A stretch of DNA of 42,168 nt from the NCBI GenBank assembly GCA_903899015.1, contig CAIUHP010000101.1, forward strand, positions 1 to 42,168. Reading direction: 5' to 3'. Numbering within the stretch: position 1 is the stretch's first letter; each line of letters starts with the position of its first letter. Below the pieces are notes generated by a model, which was given only the letters and a program-made list of their open reading frames with translations, made no database searches and was not told the DNA's origin. Positions 1 to 42,168 of the stretch are shown here, piece by piece. Origin of the DNA: an uncultured Armatimonadota bacterium (GTDB lineage: Bacteria; Armatimonadota; Fimbriimonadia; Fimbriimonadales; Fimbriimonadaceae). Both the position numbers and the translations under genes were made by a program.

Positions 1-355
1 ATGTAGCTTCTCTCGAGTGCTCGATACTTTGCTTCTATTCAATCGCTATGCAACTTTCAAAGAGCTTTCTTCGCTGGTCAACCACTACTTTCGACTTCGC
101 TTTCGCTTGTCTCTCAGCCGCTGACAGTCGTATATGGTACCCATTGGCGAAGCTCAGGTCAAGGGTTGGTTAAGCTTTTTCTGCATTTCGCATCCTTTTA
201 ATCGTTCTGCAACGTCTTGTACTTCTTGGGCCCCAGAATTAAGAGCAAAAGGTGGCTCAGACCCTAGCAATCTGGGACGAGACTCGGGAACGGCTCTGTA
301 ATTTGACCCAAAAGGTGTTTTTTGCTGAAGGCAGGCGAATTTAAGCCCTTAGCAG
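1..355. other. Non-coding or unrecognised left edge
   Basis: No convincing coding region, RNA gene or repeat is visible on either strand. Stops are frequent in all frames. It lies downstream of the minus-strand DinB-like gene, so it probably holds that gene's 3' end and the edge of a neighbour outside the window. I see no strong terminator hairpin with a T tract. Confidence 0.5.
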
Positions 356-832
356 CTAGTGCATTTCGCGATCGCCCAGCATGAGCTGGATCTGGTTGAT
401 CTGCCCCAAGTGGTAGACCATATTCCAATGGTGCATAACCAAAACGTCGGCCATCGTCATCAATACGCCGCCGCCAAACGGCAGGCGCATTTCATCTTCA
501 AGCGCGCTGTCGGGAAAATCAGCGATCGCTTGACATAACTCAGAGGTCGAATTCCGAGCTCCTTCCACACACTTTTCGATCGTGTCGTAACTTTTCCTGA
601 GTCTCAGTGCCTCTTTTCGAGCGTGCTCATCAAATTCAGGCACCATTCGATCCCTAATAATTGGGATAAACCAGGTCCCTGCGGTGGCTACTTCCTGCAT
701 TTGGCTTAATACCGGACGAGCCTCACCCATCGGAACCCAGTCCAGGCGGTCAGCTGGCAAGGCAAGCGCGGCTCGACATACATCGTCCAGCGCCTTCTGA
801 GTCGCCCTTACCACCTGATCCTGATATCGCAT
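356..832 (-). CDS. DinB-like four-helix-bundle protein
   Basis: 158 aa, the usual size of DinB/YfiT-type four-helix proteins. These are often metal-binding and include thiol-dependent enzymes and stress-induced proteins of unknown reaction. The C-terminal helix (about 130-150) holds a His-rich run with HLGQINQ, matching the H..GQ signature of the family. The usual metal triad looks incomplete: the residue four before His141 is Asn137 rather than His, and I see no clear His in the second helix near residue 48. It may therefore not bind metal in the standard way. The ATG at 832 has no Shine-Dalgarno but has TAGAAT six bases upstream, suggesting a leaderless mRNA. The fold family is fairly sure; the function is unknown. 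Confidence 0.75.
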   Translation of the reverse strand: MRYQDQVVRATQKALDDVCRAALALPADRLDWVPMGEARPVLSQMQEVATAGTWFIPIIRDRMVPEFDEHARKEALRLRKSYDTIEKCVEGARNSTSELCQAIADFPDSALEDEMRLPFGGGVLMTMADVLVMHHWNMVYHLGQINQIQLMLGDREMH

Positions 833-838
833 AGTAGG

Positions 839-844
839 ATTCTA
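839..844 (-). promoter_or_regulatory. -10 element of DinB-like gene (leaderless)
   Basis: TAGAAT on the minus strand ends 6 nt before the ATG. There is no Shine-Dalgarno between them, so transcription would begin at or next to the start codon. Confidence 0.5.
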
Positions 845-868
845 GCGTAAGGAACCCCCAGATTGGCA

Positions 869-1840
869 TTACTGTGTTTCCGCTCTTCGCTTTATCTCAT
901 TCATAACTCTGTTATGCACCGCCTCAACAATCGAGTCGGTCCACAGGACCCAGTACGCGTCAGGACTTATCGAAGAGGAATACCAACTGGTACCGGTTAA
1001 GAGAGTTCGTCCGCCCGGCAAGGGTTTCAAGTCAAATTCGCCCCTCTCGCAAACAAAAGTGTCGCTGAGATGAGCCGGATGGATCTCGCCGAATGGATTG
1101 GACTCTTTCATGGACTCAGGGGTGTGGAGCACGCTAAAGGCTAATCGCTTCCCCCTCTCCCACTCGACGACCCTTTCCGACATGTCTCCCGTCGAGAGTC
1201 GGCACACCCTGCCTGCACCTAACTTGGGAGCTTCCAAGAGAACCTCAATTGGATACGCGATTCCAGCCCGAAAGAGCCACTCTTTAGGACGCGGCAACTT
1301 GGAGTTCGAGCCGACAAACTTCCAAACCTTTGCAGGTGGTGCATCGATAATGATTGAAGTCGATTCAACATGACGATGAACTGGTAAAGGGTGGATGGCC
1401 TCTTCTGACAACAGTAGAGGGATAAAACCGACCGCGATGATCGCAGAAATGCTCCGATTGCGCCACTCGTGGATTTGTTTTCTGAATTCGTAGCCGATCC
1501 ACGCGCCGAGAATGCCTAGAGGAATCGCCAGAGGAGCAGCCATTACCAGGCAAACAACTCCTTCAAACTTCCAGACAAGCAGTTCGACCGAAGCAAACAG
1601 AAGAGACCACCATCCAGGTGATACCGATTTGCGGAAGGGTCTAGACAGCTCATGTCGCCCCAAAAGAACGGCAACAAAGCCCAAGATCGTCGGAACAATT
1701 AGAAAAACGGTCCAACCGTAAGCGGTATTCGTGACAAATGAGAACCGAATTAGCCCGCATGTCACGCCCATGACCAGAACTGACGAGGCCAACCCCGCTA
1801 GCCATGGATCCAGTCCGCGCCAACCCGTCTTTATTTCCAC
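869..1840 (-). CDS. Membrane protein with C-terminal SRPBCC (START-like) domain
   Basis: 323 aa. The first ~150 residues hold about four or five hydrophobic segments (around 13-35, 40-60, 76-120 and 130-150). From about residue 160 a soluble domain begins with STSIIIDAPPAKVWKFV, the typical first strand and helix of SRPBCC/polyketide-cyclase-like ligand-binding domains. It continues with RVVEWERGKRLAFSV and GGRTLLTGTSWY, also family-like. The domain probably binds a hydrophobic ligand at the membrane; substrate and reaction are unknown. The GTG start at 1840 is preferred because TATACT lies 7 nt upstream, in the same arrangement as its neighbours. It is transcribed towards the DinB-like gene, 36 nt away. 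Confidence 0.75.
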   Translation of the reverse strand: MEIKTGWRGLDPWLAGLASSVLVMGVTCGLIRFSFVTNTAYGWTVFLIVPTILGFVAVLLGRHELSRPFRKSVSPGWWSLLFASVELLVWKFEGVVCLVMAAPLAIPLGILGAWIGYEFRKQIHEWRNRSISAIIAVGFIPLLLSEEAIHPLPVHRHVESTSIIIDAPPAKVWKFVGSNSKLPRPKEWLFRAGIAYPIEVLLEAPKLGAGRVCRLSTGDMSERVVEWERGKRLAFSVLHTPESMKESNPFGEIHPAHLSDTFVCERGEFDLKPLPGGRTLLTGTSWYSSSISPDAYWVLWTDSIVEAVHNRVMNEIKRRAETQ

Positions 1841-1847
1841 TTGTATC

Positions 1848-1853
1848 AGTATA
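1848..1853 (-). promoter_or_regulatory. -10 element of SRPBCC gene (leaderless)
   Basis: TATACT on the minus strand ends 7 nt before the GTG start, with no Shine-Dalgarno between. Confidence 0.5.
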
Positions 1854-1897
1854 TCGAACTTTCAGAATTATGTGAAAACTGGATGCTGAATGATAAA

Positions 1898-1930
1898 TAA
1901 ACCCCGACGATGATTGATCGCCGGGGTTTA
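1898..1930 (-). terminator. Intrinsic terminator of the transaldolase gene
   Basis: TAAACCCCG (1898-1906) pairs perfectly with CGGGGTTTA (1922-1930). The inner CGAT/ATCG can extend the stem. On the minus strand it follows the stop codon at 1936 and is followed by TTTATTTATCATT. Confidence 0.75.
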
Positions 1931-1935
1931 AAGGG

Positions 1936-2598
1936 TTACTTAGGGAAAATGCTGAGACCAGCGTCGTTCCAGTCAGCGAGGAATCGTTTCAAGCCCGCAT
2001 CCGTCAGAGGGTGCTTGAACAGCATGCTCATGATCTTGAACGGCATGGTCGCGATGTGAGCACCGGCTTCAACCGCTTGGACCACGTGAAGTGGGTGCCG
2101 GATCGAAGCGACAAGGATTTCGCTGTCATATCCGTAGGTTTCAACCATTTCAACACTCTTGGCCACGGCAACCATACCGTCGTCGGAAATATCATCCACG
2201 CGTCCAACGAAGTTACTGATGAACGTTGCACCAGCCTTTGCAGCAAGAAGTGCTTGGGACACGGTGAAAACCAAGGTGACGTTTGTTTGGATGTCCTTGT
2301 CCGAAAGAGTCTTAACGAGCCGAATGCCGTTCTCGATCAGAGGGACCTTAACCACGATATTGGGGTGCCATGAGTGAATCTCAAGGGCTTCTTTGAGCAT
2401 GGTGTCGTAGTCCGTCGCTACAACCTCAGCGCTAATCGCACCCTCTGGTACGAGTTCGCAAATCTTGAGAACCGTCTCCTTGAACCCGTGGCCGGACTTC
2501 GCGATGAGCGTAGGATTGGTCGTTACGCCATCAATGATCCCCCACTCCGCAGCCTGCCTTACTTCTTCGATATCGCCGGTGTCAACAAACAGCTTCAT
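1936..2598 (-). CDS. fsa: Transaldolase / fructose-6-phosphate aldolase family
   Basis: 220 aa, the size of the short (FSA/TalC) transaldolases rather than the ~320-aa classical enzyme. The start MKLFVDTGDIEE and GVTTNPTLIAKSG are hallmark motifs. The Schiff-base lysine is Lys84 in NIVVKVPL, with TNVTLVFT and the SNFVGRVDD loop after it. Members transfer or cleave a dihydroxyacetone unit (sedoheptulose-7-P/glyceraldehyde-3-P, or fructose-6-P cleavage) in the cytoplasmic pentose-phosphate network. Transaldolase versus aldolase activity cannot be settled by reading alone. It is divergent from mnmE, with its own -10 (TAAACT, 6 nt before ATG) and a strong terminator, so it is monocistronic. Confidence 0.92.
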   Translation of the reverse strand: MKLFVDTGDIEEVRQAAEWGIIDGVTTNPTLIAKSGHGFKETVLKICELVPEGAISAEVVATDYDTMLKEALEIHSWHPNIVVKVPLIENGIRLVKTLSDKDIQTNVTLVFTVSQALLAAKAGATFISNFVGRVDDISDDGMVAVAKSVEMVETYGYDSEILVASIRHPLHVVQAVEAGAHIATMPFKIMSMLFKHPLTDAGLKRFLADWNDAGLSIFPK

Positions 2599-2604
2599 TC
2601 AAGT

Positions 2605-2610
2605 AGTTTA
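2605..2610 (-). promoter_or_regulatory. -10 element of transaldolase gene (leaderless)
   Basis: TAAACT on the minus strand lies 6 nt before the ATG at 2598. No Shine-Dalgarno is present. Confidence 0.55.
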
Positions 2611-2712
2611 CCGACAATAGAGATTCGGTAGTTAATGGTCTGCCCAACGCAGCCGTCCAATTCACTTTGAGGCAAGCCGTTCGCCTTCCCACCGAAGCCA
2701 TCAAATTTCAGG

Positions 2713-2718
2713 CATCCT
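2713..2718 (+). promoter_or_regulatory. Possible -10 element of mnmE (leaderless)
   Basis: CATCCT lies 7 nt before the mnmE ATG; no Shine-Dalgarno is seen. It is a weaker hexamer than those of the neighbouring genes. Confidence 0.3.
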
Positions 2719-2725
2719 ATAGAGA

Positions 2726-4030
2726 ATGAGTTCGACTCACTTCGATACGATCGTTGCACCGATCACGGGGAATCAGCAAGCGGCCGTCGCTTGGGTTCGA
2801 ATTTCAGGCGAAGATGCTTGGGAGATTGCTTCCAAAGTGTTCGGCAACTGGCCCAACGAACCCGAAACCCACAAAGCGATCTTCGGAGTTTATTCTCACG
2901 GGGACAGCGGACTAGCCCTTCCCTTTGCTGAGAATCACAGCTATACCGGCGAGCAATCGGTAGAGCTTTCCATTCATGGCTCTACTACATCTTCTCGTGC
3001 ACTCGTTGAGCTCTGCTGCCAACAGGGAGCACGTCTGGCTGAGCCAGGTGAATTCACTTTACGGGCGTTTCTCAATGGGCGGCTCGACCTCACTCAAGCG
3101 GAAGCCGTCCGCGATACCGTCGATGCTCAAACGGAAATTCAATTACGCGCGGCCAACCTAAACCGAAAGGGAGTTCTTCGAAAACAGGTCTCAAGTATCC
3201 GTGACGCGGTTTTAAAGGTCTTGGTCCAAGTAGAAGCGAGCGTGGATTTCAGTGAAGAGATAGGCGAACTCGACCATGAAGCGGCATCCGTTCACGTTCA
3301 AGAAATCATCAACCAGATCGACCGCCTTCTCGCGACCGCCCACGCAGGAAGAATTATCCGAGACGGATTCCGCGTTGCCATTGTCGGTCCACCCAATGCA
3401 GGCAAGTCTTCTCTGCTTAACGCACTTCTTGGAGAAGACCGCTCCATTGTTACCGACGTGCCGGGAACGACGCGTGATTATGTTGAAGAACGCCTCGAAG
3501 TGAACGGCCTGCCGATTGTTCTGATCGATACCGCGGGAATTCGCCCCACTGAAGACGTTGTCGAGACGATTGGAATCCAGCGAACCCGCGCCATTGCTGC
3601 CAATGCGGACGCGATTTGGTACCTCTACGATGCTCAGATTGACTTAAAACAAACCGACCTTGATGCCCTTGAAAGCTTTGACAGGCCGGTGACGATTCTT
3701 GCGAACAAAACCGATCTCACATCTTCTAATAGAGGAACCCCAATTTCCGCACTCACTGGACAAGGGCTTGGCGAGCTGTTGAGGTCTCTGACTTCGGAAA
3801 TTGAGGCTGCGCCTGGTCAACCGCTGATCAACATGAGGCATCAGCCGCTATTGGCTCAAGCGCGAGCATCTTTACAGGAGTGTCTCGTGTCGATAAACAA
3901 TCATGCGCCCGACGACTTATTGAGTGTTTTGCTATCGGATGCTGCCCACCACCTAGGTGCGATCACCGGCGAGACAGCCACGCCCGACATGATCGACCGA
4001 ATTTTCCACGATTTTTGCGTTGGAAAATAA
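2726..4030 (+). CDS. mnmE: tRNA U34 modification GTPase MnmE
   Basis: 434 aa, normal length (about 440-460). With MnmG it makes the 5-carboxymethylaminomethyl modification of wobble U34 in the cytoplasm. Domains: N-terminal tetrahydrofolate-binding domain (about 1-120, starting HFDTIVAPITG), helical domain, and an inserted G domain with P-loop GPPNAGKS at 221-228, TTRD switch I, DTAG G3 and NKTD G4. The chain ends in FCVGK, so the essential Cys (Cys431) of the C-terminal FC[I/V]GK motif is present. mnmG is not in this window. The ATG at 2726 fits the family N-terminus. clpB follows 77 nt downstream with no obvious terminator between them. Confidence 0.97.
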   Translation: MSSTHFDTIVAPITGNQQAAVAWVRISGEDAWEIASKVFGNWPNEPETHKAIFGVYSHGDSGLALPFAENHSYTGEQSVELSIHGSTTSSRALVELCCQQGARLAEPGEFTLRAFLNGRLDLTQAEAVRDTVDAQTEIQLRAANLNRKGVLRKQVSSIRDAVLKVLVQVEASVDFSEEIGELDHEAASVHVQEIINQIDRLLATAHAGRIIRDGFRVAIVGPPNAGKSSLLNALLGEDRSIVTDVPGTTRDYVEERLEVNGLPIVLIDTAGIRPTEDVVETIGIQRTRAIAANADAIWYLYDAQIDLKQTDLDALESFDRPVTILANKTDLTSSNRGTPISALTGQGLGELLRSLTSEIEAAPGQPLINMRHQPLLAQARASLQECLVSINNHAPDDLLSVLLSDAAHHLGAITGETATPDMIDRIFHDFCVGK

Positions 4031-4107
4031 TTTTGGAACCCATTGCCTTCTCGACTAGTTGAATGTTGTATTAATAAGTGACTTGATAGTCATGGACTCA
4101 ATTCTAT

Positions 4108-6708
4108 ATGAGACTAGAAAAGCTAACCATCATGGCCCAGGAAGCCCTGGAATCGGCCCAGTCAATTGCCGAGCAACACAACCATCCGAACGTTGACGCG
4201 GAGGAGATGTTACTGGCCCTTCTTAAGCAAGAAGGCGGAGTCACACGCCCTCTGCTGCAGAAGATAGGAGCCGATCCTAATCTTGTTGTCGAGGATGTCG
4301 AAACGGAACTGGAGCGAATTGCCAAGGTTTCCACCGGACCCTATGGTCAAGCACTCACCGCTCGACTGCAACAGATCTTTACCCAAGCCTTCACGGAAGC
4401 GAACAAACTCAAGGATGAATATGTCTCCACGGACCACCTACTCTTGGGTATCGCCGAAGAGAAGGGCGAAGCAGGAAAAATCCTAAGAGCAAGAGGCGTG
4501 AATCGCAAATCTTTGCTCTCTGCGATTGAAGAAGTACGAGGCGGTCGCCGAGTCACCAGTCGCAGTGCCGAGCAACAATATCAGGCCCTGGAAAAGTACG
4601 GAATCGATCTCACCGCACGCGCAAGAAGCGGCAAGCTCGATCCGGTTATTGGTCGTGACGAAGAGATTCGTCGAGTCATTCAAGTGCTCAGTCGGCGAAC
4701 AAAAAACAACCCGGTCCTCATTGGCGAACCGGGAGTTGGAAAAACCGCGGTCGTCGAGGGACTTGCTCAGCGAGTCGTCAGTGGTGATGTTCCTGAAGGT
4801 CTCAAAGACAAATCCGTTATTTCCCTAGATCTCAGTGCCCTTGTAGCGGGTGCCAAATTCCGAGGCGAATTTGAAGAGCGGTTGAAAGCAGTTCTTGAAG
4901 AGATCAAGTCTTCGGATGGTCAGATTATCTTGTTCATCGACGAATTACACACACTCGTGGGTGCCGGAAAGGCTGAGGGTGCGATGGATGCGGCCAACAT
5001 GCTCAAGCCTATGCTTGCGCGGGGAGAACTGCGCTGCGTTGGCGCGACGACTCTCAATGAGTATCGACAGTACATTGAGAAGGATAAGGCTCTTGAGCGA
5101 CGTTTCCAAATGGTATTGGTCGACGAGCCTAGTGTTGAAGAGACGATCAGTATTCTTCGTGGCCTGAAAGAGAGGTATGAGATCCATCACGGTGTCCGCA
5201 TCACGGACTCTGCATTGGTAGCGGCTGCTTCTCTTTCCAGCCGATATATCACTGGTCGATTCCTGCCCGACAAGGCGATCGACTTGATGGATGAAGCTGC
5301 TTCGCGCTTGAAGATTGAAATCGATAGCGTTCCCGCTGAGATTGATGAAGTCGAACGTCAAATCATCCAACTCGAAATTGACCGCGAGGCCCTTCGAAAA
5401 GAGGAAGACGTAGCCAGTAAAGAACGACTTCAGGCAACCGAGCGCAAACTCGCGGAGCTTGGCGAAAAGGCAAGCGGTATGCGCGGAATTTGGCAACGGG
5501 AAAAGGACAAGATTGAGTCAGTTCGAAGTCTTAAGCAAGAAATCGAATCCCTCCGCACCCAATTGGATGCCGCTACGCGGGACTCAGACTGGGGCAAGGC
5601 TGGCGAGATTCAATATGGTCGCATCCCGCAGCTTCAGAAGCAACTTGAAGAAGAAACTGCGGTCCTGGAGAAGATTCAGGAAGGCGGCAAGATGCTCAAG
5701 GAAGAGGTCGACAGCGAGGATATCGCAGAAGTCGTCGCTAAGTGGACAGGTATCCCGGTCAGCCGGTTAGTTCAGGGCGAGATGCAGAAGCTGCTCACCA
5801 TGGAGGACCGTCTTCATAGCCGAGTTGTCGGACAAGATGAAGCCATTCGATCGTTGTCTGATGCGGTGAGGAGATCGCGTTCGGGCCTTTCTGACCCCAA
5901 TCGACCTACCGGATCGTTCCTATTCTTGGGTCCGACCGGTGTCGGCAAAACGGAAACGGCGAAAGCACTCGCAGAATTTCTTTTTGACGATGAAAGGAAT
6001 TTGATCCGCATCGACATGAGCGAATATAGCGAACGTCATGCCGTTGCTCGATTAATTGGAGCACCTCCGGGCTATGTCGGATATGAAGAAGGTGGTCAGC
6101 TGACGGAAGCGGTCAGACGGCATCCGTATTCAGTGATATTGCTGGACGAAATCGAGAAAGCACATCCAGAGGTGTTCAACACGCTTCTGCAAGTGCTGGA
6201 TGATGGGCGACTCACGGACGGCCAGGGACGCACGGTCGACTTCAAGAACACCGTCATCATCTTGACCAGTAACATTGGGTCGCAGTATTACAACGATCCA
6301 ATTTCTTCGGAGGAATCCTTTGAATCCATCCGACAGAGAGTCCTGGATGACGTCCGGCTAAGCTTCCGTCCGGAGTTCATCAACCGATTGGATGACATCG
6401 TCATCTTCCATTCGTTGGGTGTGAGTGAAATCAAGCAGATTGTCTTGATCCAACTTCATTCCTTAACGGAAAGATTGGCAGAGCGTCGAATCAAGGTGAG
6501 ACTTACGGAGCAAGCCAACCTTCAACTTGCATCGGCCGGTTTTGATCCCGTTTATGGTGCGCGTCCATTGAAGAGAGCGATTCAAAAAGAGATCGTGAAC
6601 CCACTTGCTCAGTCTCTTCTGCGAGGCGAGGTCAAGGAAGGAGATTCGATGGTGATTGACTATCGAGAAGGCTCATTTGTCTTCTCACACGACGTCGCTT
6701 CGGTCTAG
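4108..6708 (+). CDS. clpB: ATP-dependent disaggregase ClpB (Hsp104 family)
   Basis: 866 aa, full length. The N-terminal Clp repeat domain (1-145) begins [18 protein letters not shown]. The first AAA+ module has Walker A GEPGVGKT at 206-213 and Walker [10 protein letters not shown] charged coiled-coil middle domain (about 400-520) identifies ClpB rather than ClpA/ClpC. The second AAA+ module has Walker A GPTGVGKT at 608-615 and the Tyr pore loop GYVGYEEGG. With DnaK partners it pulls polypeptides out of aggregates after heat stress. The start has no Shine-Dalgarno; a nearer ATG at 4092 is out of frame. No CIRCE-type inverted repeat is seen upstream. A strong terminator follows. Confidence 0.98.
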
Positions 6709-6728
6709 ATTTCATCGTTATGCGACGT

Positions 6729-6769
6729 GAAGGTCTCGGCTAGAAATAGCTGTGACCTTCTTTGTTTTT
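6729..6769 (+). terminator. Intrinsic terminator of clpB
   Basis: GAAGGTC (6729-6735) pairs with GACCTTC (6754-6760). An inner GCTA/TAGC stem closes a GAAA loop. TTTGTTTTT follows directly. Confidence 0.8.
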
Positions 6770-6864
6770 GGCTCTCACCTGCAAGTAAAGAGGCCTTTCA
6801 GCCTTCGATTAAGTAAGAACCTTCCCATTTAGCGTCAAATTGTTAACACGGATAAGGTTTTTCG

Positions 6865-6885
6865 GCTGACAATGGAACTGTCAGC
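6865..6885. repeat. 7-bp inverted repeat upstream of metalloprotease gene
   Basis: GCTGACA and TGTCAGC are separated by 7 nt, with no T tract after. It sits about 60 nt before the metalloprotease ATG, so it could be a dyad operator or a 5'-leader hairpin. The role is unknown. Confidence 0.35.
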
Positions 6886-6945
6886 AGTCCTAACGACATA
6901 AGACAATCATAGGCTTGCGCATCAGCAAGGAGAATCCCCCCATTT

Positions 6946-9636
6946 ATGAAACGCATTAGCACCGCTGTTTTCCTGGCATTGTCGATATCCCTCCTTCCCG
7001 GATACGCGTTCGCACAGAACGACACCAAGAAGGAGGAAAGCGACGCCAAGGTTTCGAGCTACAACTCGGCAATCAAAGATTTAAAGCGGATTGACGGATC
7101 CATGCCGATCTATGTTCGCAAGAAGGAAGTCCTCTTAGAACTCCCGGAAGACAAGCTTGAGAAACTATTTATTGTTCAAGCATCGCTAGAAACAGGCTTG
7201 GATTCTGGTTTTATGAGCGCAGGAATGCCCCTCGGTGGAAACGATGTTGACGTCTTCAAGTGGCATCGAAACGAGGATCAGGTTTGGCTTGTTCGCCCCC
7301 ATATTAATTACCGTTGGGACAAAGCCGATCCGTTTGCGGTTGGAGCAGAACGCACTTTCCCAGAAGCAATGTTAGCGAGCTTCCGGATTGAGCAACAGAA
7401 TCCAGACAAGAAACTTCTGCTCGTTAACATTTCCAATCTGTTTATGGGAGATCTCTTCCACCTTTCGGAAATGGTGATGGGTGGACTTGGTGGCCCCTAT
7501 CAGATCGACCGAGAAAAAACCGGGGTCGACAAAGCAAAGGGATTCCCAGACAGCACGGTCGTGGAGATGAATCTTCACTTCTTCAACCCGCGAGGTTCCG
7601 AGCCAAGTCCTCTGGCCGCTTTGCTCGGACTCGGCGGCGACGACACGCTGGAAGATAGCCGAAGTGCGCCCCTGAAAGTGGTTTACACCATGTGGTACCG
7701 CCGAGAAAATGGCTACAAGGCTCGGTTAGCTGACCCTCGAATTGGCTACTTCGACGACACGTTCTTCAATCTCGACAAGTATCTGGATACCGACCGGACT
7801 CAAAGGTTGATCAATCGGTTCAATCTGATCAAAAAGGATCCATCGGCGGCAATGAGCGAACCGGTCAAGCCGATCTTGTGGACGATTGACCCATCGATCC
7901 CAGAGCCCTATCGACCAGCAATCAAAGAGGGAATCCTCCGATGGAACAGGGCTTTTGAAGCCGCCGGATTCAAGAACGCAGTCCAAGTTCAGGATGTCCC
8001 GAAAGGCGATACCGATTACGACCATGCCGATGGTCGATACAACGTGGTTCGAATGGTTGTGGGTCCATCCACTCCTTTCTCAGCTATTTCTCTGTTCCGA
8101 ACCGACCCTATTTCGGGCGAAATTCTAAACGCAAGTATAACGATCGATGCGAATGTCGTTCGTGACTTGATGCAGGAGCATTTCCGCAACCACGAAAGTT
8201 CGCTTCATCCTCAAGTGAGCCACGCCATGCAGGTTCTCTTGCGTGACCCTACTCGAACGGAATCAGACGACTACTTCTTATTCGCGAGCCCTGAAGAGCG
8301 TGCCAAGAAGCAGCTTGAACAGCGCTTTTCGAAGTTCGGCTGGAGCAGTCATCTGTGTGAGTTCGAGTCCGAACTCGGTTCCGAATCGCTCCTCAGTTGG
8401 GATGCCCTTCAGATGTCCCCTCATACGATTAGCAAAGAAGAATATGTAAAGAAGTTCCTGTCGATGTGCGTCAGCCACGAAGCAGGACACTGCTTGGGTC
8501 TGCGACACAACTTCGCAGGTTCGACCAACCTCACCACCGCTCAGCTTGCGGACGACAAGATCACCGCCGAGCAAGGAATAAGTGCAAGCGTGATGGATTA
8601 CATGCCACCAAACGTAATGGCTGTGCTTAAGGGCAGCGGAAATTTCTACAGCACAACGGTTGGTACTTATGACTTGTGGGCAATCAAATACGGATATTCC
8701 ACGATCGATGCCAAGACGCCGCTCGGTGAAAAGTTCGCCTTGTCTCAGATAGCGAGCCAATCGGGAGTCAAGGGGCACGCTTATATGCCGGACGAGAATG
8801 TCGACCGATGGGATCCGTATGCTGTCCGATTCGATGGTGCAAAAGATCCTCTTGAGTTCAGTGACAAGGTCGTTTTGGCCCTACGAAAAGCTCGACAATA
8901 CGCGATCACCAACTTACCTAAACCGGGTCAAAGCTATTCGACCCGCACGATGTTGGTCCTGAATTCGATCCTGAAAGGTTTCCGCGAAGCTCGAACCGAA
9001 GCCCGCTTTGTGGGAGGAATTGTTGAGAGTCGCAACTTCAAAGGTGATCAAAACGAAAAGCCAACCCTCCAGCCGATCAACTCGGATATTCAACGCCACG
9101 CAATGCATTTGCTCGTGAAGAACTTCTTGGATGCCTCTGCTTTCGATCTTCCTGCTTCAGTCCTGAACACACTTAGCAGTGACGAAAACGGAAGCGGCTG
9201 GACGGCTCCCTTACGTACCTTTATTGGCACCCAGCAAAGTAGCCTTCTGGCACTCTTACTCAGCGCAAGCACAACGGACCGAATCGCGGAGAACAGCTTC
9301 AAATCAGCGAATGAATATAAGCTCACTGAGCATTACGGTTCGATCATCGGAGCCGTATTCAGCGAACTTGGTCAACCCGCCGCAGTGAAACCATTGCGAC
9401 GAGACTTGCAACGGTTTCTTCTGAGCGGCCTCGTTACTCAGGCCGGCGCGCCCCAGGGTTCAGTAAGTGAAGATGTCCGGATCATCGCAGGTGATGCCCT
9501 ACGAAGAATCGATGGTCGAATGGTTGCACAAATCCACAATCCGAAAGGACTGGATGAGATTTCGTTGCTTCACCTTAAGGACAGCCATGAGATGCTTCAA
9601 AGGTTCTTTGCTCGCAATATGAACTCCAGCCGGTAA
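6946..9636 (+). CDS. Secreted zinc metalloprotease (DUF5117/DUF4953-type)
   Basis: 896 aa with a clear signal peptide (cleavage after AYAFAQ, near residue 24). The zinc motif HEAGHCLGLRHNF begins at His511, giving ligands His511, His515 and His521 with catalytic Glu512, followed by the expected Met-turn-like SVMDYMPP at about 548. The upstream region with WYRREN and RIGYFDDTFF matches the large DUF5117/DUF5118/DUF4953 bacterial metalloprotease family. Members are exported; substrates are mostly unknown. An AAGGAG sits about 12 nt before the ATG, a longer spacing than ideal. It is set off from clpB by a terminator and an intergenic dyad, so it is probably transcribed separately. Confidence 0.88.
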   Translation: MKRISTAVFLALSISLLPGYAFAQNDTKKEESDAKVSSYNSAIKDLKRIDGSMPIYVRKKEVLLELPEDKLEKLFIVQASLETGLDSGFMSAGMPLGGNDVDVFKWHRNEDQVWLVRPHINYRWDKADPFAVGAERTFPEAMLASFRIEQQNPDKKLLLVNISNLFMGDLFHLSEMVMGGLGGPYQIDREKTGVDKAKGFPDSTVVEMNLHFFNPRGSEPSPLAALLGLGGDDTLEDSRSAPLKVVYTMWYRRENGYKARLADPRIGYFDDTFFNLDKYLDTDRTQRLINRFNLIKKDPSAAMSEPVKPILWTIDPSIPEPYRPAIKEGILRWNRAFEAAGFKNAVQVQDVPKGDTDYDHADGRYNVVRMVVGPSTPFSAISLFRTDPISGEILNASITIDANVVRDLMQEHFRNHESSLHPQVSHAMQVLLRDPTRTESDDYFLFASPEERAKKQLEQRFSKFGWSSHLCEFESELGSESLLSWDALQMSPHTISKEEYVKKFLSMCVSHEAGHCLGLRHNFAGSTNLTTAQLADDKITAEQGISASVMDYMPPNVMAVLKGSGNFYSTTVGTYDLWAIKYGYSTIDAKTPLGEKFALSQIASQSGVKGHAYMPDENVDRWDPYAVRFDGAKDPLEFSDKVVLALRKARQYAITNLPKPGQSYSTRTMLVLNSILKGFREARTEARFVGGIVESRNFKGDQNEKPTLQPINSDIQRHAMHLLVKNFLDASAFDLPASVLNTLSSDENGSGWTAPLRTFIGTQQSSLLALLLSASTTDRIAENSFKSANEYKLTEHYGSIIGAVFSELGQPAAVKPLRRDLQRFLLSGLVTQAGAPQGSVSEDVRIIAGDALRRIDGRMVAQIHNPKGLDEISLLHLKDSHEMLQRFFARNMNSSR

Positions 9637-9643
9637 GCTAATA

Positions 9644-9665
9644 GGCGGAACGAAGAAGTTCCGCC
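9644..9665. repeat. Perfect 8-bp hairpin between two genes
   Basis: GGCGGAAC and GTTCCGCC around a GAAGAA loop, 8 nt before the next ATG. No T tract follows, so it is not a typical intrinsic terminator. It could stabilise the upstream mRNA or limit translation of the downstream gene. Confidence 0.45.
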
Positions 9666-9673
9666 AACTTCCA

Positions 9674-10669
9674 ATGGATACGGCCTTTAACTCACTTTCT
9701 GGAGACGAAATGGTTCTTGCCTTGCGAACCATGATTGATCGTGCGGTCGAAGCCAATGGCGGTTCGACGGTAGCCAAGAAACCTGCTCATCGCATCAAGT
9801 TCACGTGGCCGCCTCACCCGGTTAGTTACAGTTACCACGTCCTTTCCTCTGATTGGACCGGACATGCGACGTTCGAAGCTTACGGCGACACGTTTGAAGT
9901 CCAAGTGGCTAGGACACCTCACGGCGTATTTGGCCGATGCGAGGAGCTTTGGCACGAAGATAAAGGATCCACTGAAGAGTTGATGCTCCTCAACTTGAGG
10001 TTTAGTTCGGAGCCGCTACTCAAACGGCAACTCGAAATCAATCGGATGTTAAACCTTCCAGGTCGATTTCGAGGACACGTACGTGATCTTCCACCGGTCG
10101 ACCTAATCAAGTTGCTCTATAGTGATGATCGCGACATCGCGAACGAGGCAAGTACAGAAATTGAAACTCACGCGAGCAATCCCATCTTTTTCTCGGCCCT
10201 GATTGAAGTTTTGAACGACCGACGACACCCAAACCGTAGGTCTGCCCAATGGTGCGTGCTGGATCTTTTCGAAGATCTTCCAAGCTACTGTCATTCAGTG
10301 GAAGACGAGCAGATCGCCGTGAAGGCCATGCGTGACCTTATCTGGGATGCAGAAGATGACTACGCTCGCACCATTTATAAGGCAGGAGTGGTTCTAGGAG
10401 GTCATATTCCTCATACCTTCGGCGGTCCAACCTTGTTGGAGTGCCTTCAAGCTCCGAGCAAGATTGGACGACGAAGTGCGATTCATGGTCTCTTTCACGT
10501 CGTCGAGTGGATTCCTGAGATGCGAAATACAGTTGTCGAGGCTCTTCGTGGCGTTGCCGCTTCAGATCCTGAACCAGCACTGCAATTCTTTGCGAATTCG
10601 ATTGCGAACGACATTGCAGCTGGGAATTACGACCATATCCAAGAGCCAGTTTTCCCTGACGAAAACTAA
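9674..10669 (+). CDS. Uncharacterised HEAT-like helical-repeat protein
   Basis: 331 aa, not recognised as a named family. The first ~130 residues form a mixed region with KFTWPPHPVSYSYHV and ATFEAYGDTFEVQVARTPHGVFGRCEELWHED. From about 140 onward, helices such as DLIKLLYSDDRDIANEASTEIETHA, then RSAQWCVLDLFEDL and IGRRSAIHGLFHVVEW, look like degenerate HEAT/armadillo repeats, a protein-binding scaffold. There is no signal peptide or membrane segment, so it is probably cytoplasmic. The ATG at 9674 sits just after a perfect hairpin and has no Shine-Dalgarno. A PBP4-type gene starts 36 nt downstream behind its own -10 element, so the two need not be functionally linked. Confidence 0.7.
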   Translation: MDTAFNSLSGDEMVLALRTMIDRAVEANGGSTVAKKPAHRIKFTWPPHPVSYSYHVLSSDWTGHATFEAYGDTFEVQVARTPHGVFGRCEELWHEDKGSTEELMLLNLRFSSEPLLKRQLEINRMLNLPGRFRGHVRDLPPVDLIKLLYSDDRDIANEASTEIETHASNPIFFSALIEVLNDRRHPNRRSAQWCVLDLFEDLPSYCHSVEDEQIAVKAMRDLIWDAEDDYARTIYKAGVVLGGHIPHTFGGPTLLECLQAPSKIGRRSAIHGLFHVVEWIPEMRNTVVEALRGVAASDPEPALQFFANSIANDIAAGNYDHIQEPVFPDEN

Positions 10670-10694
10670 CTCTCAAATCTAACGCGGTCAGCGT

Positions 10695-10700
10695 TAAAAT
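10695..10700 (+). promoter_or_regulatory. -10 element of dacB-like gene (leaderless)
   Basis: TAAAAT ends 5 nt before the GTG at 10706. There is no Shine-Dalgarno. Confidence 0.5.
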
Positions 10701-10705
10701 AGGGC

Positions 10706-11944
10706 GTGTTCGTTGCACTTACCCACTTTCCTTCCCCAAGCGAATTGGATCGCATCTTAGCGAGCCCAAAGTTTGACGGCGCAATCATCTCGGCTACCGT
10801 ACTGGATACCGACGGAAAGACTTTATACGATCATAACGGGTCCATTCATGTCGTGCCAGCGAGCAATCAGAAGTTGCTCAGCAACGCTTTTGCTCTCTGG
10901 TCTCTCGGACCAGAGTATCGTCCCAAAACGAATATCTGGAAATTGTCCGACCGAATCGTGATTGATTCGCCCGGCGATCCGCTCATGACCTACAATCGGC
11001 TGATTCAAGCGAGAGAGGCCCTGCAACTAGATCGGCGATTACCGGTCTTTGTTCACCAATCGTATGGTCCCGAGATTCCAGATAGTTGGGAAATAGATGA
11101 CTTACCAAACCGATACTCCGCAGCCGTCACTTCTCTAACATTCGATCAGGGCGCGTTTACGGCATCGTGCAAACGAGGAAAAGTCTGCTTGGTGCCTGAG
11201 GCGTTTGGCGTCAAGATTGATCGAATTGCGTCGAAAGGCAAAGTTGACTTGCGATACGATCTATTCGCGAAACGGATCACGGTCACCGGTGAGTTACCAG
11301 CCAAAGACCAAGTGCTTGATACCTTGGCACTTCCCCACCCAGATGAGGCGGCAGCGTCCCTTTTCGGGTCAAGCATTCACTCTCTTTCCGAGGTGCCGAA
11401 TCAGGCTCCAAACTATGTGATCGAAGGCGGGTCTACGATCGAGATGGTGGGCAGGTGCCTCCCTCCGAGTGACAATAACATCGCCGAGAACCTCCTCCTA
11501 ATGGGCGCTCAGGTGCAAGGTCCGCTCGGACCCCGTCCTTACGAACTTGCTCGAACCCGATTGGAGAGTTTTCTAACTCGAGTCGTAGGTATCCAACCGG
11601 GTGATGTCCATGCCTATGACGGTAGCGGCCTTAGCCGGCACAATTACGTCACCACGCGCGCAATTGGGAAATTACTCGCTTGGGAAAGCTTTCAACCGAC
11701 GGGTGTAGCATGGCGGAACGCGATGGCCCATCCCGGTATCGGCACACTGAGCAATCGCCTGAAAGGTCTTACCTTTCAAGCCAAAACAGGCAGCTTAGAT
11801 ATGGTCGCGTCCATTTCGGGTTACTTAACGACGAAGTCAGGAAAGAACGTCATCGTGAGTTTGATCTTTAATCAATTTGGCTGCACCGCTTCCGAAGCTC
11901 GCGGAATAGCCGATCAATTCATCACCACTCTGGCAAACGACTAA
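10706..11944 (+). CDS. dacB: D-alanyl-D-alanine carboxypeptidase/endopeptidase (PBP4, S13 family)
   Basis: 412 aa. All three penicillin-binding motifs are seen: SNQK with nucleophile Ser53 and Lys56, SDN in LPPSDNNIAENLL, and KTG in QAKTGSLDM. GSGLSRHNYVT is also typical of S13 peptidases. These trim stem peptides or cut 4-3 cross-links in peptidoglycan outside the cytoplasmic membrane. The odd point is the missing signal peptide: the GTG at 10706 is the first possible start, since an in-frame stop lies at 10700, and residues 1-25 are not a secretion signal. Either export uses another route, the true 5' end was altered, or the protein is cytoplasmic. The family call is firm; the cellular site is not. 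Confidence 0.88.
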   Translation: MFVALTHFPSPSELDRILASPKFDGAIISATVLDTDGKTLYDHNGSIHVVPASNQKLLSNAFALWSLGPEYRPKTNIWKLSDRIVIDSPGDPLMTYNRLIQAREALQLDRRLPVFVHQSYGPEIPDSWEIDDLPNRYSAAVTSLTFDQGAFTASCKRGKVCLVPEAFGVKIDRIASKGKVDLRYDLFAKRITVTGELPAKDQVLDTLALPHPDEAAASLFGSSIHSLSEVPNQAPNYVIEGGSTIEMVGRCLPPSDNNIAENLLLMGAQVQGPLGPRPYELARTRLESFLTRVVGIQPGDVHAYDGSGLSRHNYVTTRAIGKLLAWESFQPTGVAWRNAMAHPGIGTLSNRLKGLTFQAKTGSLDMVASISGYLTTKSGKNVIVSLIFNQFGCTASEARGIADQFITTLAND

Positions 11945-11968
11945 AGCAAGTGCTGATGGAAGGCACAC

Positions 11969-11996
11969 GCTTACCCAACCGCAAAGTTGGTTAAGC
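11969..11996. terminator. Possible bidirectional terminator hairpin between convergent genes
   Basis: GCTTACCCAAC (11969-11979) pairs with GTTGGTTAAGC (11986-11996) with one mismatch. It sits at the junction of convergent genes and includes the stop codon of the minus-strand gene. It lacks a clear T tract. Confidence 0.35.
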
Positions 11997-13043
11997 GGTA
12001 ACTTCGGAGGGCGGATAGATCGACTCCACCGTAATCGGTACTTCGGATTCCACTTTGCCTGCTTCTTCAGCGGCGATGACTGCCTTGAGGGCGGTCAGTG
12101 CGACTTCAATTTGGCTTGCATCTGGTTCTCGGGTCGTGAGATATTGGCTCCAGATTCCCGGTTTGAAGAAGAAGTTTACGAATCCTTGGTTGCGGAACTT
12201 GCCTGCAATTCGCAGAAGCTCGTAGGCAATTCCCGAAATGATCGGCAGGATGATGAGTTCAAGCAGCACCCGAACCGAAACATCAAGGAAGACGTTCTTG
12301 CCTTGATGCCCCGTTACCGGATATCGAGGAACAAAGGTGAAGCATATAAGACCTAAGATCAATACGATGATCGCAAAACTGGTGCCGCACCGGGGATGGA
12401 GCCTTGTCTGCTTAAAGCAGTAATCCAGTTCCAACGGTTGCTCCGCTTCAAGCGTATTGATCGCCTTATGCTCGGCGCCGTGATACTTGAAGATCTCGCG
12501 AATATCTTTCAACTGCCCAAGAAGGCCGATGTATCCCAAGAAGATCGCCATCTTCAAAACTTCCGAGACGATGTTGATGTAGGTTCCGTTCTTATGGCCG
12601 GTCGCTCGTGATGCCGATTCTGCCACCAAGTTAGGAAGGTAGACAAAAATGCCCATTCCCATGAGGAAACTGACCAGCAGGGTCACGACAATCGCACCCT
12701 CCTGAACGCGTTTGCTTGGCAAGCCAAGATCGGCGGCCGTTGGGGCTTGGTTTTCAGCGGCTGGATCAATCTTTTGATACAGCGGATCCATTTGAATGCC
12801 GGAAGCGAACTTTAGGGCTCGTGAACCCAGTGCCATTGAATCGAGCAAAGCGAGGCTTCCTCGAAGAAACGGATATTTGAGCCATTTCTGACGTCCGATC
12901 CAGGTTTTCTCAACCGCTTCAACTTGAAGAACGATCATTCCATTGGGTGCGCGACACGCAACCGAGAAGAATCTCGGCGATCTCATCATCACACCTTCAA
13001 CGACGGCTTGCCCACCGTACTGCAAATACTCGCCTCGAGGCAT
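11991..13043 (-). CDS. yqhQ: YqhQ-like membrane protein (DUF1385)
   Basis: 350 aa. The N-terminus with YGGQAVVEGVMMRSPRFFSVA is the diagnostic DUF1385 signature. It is followed by a polar segment and several membrane helices (about 115-140, 160-180, 225-245, 260-285). FKYHGAEHKAINTLE and RLHPRCGTSFAI are further conserved stretches of the family. The family is widespread in Firmicutes and related lineages. Its biochemical role is not established to my knowledge, so none is assigned. The ATG at 13043 has TATCCT 6 nt upstream and no Shine-Dalgarno. It is convergent with dacB and divergent from the small orphan gene. Confidence 0.9.
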   Translation of the reverse strand: MPRGEYLQYGGQAVVEGVMMRSPRFFSVACRAPNGMIVLQVEAVEKTWIGRQKWLKYPFLRGSLALLDSMALGSRALKFASGIQMDPLYQKIDPAAENQAPTAADLGLPSKRVQEGAIVVTLLVSFLMGMGIFVYLPNLVAESASRATGHKNGTYINIVSEVLKMAIFLGYIGLLGQLKDIREIFKYHGAEHKAINTLEAEQPLELDYCFKQTRLHPRCGTSFAIIVLILGLICFTFVPRYPVTGHQGKNVFLDVSVRVLLELIILPIISGIAYELLRIAGKFRNQGFVNFFFKPGIWSQYLTTREPDASQIEVALTALKAVIAAEEAGKVESEVPITVESIYPPSEVTA

Positions 13044-13049
13044 TGCGAT

Positions 13050-13055
13050 AGGATA
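13050..13055 (-). promoter_or_regulatory. -10 element of yqhQ (leaderless)
   Basis: TATCCT on the minus strand ends 6 nt before the ATG. Confidence 0.5.
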
Positions 13056-13186
13056 CCGCGTCGGGACCTATTCCCTATGAAGTGTTAAGGAAACCGAGAA
13101 ATTGACCGATCTTATCTGTCGGTAGTGTAATTCGCCTTGTAGAAAACGTCTACCATATAAGTGCGCATCCCGCATAGGAGGGCAAC

Positions 13187-13402
13187 ATGAACACTGGAAT
13201 CGTTCCAGATGGACTAAGGCTCACTGAAGAGGAGGCGTATTCACTGTTAAGCTTGTGTCTCACAAGTCCAAACAGATTGGATGCAACCTCTGAAAAGGCG
13301 TTGCGAAAGTTAGCTGAGTATTGTACGAGCCAAAGCAATCATATAGACAATCATATAAAACTTGAGTTCGATCAGCTTTCTGACAACGCACGAGCCATAT
13401 AA
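13187..13402 (+). CDS. Small orphan protein, 71 aa
   Basis: Not recognised. A strong AGGAGGG lies 7 nt before the ATG, and a perfect intrinsic terminator starts at the stop codon, so this is a complete one-gene unit rather than a chance ORF. The protein is soluble, mixed-charge and mostly helical in appearance (LTEEEAYSLLSLCLTS, SEKALRKLAEYCTS), with no signal or membrane segment. The Leu/Ala spacing suggests a small helical bundle or a regulatory/antitoxin-like protein, but no family motif supports that. Upstream, GTAGA-AAACG-TCTAC forms a short dyad just before a CATATAAG stretch that may be the -10 region. Confidence 0.65.
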   Translation: MNTGIVPDGLRLTEEEAYSLLSLCLTSPNRLDATSEKALRKLAEYCTSQSNHIDNHIKLEFDQLSDNARAI

Positions 13403-13403
13403 G

Positions 13404-13435
13404 ACGAGGGCAATTTTGCCCTCGTTCTTGTTTTT
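13404..13435 (+). terminator. Intrinsic terminator of the 71-aa gene
   Basis: ACGAGGGCAA (13404-13413) pairs perfectly with TTGCCCTCGT (13416-13425) around a short T-rich loop. TTCTTGTTTTT follows. Confidence 0.9.
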
Positions 13436-13461
13436 AAGCCTCTCTCCCTGCCGTTCCTAGC

Positions 13462-13467
13462 CAAAAT
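13462..13467 (+). promoter_or_regulatory. -10 element of nif3-like gene (leaderless)
   Basis: CAAAAT ends 6 nt before the ATG at 13474. No Shine-Dalgarno is present. Confidence 0.4.
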
Positions 13468-13473
13468 AGGTTC

Positions 13474-14574
13474 ATGGCTTCCGTTCGAGACGTACTCCTC
13501 GCCTTAGAAACCATCGCACCCAAGCGATATGCATTCTCCTATGATCGGGTGGGTCTCCAGGTAGGTAGTCCCGAGCAGGCAGTTTCCAAAGCCGTCGTTT
13601 CACTCGACCGATCACTAGGTGCCGTCAAGTTCGGGATTGAGAATGGGGCTGAACTGCTCGTTTGCCACCACCCGCTGATCTTCAATCCAATGGATACGGT
13701 AGATACTCGCAGTCATCAAGGAAGAACCGTCGTCAAACTGATTCAAAGCGGTATGAGCTTTATTGCCGCTCACACTAACTGGGATTCTGCGAGAGGAGGC
13801 ATCAACGATACTTTGGCCGCAATGTTTGGGCTGAAAGATGTCGTTCCATTCGGAATGGCAGCCGAGGTTCGCCAATTTAAGTTGGTCGTAACTTGTCCAG
13901 AATCCAACGTCGAGCGTCTGATCGATGCTGCCTCGGAAGCCGGTGCAGGCGTCATTGGGGCATATCGACGATGTGCGTTTGTTGGTCAAGGATTTGGAAC
14001 CTTTATTGGTGAAGTGAGTTCGAATCCGACAGTTGGTACTTCCGGTTTATGTGAACAAGTCGAAGAATCGCGGATCGAGATGATCGTGCCAGAGGATCGT
14101 GTCAACGTGGTGGAAAGAGCGGTTCGCAAAGCTCACTCGTATGAGGAACCCGCTTATGAGTTTTATCCGTTGCGCGTAAAGAAGGAACAGCCCGCCGGGC
14201 GTCTAGGTACCCTACCCCACCCCATGATGTTGTCCGAATTTGCTACCTTAGCCGATCAAGTTCTAGATGTCCGATCCTGGACCTGGGGAGACCCTAACCG
14301 TGTGATCAAGAAGGTCGGATTCACTGGTGGGGCGGCGGATACCGAATGGATGGATGCCCAGAGAGCAGGAGCCGATCTGTTTATGACTGGCGAGATCAAG
14401 CAGCACATCGCGGTGGAAGCAACAGAATCCGGCATGACACTCGTTGCGGCCGGTCACTACCAGACCGAACAACCTGGCACTGCCGAACTTCATAATCGAA
14501 TGTCTGCTGCTCTGCCAGAAATCGAATGGTATCTGTTCACCCCACCAGCCGGTCTCCATGGCCGCCCCTTCTAG
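13474..14574 (+). CDS. Nif3-like dinuclear metal-centre protein (GTP cyclohydrolase I type 2 homologue)
   Basis: 366 aa, the long form of the family. The N-terminal half has the metal-binding CHHPLIF (His65, His66) and AAHTNWDSARGG. The C-terminal half has the second metal cluster GHYQTEQPG. In between (about 130-235) is the extra CutA/PII-like alpha-beta domain of long Nif3 proteins, with MIVPEDRVNVVERAVRKAHSYEEPAYEFYPL. Members form hexameric toroids with a two-metal site; the physiological substrate is not agreed. An ATG with an upstream CAAAAT hexamer suggests a leaderless message. The following toxin-like gene begins 10 nt after the stop and is probably read from the same transcript. Confidence 0.93.
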   Translation: MASVRDVLLALETIAPKRYAFSYDRVGLQVGSPEQAVSKAVVSLDRSLGAVKFGIENGAELLVCHHPLIFNPMDTVDTRSHQGRTVVKLIQSGMSFIAAHTNWDSARGGINDTLAAMFGLKDVVPFGMAAEVRQFKLVVTCPESNVERLIDAASEAGAGVIGAYRRCAFVGQGFGTFIGEVSSNPTVGTSGLCEQVEESRIEMIVPEDRVNVVERAVRKAHSYEEPAYEFYPLRVKKEQPAGRLGTLPHPMMLSEFATLADQVLDVRSWTWGDPNRVIKKVGFTGGAADTEWMDAQRAGADLFMTGEIKQHIAVEATESGMTLVAAGHYQTEQPGTAELHNRMSAALPEIEWYLFTPPAGLHGRPF

Positions 14575-14584
14575 GAACTGTCTG

Positions 14585-14893
14585 ATGGGTTCTTACACCT
14601 CCATCATTGGATCGTCCGTAAGGACTGAGCCTGTCCAAGCGCACTCTGAAAGTCCTGAAGTCTATCAAGAACTCGATCGGTATTCTGCAGCAGGCGAAGC
14701 CTACGAAATTAAAGCGGGCAAAGTAGGGCTAACTGAAAGGTTTAGAGATCAACTAGCTAAAGACGCTATGCTGATTTCAGAAGAGCAAGTTACCGGTGCA
14801 AACTGGATCTTCGCCAGAGGTGCTCGAGTTACAAAGGGCGTGATACGGGAGCTTATAAATCACGGCATAAAGCCGTCTTCTTGGATTAGGTGA
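14585..14893 (+). CDS. REase-fold toxin-like domain protein (orphan polymorphic-toxin tip)
   Basis: 102 aa from the ATG at 14585, chosen because AGGA lies 8 nt upstream. The C-terminal 60 residues look like the REase-fold (PD-(D/E)xK) nuclease tips of polymorphic toxins: a conserved Asp in ELDRYS, then E-x-K in YEIKAGK, then ERFRDQLAKDAMLI, VTGANWIFARG and a last helix ELINHGIKP. It has no export signal, RHS/YD repeats or pre-toxin domain, so it is either a free-standing cytoplasmic nuclease or the detached C-terminal tip of a lost larger toxin. The next gene starts 1 nt after its stop and is a good candidate for the immunity partner. The family call rests on motif reading only. Confidence 0.55.
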   Translation: MGSYTSIIGSSVRTEPVQAHSESPEVYQELDRYSAAGEAYEIKAGKVGLTERFRDQLAKDAMLISEEQVTGANWIFARGARVTKGVIRELINHGIKPSSWIR

Positions 14894-14894
14894 T

Positions 14895-15548
14895 ATGCCA
14901 TATTCAACTTTCGAAAACCCATATCCTAATGAGCCCGAGTTCTTAACGCCAGCCGTTCTCAAAAAGGCTTATACGACGGTCATTGAGCAGATGCCGGCGA
15001 GGATTGAACTCATTTCACGCTATCTGCGCGAAACACGGGGTTATGATCTGACGCCAGGTTCTCCTTTGTTAAAATTCGATGAGCTTCCCGGAGTAATAAC
15101 TAGTCTAGGTAACTTAACGCTCTTGGCAAGTCATGCGAATGAAGCGAACTTAGGCAGTTCAGATCCCCAGGAGTCTCCATTGTGGATCTCAAATGTTCCT
15201 CGATTCGGTCCCGATATTGAGACCATCAACATGATTTCAGACGCCTCCCTGCTTTGGGGAGAGGCATTCCGTCACCTGTATCCCGAATCACAGTGGGCAA
15301 TGGGCGCAAAGCCAAAAAGCTCAATTGACTATGGATATCCGCTCATCAAAGGTGTCGATATCTTCGGGGAGCAATTCAACACTAGGAGATTGCTAATGGC
15401 TCACGTGTGCCGTTTACTATTAGGTCAACAAAACGATAAATCTTTGTCTTGGCTTACGTATAAGAATGCCTACAGACTAGGCTTTATTGAGGATCCCTAC
15501 CCGACCCCAATGAGTGACCGGGAAAGGAAACAACGCGGACTAATTTAG
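14895..15548 (+). CDS. Hypothetical protein, candidate immunity protein for the toxin-like gene
   Basis: 217 aa, not recognised as a named family. No signal peptide or membrane segment, so cytoplasmic. It has a mostly helical body with conserved-looking aromatic and acidic stretches (FRHLYPESQW, DIFGEQFNTRRLLMAHVCRLLLGQ, SLSWLTYKNAYRLGF). The gene begins 1 nt after the stop of the toxin-like gene, implying translational coupling, the usual order of toxin tip then immunity gene. Function is inferred from context alone. After its stop no gene follows until the tRNA on the other strand, so the cassette ends here. Confidence 0.6.
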   Translation: MPYSTFENPYPNEPEFLTPAVLKKAYTTVIEQMPARIELISRYLRETRGYDLTPGSPLLKFDELPGVITSLGNLTLLASHANEANLGSSDPQESPLWISNVPRFGPDIETINMISDASLLWGEAFRHLYPESQWAMGAKPKSSIDYGYPLIKGVDIFGEQFNTRRLLMAHVCRLLLGQQNDKSLSWLTYKNAYRLGFIEDPYPTPMSDRERKQRGLI

Positions 15549-15630
15549 TGAGATGAAGACGGCTGACATTGGATTTAAAATGAACTTCAACTTCTAAGGC
15601 ACGCGTCCACTGAGAATATCAACCATCCGA

Positions 15631-15768
15631 CTAACCAATCAAAACCGTGCCGTCGTCTTGACCTACATAGGATAGGGTATCGCCAGTAAAAACGACGGCA
15701 TGGAACCGTCGGCTACGGTGGCCTGTGTTAGCGGGTTCCTGGAAGTGACTGAAGCTCGCTTGGTCGAA
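15631..15768 (-). pseudogene. Possible remnant: C-terminal end of a lost protein
   Basis: An open frame of 45 codons on the minus strand, bounded by stops and without any ATG. It reads like a real protein tail: HAVVFTGDTLSYVGQDDGTV near the end. No start, Shine-Dalgarno or upstream extension exists, since TAA and TGA lie immediately before it. It may be the 3' scrap of a gene broken when the toxin-like cassette arrived, or chance. A 9-bp inverted repeat (TGCCGTCGT 15648-15656 with ACGACGGCA 15692-15700) lies inside it. Confidence 0.25.
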
Positions 15769-15796
15769 TTAATGCGGTCAACCGAGACAAATAACA

Positions 15797-15819
15797 ATGA
15801 CGCGCGGAGAGCGCGTCAT
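15797..15819 (-). terminator. Probable terminator of tRNA-Glu
   Basis: ATGACGCGC and GCGCGTCAT form a perfect 9-bp stem with a 5-nt loop, 8 nt after the tRNA 3' end on the minus strand. TGTTATTTG follows. Confidence 0.6.
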
Positions 15820-15827
15820 GAATGAAG

Positions 15828-15904
15828 TGGTAGCCCGGACGGGACTCGAACCCGCGATCTTCGCCGTGAAAGGGCGATGTCCTAAACCACTAGACGACCG
15901 GGCC
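15828..15904 (-). tRNA. tRNA-Glu (anticodon UUC)
   Basis: On the minus strand a full cloverleaf can be drawn. The acceptor GGCCCGG pairs with CCGGGCT (first pair G-U). There is a D arm with AGTGGTTTAGGAC, an anticodon stem CGCC/GGCG around the loop CTTTCAC giving anticodon TTC, and a T arm with GGTTCGAGTCC. The CCA end is encoded (15828-15830). It reads GAA/GAG codons. Confidence 0.95.
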
Positions 15905-16001
15905 AAGAGGCATCATTGTGGAAGAATTTGGACTCAAAAGACAAGGGGCTAAGGCAGTTTTGGTGGAAACCTTTTCAAGTCTTCACTCCACTAAAACAAA
16001 A

Positions 16002-16034
16002 TCGGGGCCCTTTGCATCATCGCAAGGGCCCCGA
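16002..16034 (-). terminator. Intrinsic terminator of the NlpC/P60 gene
   Basis: TCGGGGCCCTT (16002-16012) pairs perfectly with AAGGGCCCCGA (16024-16034). On the minus strand the tail ATTTTGTTTTAG follows. Confidence 0.85.
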
Positions 16035-16054
16035 AAATTTGATTGAGCTTGATC

Positions 16055-17338
16055 TTACTTGCCGAGCGGAGTTGGATTCGTGTCCGACGATGCAACTACT
16101 TGCTCATGATGAACTGCCTTCTTGGTCACGGACGCCGCTGAAGACTTGCTCTTCTTGAGTTCTACAACTCGTCGAGCTCCTTTGTAGTTTCGCTGGTAGT
16201 AAGGATCATGCAAGCTGTTGAATTGGACCTTTCCGCCTCCACTGCTGGCATGAATGAACTTGTCGTTTCCAACATAGATTCCAACGTGTCCTACACCGTG
16301 ACGGTGTCCGCGCGAAGAGAAGAAAACGAGGTCGCCAGGCTTAAGCTGGTTATTCTTAACTGCCTTGCCAACGTGAGACTGTTCGCCACTGGTTCTTGGT
16401 AGGTGGATCCCTTGGCTTCCGTATACCTGCCAAGTGAGACCGCTGCAGTCGGTAGCGGATCGAGAGTTTGAACCGAGACTATAGCGAGTTCCTCGCATCG
16501 CAACTGCTCGCTTCACGATTGGATTGCTCTTCGTATCGGAATCGAGCACCACGACGGACTCATGGCTGGTGGAATGATGTCTTCGACTACTGGACCGAGC
16601 AACTCGCGTTTCACCGTCGTCTTCCGAATGTCGGCTCTTCTTAGGCGCTTTGGCGGCATTCAGGAAATCTCCTCGAACCCAACCTTCGGTGCCACGAGGA
16701 AATCTAAGCTTGTACCAAGCTCCATCTCGGTCGAGGACCACTACTTTTGTGCCTGTTCCGACCGTAGTGACTCGCTCAGCGTGCTGACCGGCTTCTCGTC
16801 GGATCGAAACACCGTCCGTATTCACAACTGCGTATCGGCCCCGAATGCGGTTAATCTTGACTTTCGAGCTGCTGTGACTAGAACTCTTGGCAACTCTTTC
16901 TTCACCTGAGCCGCCATCGACGGGAACAACAATCTTCTTGCCGGGCCGGAGTCGGTTCCAATCCACACCGGGATTGAGCTGATGCAAAACGTGAATCGAA
17001 ACGCCTAGGTGGTGGGCGATCAGCCAGTCATTGTCGTCGCCCGTGACTTTAAAAGGGCGAGTCGTTAAATGCTGAGTCGTGGTTGAGGAGTGTCGCTCGA
17101 CTCGGGCGACGATTTTAGGAGCGGTTGCAGATGGAATCTTGAGAGCGTAGCCGTTTCGAAGTGCGTCCCAGTTTTCAAGCTGAGGATTTGCAAGATGCAA
17201 GTTATGAATGGTCGTGTCGAACTTTCGAGCTATCGTCCAATCGCAATCGCCATTCTTTACTTTGTATGTCTGCGGTTGCGCGAGAGCCGTACCAGCTAAG
17301 ACCAGTCCCAGCCCCAAGGTCAGATTCTTGATTTGCAA
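16055..17338 (-). CDS. Secreted LysM-LysM-SH3-NlpC/P60 peptidoglycan endopeptidase
   Basis: 427 aa with a signal peptide cut after GTALA (residue 20). Domains: LysM about 24-69 (YKVKNGDCDWTIARKF), LysM about 95-139 (FKVTGDDNDWLIAHHL), bacterial SH3 about 168-228, a Ser/His-rich linker, then NlpC/P60 about 272-395. The catalytic residues are Cys298 (TDCSGLTW), His351 (GHVGIYVG) and His363 (FIHASSGG). Such enzymes cut D-Glu-to-diamino-acid bonds in stem peptides; LysM and SH3 hold them on the wall. The start is TTG at 17338, supported by GGAGGAG 6 nt upstream. The leader also carries a perfect CGTCGG/CCGACG hairpin (17352-17368) right before the Shine-Dalgarno, and TAATAT at 17381-17386 may be the -10. 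Confidence 0.93.
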   Translation of the reverse strand: MQIKNLTLGLGLVLAGTALAQPQTYKVKNGDCDWTIARKFDTTIHNLHLANPQLENWDALRNGYALKIPSATAPKIVARVERHSSTTTQHLTTRPFKVTGDDNDWLIAHHLGVSIHVLHQLNPGVDWNRLRPGKKIVVPVDGGSGEERVAKSSSHSSSKVKINRIRGRYAVVNTDGVSIRREAGQHAERVTTVGTGTKVVVLDRDGAWYKLRFPRGTEGWVRGDFLNAAKAPKKSRHSEDDGETRVARSSSRRHHSTSHESVVVLDSDTKSNPIVKRAVAMRGTRYSLGSNSRSATDCSGLTWQVYGSQGIHLPRTSGEQSHVGKAVKNNQLKPGDLVFFSSRGHRHGVGHVGIYVGNDKFIHASSGGGKVQFNSLHDPYYQRNYKGARRVVELKKSKSSAASVTKKAVHHEQVVASSDTNPTPLGK

Positions 17339-17557
17339 GCTATCTCCTCCACGTCGGTCGTTCCGACGCTCTGCCCCACCATATTAAGGTGCCTTGGCAA
17401 ACTAATCAGGAACATACCTGCCAGCTAAATACCAAGTCAACCTATACTAGGGTTCGCTACACTATCCTTACTTTTCTGCCTTCAGAACTTGATTTGGTCC
17501 AAAAAGCTTGAACATTGTGCCAATTCCCGCCAAATCGGGGTAAGTCCCCCTTTCGTG

Positions 17558-17563
17558 TAAAAT
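17558..17563 (+). promoter_or_regulatory. -10 element of glycosyltransferase operon
   Basis: TAAAAT lies 8 nt before the ATG at 17572. No Shine-Dalgarno is seen, which fits a leaderless first gene of the operon. Confidence 0.5.
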
Positions 17564-17571
17564 CGCTTCCT

Positions 17572-18438
17572 ATGCTAAGCATCCTTATCGTGAATTGGAA
17601 CACGAAGGGTCATTTGCGTGCGTGCCTCACATCCATTGGCTATTTTCCTCCAACGATTCCCTTTGAAGTAATCGTTGTCGATAATGCATCCACAGACGGA
17701 AGTGCAGCGATGGTGGTTGCAGAGTTTCCGAACATAATTCTTGTCGCAAGTCAAGAAAACACTGGCTACGCAAGAGGCAACAATCTCGCCTTCGAAGTGG
17801 CCAAAGGTGACTGGTTGTTGACCCTCAATCCAGATACGGAATTCGTGGATGAATCGCTCGATCTTGCGGTCAACTGTCTTCGAGCACACCCAAAGGTTGG
17901 CGTTTTAGGCGTGAAGCAAGTGGGGCTGGATGGCAAGATTCAACATTCGGTTCGAGGCTTCCCTACCCTTCAAGGAATCGTGGGCGATGTAACAGGCTTT
18001 GGCAGTCGAATCGGTGGTGCTTGGGACAGTTACCGCTTGTCTCGATTCGACTACCTGCAAGAACAACTTGCCCCTCAACCGATGGGAACTTTCCTGTTGT
18101 TTCGCCGGGAGGCACTCGAAACAATTGGTCCGGTAACTGCTCCTTTCGATGAGTCATTCCCAATCTTCTTTAATGAAGTGGATCTTCTCTATCGACTCAA
18201 GGTCGCCGGTTGGGATTGCTTATACACTCCCAACGCTCAAATCAAGCATCATGGCGGTGAAAGCACCAAGCAAGTGCGGAGCAGCATGATTTGGGAATCC
18301 CATCGGAGCCTTGCACGATATTTGAAGAAGCATCAAGGAACTGGATTGAGCGTGGTAGGGTTACCCTTCTTGACTTTCATAATTTACTTAGCCGCCTTCG
18401 TGCGGGCCAAGGGCTACCATGCCGGATTTAGAGCTTAG
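17572..18438 (+). CDS. Family 2 glycosyltransferase (rhamnosyltransferase-like)
   Basis: 288 aa from the ATG at 17572, where the family's first beta strand begins (MLSILIVNWNTKG). The earlier GTG at 17515 would add 19 unrelated residues. GT-A fold motifs: VIVVDNASTDGS, the metal-binding NPDTEF at about 85, an acceptor-side FFNEVDLLYRLKVAGW and the family-typical KHHGGEST near the end. It lacks membrane spans except a weakly hydrophobic C-terminus. It probably adds a sugar to a lipid-linked surface glycan at the cytoplasmic face. First of three overlapping genes; its end overlaps the next gene by 20 nt. Confidence 0.92.
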   Translation: MLSILIVNWNTKGHLRACLTSIGYFPPTIPFEVIVVDNASTDGSAAMVVAEFPNIILVASQENTGYARGNNLAFEVAKGDWLLTLNPDTEFVDESLDLAVNCLRAHPKVGVLGVKQVGLDGKIQHSVRGFPTLQGIVGDVTGFGSRIGGAWDSYRLSRFDYLQEQLAPQPMGTFLLFRREALETIGPVTAPFDESFPIFFNEVDLLYRLKVAGWDCLYTPNAQIKHHGGESTKQVRSSMIWESHRSLARYLKKHQGTGLSVVGLPFLTFIIYLAAFVRAKGYHAGFRA

Positions 18439-19318
18439 CGTCACGATATGCAGTTGGAACACCCAAGAGGATTTGAGAGCCTGTCTCCAAAGCCTCAAAG
18501 ACGCTGAGTCAGAAGCTCGATTTGAAGTGATCGTCGTCGACAACAACAGCGAAGATGGCTCGCCCGATATGGTGGAAAGGGAGTTTCCCTGGGTTCGACT
18601 GTTTAGAATGGCAACGAACCTTGGGTTCACCGGCGGCCACAACTACGCCATGGAGCACCGGCAAGCCCATCACGTTTTTCTGATCAATTCAGACGCTACG
18701 GTTCATCCTGGCGCGATCAGGAAGATGCTCGATTTCGTGGCCAGTAACCCCGATGTCGGAATCATTGGGCCGAAGGTTCTCAATCCTGATGGAAGCCTTC
18801 AACTCAGTTGCCGACGGTTTCCAAATCCGCTCGCGGCCCTCTTTCGAAACACGCCATTTGGAAAGCTCTTCCCAAACAACCCGTTCACGCGTGACTACTT
18901 GATGTTGGACTTCTCACACGATGGCCCCACCAAAGTGGACTGGGTAAGCGGATGCGCCTTTATGGTTCGTGGCGAACTCATTGACAAGATCGGCATGTTT
19001 GACCCGGAATATTTTATGTATTGCGAAGATGTGGACTGGTGTTTCCGAACTTGGAAAGCAGATTTCAAGGTGATGTACGTTCCGGATGCAGTGGTCACTC
19101 ATGCCATCGGACGGAGCACCGACAAAGCTCCCAACCGCATGATCGGAAGGTTTCACTCATCCATGTTTCGGTTCTACCGAAAGAATATGTTGCCTCAGAT
19201 CCCAATATTCCTCCGGCCCCTCGCTTTTGTGGGAGCCGCGACTGCCATTGGATTGCGTGCTAGCCTGTTCATCTCGAAAAACAAGATGGATGTAATCAAA
19301 CGGAAACTCGGAAGATGA
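18419..19318 (+). CDS. Family 2 glycosyltransferase (second of the pair)
   Basis: 299 aa, GT-A fold, paralogous to the gene before it. Motifs: VIVVDNNSEDGS, INSDATVHPG (the DxD-equivalent region), VSGCAFMVRGELIDKIG and FMYCEDVDWCFRTW, typical of rhamnosyl- and related transferases of polysaccharide clusters. The last ~35 residues are hydrophobic and may rest on the membrane. The ATG at 18419 lies inside the end of the previous gene, with AAGGG just upstream, so translation is coupled. Its stop overlaps the next start as ATGA. The sugar donor cannot be told from sequence alone. Confidence 0.92.
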   Translation: MPDLELSVTICSWNTQEDLRACLQSLKDAESEARFEVIVVDNNSEDGSPDMVEREFPWVRLFRMATNLGFTGGHNYAMEHRQAHHVFLINSDATVHPGAIRKMLDFVASNPDVGIIGPKVLNPDGSLQLSCRRFPNPLAALFRNTPFGKLFPNNPFTRDYLMLDFSHDGPTKVDWVSGCAFMVRGELIDKIGMFDPEYFMYCEDVDWCFRTWKADFKVMYVPDAVVTHAIGRSTDKAPNRMIGRFHSSMFRFYRKNMLPQIPIFLRPLAFVGAATAIGLRASLFISKNKMDVIKRKLGR

Positions 19319-21450
19319 CGAAGAAGATCGACTTACCACTTATCCTTTTGGCGATCGTCGCCTTCCTTGCTCCGTTGATTGGGGGCCAAATATCAACCGA
19401 TGGACTTGGTCTTACCCCTGGCGCCAATCTTATTCTCACCGCCTTAACGGGAGGTCCAGAAACACCCACTCTTTCCCATGCGTTTTTAACGTCACTTTGC
19501 GCGATCGCTCTCATTGTGATGCTCTTGCAAAGAAAGATCATGCAGGTTCCGAACAGCCTCATGAGCGGGCAGTTACTCATCTTATTCGCGATTATCTGTT
19601 CTTCAGTTGGGTATTCGGAATTCAGGGGAGCGTCCCTACCAGCCGGTATTGAATGGCTAACGTATGGATGTGCTTTCTATGCCGTGGTCGCGATCGCCGG
19701 TCGTCAGCGTGGGCCGGTTGTTCTGCTAACTTCGCTGTTTGCCGGATGCGTACTTCTTGGCCTACTAGGCATTCGAGAATACGGCGATATGAAAGCGATT
19801 GATCCCACTTGGCGAGTCTTTCCACAGTGGGTTGGCCCCAACGCGATGGCGGCAGTCCTTGTGATTGGCCTTTTCGTTGGTATCGGTCTTGCCATCAATT
19901 CTGAACGCCTTGCGGCTCTCGGAATAAGTATTGGGTGCATTGCAATTGGGACGTCTCTGTTCCTCACTCAGTCGAAGGGCGCGATTCTAGCCCTTGTTGT
20001 AAGCGTTCTCATCTTCCTCATCTTGCTCGCCATTTGGGTTCCTAAGAAAGACATTCGTCGATCCATGGGGACTCTGCTTGGCATTATCGGGTGTGTTGCC
20101 TTGATGGCGGCAGCGATCTCGTTTCAGCCTAAAGGTTCGGCGGGGCAAACGGGAAGTCCACTCGGACGTATCACCAATGTCTCAGCGAGCGCCGATCAGT
20201 CCATGGGATTCCGCAAGCTACTGTGGCAAAGTGCATTTAAGCTCATTGAACAAAACCCAGTGGGAACGGGCATCAATGGCTTCCAATATGAATCCGCTCG
20301 ACCCGGCCTGGTAACCCAAACGCGATTAGCGCACCAAACTTATCTTCAGCTTGCCGCAGAAGTTAGCCCGTTAGCCTTCGCACTTTTTATTGGTTCGATC
20401 GGAATGTGGTGGTTCCTCATCCTCAAAGCCGGCAGCAAGCTTGCACCAAAGCAGAACGTATTACGAGCCAGTGTCGCCGCCTCAGTTTCCGGTGTGCTCA
20501 TTCACAGCTTCATCGACAGCGACCTTTCCTATTTCGGCATTGGGATCGTATTCTTCATGCTTTTGGGCGTCGGACTTCTACTAAGCACCGATGCCGTTGC
20601 TCCCGAATTCTTGCCCAGTATTCTCAGAAGGGTGGCCGTCGTGGGGGTTGCAGCCTGTGCGGTATGTCTCACTTTTCTTGGCTACGTAGAAGGAATGAGA
20701 TCTGAGGCTCGGGGACACTTGGCACTTGCACAATATAACGATGCCCAGAACATCCTTCAGTCCCTGCGATCGATGGCACCATGGGATGCAGATACGTTTG
20801 GACTCTCTACACTTTCGACTCGATCTCTAGACGAGCGGCTCACTTACGCGAAGGAAGCGGTCGCCCTCGGCCCCAGCACTCACAACTACCGAACTCTTGC
20901 TCGGGTTCAACTGGATGCAGGCAAACCCTCCGAAGCGAAGGATTCATTGCAAAGGGCGCTTCAGCGAGACCCAAATAACATGGCCGCCCTCACTTTGCTT
21001 GCCGAAGTAAGTAGCAAATCGGGCTTTGACGATGAAGCAAAGAAGGCACTCGTGAAGCTTGTGGATGTCGAAAAATCAACCTACTTCACGATCCGAAGTT
21101 TGCCTGAAATGGTGCCTACCGAAACCTACCATGCTCGAGTGTTGTTAGCTCGGATGGAAACGGATCCTCAGACTCAGATCGATCTGATGCAACCGGCGGT
21201 ATTGGGATACATGGAGTATTTGAACAAGACCGTTCCGAACGTCATAAAATTCGCCAAAGCTCCCGATGGGCCAATGGATTTTGGCGGGGAAACAGTTGAG
21301 AAGGCAAAAGCCAAACTCAAGGAAGCTCAAGAAGCCGCCAAGCTTTTAAAGGAACTCTATCAGCGCTTGGGAGCGGTTGACCGAGCGTCAACTGCTAATT
21401 CGGATGAAGGCTTGTTTGGCAAAGGCTTAGATTCGCTCTCTTTTAAGTAG
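19315..21450 (+). CDS. O-antigen ligase/polymerase-like membrane protein with C-terminal TPR
   Basis: 711 aa. The first ~460 residues hold about 11-12 membrane helices. A Wzy_C/O-antigen-ligase-like block begins around TQSKGAILALVVS (about 222-235) and continues to LAHQTYLQLAAEVSPLAF, where a periplasmic loop and His are expected. After about residue 470 the protein is soluble, with tetratricopeptide-like repeats (AQYNDAQNILQSLRSM, LDAGKPSEAKDSLQRALQRDPNNMAALTLLAEVS). This architecture is known for WaaL/Wzy-type ligases that join or polymerise glycans at the outer face of the inner membrane. It is coupled to the two glycosyltransferases by ATGA overlap. Its last 91 bp overlap the convergent PBP2 gene. 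Confidence 0.88.
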   Translation: MTKKIDLPLILLAIVAFLAPLIGGQISTDGLGLTPGANLILTALTGGPETPTLSHAFLTSLCAIALIVMLLQRKIMQVPNSLMSGQLLILFAIICSSVGYSEFRGASLPAGIEWLTYGCAFYAVVAIAGRQRGPVVLLTSLFAGCVLLGLLGIREYGDMKAIDPTWRVFPQWVGPNAMAAVLVIGLFVGIGLAINSERLAALGISIGCIAIGTSLFLTQSKGAILALVVSVLIFLILLAIWVPKKDIRRSMGTLLGIIGCVALMAAAISFQPKGSAGQTGSPLGRITNVSASADQSMGFRKLLWQSAFKLIEQNPVGTGINGFQYESARPGLVTQTRLAHQTYLQLAAEVSPLAFALFIGSIGMWWFLILKAGSKLAPKQNVLRASVAASVSGVLIHSFIDSDLSYFGIGIVFFMLLGVGLLLSTDAVAPEFLPSILRRVAVVGVAACAVCLTFLGYVEGMRSEARGHLALAQYNDAQNILQSLRSMAPWDADTFGLSTLSTRSLDERLTYAKEAVALGPSTHNYRTLARVQLDAGKPSEAKDSLQRALQRDPNNMAALTLLAEVSSKSGFDDEAKKALVKLVDVEKSTYFTIRSLPEMVPTETYHARVLLARMETDPQTQIDLMQPAVLGYMEYLNKTVPNVIKFAKAPDGPMDFGGETVEKAKAKLKEAQEAAKLLKELYQRLGAVDRASTANSDEGLFGKGLDSLSFK

Positions 21451-23201
21451 CGTTCGACAATGTCTCGTGCGGGAGGGGCGGCTTTATCTCCGCCATGTCC
21501 TTGCGCTTCAATAAAGACACAGATTGCGATTTTAGGATCGTCCTCCGGTGCATATCCAACGAAAACAGCGTGGGTGAGCTGGCCCTTTCCGTGCTCAACG
21601 CTTCCCGTCTTACCGGCCCAAGTCACTCCCGGGATCTTGCCACCATAAGCGGCCGTACCGTGATCGAGCACTCCAACCAGTGCTTTTCGTAGGTTGGCCC
21701 AAAATTCTGCGCTCGCCTCGACGTGGTGAGCAACTTCGGGTTTCACGAGTGAACTTGCGGCTTTTCCATCCGCTGGCTTGATTTCCTTCACCAAGTGCGG
21801 TTTGTAATTGGTGCCGTTATTGGCCACCAAGGCAGCCATGTTTGCAAGTTGGAGCGGTGTTGCGCTGATGTATCCCTGCCCGATTGCGAGATTGAAGGTA
21901 TCTCCCGTCCACCAGCGATGTTTGTTCTTCGTTAGCCACGTGTCGGTTGGAACAACTCCTCGAGCCTCACCACCAATTTCAATTCCTTCTTTTTCACCCA
22001 GGCCAACTTCCAACGCGGCTTGGGTGATGTGATCCTTCCCTGCTACACGACCAAGTTGACAGAAGTAGCTGTTGCATGACTTGGCCATGGCCTCGAAATA
22101 TCCAATATTGCCATGGTAGCTAAGGCATTTCACAAAGGACTTTCCGACCTTAACTCCGCCTTCGCACATATAATGCGTATCCGGACTGAAGACATGATTC
22201 TCGTAGGCCGCGATGCTGGTTATGATCTTGAAAGTCGAGCCGGGTGAGTAGACCGAGCGAATGGCTCGATCGTACATAGGCTTATGTGGGTCGTTGGCAA
22301 CGCTGTTATATTCGCCCTCGGAAAGGCCTCCGGCAAAGATATTCTGGTCAAAAGTGGGGCTACTTACGAGGCATAAGATTTCGCCAGTTTTCGGGTCCAT
22401 CGCGACAACGCCACCCACGTACTGGTGCTCGGCCATGTATTGGGTGGCATATTTCTGCAGGGCAGAATCGATGGTTAAGACGACTTGACTGCCAGGATTG
22501 GCAGCATTTCGCTCGGTCACCCGGACTGGGCGACGCTTAGCGTCGATCTCCTGCTTTTCAGAGCCCGGTTCGCCCATCAGGTCCGATTCAAGGGCTCGCT
22601 CAATGCCAGTCTTTCCAACGAAATTCGCTGGTTTTTTGCCCATCGTGGCAATTCGCTTCTGGTCGTCTTCGCTTGGTGTCCAAACGTAACCCAACAAGTG
22701 AGTAAAACTTCGGCTGTCAGGGTAGTACCGCATCGGTTGCATCACGACACTGATTCCCGGAAGCTCATCTCGCAACTCTGAGATCTTCGATCCCGCTTGA
22801 ATGGTTGCCCCGACAAATATAGGCGAGTCAAGAAAGGGACGATTAGCGGCCGCGCGTAATTTTGTGTCGAGTTTCTTTCGATCTACCTGAAGAATGGCTG
22901 CCACCCGATCAATGACCCAAGGATTCTTCTTGACCTCGGATGGAACGGCCGTAATGACAATTTCTGGTTTGACACCCGCTACCAAGGCCCCGTGCCGATC
23001 AAAGATCAAGCCTCTAGGAGCTGGGCTGTTGACCTCAAGCGTTCGAGAAGACTCAGCCTCTTCAACCAACTCAGGAGCTTTGACGACTTGGAAATACCAC
23101 AGTCGCATAAATAGGATGAGCAACAACGAACCCATCACGCCAGGAAAGGCGAGCATTCGGAGGTCCATCTCAGGTTTACGCGGGGTGTGAATGACTGACA
23201 T
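21360..23201 (-). CDS. mrdA: Penicillin-binding protein 2 (elongasome transpeptidase)
   Basis: 613 aa. One N-terminal membrane anchor (about 13-32) is followed by the PBP dimerisation region (APRGLIFDRHGALVAG, RYYPDSRSFTHLLGYV) and the transpeptidase. Motifs: STFK with nucleophile Ser322, SCN in AKSCNSYFCQLG, KTG at 531-533 followed by SVEHGKGQLTHAVFVGYAP. This class B transpeptidase cross-links side-wall peptidoglycan with RodA and MreB, neither of which is here. It could equally be labelled FtsI-like, but the dimerisation domain reads as PBP2. The gene starts 9 nt after the PBP1A stop. Its own TAGTCT -10 reuses the PBP1A stop codon. Its 3' end overlaps the ligase gene. Confidence 0.93.
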   Translation of the reverse strand: MSVIHTPRKPEMDLRMLAFPGVMGSLLLILFMRLWYFQVVKAPELVEEAESSRTLEVNSPAPRGLIFDRHGALVAGVKPEIVITAVPSEVKKNPWVIDRVAAILQVDRKKLDTKLRAAANRPFLDSPIFVGATIQAGSKISELRDELPGISVVMQPMRYYPDSRSFTHLLGYVWTPSEDDQKRIATMGKKPANFVGKTGIERALESDLMGEPGSEKQEIDAKRRPVRVTERNAANPGSQVVLTIDSALQKYATQYMAEHQYVGGVVAMDPKTGEILCLVSSPTFDQNIFAGGLSEGEYNSVANDPHKPMYDRAIRSVYSPGSTFKIITSIAAYENHVFSPDTHYMCEGGVKVGKSFVKCLSYHGNIGYFEAMAKSCNSYFCQLGRVAGKDHITQAALEVGLGEKEGIEIGGEARGVVPTDTWLTKNKHRWWTGDTFNLAIGQGYISATPLQLANMAALVANNGTNYKPHLVKEIKPADGKAASSLVKPEVAHHVEASAEFWANLRKALVGVLDHGTAAYGGKIPGVTWAGKTGSVEHGKGQLTHAVFVGYAPEDDPKIAICVFIEAQGHGGDKAAPPARDIVERYLKESESKPLPNKPSSELAVDARSTAPKR

Positions 23202-23207
23202 TGGGAA

Positions 23208-23213
23208 AGACTA
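23208..23213 (-). promoter_or_regulatory. -10-like element of PBP2 gene
   Basis: TAGTCT on the minus strand lies 6 nt before the ATG; its first three bases are the TAG stop of the PBP1A gene. Confidence 0.4.
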
Positions 23214-25577
23214 TCCTGGGCCGTGAATGCGGCAAACTCGCTTCGGCTCTTGCCCGCGAGGGAACGTGCGAGTGACCGTCTCATTGCAGTATCGGTTCGC
23301 CCTCAATCCCGACTCAGCACATATTTCTACGCTCACGGTGTCTGACTCATTACTCTTGCTTGGAGTCTTCGAACTGTGCTTGGCGGTGCCTTTCTTGGGG
23401 GCATCGGCCTTAGTATCGGGAGGGGTCCCTTCGTCAGGCTTTGTCTTTGAGTCGCCCGGCGTGCTGGCTGGATCCCCTTTACCTGTGTCATTTGCCGTTG
23501 CGGTAGGAGCACCCGCCGGATCTCCTGATTTTATGGGAGTGCCAGAATCCCCAGCGTCGTCAGTTGTTTTCGAGGCGTCGTCCGTTGTGTCATCCGGTGG
23601 GGCCATCAGGTCGCCCACTTCTGAGTCTGCCGCGGTTGCTTTCTTGGGGGCAGCCGGCTCGCTTGGAGATCGATCCGGTTGGGCTTTGCCGTATTTCTTA
23701 TGTGCTTCGGCCATTACTTTGGCCCAAATTCGCGCAGTGACGGTTCCCCCATAGACCGAGTCGCTCATCGGCACGGGAGTCCAAGTGCCCTTGATCTTCT
23801 TCTCGTTGCCAACCCAACCCACTCCCAATAGACCGTCGGTGTAGCCGGTGAACCACGCATCTTTAGCGTCGTTCGTCGTTCCCGTCTTACCACGAGCATT
23901 TGGAACCGGGCGGGCGGCTTGTCCCGTTCCTTCTTCTACTACTGCGCGGAGCAATTGGTCCATGTCGTCGCAGATTTCAGGATCAAAAACGGATACAAAC
24001 CGATTGGGATCGTACTGCTTCACGACTGAGCCATCTGCGTCAAGAATTCTCACAACTGGCTGAGGTCGAACGCGGTCACCACGGAGCATGAAGACCGAAT
24101 ACGCCTCTGCCATCTCAATTGGTGCCACCGCACTCGCACCAAGAGCAAGCGTTTCATACGGCTCAAGCTTTGAACGGATCCCAAAAATATCGTGAGCTGT
24201 TTCGACAACCGCCTCAGGGCCGATCATTTCAATGGTATGAATGGCCGGTAAGTTCACGCTTTGAGCAAAAGCAGAGCGAAGACTGTACTGGGGCGCGTTC
24301 TCTCGGCGACTTGAATTCCCGGGCTTCCAGACCCGACCAGTAGAGTCAACTTTCACGATTGGCGCGTTGGAAAGCATGCTTCCCATGTTAATAACGCCAG
24401 CCTTTAAGGCAGTAGCATAGAGAATAGCTTTGAACCCAGATCCTGGCTGCAGGGTGCCGCTCGTGATGATATTCTGCTGATGATGACGATAGTTCAGTCC
24501 GCCTACTTCGGCTAAGATCTTGCCATCACTGTCCATAACCATAAAGGCCCCTTGATTGACCTTTTGGTCGCTATTGGCATCGACGATTTCACGGACTGCT
24601 TTTTCGGTAAATCTTTGAAGCTTGTAGTCAAGCGTGGTCTCAATTGTGTAACCACCGTTGACTAGGCTGAGACCCATGTCTTTCTCAACAAACCGAATGA
24701 CATGGTCGACAAAGTATTCGGCTCCCGGTTTAACCTTGACACCACCACCGCTTGGCTTGGGGTTCACGTGAGGTTTTTCATTGACCGCTTTGTCGTATTG
24801 GGCTTGAGTGATCATTTGCTCGTCAAGCATGATCCCAAGCACCACATCGCGATTCTCGAGGGCCTTATTGATATCGCGAATTGGGTTCTCGGTGCTTGGA
24901 AGGCGAATGCATCGAGCAAGCATTGCGGCTTCGCCAAGCGTTAATTCGTCAATATTCTTGCCGAAGTAAACGCGGGCAGCTTCCCCGATTCCGAAGGCAC
25001 CTTCACCGAAGAAAACTTTATTGAGATACAGCTCAAGAATCTGATCTTTGGGCAAATTCTGTTCAAGCACATTCGCATAAGCGATGTCGTTCATCTTGCG
25101 CTTGAAGGTTCGAGAACTGCCGTTGAATAGCAACTTCACCAGCTGCATCGTGATCGTGCTTCCACCTTGGGAGACTCGGTGTTTACCGGCTGCGACAAAA
25201 ACGATCCGGGCGAGGGCGGTCATGTCGACCCCGGTGTGTTTGTAGAAGCGCTTATCCTCTGCCGCTAACACGGCATTCTGAACGAACTTTGGAATTTGAC
25301 TGAGCTTGAGCGGAATACGGTATTCGGAGCTGACGCTGAACAGTACTTCCCCGTCTGAGCTCAATATCTTGCTTGTGGGTTTATTTACGGAGTCAATATG
25401 CTTCTGGAGGTCAAGCATGGCCTCCTTAGCATCGTTATAGGCGTTATTGTACAGAATGCCTAAGATTGAAGCGGCAATGAGAACGACCGACGCAAACAGG
25501 ATAAGACCCTGTTTAATCCTCCGTACCCACGGGGACTTCCGGTTTCCAGTTGCACGCGGCCGATTTTTAGATGCCAC
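23211..25577 (-). CDS. ponA: Bifunctional class A penicillin-binding protein (PBP1A)
   Basis: 788 aa. Membrane anchor about 24-43. Glycosyltransferase domain (GT51) about 80-245 with catalytic Glu107 in AAEDKRFYKH, then GGSTITMQLVK. Transpeptidase domain about 300-640 with nucleophile Ser in GSGFKAILYA, SVNLPA, and KTGTTNDAKDAWF. A disordered Pro/Asp/Thr/Lys-rich segment of about 100 residues (about 645-745) follows. The end is a Cys-containing tail (ICAESGLRANRYCNETVTRTF) known from PBP1A of Firmicutes and Deinococcus-type bacteria. It polymerises and cross-links peptidoglycan. The GTG start at 25577 is placed by TATAAT 5 nt upstream. It follows the RseB-like gene by 13 nt. Confidence 0.96.
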   Translation of the reverse strand: MASKNRPRATGNRKSPWVRRIKQGLILFASVVLIAASILGILYNNAYNDAKEAMLDLQKHIDSVNKPTSKILSSDGEVLFSVSSEYRIPLKLSQIPKFVQNAVLAAEDKRFYKHTGVDMTALARIVFVAAGKHRVSQGGSTITMQLVKLLFNGSSRTFKRKMNDIAYANVLEQNLPKDQILELYLNKVFFGEGAFGIGEAARVYFGKNIDELTLGEAAMLARCIRLPSTENPIRDINKALENRDVVLGIMLDEQMITQAQYDKAVNEKPHVNPKPSGGGVKVKPGAEYFVDHVIRFVEKDMGLSLVNGGYTIETTLDYKLQRFTEKAVREIVDANSDQKVNQGAFMVMDSDGKILAEVGGLNYRHHQQNIITSGTLQPGSGFKAILYATALKAGVINMGSMLSNAPIVKVDSTGRVWKPGNSSRRENAPQYSLRSAFAQSVNLPAIHTIEMIGPEAVVETAHDIFGIRSKLEPYETLALGASAVAPIEMAEAYSVFMLRGDRVRPQPVVRILDADGSVVKQYDPNRFVSVFDPEICDDMDQLLRAVVEEGTGQAARPVPNARGKTGTTNDAKDAWFTGYTDGLLGVGWVGNEKKIKGTWTPVPMSDSVYGGTVTARIWAKVMAEAHKKYGKAQPDRSPSEPAAPKKATAADSEVGDLMAPPDDTTDDASKTTDDAGDSGTPIKSGDPAGAPTATANDTGKGDPASTPGDSKTKPDEGTPPDTKADAPKKGTAKHSSKTPSKSNESDTVSVEICAESGLRANRYCNETVTRTFPRGQEPKRVCRIHGPG

Positions 25578-25582
25578 AAAGG

Positions 25583-25588
25583 ATTATA
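25583..25588 (-). promoter_or_regulatory. -10 element of PBP1A gene (leaderless)
   Basis: Consensus TATAAT on the minus strand lies 5 nt before the GTG, within the 13-nt gap after the RseB-like gene. Confidence 0.5.
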
Positions 25589-25590
25589 AC

Positions 25591-26589
25591 TTAGTGTCGT
25601 AGAGGTGAAGTTCCTGCAACAAGCATCGAGCTGAACCGAGTAAGCGTTTTTTCGTCCAAAGTCCCCATCAGCACGATAGATTCTCCCGTCAAATCAATCG
25701 AATGTACATGGAGATTTTTTCCTGCATTGGCACGCAGTCGTTCTGGATTGAGTGGAGCTTTGAGGACGTAAAGCCACAAACGATCTTGCCCGTTCACGTA
25801 GGTTTCGACGAGTCCGTCCACACCGGCAAAGTTTCGATAGCTCGAGCCTTCAAGGGAATATCCGGTTAGCGGGGGCAAATATCGAACAACAAAACCTCGT
25901 CGCTTTGCAATCCTTTCAAGTTGAATAAGCGGGGTGACGATTTTTGCATTCTTGCGCCGAATCTGGAACATTGAAGGGTCGATTACCGGCGACAAATTGA
26001 TTTGATTAAACTCAAGAAAACCAATTTGTGTACCCACTTTGTCGAAAAGCAGTCGCTTCAGGATGACGCCTGACTCTGGCTCAATGAAGAGGCGCTGAAC
26101 GATGTTTCCGTCGAAATCCGAGACTTCAAGTTGCTCGGTATGAAGTCCGGCAATCATTTCTCCTGGAGCAACGGTCAATACAAACTTCTTATTGTTTGCG
26201 AGATTCGCTACCTTCTCCCAGGCCTCACCATGACGTGGAGGTTGCTGCATGATCTCGTTGGTCACAGGATGATAATGCAGGCGGACATCTTTGTTTTCGA
26301 CAATGACTTGTCCTGCAAATTGCGAATCATTTGGAAACTCGATCCGATACCAAATACCGTCGCGCGTGATGAATTCTTGATGTCTGACAGTGTTTGAACC
26401 CTGTCGAAATTCCGTAGTGTACGTGCCGGTATATCTCAGCGTCGGCTGAGCACGAATCGCCCGGACGAGAAGAGCCGGAGCGCCCGCTAATCTGCGCTTA
26501 GCGCGTTGCTTGAAAAGCCCTTGTGCCTGAATCGGCGAGGCAAGCGCCGCCGTCAGGAAAATGGCTCCAATCGCAGTCCGATTCATCAT
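25591..26589 (-). CDS. RseB/MucB-like periplasmic regulator (LolA-type fold)
   Basis: 332 aa with a signal peptide (cleavage near ASPIQAQ, about residue 23). The N-terminal half (about 50-215) has strands such as YTGTYTTEFRQG, GIWYRIEFPND and QRLFIEPESGVILKRLLFD, the LolA/RseB half-barrel that senses lipids or outer-membrane precursors. The C-terminal region (about 235-330, FVVRYLPPLTGYSL... VETYVNGQDRLWLYV) matches the smaller second domain of RseB/MucB. It starts with ATGATGA overlapping the stop of the anti-sigma candidate. Together with the ECF sigma gene upstream this suggests a protein that guards an anti-sigma factor. A plain outer-membrane lipoprotein-sorting protein is the alternative. 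Confidence 0.75.
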   Translation of the reverse strand: MMNRTAIGAIFLTAALASPIQAQGLFKQRAKRRLAGAPALLVRAIRAQPTLRYTGTYTTEFRQGSNTVRHQEFITRDGIWYRIEFPNDSQFAGQVIVENKDVRLHYHPVTNEIMQQPPRHGEAWEKVANLANNKKFVLTVAPGEMIAGLHTEQLEVSDFDGNIVQRLFIEPESGVILKRLLFDKVGTQIGFLEFNQINLSPVIDPSMFQIRRKNAKIVTPLIQLERIAKRRGFVVRYLPPLTGYSLEGSSYRNFAGVDGLVETYVNGQDRLWLYVLKAPLNPERLRANAGKNLHVHSIDLTGESIVLMGTLDEKTLTRFSSMLVAGTSPLRH

Positions 26590-27041
26590 AAACCTTGAAC
26601 GTCAGAATCATTCCAAAGCCCATCCTCTGGTTCCTGAGGGTTCGCTTCTGACGTTACTTCATTGGCATTCAAACCAGCGCTAGAAACTTCATTAAACAAA
26701 ACGGAATTGTGGTGATCGGTCAAGATAGCCGACTCCAAACTCTTATCTGCGACCGGACTCGTTCGCGGTGCGTGAGGTTGGAACATCACCACGACAGCGA
26801 GAACACTTGCGAGACCTAAGCCAAGTGCTGGGCGCAGTACCCAGGCCAATCTCTGCTTCTTTCGCTTCTTAGCGGCCGCTTCAAGCAATTTCTCGTTGAG
26901 AGAACTGCGCCAAGCCATGCTCAGAGGCTCATCCGGCAAGGACTGAACCATCTTGCTGATGGCTAGCTGGCCTGCACTCTCCAGCTTTCTGTCCATTGAA
27001 TTTTCCGAGTTACTTCTCTTGTTCATCATCTCTCTAAGCAC
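26586..27041 (-). CDS. Candidate membrane anti-sigma factor
   Basis: 151 aa from the GTG at 27041 (GGAGA just upstream, inside the end of the ECF gene). A cytoplasmic N-terminal part of about 70 residues, rich in Lys/Arg near its end (AAAKKRKKQRLAW), precedes one membrane helix (about 73-90, ALGLGLASVLAVVVMF). An acidic outside tail of about 60 residues follows, with AWRSSLNEKLLEAAAKK before the helix. This topology and place (directly after an ECF sigma gene, before an RseB-like gene) fit an RseA-like anti-sigma factor. It lacks the HxxxCxxC zinc motif of ZAS anti-sigmas. ATGs at 27029/27026 are alternative starts. Confidence 0.7.
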   Translation of the reverse strand: MLREMMNKRSNSENSMDRKLESAGQLAISKMVQSLPDEPLSMAWRSSLNEKLLEAAAKKRKKQRLAWVLRPALGLGLASVLAVVVMFQPHAPRTSPVADKSLESAILTDHHNSVLFNEVSSAGLNANEVTSEANPQEPEDGLWNDSDVQGL

Positions 27042-27621
27042 CGGTCTCCATATAGCGCTTCAAAACGTCTTGCAAGTGAGCTCGAGCTAAGAACAATCGA
27101 CTCTTAACTGTACCCACCGGTAAGCCCAGCGTTTGTGCGATTTCTTCATATCCCATGTCTTCTTTGTCGTGAAGAATCAACACGCTTCGTAGCTTTTCGC
27201 TCATCGATCGAATCCCTTCCTCAACGATCGACATCAGTTCTTCGTCGATCACGAGTTGCTCTGGTTGCCATCGGCTATCGGCAACATCCACTTCGTCACC
27301 ATCGGTAGGATCGTAAAGTCCGACTTCGTGAGGTGCTCGAGCATTCTTTCTAGCTCGATCGACGCATAGGTGATACGCGATTCGAAAGAGCCAAGTGCGA
27401 ACGGAGCACCGTCCATCGAACCGGTCGAAATTCTGGAAGGCTCGGATAAAAACATCCTGAGTGATGTCGGCCGCTTCGTCAGCGTTCGTGACCATTCGGC
27501 GGATGAAACCGAAGACTCGGTTTTGATACGCATCTACCAACTGGCCAAATGCTTCGAAATCCTGTTTCCGGCATCGATCAACAATCGCGGATTCAGAAGC
27601 TTGATCTCGAGGTTCCCTCAA
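27034..27621 (-). CDS. ECF-family RNA polymerase sigma factor
   Basis: About 195 aa from the TTG at 27621, preferred because AGGGG sits 4 nt upstream and the family core starts soon after (AIVDRCRKQDFEAFGQLVDA). A TTG at 27669 or ATG at 27654 would add 11-16 residues of unlike composition. Region 2 contains VFGFIRRMV and DEAADITQDVFIRAFQNFDRF; region 4 contains LRSVLILHDKEDMGYEEIAQ and GTVKSRLFLARAHL. No region 3, as normal for ECF. It is followed by overlapping genes for a membrane anti-sigma candidate and an RseB-like protein, so it is probably an envelope-stress sigma factor. The promoters it recognises are unknown. Confidence 0.93.
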   Translation of the reverse strand: MREPRDQASESAIVDRCRKQDFEAFGQLVDAYQNRVFGFIRRMVTNADEAADITQDVFIRAFQNFDRFDGRCSVRTWLFRIAYHLCVDRARKNARAPHEVGLYDPTDGDEVDVADSRWQPEQLVIDEELMSIVEEGIRSMSEKLRSVLILHDKEDMGYEEIAQTLGLPVGTVKSRLFLARAHLQDVLKRYMETGA

Positions 27622-27623
27622 TT

Positions 27624-27683
27624 TTCCCCTAACCGCACCGACACAGATCACCATGATTGTTAGGCACAAACGAAGGCCTAACC
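27624..27683 (-). promoter_or_regulatory. Possible RNA switch before the ECF sigma gene
   Basis: On the minus strand, GTTAGGC (27676-27682), then GCCTAAC (27659-27665), then GTTAGGGG at the Shine-Dalgarno (about 27624-27631). The middle copy can pair with the first (7 bp, 10-nt loop) or with the Shine-Dalgarno copy (6 bp), not both. The dyad could instead be a DNA operator. Confidence 0.3.
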
Positions 27684-27709
27684 GTTTTGTTCAGTTAATA
27701 AATAAGAAC

Positions 27710-27734
27710 GGGCCAAGAATATTCTTCTTGGCCC
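27710..27734 (-). terminator. Intrinsic terminator of the beta-barrel gene
   Basis: GGGCCAAGAA (27710-27719) pairs perfectly with TTCTTGGCCC (27725-27734) around a 5-nt loop. On the minus strand GTTCTTATTTATT follows, separating the beta-barrel gene from the ECF operon. Confidence 0.9.
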
Positions 27735-27756
27735 CAATCTAGGTCGCTTGACTTAT

Positions 27757-28272
27757 TTAGAAACGAACGCCGACGTAGACGCCAATACCAGCTACACGTG
27801 GTTGCTGATTGCCAAGGTATCGGACTTCAAGGAAAGCCGGAAGTTCGGCGTTGTTGAAGTTGTAACCAATTGCTGCGCCATACGCGAAGCGAACCATATC
27901 GTTCTGGCCACCGCCATCCTCGACGAATCGAGTAAAGCCTGCGCCAACGCCAACTGAGTAATAGATCTGCTTGCCAACGGTGTAGTTTACCATGACAGGC
28001 AAATTGCGGAAGTTGCCATTGCTAGCGTAATCCACCGAAAGGGAAACGGAGCCGCCCTGTAAAAGAGGGAGCTTAGCGTCTTTCAGCTTGTAATCAACAC
28101 CAGCCGAGAACCAAGTGCTTGTAGTGGCATCTCGAGTTGCAGTCTGAGTTGGGTAGAAACCACCAACTCGAACCGAAACTCCCGATTGACCTGCAAGGTC
28201 GTCTGCGAACGCAGACATCGTCGCACATGCGAATACGGCTGCGAAAGCCGAAATTGTTAACAATTTTTTCAT
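27757..28272 (-). CDS. Small outer-membrane beta-barrel-like protein
   Basis: 171 aa with a clear signal peptide (cleavage after SAFA, about residue 23). The mature part alternates polar and hydrophobic residues in short strands (SVRVGGFYP, TWFSAGVDYKL, SVSLSVDYAS, MVNYTVGKQIYYSVGVGAGF, FLEVRYLG, GIGVYVGVRF) and ends in Phe, the classical outer-membrane insertion signal. About eight strands suggest an OmpA/OmpX-size barrel. Function is unknown. GGAGGAT lies 5 nt before the ATG. It has its own terminator and sits just upstream of the envelope-stress sigma operon, which makes it a plausible target of that regulator, though nothing in the sequence proves it. Confidence 0.78.
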   Translation of the reverse strand: MKKLLTISAFAAVFACATMSAFADDLAGQSGVSVRVGGFYPTQTATRDATTSTWFSAGVDYKLKDAKLPLLQGGSVSLSVDYASNGNFRNLPVMVNYTVGKQIYYSVGVGAGFTRFVEDGGGQNDMVRFAYGAAIGYNFNNAELPAFLEVRYLGNQQPRVAGIGVYVGVRF

Positions 28273-28348
28273 GTCATATCCTCCATGATCGATTGGACTG
28301 CGTCCGCAAAAAGCATAGCACTCCTGAGCAACTTTGATTCAGTCAGCG

Positions 28349-29482
28349 TCAAGGTTTCGTGCGAAACTTAGCAGACTCAAGCAAAACTTGATATGTTAGA
28401 CGGGCAGTGTCCACTAACGATGCGCGAGAAATACACTCGTCATGAGTGTGGATCTTATCCATGCCAGTTGCCATAACGATACATGGCAGGCCCATGGCGT
28501 TATAAACGTTTGCATCGCTTCCACCAAGCGTGGTCCGTAGCACCGGATCCATACCGCAGGCCTTGCTTGCTTTAAGCGCGATCTGTACGACCGGAGCATC
28601 CTCAGGAACCTCGTAAGAATTGTAGTGGCGAAAATGGTTGATCTCCACCGTCGTTCCCCACTCCGTCGCAGCTTGTTCAAATTTTTGGATCATGTGGCCG
28701 ACCTGGGTATCGAGTTCCTCAACGCTTGTACTCCTGGCTTCTGCTCGAATCTTTACGAATGGACAGACTACATTTACGGCGGTGCCACCTTCGATGATGC
28801 CTAGGTTCGCAGTGGTTTCTGGCCCGATCCTCCCAAGACACATTCCCTGAATGGCTGAAGCTGCCACTTGCATCGCATTGATTCCCTTCTCTGGATCTTT
28901 GCCTGCATGAGCCGGCTTGCCATGGATCAAAATTTCCAGGTTGTCGTGAGTTGCAGTCCGGTTTACAAAGCTACCCACTGGAGGACCAGTATCCAAAATG
29001 TATCCAAAGTCGAGGCCAAGATCTTCAATCTCGACTGCTTCCGCACCTTTCAGCCCGATCTCCTCGGCACATGTGAACAGCAAACAGATATCACCGTGCG
29101 GTTCGCCTGATTCGATCAAGGCATGAATCGCTTCGATAGCAGGTGCCATTCCACCCTTGTCATCGGCACCCAAGATGGTGTCAGATGCGCTGTAAAACAC
29201 TCCGTCTCGCTCTTCTACAACAAGACCTTTAGTGGGTTCGACCGTATCAAAGTGAGCCGAAAGAAAGATTTTGGGGGCGTCGGCAATGCTTCCCCTCAGC
29301 CAAGCAATGATGTTATTGGCGTTTCCACCGATCTTCTCACTCGCCCGGTCTTCGTGAACTTCCAATCCCATCGATTCAAGATAGGCTTTCGTCCACGCCA
29401 CAACCTCACGCTCTTCCAAAGCGGGCGCATTGATGTGAATCAAATCGAGGAAGAGTTTAACGAGACGATCTTCGCGTATCAC
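28349..29482 (-). CDS. M20-family metallopeptidase (PepT-like)
   Basis: 377 aa, normal for PepT/YqjE-type di-zinc peptidases. Metal-site motifs: SAHFDTV (His77, Asp79), GADDKGG (Asp107), CAEEIG (Glu140-Glu141) and YILDTG. A dimerisation lid follows (about 180-290, LEILIHGKPAHAGKDPEKGINA). The last His ligand is expected in KIHTHDE near the end. The family removes N-terminal residues from tripeptides or small substrates in the cytoplasm. The GTG start at 29482 is placed by TAAACT 6 nt upstream. It lies 35 nt downstream of ubiX, in the same direction. Confidence 0.9.
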   Translation of the reverse strand: MIREDRLVKLFLDLIHINAPALEEREVVAWTKAYLESMGLEVHEDRASEKIGGNANNIIAWLRGSIADAPKIFLSAHFDTVEPTKGLVVEERDGVFYSASDTILGADDKGGMAPAIEAIHALIESGEPHGDICLLFTCAEEIGLKGAEAVEIEDLGLDFGYILDTGPPVGSFVNRTATHDNLEILIHGKPAHAGKDPEKGINAMQVAASAIQGMCLGRIGPETTANLGIIEGGTAVNVVCPFVKIRAEARSTSVEELDTQVGHMIQKFEQAATEWGTTVEINHFRHYNSYEVPEDAPVVQIALKASKACGMDPVLRTTLGGSDANVYNAMGLPCIVMATGMDKIHTHDECISRASLVDTARLTYQVLLESAKFRTKP

Positions 29483-29488
29483 AATCGA

Positions 29489-29494
29489 AGTTTA
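29489..29494 (-). promoter_or_regulatory. -10 element of M20 peptidase gene (leaderless)
   Basis: TAAACT on the minus strand lies 6 nt before the GTG, the same hexamer and spacing as at the transaldolase gene. Confidence 0.5.
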
Positions 29495-29517
29495 CATCTC
29501 GACAAGGAATGGTCACC

Positions 29518-30114
29518 CTACTCCGCCATCCATTCTTTAAATATGTTTTGATTCACTCCTAAGTTCTGAAGGATGCGGGCAACAACGGTATCCGCCAAAT
29601 CCTCGATGGTTTCGGGCTTGTGGTACCAGGCGGGGCAAGCCGGCATAATCGTTGCTCCCGCTTCCGCAAGCTGAGTTAAGTTGCGAAGCATGATCAGATT
29701 CCAAGGCATCTCTCGCGGAAGCAAAATTAGCTTTCTGCCTTCCTTAAGGCACACATCTGCAGAGCGAGTCAGTAAGTCGTCCGATATTCCGTTTGCGATT
29801 CGCCCTGCCGTTCCCATCGAGCAAGGCACGATGACCATTCCATCGTGTCGAAAAGATCCACTCGCAGGAGGGGTGAAATAGTCGCGCGAGTTGAGCAATC
29901 GAATCTGGGGATATTCTTTTCCCAGCCAACTCTCTGTGGACCAGTTGGCTCGCGAGAGATGCACTCCAAGCTCAGTCGCAGCCACCTGGAACGCCTGATC
30001 GCTCATGATTAAGTGGATTTCCGAGTAGTGCTCGGCCGCTTGAATCAAGAACCTTTGAGCATAGATCGCTCCACTTGCACCCGTTACACCTACTACTAAT
30101 CGTCCCGTGCTCAC
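29518..30114 (-). CDS. ubiX: Flavin prenyltransferase UbiX
   Basis: 198 aa, normal length. The N-terminus LVVGVTGASGAIYAQRF is the FMN-binding signature. MVIVPCSMGTAGRIANGISDDLLTRSADV and REMPWNLIMLRNLTQLAEAGATIMPA are the other hallmark stretches. UbiX joins dimethylallyl phosphate to FMN, making the prenylated cofactor used by UbiD-type decarboxylases. No UbiD is present in this window, so its partner must lie elsewhere. GTG start at 30114, with TAGACT 6 nt upstream and no Shine-Dalgarno. Confidence 0.95.
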   Translation of the reverse strand: MSTGRLVVGVTGASGAIYAQRFLIQAAEHYSEIHLIMSDQAFQVAATELGVHLSRANWSTESWLGKEYPQIRLLNSRDYFTPPASGSFRHDGMVIVPCSMGTAGRIANGISDDLLTRSADVCLKEGRKLILLPREMPWNLIMLRNLTQLAEAGATIMPACPAWYHKPETIEDLADTVVARILQNLGVNQNIFKEWMAE

Positions 30115-30120
30115 GACTGG

Positions 30121-30126
30121 AGTCTA
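30121..30126 (-). promoter_or_regulatory. -10 element of ubiX (leaderless)
   Basis: TAGACT on the minus strand ends 6 nt before the GTG. Confidence 0.5.
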
Positions 30127-30433
30127 CGCAACCTCCCCTTGCGTTGGTGCAAAGATCATTGGAAATTGTGTTGTGAAGTGTCAATTCACATTTCCAGGCG
30201 GTCGATTTCTGATTCTAGAAAGATAATGTAACGGAAAGCTCTCCGTCAGCCTTTTGACTCTCACACTTGACCCTAACGGGCCATCTCACTTTCGGTCAAA
30301 TAGGGGGTATCGCAAATATGGGCATGAGGCGCTCAAAACGGCCTTTAGACGCCTAAAACGGGTACAATCACCCTTAGAACGGACCAGCTTCACGCACCTT
30401 ATCGAGTGCCTGGTACGTCAGGAACTTCTACCT
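30127..30433. other. Intergenic region between ubiX and gyrA
   Basis: About 300 nt between divergent genes. It holds a TACAAT (30363-30368) that may be a gyrA -10 element, and an imperfect direct repeat (GCGCTCAAAACGG / ACGCCTAAAACGG) just before it. GGAAAT...ATTTCC with GTGAA/TTCAC (30161-30195) could fold into an imperfect hairpin. An in-frame extension of gyrA to 30254 reads unlike any gyrase N-terminus. Confidence 0.4.
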
Positions 30434-32944
30434 GTGGCAGAGAACCCCAATTTTTCGATCATTAACGTTGATGAAGAGCTAGGCCGCTCTTATGTTAACT
30501 ACGCAATGTCGGTCATTATCTCTCGTGCACTGCCAGACGTGCGCGACGGGCTTAAACCGGTACAGAGACGAATTCTGTATGCGATGCGAACCCTCAACCT
30601 CACGCCCGATAGTGGTCACGCCAAGTGCGCCAAAATCTGCGGCCAGACGAGCGGCGACTATCACCCCCACGGTGAAGCGGTCATTTATCCCACTCTCGTT
30701 CGAATGGCTCAGCCATGGTCGATGCGTTACCCTCTAATCGATGGTCAAGGCAATTTCGGCAGCGTAGATGGTGACTCACCGGCTGCGATGCGATATACCG
30801 AAGCGCGCATCACTCCCCTAGCCGCTGAATTGATGGAAGATCTTGATCGAGAGACCGTCGATTGGGATTCCAACTATTCGCAAACCCTTCTTGAGCCAAA
30901 GGTTCTTCCTGGAAAGTTCCCCAATCTGATCTGCAACGGCAGCCAAGGAATTGCGGTTGGGATGGCGACGAACTTGCCGCCACACAACCTTACCGAGGTC
31001 TGCAATGGTTTGATCCTGCGTCTCGACAATCCAGAGTGCACCCTCGACGAGATGATGGAGCACATCCCTGGGCCCGACTTCCCCACCTACGGGACGATTA
31101 TGGGCACCAAAGGAATCCGAAGCGCCTATGAAACTGGCCGCGGTTCCATTGTTCTCCAGGCAAAAACGATGATCGAGCCAGGCGATGCCGGCAAGTCGAT
31201 TATCGTCGTCACCGAGATTCCTTACCAGGTCAACAAAGAGAATCTGGTCAAGGCGATTGCTTCGATTGCCAAAGAGCGCAAGTTTGACGGCATCTTGAGT
31301 GTCCAAGACTATTCCGACAAGCGCGGAATGCGCATCGAAATCGAAATACGACGCGATGTCAATCCGAATAAGGCTCTCAACTACCTTCTCAAGCACACCA
31401 ACCTTCGAACCACGTTCGGAGCGATCATGCTTGGACTGGTCGACTTGGCTCCTCGAACTTGCCCTCTTCTTGTCATGCTCGACGAGTATCTGCGGCACCG
31501 CCGAATCGTCATTGAGCGCAGAACCCGATACGAACTGTATCGCGCGTTGGAAGAACTTCACCATGCGGAAGGTTTCCAGATTGCTCGCCGATTCTTAGAC
31601 GAGATCATTGCTCTGATTCGAAGAAGCCCCGACGCTCCAACCGCTCGTGCAGAGATGGTTCGGACATTTAATATGTCGGTTGTTCAGGCTCAAGCGGTCC
31701 TGAATATGCCCCTTCGACGTCTGACCCAACTCGATCAGTCGGAACTTGAAAAAGACTTCAAGAATGCCGCACTGAAAGTTCAGAACCTCATGGACATCCT
31801 TAACGATCCTGAGCGACTGAAGCGAGTTCTCCGAGAAGAACTGATCTACATGCGAGACAAGTTTGGAGACGAGCGACGCTCCAAGATCCAGGCACGCGAA
31901 GTCGGAGATTTCAGCGCTGAGGACTTGATCCCTGACGAAGAAGCGATCATTTCAATCTCGCGAGACGGATATATCAAGCGGGTTTCGATCGACGCCTATC
32001 GCCAGCAGAAGCGTGGTGGAAAAGGCGTTAACAATACTCTGAAGGCAGATGATGAGCCAGCGCACCTCTTCCAGGTCAGCACGCACCATACCATTCTGTT
32101 CTTTACCGATCGTGGACGTGTTTATCGACTGAAGGGTTATGAAATCCCAGAAAGCGGTCGATACGCGAAGGGTATGCCGGTTATCAACTATATCCAGATC
32201 GTAGGTGGTGAGCGTGTCACCGCAACGATTAGCGTGAAGGACATGAACGCAGACGGATTCTTGACCATGGTCACCCGAGGAACAGGTCCAAAACGACAAG
32301 CAGAAATCAAGCGAACCTCTCTCAGCGCGTTTGCGAACATTCGAAACAACGGCCTAATCGCCTTTGATATCGAGGAAGGCGATGAGCTGGGCTGGGCTCT
32401 CAAGACACGCGGCAACGACGATGTGATGCTCATCACTCGAGAGGGCCAGAGCATTCGATTCAACGAGAAGGAAGCTACTTCCCGATCAAGAGCTGCGGGT
32501 GGCGTCCGAGCCATTGTCTTCAAAGAAGATAATCAAACCGACCACGTAGTGAGTGCGGAAGTCGCTCGAGATGATGCTTCTCTCCTCGTTGTCAGCGAGA
32601 ACGGATACGGAAAGCGCACCCCGCTCACCGATTACCGAGTTCAGGGTCGAGGCGGTAGCGGCATCCTCACAATGAACTGCACCGAAAAGACAGGACGCAT
32701 CGTTGGCGCCGAAGTAGTTGAGGACGGAGATCGACTCCTCGTCATGACGACAAAGGGCAAGGGCATTCGGTTGAAGGTCAAGGAAATCCGAACAACGGGA
32801 AGAATTGCTCAAGGTGTCCGATTGATAAACATGGCGACCGGTGATCAAGTAAGGAGCATCGCTCGAATCGTTCAAGACACTGATGGTGGTGATCTCACCG
32901 GTGAAGACGATTACGAAGACGCGACACCCGAAAACGAAGGTTAA
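30434..32944 (+). CDS. gyrA: DNA gyrase subunit A
   Basis: 836 aa from the GTG at 30434, chosen because the family N-terminus (SIINVDEELGRSYVNYAMSV) starts there and AGGAA lies upstream. A longer frame to 30254 adds 60 unlikely residues. Catalytic Tyr121 is in AMRYTE. The breakage-reunion domain is followed by the C-terminal beta-pinwheel carrying the gyrase box as QKRGGKG, so this is GyrA rather than ParC. The tail is acidic. With GyrB (not here) it introduces negative supercoils. The quinolone-contact region reads HPHGEAVIYP: Ala82 and Pro86 stand where E. coli has Ser83 and Asp87. A strong terminator follows. Confidence 0.96.
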   Translation: MAENPNFSIINVDEELGRSYVNYAMSVIISRALPDVRDGLKPVQRRILYAMRTLNLTPDSGHAKCAKICGQTSGDYHPHGEAVIYPTLVRMAQPWSMRYPLIDGQGNFGSVDGDSPAAMRYTEARITPLAAELMEDLDRETVDWDSNYSQTLLEPKVLPGKFPNLICNGSQGIAVGMATNLPPHNLTEVCNGLILRLDNPECTLDEMMEHIPGPDFPTYGTIMGTKGIRSAYETGRGSIVLQAKTMIEPGDAGKSIIVVTEIPYQVNKENLVKAIASIAKERKFDGILSVQDYSDKRGMRIEIEIRRDVNPNKALNYLLKHTNLRTTFGAIMLGLVDLAPRTCPLLVMLDEYLRHRRIVIERRTRYELYRALEELHHAEGFQIARRFLDEIIALIRRSPDAPTARAEMVRTFNMSVVQAQAVLNMPLRRLTQLDQSELEKDFKNAALKVQNLMDILNDPERLKRVLREELIYMRDKFGDERRSKIQAREVGDFSAEDLIPDEEAIISISRDGYIKRVSIDAYRQQKRGGKGVNNTLKADDEPAHLFQVSTHHTILFFTDRGRVYRLKGYEIPESGRYAKGMPVINYIQIVGGERVTATISVKDMNADGFLTMVTRGTGPKRQAEIKRTSLSAFANIRNNGLIAFDIEEGDELGWALKTRGNDDVMLITREGQSIRFNEKEATSRSRAAGGVRAIVFKEDNQTDHVVSAEVARDDASLLVVSENGYGKRTPLTDYRVQGRGGSGILTMNCTEKTGRIVGAEVVEDGDRLLVMTTKGKGIRLKVKEIRTTGRIAQGVRLINMATGDQVRSIARIVQDTDGGDLTGEDDYEDATPENEG

Positions 32945-32965
32945 ATCTTCGTTTCGATAGGTAAG

Positions 32966-33001
32966 AAATGGGTCGGAGCAATCCGGCCCATTTTTCGTTT
33001 T
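32966..33001 (+). terminator. Intrinsic terminator of gyrA
   Basis: AAATGGGTCGGA (32966-32977) pairs with TCCGGCCCATTT (32982-32993) around a GCAA loop, with one wobble, followed by TTCGTTTT. Confidence 0.88.
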
Positions 33002-33025
33002 GACATGCCGATCGACAAGCTTAGT

Positions 33026-33055
33026 AATCTTTCAGGTTTCCAAACCTTAAAGATT
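33026..33055. repeat. Near-perfect 30-bp palindrome upstream of the first STN gene
   Basis: AATCTTTCAGGTTT and AAACCTTAAAGATT are separated by only CC, with one mismatch. It lies 52 nt before the ATG. The near-absent loop favours a DNA operator over an RNA hairpin. No T tract follows. Confidence 0.55.
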
Positions 33056-33107
33056 TTGCCCCGCTAAATTACCTGCAATCCTCGTACGCTTTTGTTGGAG
33101 GATTACG

Positions 33108-33830
33108 ATGAAATCCGGTATGAAATTCGCTGTCGGCCTAGCAATGGGCCTGTCCACGTTAGGTGGAATGACGACAGTCGCTTACGGACAAGATGATATC
33201 TCCGAGAAACAGATTTCTTCACTGGAGCTTGAGCAAGCTGACGTCCGGGAAGCTCTTCGCGCATTATTTAAAAACGTTAATGTGTCTTATTCAATTGCCC
33301 CTGAAGTTCAGGGCCCCGTGACGGTGAGTCTAAAGAACGTGACGTTTGAAACGGCACTTCAAAATGTTTTGCGACAAGTAGATGCCACCTACCGAATAGA
33401 AGCCGGTGTCTATGAAATTGTTAAGCGGGTGGACACAATTGGCCCCAACAAAGCTTCTGACGAACCTTCAACGGTTCCTACAACGAAGATAATCAGGCGT
33501 ATTAAAATCCGGTCTGCCGACCCCGCTTTTATAGCAATGATGATCGGTGCAAAGGAAGGAAATCAGAACTATAACATCGCACCTGAACGTAGCACGATCA
33601 ACAAAACTCCGAACGACGGCGGAGGAGGATTAGGCGGTGGCGGCTTTGGTGGCGGAGGACTCGGTGGTGGCGGCTTTGGCGGCGGTGGACTGGGAGGCGG
33701 CGGCTTCGGAGGCGGAGGTAGCTTCGGAGGAGGTGGCAGCTTTGGTGGCGGAGGCGGCTTCGGTGGCGGAGGCGGTTTCGGTGGAGGCGGCGGCTTCGGC
33801 GGAGGTGGACGAGGCGGATTTGGCGGCTAG
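33108..33830 (+). CDS. Secreted STN-domain protein with Gly-rich tail (paralogue 1)
   Basis: 240 aa. Signal peptide to about 27. STN-type domain about 36-107 (SLELEQADVREALRALFKNV... RQVDATYRIEAGVYEIVK), the fold found at the N-terminus of secretins and TonB-linked receptors. A stub resembling the start of a secretin N1 domain follows (KIIRRIKIRSADPAFIAMMIG, 127-147). From about 171 to the end is almost pure Gly with Phe/Leu (GGGGFGGGG units), ending RGGFGG. No secretin barrel or membrane segment follows, so it is a soluble exported protein. GGAGGAT gives a strong Shine-Dalgarno. First of three tandem paralogues; closest to the third. Function unknown. Confidence 0.85.
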   Translation: MKSGMKFAVGLAMGLSTLGGMTTVAYGQDDISEKQISSLELEQADVREALRALFKNVNVSYSIAPEVQGPVTVSLKNVTFETALQNVLRQVDATYRIEAGVYEIVKRVDTIGPNKASDEPSTVPTTKIIRRIKIRSADPAFIAMMIGAKEGNQNYNIAPERSTINKTPNDGGGGLGGGGFGGGGLGGGGFGGGGLGGGGFGGGGSFGGGGSFGGGGGFGGGGGFGGGGGFGGGGRGGFGG

Positions 33831-33885
33831 TACTTACCCGTCAGAGTGCGACTCTGTGCCAACTTCGCGCTAATTCACCTCATAT

Positions 33886-33924
33886 CGTGTGTATTCCCCT
33901 TGCATGGTGGGGGGAATACACACG
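33886..33924. repeat. 14-bp hairpin between STN paralogues 1 and 2
   Basis: CGTGTGTATTCCCC and GGGGAATACACACG pair perfectly around an 11-nt loop. Downstream is an A run, not a T run, so it is not a standard intrinsic terminator. It may be a processing, stability or factor-assisted termination site. Confidence 0.6.
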
Positions 33925-33986
33925 CCGCAAAAAAATCTGCGAAACGATGGTTTAGCTTATTCGTTTGACCCACGGAAGTAAGCAAC

Positions 33987-34634
33987 ATGAACAAAACCAT
34001 CAGGATCGCTTTGAGCGTGGCATTCCTCAGCACATTGATAGCCGCATTACCAAGGACCGCATCGGCGCAAGAGGATAATTCGCAAAAGCAGATCTCGTCC
34101 CTAGAATTTAATCAAGCCGACGTTCGGGAAGCCATACGGTCGCTGTTCAAGAACGTCAATTTCTCTTACTCGATCGCTCCCGAAGTTCAGGGTCCGATCA
34201 CGGCAAACCTTAAGAACGTCACTTTTGAGACCGCTCTCCAAAATGTCTTGCGGCAGGTGGACGCTACCTACCGAATCGAGGCAGGCGTCTATGAGATCGT
34301 GAAGAAGCGAGAAAATCTGACACCGAACCTGGTTAATGTCGAAGACCATGCCAGATTGGCCGGAAGCTCAACTTCGAAGATCATCCGCCGATTTAAGTTT
34401 CGTTCCGCGGACCCTCAATTTATTGCCATGATGCTAGGCGCTAATGGTGGAAACCAAAACTACGATTTAGCTCCCGAGAAAAGCACGATCGACAAAGTCC
34501 AACAATCGGGTGGTGGCCAAAATGGCGGCCAAAACAGCGGTGGGTTTGGAAGCGGTCGGAGCGGCGGAAATAGCGGCGGAACTGGATTTGGAAACAGTTC
34601 CGGAGGCGATTCCCGAGGCGGATTTGGGGGTTAG
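33987..34634 (+). CDS. Secreted STN-domain protein with Gly/Asn/Ser-rich tail (paralogue 2)
   Basis: 215 aa, the most diverged of the three. Signal peptide cut after TASA (about 27). STN-type domain about 36-107 (SLEFNQADVREAIRSLFKNVNFSYSIAPEVQGP region), then the same second-domain stub (SKIIRRFKFRSADPQFIAMMLG, 130-151) and NQNYDLAPEKSTIDK. The tail from about 173 is Gly mixed with Gln, Asn and Ser instead of near-pure Gly, but keeps the final RGGFGG. A weak GGAAG lies 9-10 nt before the ATG. The conserved ends but changed tail composition suggest the STN part and the C-terminal motif are under selection while the linker drifts. Confidence 0.83.
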   Translation: MNKTIRIALSVAFLSTLIAALPRTASAQEDNSQKQISSLEFNQADVREAIRSLFKNVNFSYSIAPEVQGPITANLKNVTFETALQNVLRQVDATYRIEAGVYEIVKKRENLTPNLVNVEDHARLAGSSTSKIIRRFKFRSADPQFIAMMLGANGGNQNYDLAPEKSTIDKVQQSGGGQNGGQNSGGFGSGRSGGNSGGTGFGNSSGGDSRGGFGG

Positions 34635-34675
34635 TTCTATCCAAACCCGAGCAAATAACCCTTAGGAGCATATGG

Positions 34676-34720
34676 CTTTGGCTAATGTTAAGGTTCTCTA
34701 AGAATTTCAAAAAGCCAAAG
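34676..34720. repeat. Inverted repeat upstream of the third STN gene
   Basis: CTTTGGCT (34676-34683) and AGCCAAAG (34713-34720) could close a 29-nt loop, followed by AAAA rather than T. It lies about 55 nt before the ATG. Possible leader hairpin or operator. Confidence 0.35.
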
Positions 34721-34774
34721 AAAACCCTCAACAGAAAACCCTGTTTGGGTGTATTTAATAATAGGAGGAGTACG

Positions 34775-35416
<642 letters not shown>

Positions 35417-35437
35417 CTTCACCCGACCCAGAAAAAT

Positions 35438-35480
35438 ATGGAGGTCTTCTCACAAAAGAGAAGGCCTCCATTTTCTTTTA
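35438..35480 (+). terminator. Intrinsic terminator after the STN array
   Basis: ATGGAGGTCTTCTC (35438-35451) pairs with GAGAAGGCCTCCAT (35458-35471) with one wobble around ACAAAA, then TTTCTTTTAATTT. Confidence 0.92.
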
Positions 35481-35506
35481 ATTTGAAACGCCAGTAGTTG
35501 CAACTC

Positions 35507-35512
35507 CATACT
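35507..35512 (+). promoter_or_regulatory. -10 element of beta-lactamase-like gene (leaderless)
   Basis: CATACT ends 8 nt before the ATG at 35521. An AAGGAG is present but only 2 nt from the ATG, too close to act as a normal Shine-Dalgarno. Confidence 0.4.
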
Positions 35513-35520
35513 AAGGAGCG

Positions 35521-36915
35521 ATGGCACTCCTCTCACTCTGTTTCTCAACCGCGATTCTCGCTAGCGGGTTTGTGCAAGATGGACAAAACACTCGTTCGCT
35601 TGACGCATATTTGGATGGGTTAATCCACAAACACGCGATGCCTTCCGCATCTGTTGCGATCGTAAAGAACGGCAGAGTCACCTATGCAAAGGCCTTTGGA
35701 TACTCTGACCTTGAAAACGACGTCAAGGCGACCCCAGATTCCGTGTATCGACTGGGGAGTATCACCAAGCAATTTACCGCCACGATGATCATGCAATTGG
35801 TGAACGAAGGCAAGCTCAATATCGATCAGCCGATCCGAGAGATCTTGCCAGATTGCCCGGACACTTGGATGGCGGTCACGACTCGGAATCTCCTCAATCA
35901 TACGAGCGGAATCAAAAGCTACACCGAGATTTCCGGAATCTTTGCCGATGCAGCCATGAAACCGACTACTCCATCTGGGATCATCAAAACTATTGAGAAG
36001 TCACCTCTCGATTTTGAGCCTGGCACTAAATGGCACTACGACAATACCGGCTACGAACTGCTTGGAATGATCATAGAGAAACTAGATCACCGGCCCTTTG
36101 CTGATTCACTCTCGAAACGAATCCTCAAACCGCTAGGGATGACCCACACGTATTTCACGAGTGAGCAAAACATTGTTAAACATCGTGCTCAAGGTTATTC
36201 ACCCGTAGTGGGCGGCTTCAAGCACGCGAACTATTTGAACATGACTTGGCCTTATGCCGCGGGATCAATGGAAAGTACAACGCTTGATCTTGCAAAGTGG
36301 GATGCGGCTCTCTACGGGTCGAAACTCCTTCCTCAAGACTCCTTGGCGAAGATGTGGACGCCAACCACGCTTAAAGATGGAACGACCCAGAATTACGGAT
36401 TTGGCTGGGCTCTCGCAACAGTCAATGGGAGCAAGTGTGTTGAGCACGGAGGCGGAATTCATGGCTTTACAACCTATATTAAGCGAGCACCGCAAAAGGG
36501 TCTGACTGTCATTCTTCTCACGAATAGCGACGAGTCAGACACGAACAAAATAGCGAACGACTTGATGGGAATTGCCGACCCAAGTCTTCAAGTTAAGGCA
36601 TTTCAGCCAATCGCAAACAACGACACGTTGACGAAGCTCACTCGCGAAGCGATTACCTCCATGATCGACGGGACTTTGAATCATAAGTTGCTCACTCCTG
36701 ACTTTGCCAAACAAGTCACGCCCGAAATTGAAAGCAGTGCAAAGGCTGATCTCGGGAAGCTGGGCAAACTCACAAAAATGGAATTACTTAGTACCAAAGT
36801 GGATAACGGGATGACAACCCGCGAATATCGGATCACGATCGGCGTATCGGAATTAAAGATGACGATTGCAATCACAAAAGAGGGTCTGATCGCAGGCTTG
36901 CGGTTGAGCCCTTAG
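35521..36915 (+). CDS. Exported serine beta-lactamase-like hydrolase (class C/esterase family)
   Basis: 464 aa with a signal-peptide-like N-terminus (about 1-18). Active-site motifs: SITK with nucleophile Ser80 and Lys83, YDN at 173-175, and HGG at 309-311 in EHGGGIHGF. This is the serine-hydrolase superfamily of AmpC, EstB esterases and D-aminopeptidases. The HGG in place of KTG is usual for the esterase/peptidase members, so real beta-lactamase activity is doubtful. After about 360 a C-terminal domain of about 100 residues follows, as in many family members of unknown substrate. The ATG at 35521 is the first possible start, since an in-frame TAA lies at 35512. Confidence 0.9.
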   Translation: MALLSLCFSTAILASGFVQDGQNTRSLDAYLDGLIHKHAMPSASVAIVKNGRVTYAKAFGYSDLENDVKATPDSVYRLGSITKQFTATMIMQLVNEGKLNIDQPIREILPDCPDTWMAVTTRNLLNHTSGIKSYTEISGIFADAAMKPTTPSGIIKTIEKSPLDFEPGTKWHYDNTGYELLGMIIEKLDHRPFADSLSKRILKPLGMTHTYFTSEQNIVKHRAQGYSPVVGGFKHANYLNMTWPYAAGSMESTTLDLAKWDAALYGSKLLPQDSLAKMWTPTTLKDGTTQNYGFGWALATVNGSKCVEHGGGIHGFTTYIKRAPQKGLTVILLTNSDESDTNKIANDLMGIADPSLQVKAFQPIANNDTLTKLTREAITSMIDGTLNHKLLTPDFAKQVTPEIESSAKADLGKLGKLTKMELLSTKVDNGMTTREYRITIGVSELKMTIAITKEGLIAGLRLSP

Positions 36916-36946
36916 GCTTGAAATCAGCTATTATTAATCGTTTCCG

Positions 36947-37135
36947 GTGTTCACCGCTATGGTGCCAACAGACGTAACTTTCCTCATCGTTCTGATCTCA
37001 GCTGCCTTCATCGGCATCTGTATTGCAGGCTTTATCACGTTCTCTAAATTCCTTAAGATAGAGAAAGAGCGCGGTCGTCGATTCCGAGATGTGCACGGAA
37101 AACAAGGGGCCCCAAACAAAGGCCCCAAAGCCTAA
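36947..37135 (+). CDS. Small single-span membrane protein
   Basis: 62 aa from the GTG at 36947 (or 58 aa from the ATG at 36959). One strong membrane helix (about 10-34, TFLIVLISAAFIGICIAGFI) is followed by a basic cytoplasmic tail (KIEKERGRRFRDVHGKQG), giving inside-positive orientation. Not recognised. ATTAAT lies 8-9 nt before the GTG, similar to the leaderless pattern nearby. A GGGGCC/GGCCCC hairpin falls in the last codons and may act in termination. The opposite strand also has an open frame of similar length; the clear membrane topology favours this strand. Confidence 0.5.
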   Translation: MFTAMVPTDVTFLIVLISAAFIGICIAGFITFSKFLKIEKERGRRFRDVHGKQGAPNKGPKA

Positions 37136-37146
37136 CGCCCGAGTCG

Positions 37147-37758
37147 TTAGCAGTCCCAACCGATAACCGATGCCGCAGTTCGAACTTGCTGAGTAAGCGA
37201 AGCGGTTTCTTCGTGTTGATCCATCGCGTGAAGAAATTGGTTTAACCGATCGCTCGTAACCGACCGATCGGCCGCCTGCTGCGCAAGTAACAAGTAAGCT
37301 TGAACGAGCTTGATGTCAGGCTTTGATGCCGCGAGAATGGCATACGATTCCGCCTCTTCGAATTCCGCAATCGCCTCGTGGGCGTGATTAGAGGTCAGAA
37401 GATGAGCACCTACCATCCAGTACGCTCGCGACGTTGGTAGATCACCTTTTTCGAGCCGAATGGCATATTGAAGGTTCATTCTCGCCATTGCCAAGCCTTC
37501 CTGAATTTCTGACTCTGTTGGATGAATTCCCGGCTCATCCCACCCAATCCAAGTGAACGAAGCGACGTCGTAGCAAAGCCTTTTGACTAAGCTAAGGATT
37601 TCCACTAGGGCGTCTGGAAAGTCATCAGCAGCGTCCTGTCCGAAAAGAATCGCCTCACGTGATACGCGAAGACAGCTCGAAAGATCCTTCTTTTTCCAAT
37701 AGTAATCCCTCATTTCAGCCGATGCTGCGGTCAAAAACTCAAAAGGGGGCTCGTTCAT
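37147..37758 (-). CDS. Hypothetical helical-repeat (TPR-like) protein
   Basis: 203 aa, not assigned to a named family. Entirely helical in appearance, with TPR-like pairs (AMARMNLQYAIRLEKGDLPTS, AHEAIAEFEEAESYAIL, LVQAYLLLAQQAADRSV). No signal or membrane segment, so cytoplasmic. Likely a small binding protein. The ATG at 37758 has TACTTT 6 nt upstream and no Shine-Dalgarno. It ends the tig-clpP-clpX direction cluster but has its own probable start signal 57 nt after clpX, so it need not belong to the protease system. Confidence 0.65.
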   Translation of the reverse strand: MNEPPFEFLTAASAEMRDYYWKKKDLSSCLRVSREAILFGQDAADDFPDALVEILSLVKRLCYDVASFTWIGWDEPGIHPTESEIQEGLAMARMNLQYAIRLEKGDLPTSRAYWMVGAHLLTSNHAHEAIAEFEEAESYAILAASKPDIKLVQAYLLLAQQAADRSVTSDRLNQFLHAMDQHEETASLTQQVRTAASVIGWDC

Positions 37759-37815
37759 TGATCAAAAGTATGCGATGAGCCAGCTTCTTCTTCGCTTGCG
37801 AGAAGGAGGAGCTAT

Positions 37816-39126
37816 TTAGCTGGCTTGGCGAATTTCGTCTTCCGTAAGTAAGATTGGTTTCTTGTCTTCGTCGATGAGTCCGTTCGGAAGGATCACTCGC
37901 TTGACAATCTCCGAGCTTGGAACGTCAAACATCACATCCAGCAACACGTGCTCGATGATGGCACGCAGGGCACGGGCTCCTGACTTTCGCTTGATCGCTT
38001 CTCGAGCAACTTCTCCCAGAACACCTGGTTCCACGACAAGTTCGACACCATCTAACTCGAAAAGCTTCGCATACTGCTTCAAAATCGCGTTTTTAGGCTC
38101 ACAAAGGATGCGGACCAGTGTTTCCTCGTCTAAGGCATCTAAGGTCGCAATAATCGGCAATCTGCCCACGAACTCTGGAATAAGGCCGAAATGCAGTAGG
38201 TCCTCTGGAAGCAGATGGCGCAAAATGTGCGTGTCTCGAAGTTTCTTCGATTCAGGAGCCGACCGGAATCCAATCACGCTCTCTTTCATGCGCTTCTTGA
38301 TCGTTTCCTCGATCCCTTCAAAGGCACCGGCACAGATAAACAGAATGTTGGTCGTGTCGATCTGAAGATACTCTTGCTGAGGATGCTTGCGTCCGCCTTG
38401 AGGTGGAACGTTTGCAAGAGTTCCTTCTAAAATTTTGAGGAGAGCTTGTTGCACTCCTTCCCCACTCACGTCCCGTGTGATCGAGGGGTTGTCGCTCTTT
38501 CGAGCAATCTTATCAATCTCGTCGACATAAATGATGCCGCGCTCGCAGAGAGACTTTGAATTGTGATGGTCGATCGATTCGGCTGATTGGTAAAGCTTCA
38601 GAAGAATGTTCTCGACGTCTTCGCCGACGTAACCAGCCTCAGTCAGGGCGGTCGCATCTGCAATTGCGAACGGTACGTTCAGCATGCGCGCGAGCGTTTG
38701 AGCTAACAGTGTTTTTCCTGAGCCGGTCGGACCGAGCATCAGAATATTGCTTTTCTGTAGTTCCACTCCGTCATCGGCTGGTTCGCCAATGCGTTTGTAG
38801 TGGTTGTACACCGCAACCGCCAAAGATCGTTTCGTGAGTTCTTGTCCGACCACGTACTGATCAAGGAACGCCACGATCTCTTTTGGCTTGGGGACTCCGC
38901 GTCGACTGTTCGCGTAAGTCAAGGCTTTGGCGCGGGCGATTGCGGGTCCGATTTGCGATGCCACCGAACCTGTTTTATCGCCGTCGCCGTAGAGCGTGTA
39001 GTTACACAGGTCGATGCACTCAGAGCAAACCGCTCCATGCAATCCGACAATGAGTTTTTTTACCTGCTCTTTCGGTTTTCCGCAAAGGCAACAGTGCCCC
39101 CGCAAATCGTTTCCCGCACCAGCCAT
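37816..39126 (-). CDS. clpX: ATP-dependent unfoldase ClpX
   Basis: 436 aa. The N-terminal zinc domain has ligands Cys12, Cys15, Cys34 and Cys37. The AAA+ core has Walker A GPTGSGKT, Walker B IIYVDEID, the pore loop in AGYVGEDVE and the sensor region [13 protein letters not shown]. It recognises tagged substrates such as ssrA-peptides, unfolds them and feeds ClpP. AGGAG lies 10 nt before the ATG. The gene starts 13 nt after the clpP stop, in one transcript. The ClpP-binding loop is expected in the [16 protein letters not shown]-to-IGFRSAP interval. Confidence 0.97.
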
Positions 39127-39139
39127 CTGTTGATTTCTC

Positions 39140-39724
39140 CTAGCGGACGCCCTTGCCTAAGACATTATCGGTAATGCCATATGCCTGAGCTTCTTCCGCA
39201 GACATGAAGTAATCCCGGTCGCAGTCCTTGCGAACCCTCTCCGGATCTTTTCCGGTGTGGGTGCCAAGAATGTTCATCAAGATGTCCATGTACCGATTGA
39301 TTTCGGCAGCCTGCACGTTGATGTCAGCAGTAGTTCCTTGGAATCCTGCGCTCACCTGGTGAATCATGACTCGCGCGTGCTTCAGACAATATCGTTTGCC
39401 CGCCGCTCCGCCAGCAAGAAGAACCGCACCCATCGATGCCGCCTGCCCGATACAGATTGTTGCCACGTTTGGCTTGATGATCTGCATGCAGTCGTAAATC
39501 GCAAGGCCGGCACTCACCGAACCGCCTGGTGAGTTGATGTAAAAGTCAATGTCCTTGTCCGGGTCTTCCTTCTCCAAAAAGAGAAGTTGTGCCACGATCA
39601 AGTTCGCAACATAGTCGTCGACCGGGGTGCCAAGGAACACAATTCGATCCTTGAGGAGCCTCGACCATAGGTCGTAGCTGCGCTCGCCACGTGCGGTCTG
39701 TTCGATAACATAAGGAATACCCAT
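39140..39724 (-). CDS. clpP: ATP-dependent Clp protease proteolytic subunit ClpP
   Basis: 194 aa, normal length. The serine-protease triad is complete: Ser97 ([11 protein letters not shown]), His122 ([10 protein letters not shown]) and Asp171 (CDRDYFMSA). It forms two stacked heptameric rings that degrade proteins delivered by ClpX. GGAG lies 6 nt before the ATG. clpX follows 13 nt downstream; trigger factor is upstream behind a terminator-like hairpin. CTATAG further up may be the clpP -10 region. Confidence 0.98.
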
Positions 39725-39803
39725 TTGTTCTCCGTGAGCTTTTCAGTTTAGGAAGGGTCGAGCGCGCGCCCCATCCTATAGAACAGCTTACACCCTACTA
39801 CGA

Positions 39804-39845
39804 AAAATCCGACAGTAGGTGGCACCAAATGGTCTCTACTGCCGG
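39804..39845 (-). terminator. Terminator/attenuator between tig and clpP
   Basis: CCGACAGTAG (39809-39818) pairs with CTACTGCCGG (39836-39845) with one wobble. On the minus strand ATTTTTCG follows. It may partly uncouple clpPX from tig. Confidence 0.65.
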
Positions 39846-39880
39846 ATATCTAGACGGATTTGAAGTTAGGAAGTTTCGGA

Positions 39881-41167
39881 CTATGCCGTTACAAGGTTGA
39901 CTTCAGCGTTCTCATCAAGGAAATTCGAAACCTTTCTTGAGATCGCTCGGAAGTGAAGCTCGTCGATTGCTTCATTTCTCTTGAGCATTTCCCACATCTG
40001 CTCTGGCTCGACTCCGTACTCCTGGGCCATTGCATAGAGTTCTTCGTTCAACTCGGTGTTGGTAAGCTCCATCTTCTCAGAGACAAATACCTCTCGAATC
40101 ATGAGGGCTCGCTCAACATGTACCTTGGCCTTCTCGTTCCAAGCTTCCTTGAGTTGATCCATGGTCATGCCATTCTCAGCTGCATACATTTCCAGCGACT
40201 TGCCTTCCTTCTGCTGCTCTTCTGCTGTTTCTCGCATACGTCGGTCTGCGAGGGCCTCCCACATATTGTCGCTGACATAAACTTCAGATCGCTCGTGAAG
40301 CTTCTCGAGAAGTTGCTCGGTTACCATTTCGGCAAGCATCTGCTCTTTTGCACGCTTGATGCCTTCTTGAACTCGAACTTTCAGGTCCTCGACGCTCTCT
40401 GTCTTCAAGCTCTGAGCGAATGAATCGTCGAGTTCTGGAAGCTTGACGCCGCTGAGCGAGTTCAACGTGAGTTGGATGGCATGGGTCTTTCCAGCCCAAT
40501 CTTTCTCTTGGAATGTTTCTGGAAAAGTGACTTCGAGGTTCTTCATGTCCTCGACCTTCATCCCAAGCAGAGCCGTGTCGAGATCAGGGAATGTCTGACC
40601 CGCGATCGTCATAAAGTTTCGACCTTCACCGGTCTCGCCCTCAAGCTTTACGTTCACAACCGCGACATCGCCCTCTTGTACACCGCGATCCGTAACGGCT
40701 TCGCGGGTCTGCTTGCGCTTGCGAAAATCTTCAATCTGCTTTTCGACTTCCTCGTCCGTTACGGTGACGACTGGCTTGTCAATTTGAAGGCCCTTGTAGT
40801 CGCCCAATACGATCTTCGGAGGAAGAGGAACCTTCACGCTGTACTCGGCTGCGTACGTCTTGTCATCCAGAAGCTTGAGTTCGACGGTTGGTCGAGTGGT
40901 TTGATCGGGGTCAATTGCCTGCTCCTCAAGCGCTGCTCGGAAGCTCACTCGAACGATGTGCTCAGCAGCGTTGTCGTACAACTCTTCCTTAGGAACGAGG
41001 CCTTCCACCATTGCACGAGGAGCGTGTCCAGGTCGGAATCCAGGAAGCTTGATTGTCTTAGCAATCTGCTTAAATGCCTTTTCGAAGCCCTCTTTAACCT
41101 GCGCCTCATCGCATACGATGTTCAATAGCACGGTGCAGGGATTTAATTCTTCTCTTGTAACTTGCAT
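39881..41167 (-). CDS. tig: Trigger factor (ribosome-associated chaperone/prolyl isomerase)
   Basis: 428 aa from the ATG at 41167; a GTG at 41212 would add 15 Arg-rich residues not typical of the family. The N-terminal ribosome-binding domain contains the signature GFRPGHAPRAMVEG. A PPIase (FKBP-like) domain about 150-240 contains DVAVVNVKLEGE. The helical C-terminal chaperone arms are Glu/Lys-rich. It binds nascent chains at the ribosome exit. TAAACT at 41200-41205 may be the -10 element, giving a short leader without a Shine-Dalgarno. Order tig-clpP-clpX is the classical arrangement. Confidence 0.95.
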   Translation of the reverse strand: MQVTREELNPCTVLLNIVCDEAQVKEGFEKAFKQIAKTIKLPGFRPGHAPRAMVEGLVPKEELYDNAAEHIVRVSFRAALEEQAIDPDQTTRPTVELKLLDDKTYAAEYSVKVPLPPKIVLGDYKGLQIDKPVVTVTDEEVEKQIEDFRKRKQTREAVTDRGVQEGDVAVVNVKLEGETGEGRNFMTIAGQTFPDLDTALLGMKVEDMKNLEVTFPETFQEKDWAGKTHAIQLTLNSLSGVKLPELDDSFAQSLKTESVEDLKVRVQEGIKRAKEQMLAEMVTEQLLEKLHERSEVYVSDNMWEALADRRMRETAEEQQKEGKSLEMYAAENGMTMDQLKEAWNEKAKVHVERALMIREVFVSEKMELTNTELNEELYAMAQEYGVEPEQMWEMLKRNEAIDELHFRAISRKVSNFLDENAEVNLVTA

Positions 41168-41199
41168 GGCGGTAGACGCGCGTCGGAGCGCAATTCGGT

Positions 41200-41205
41200 A
41201 GTTTA
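41200..41205 (-). promoter_or_regulatory. -10 element of tig
   Basis: TAAACT on the minus strand, the same hexamer as at two other genes in the window. Here it is too far from the ATG (32 nt) for a leaderless start in frame. Confidence 0.4.
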
Positions 41206-41387
41206 CCCTCACCCTTTGGATTGAGGATTATTCCCTTCCATATGACAACAACTTACATTCGATTTACGCTAAGAAAACAACGATTCTCAATGCAATTCGT
41301 AATACAGTTAAGACCCAGTCGGATACGGAGACAAACCACAGCCTTGAGGTAGTCTTTCGACGCACGACACCGGAGGTAAGACACAAA

Positions 41388-42008
41388 ATGGAACCTAAAC
41401 TCGTTAGAGTGCCCACCGAGGCAGACATTCAAAAAGCATTCAACACCGCCCCTAAAGGCATCAGTGAAGCGACCCACAAAGCTCACCTCGGCTTATGGCA
41501 GGGATACGCAAACAAGACCAACGAAATTCGAAAGGCGCTCGCCGAACTCGATACCGATCCAGCAAAAGCAAACCAAATTTACAGCCAGACCCGTGCGCTC
41601 AAGGTCAACTATGGCTTCGCCTACGGTGGATACATTAACCACAACGTCTACTTCGACATCATCGGCGGAGACGGCGGTCCTGCTACCGGCGACGTGGCCA
41701 CTCTGATCAACGAAGCGTACGGTAGCTTTGAGAAGTGGGCTGCAGACCTCAAAATGACCGGTATCTCTGGTCGCGGTTGGGCTTACTTAGGCTACGACCA
41801 TGAAGAGCAGCGCGTTTTCAACTACATCGGAGACGGGCAAGACACGTATCCTGCTTGGAACAACACCCTAATCCTGGCGCTCGACGTTTACGAGCATGCT
41901 TATTTCCTTGACTTCCAAACCGCTCGTGCGAAGTACATCGATGCCTTCTTCAACTGCATCGACTGGGACGCAGTTAACGGTCGCCTGTTGAAAGCAACCG
42001 GCAAGTAG
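41388..42008 (+). CDS. Fe/Mn-family superoxide dismutase, divergent subgroup
   Basis: 206 aa. Metal ligands can be traced: His33 (AHLGLWQGY), His85 (INHNVYF), Asp166 and His170 (DVYEHAYFLDF). Gly-Gly before INH and Gln151 in GQDTYP resemble Mn-type enzymes. It departs from the classical pattern: the usual H-x3-H-x3-Y is H-x3-W-x2-Y here (His33, Trp37, Tyr40), so the gateway His is replaced, and DVWEHAYY reads DVYEHAYF. It is likely active in removing superoxide, but the metal and activity need testing. GGAGG lies 9 nt before the ATG. No signal peptide, so cytoplasmic. A terminator follows. Confidence 0.88.
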   Translation: MEPKLVRVPTEADIQKAFNTAPKGISEATHKAHLGLWQGYANKTNEIRKALAELDTDPAKANQIYSQTRALKVNYGFAYGGYINHNVYFDIIGGDGGPATGDVATLINEAYGSFEKWAADLKMTGISGRGWAYLGYDHEEQRVFNYIGDGQDTYPAWNNTLILALDVYEHAYFLDFQTARAKYIDAFFNCIDWDAVNGRLLKATGK

Positions 42009-42030
42009 ATCCTTACAATCACGACACAAA

Positions 42031-42064
42031 AAAGGGGCCGTCTCATAAAGGCGGCCCTTTTTCC
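42031..42064 (+). terminator. Intrinsic terminator of the superoxide dismutase gene
   Basis: GGGCCGTCT pairs with AGGCGGCCC with one wobble around CATAA, followed by TTTTT; a matching A run precedes the stem, so it may act both ways. Confidence 0.85.
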
Positions 42065-42168
42065 TGTTTGAGCCTGTTGTTTTGGACGTGCTGCGTCGCA
42101 ATTGCGTAGTTATTGCCTTAATCGACAATAAATGGAGCCCATTGCGAACCAATATCGATTCCCGTTAG
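42065..42168. other. Right edge, no gene seen
   Basis: About 100 nt after the terminator. No start signals, RNA gene or repeat are recognised before the window ends. Confidence 0.4.

Follow-up and report, generated by a model that had tools for sequence, protein, structure and literature searches.

The locus described here is best explained, with moderate confidence, as two transcription units placed end to end. The first is a stress trio, which encodes an ECF sigma factor, a candidate anti-sigma protein and an RseB-like periplasmic protein, and the second is a housekeeping unit for PBP1A and PBP2, which may be boosted by read-through from the trio. The locus belongs to an uncultured member of the Fimbriimonadaceae (Armatimonadota), and the window is the whole stretch of 42,168 nucleotides that was analysed. 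Its relevant features are as follows.

27757-28272, minus strand (the same strand as the five genes below): small beta-barrel gene (OMP) ahead of the sigma gene, with a terminator-like hairpin at its end
27710-27734, minus strand: intrinsic-terminator-like hairpin ending the upstream OMP unit, with a 10-pair stem, a 5-base loop and a T-rich tail
27669-27694, minus strand: ECF-type promoter CTGAAC-N15-TCGTT before the sigma gene, a motif conserved in relatives
27034-27654, minus strand: ECF sigma factor gene (SIG), 206 aa, with Sigma70_r2 and Sigma70_r4_2 matches and an ATG 14 nt past the promoter -10
26586-27041, minus strand: anti-sigma candidate (ASIG), 151 aa, assigned by position, single membrane span and SLAWRSxLNE motif
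25591-26589, minus strand: RseB-like periplasmic protein (RSEB), 332 aa, with a signal peptide, a LolA-like domain and a C-terminal domain
25583-25588, minus strand: TATAAT, a leaderless -10 element of housekeeping type 5 nt ahead of the GTG of PBP1A, from a position-specific test
23211-25577, minus strand: class A PBP of PBP1A type, with Transgly and Transpeptidase matches, the sole GT51 protein found in the genome
21360-23201, minus strand: class B PBP2 of MrdA type, the sole genome match over the TIGR03423 cut-off
21360-21450: convergent overlap of 91 nt between the 3' end of PBP2 and the 3' end of a Wzy/TPR gene

The sequence-only reading of this DNA had proposed five consecutive genes for a sigma factor, an anti-sigma protein, an RseB-like protein, a class A PBP and a class B PBP, joined by overlaps or gaps of 13 nt or less. 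Both points are confirmed on the minus strand from 27654 to 21360, where SIG and ASIG overlap by 8 nt, ASIG and RSEB overlap by 4 nt, and gaps of 13 nt and 9 nt separate RSEB from PBP1A and PBP1A from PBP2, respectively. The span of 21360-27621 given at that time holds at its PBP2 end, while the sigma start is better moved from 27621 to the ATG at 27654, because relatives share a near-leaderless ATG start; the ORF tool places the start at a TTG at 27669. The MreC gene is found elsewhere than in this locus.

Of 251 genomes sampled from the phylum, 231 have a match to profile A1, which consists of 42 RseB-like proteins. Neighbourhoods of 107 loci, including the window, were fetched. Fifty-three belong to the family of the window (f1): the window itself, 36 f1 genomes, and 16 taken from another 37 f1 genomes that have a match. 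Five belong to f5, which is a sister family on the PBP tree. The remaining 49, some of which are short stretches, are the best RseB-like match per genome, as chosen by the analyst, and include seven loci from f2, one from f3 and one from f4, which are other families of the order, and 40 from 35 families outside the order.

An RpoE/RseA/RseB-like module of phylum-wide distribution, the trio is kept in every locus examined (58/58 in f1 and f5 together and 49/49 elsewhere). A sigma gene lies on the same strand and at most 3 kb upstream of rseB in 53/53 f1 loci, 5/5 f5 loci and 49/49 loci elsewhere in the phylum. The assignment of the trio to this type, made earlier from the sequence, is thus supported, with an autoregulatory promoter motif and the RseB fold among the evidence. 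The sigma protein has both ECF regions 2 and 4 (Sigma70_r2, 5e-18; Sigma70_r4_2, 1.1e-14).

The anti-sigma candidate, which has about 71 cytoplasmic residues and one membrane span, has no Pfam match, and its structural model reaches a pTM of 0.33. The expectation that it lacks a zinc motif is borne out, since HxxxCxxC is present in none of the 37 aligned f1 and f5 members, all of which keep a W-R-x-x-x-N motif. At the other loci a crude search found an anti-sigma ORF of at least 90 aa in 34 of 49, 30 of these 34 with HxxxCxxC, and zf-HC2 was detected by Pfam in 3/3 f2 and f4 proteins tested. Because the motif is present in 0/37 versus 30/34 and zf-HC2 is found in f2 and f4, loss of the zinc finger from the anti-sigma protein appears to have occurred on the lineage leading to f1 and f5. 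Its position, and the zinc-finger counterparts in the same slot elsewhere, suggest that the candidate would act as an anti-sigma factor. The available text of PMC7406223 describes zinc and zinc-less anti-sigma domains as mixing within groups.

The RseB-like protein is below threshold by sequence and clear by fold. Against MucB_RseB (PF03888) it gives an E-value of 0.018 and 15.1 bits, under the cut-off of 22.3; a PF03888 search of its own genome returned no match at 1e-3, and a sequence search of the PDB with this protein returned none. Its AlphaFold2 model, built with 42 sequences, has a pLDDT of 92.6 and a pTM of 0.84, and the 15 top-ranked PDB structures in Foldseek all belong to E. coli RseB or P. 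aeruginosa MucB (E 3.6e-14 to 1.2e-10), while LolA ranks after them (E 2.8e-8). Fold comparison gives a VIA Z of 16.6 over residues 37-329, with an rmsd of about 10 for a joint alignment of the two domains and of 2.7-2.8 on the first domain alone. The model clearly points to the two-domain RseB fold.

The model for how the trio works is RpoE/RseA/RseB, as presented in the available text of PMC8103513. The trio shares with this system of E. coli, and with AlgU/MucA/MucB of P. aeruginosa, the order of sigma factor, single-span anti-sigma and RseB, the two-domain RseB fold, an autoregulated operon (here judged by the conserved motif) and the presence of RseP, a site-2 protease that scores over its cut-off in 5/5 genomes. 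It differs from RpoE/RseA/RseB in its sigma factor, which reaches 120 bits on the RpoE equivalog TIGR02939 and is under the cut-off of 236.15, in an RseB that stays under the Pfam cut-off, in its promoter, TGAAC-N16-CGTY, in the zinc motif that the anti-sigma carries at most other Armatimonadota loci, and in PBP1A-PBP2, which follow the trio in one pair of families.

When dyads ahead of the sigma gene were counted without bias at 57 loci, TGAAC-N16-CGTT and TGAAC-N16-CGTC ranked highest, each in about 22-23 of the 57 loci, while any dyad of the shuffled set occurs in at most four. The exact TGAAC-N16-CGTY precedes the sigma gene in 45/53 f1, 1/5 f5 and 26/49 other loci (0.12, 0.01 and 0.07 in shuffles), that is, in 46/58 f1 and f5 loci combined and 26/49 others, with about 0.1 expected in each set. 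A relaxed motif, with a spacer of 15-17 and any base after CGT, is present in 49/53, 4/5 and 30/49, respectively. Because this conserved ECF-type promoter precedes the sigma gene, the trio is very probably autoregulated by its sigma factor, as in a typical autoregulated ECF operon. In the first unit, the anti-sigma protein would hold the sigma factor at the membrane and the RseB-like protein would guard the periplasmic tail of the anti-sigma; envelope damage would lead to proteolysis of the anti-sigma, and the freed sigma factor would transcribe its own operon from TGAAC-N16-CGTT.

The second unit encodes a class A PBP with Transgly (1.6e-56) and Transpeptidase (2e-24) matches, which scores 480.8 bits on TIGR02074 (PBP_1a_fam), under the cut-off of 508.75, and a PBP2 that scores 548.2 bits on TIGR03423, over the cut-off of 455. 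GT51 is present exactly once in each of 37 f1 and 8 f5 genomes; among f2 genomes, one carries two copies and two carry none. TIGR03423 is exceeded exactly once in 13/13 genomes. With a single GT51 protein and a single TIGR03423 match, PBP1A and PBP2 are therefore the housekeeping wall synthases.

This unit appears to have a promoter of its own. On reading the upstream sequences, TATAAT was seen immediately ahead of the start of PBP1A, both in the window and in many relatives, and a position-specific test, which requires a hexamer with at least 5/6 matches located 4-10 nt before an in-frame start, finds a leaderless -10 at 34/52 PBP1A loci (32/47 f1 and 2/5 f5) versus 1.5 in shuffles; by the same analyst's rule, 18/52 loci, including 3/5 of f5, lack it. 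Genes inside operons, which served as controls, give 2/58 (ASIG), 2/58 (RSEB), 0/38 (GT2b) and 0/42 (Wzy), and probable first genes give 9/39 (M20), 9/31 (GT2a) and 6/50 (OMP). The sequence-only reading had placed -10-like elements before both PBP genes; the PBP1A element stands, but PBP2, with 3/48 versus 1.1 in the shuffle, is close to background. Among the -10 tests only the position-specific one is informative, TAnnnT hexamers anywhere in 150 nt being at or below chance (PBP1A 43/52, 42.8 expected; PBP2 24/48, 33.0 expected). Shine-Dalgarno sequences show no excess at PBP1A (5/52, shuffle 7.5) or, likewise, at M20 (4/39, shuffle 3.8), and none at RSEB (13/58, shuffle 9.9), which often overlaps ASIG, while ASIG (44/58, shuffle 18.3) and GT2b (18/38, shuffle 5.2) do have an excess. 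Because its own -10 is conserved and a Shine-Dalgarno excess is absent, PBP1A resembles the first gene of a leaderless transcription unit, from which PBP1A-PBP2 would be transcribed in growth.

The same junction bears on the idea that all five genes form one operon, in which the sigma factor would chiefly drive PBP1A and PBP2 and would hence be indispensable for growth. The tight packing, the absence of an internal terminator and the strong ECF promoter in front all suit it, but the conserved TATAAT-type element at the PBP1A start speaks against it and makes it improbable. A two-hexamer sigma-70 scan that finds nothing upstream of the PBP genes would also suit a single operon, but this pattern is powerless here: its silence says nothing, because it also misses M20, GT2a and OMP, and such scans for internal promoters were rejected as evidence either way.

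No terminator-like site was found between RSEB and PBP1A in the window, and with nothing of that kind to part the stress module from the wall-synthase unit, extra PBP can come from transcription under stress. Transcription of the first unit under stress would thus run on into the second and raise wall-synthase supply. Translation of PBP1A from the read-through transcript may be inefficient, since its start lacks a Shine-Dalgarno sequence, and this would weaken the boost.

In f1, PBP1A follows the trio in 47/53 loci and both PBP genes follow it in 43/53, one of the ten loci without the full pair (L049) being a contig end; in f5, both follow in 5/5. Among the 49 loci elsewhere in the phylum, a PBP1A or PBP2 match was found in none of the fetched stretches, some of which are short. 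The conservation of the gene order is far beyond chance. Conservation across the phylum, which the sequence-only reading had taken as its check, thus stands for f1 and f5 and fails outside, where the fetched stretches show the separation of the PBP genes from the sigma operon that the reading had itself named as refuting. Of eight genomes looked at in which the pair is not next to the trio, six still have PBP1A beside PBP2; G203 and G030 do not.

In a FastTree tree of PBP1A and PBP2 from 56 genomes, with the root assumed to lie at f2, f1 and f5 group together and separately from f2 and f3, and five genera with separated trio and PBP genes fall inside f1; some of the inner nodes are weakly supported. 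One gain of the linkage followed by five or more losses would fit this tree; the alternative is an older linkage that was lost in f2 and f3.

A rival reading is adjacency without function, in which PBP1A-PBP2 came behind the stress module once, in an ancestor of the two families, and stayed there by block inertia, the sigma factor being irrelevant for PBP supply. The trio-PBP linkage is no better kept than that of PBP2 to the unrelated convergent Wzy gene, and not much better than that of SIG to OMP (RSEB-PBP1A 47/53, PBP2-Wzy 41/42, SIG-OMP 43/52), and the five separations inside f1 point the same way. Furthermore, PBP1A genes that lie elsewhere keep the leaderless -10 in 4/7 loci, at two of which it stands ahead of an in-frame start inside the gene, and no sigma site is found there: within 400 nt upstream of PBP genes located elsewhere, the sigma site is present in 0/9 cases (7 PBP1A loci and 2 lone-PBP2 loci). 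Because of this 0/9, sigma control of the PBP pair does not seem to be generally selected for. Against mere inertia, the M20 gene is next to OMP in 0/5 f5 loci, yet trio and PBP pair are joined in all five, no more than 70 nt separate RSEB from PBP1A in any of 51 linked relatives, and the gain of the PBP genes coincides on the tree with the loss of the zinc motif in the anti-sigma. Adjacency without function is accordingly a serious candidate, although a doubtful one.

A bolder account is entertained only tentatively: that f1 and its sister family have an RseB-type outer-membrane stress pathway wired in cis, via read-through, to their only class A PBP and only elongation PBP2, so that outer-envelope damage would directly raise peptidoglycan synthesis, and that the same ancestor rebuilt the anti-sigma with loss of its zinc finger. 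Two abutting units with a likely boost are preferred because the junction without a terminator, the short gaps and the f5 linkage have to be set against the 0/9 sites and the ordinary adjacency. A stress boost of PBP supply by read-through is a likely inference on these grounds, and stress control of wall building at the locus is plausible. The suggestion that envelope stress adjusts wall synthesis is therefore retained in part: the module, the linkage in f1 and f5, the sole GT51 protein and the missing terminator favour it, while it does not hold as a feature of the phylum, and the -10 that PBP1A has of its own, as that reading had suspected, the separated pairs and the comparison with PBP2-Wzy weigh against it.

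Known systems resemble the locus in part. In sigP-rsiP-pbpP of Bacillus thuringiensis, an ECF sigma and an anti-sigma gene are also directly followed by a PBP gene; there, in the available text of PMC8092216, the PBP is a dedicated beta-lactam sensor with its own transcription unit and no RseB is present, while here the genes encode the only class A PBP and the only PBP2. As pbpP is needed for activation of sigma-P in that account (PMC8092216), free or drug-bound PBP1A or PBP2 might similarly alter the RseB/anti-sigma complex and form part of the sensor. Nothing in the sequences points there, the PBPs here are housekeeping enzymes and the trio exists without an adjoining PBP in 49/49 loci elsewhere, which makes a sensor role highly improbable. 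The sigma-I and sigma-M regulons of Bacillus subtilis are alike in that alternative sigma factors raise wall-synthesis capacity, and differ in that scattered genes are controlled in trans, rather than aPBP and PBP2 genes behind the sigma gene, according to the available text of PMC7478892. SsdC (YdcC) of Bacillus subtilis spores is likewise an RseB-like protein outside Proteobacteria that is tied to envelope shape, but it is membrane-anchored and sporulation-specific, and the available text of PMC7769602 describes no sigma/anti-sigma operon for it.

A limited literature search found no published report of an ECF factor with RseB in Armatimonadetes and none of the trio with PBP1A-PBP2, which does not imply absence from print. 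As the trio shows, RseB-type sigma modules are old and widespread outside Proteobacteria, and, independently of read-through, the trio and its promoter provide a defined pathway through which envelope stress can be studied in Armatimonadota. If read-through is real, gene order by itself would let outer-envelope damage determine how much of the only bifunctional wall synthase is made, which would tie outer-membrane sensing to peptidoglycan synthesis in a simple and testable way in a deep-branching diderm phylum.

The promoter motif also gives a view of a possible regulon. STGAACHHN14CGTY has 30 matches in the genome of the window versus 32 for the reversed control, and 31 versus 18 in G008, a genome placed in the same genus; genome-wide, the motif is not in excess. 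Six of the 30 matches lie outside ORFs by the analyst's ORF rule; they precede the sigma gene, two DUF1800 genes, one DUF1501 gene and a gene for a secreted protein that has no Pfam match, and the remaining one (L175) has just a short ORF behind it. In G008, a DUF1501 gene has one match in front of it, and two further matches lie before LTXXQ-family genes. These matches are suggestive only of DUF1800, DUF1501 and LTXXQ genes as further targets of the sigma factor; LTXXQ, the family of CpxP and Spy, would suit envelope stress.

A small gene for an outer-membrane beta-barrel protein (OMP) is located upstream of the sigma gene in the window:

27757-28272, minus strand, small outer-membrane beta-barrel gene (OMP)

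This gene is found at the same place in 43 of the 52 loci of the window's family, f1, and in all five loci of the sister family f5. The product ends in Phe, which is also the last residue of the OMP tails that activate DegS, and the protein might belong to the sensing circuit. Many anti-sigma proteins of f1 have a C-terminal tail that is acidic and hydrophobic, with the pattern W-x-x-x-D-x-x-x-L (26586-26640 in the window); this tail is a candidate contact for RseB or a protease.

Sigma-type motifs also precede DUF1800 and DUF1501 genes in the window's own genome (L151, L153 and L157) and DUF1501 and LTXXQ-family genes in G008, from the same genus (L189, L204 and L181), and these genes may be shared stress targets of unknown function. 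G215 and G217 (genus g41), with genomes of 1.5 Mb, are the only f1 members without an RseB-like match in the phylum-wide profile search; the stress module may have been lost from these small genomes.

The PBP2 gene overlaps a convergent neighbor:

21360-21450, convergent, 91-nt overlap between the 3' ends of the PBP2 and Wzy/TPR genes

The overlap is absent from L059 (f5), comparable in many f1 relatives (e.g., L031, L032 and L044) and 4 nt long in L070. Leaderless elements of the -10 type lie immediately ahead of the start codons of M20, GT2a and PBP1A (17515 and 28349 in the window, and in relatives), which suggests that leaderless transcripts are frequent in f1.
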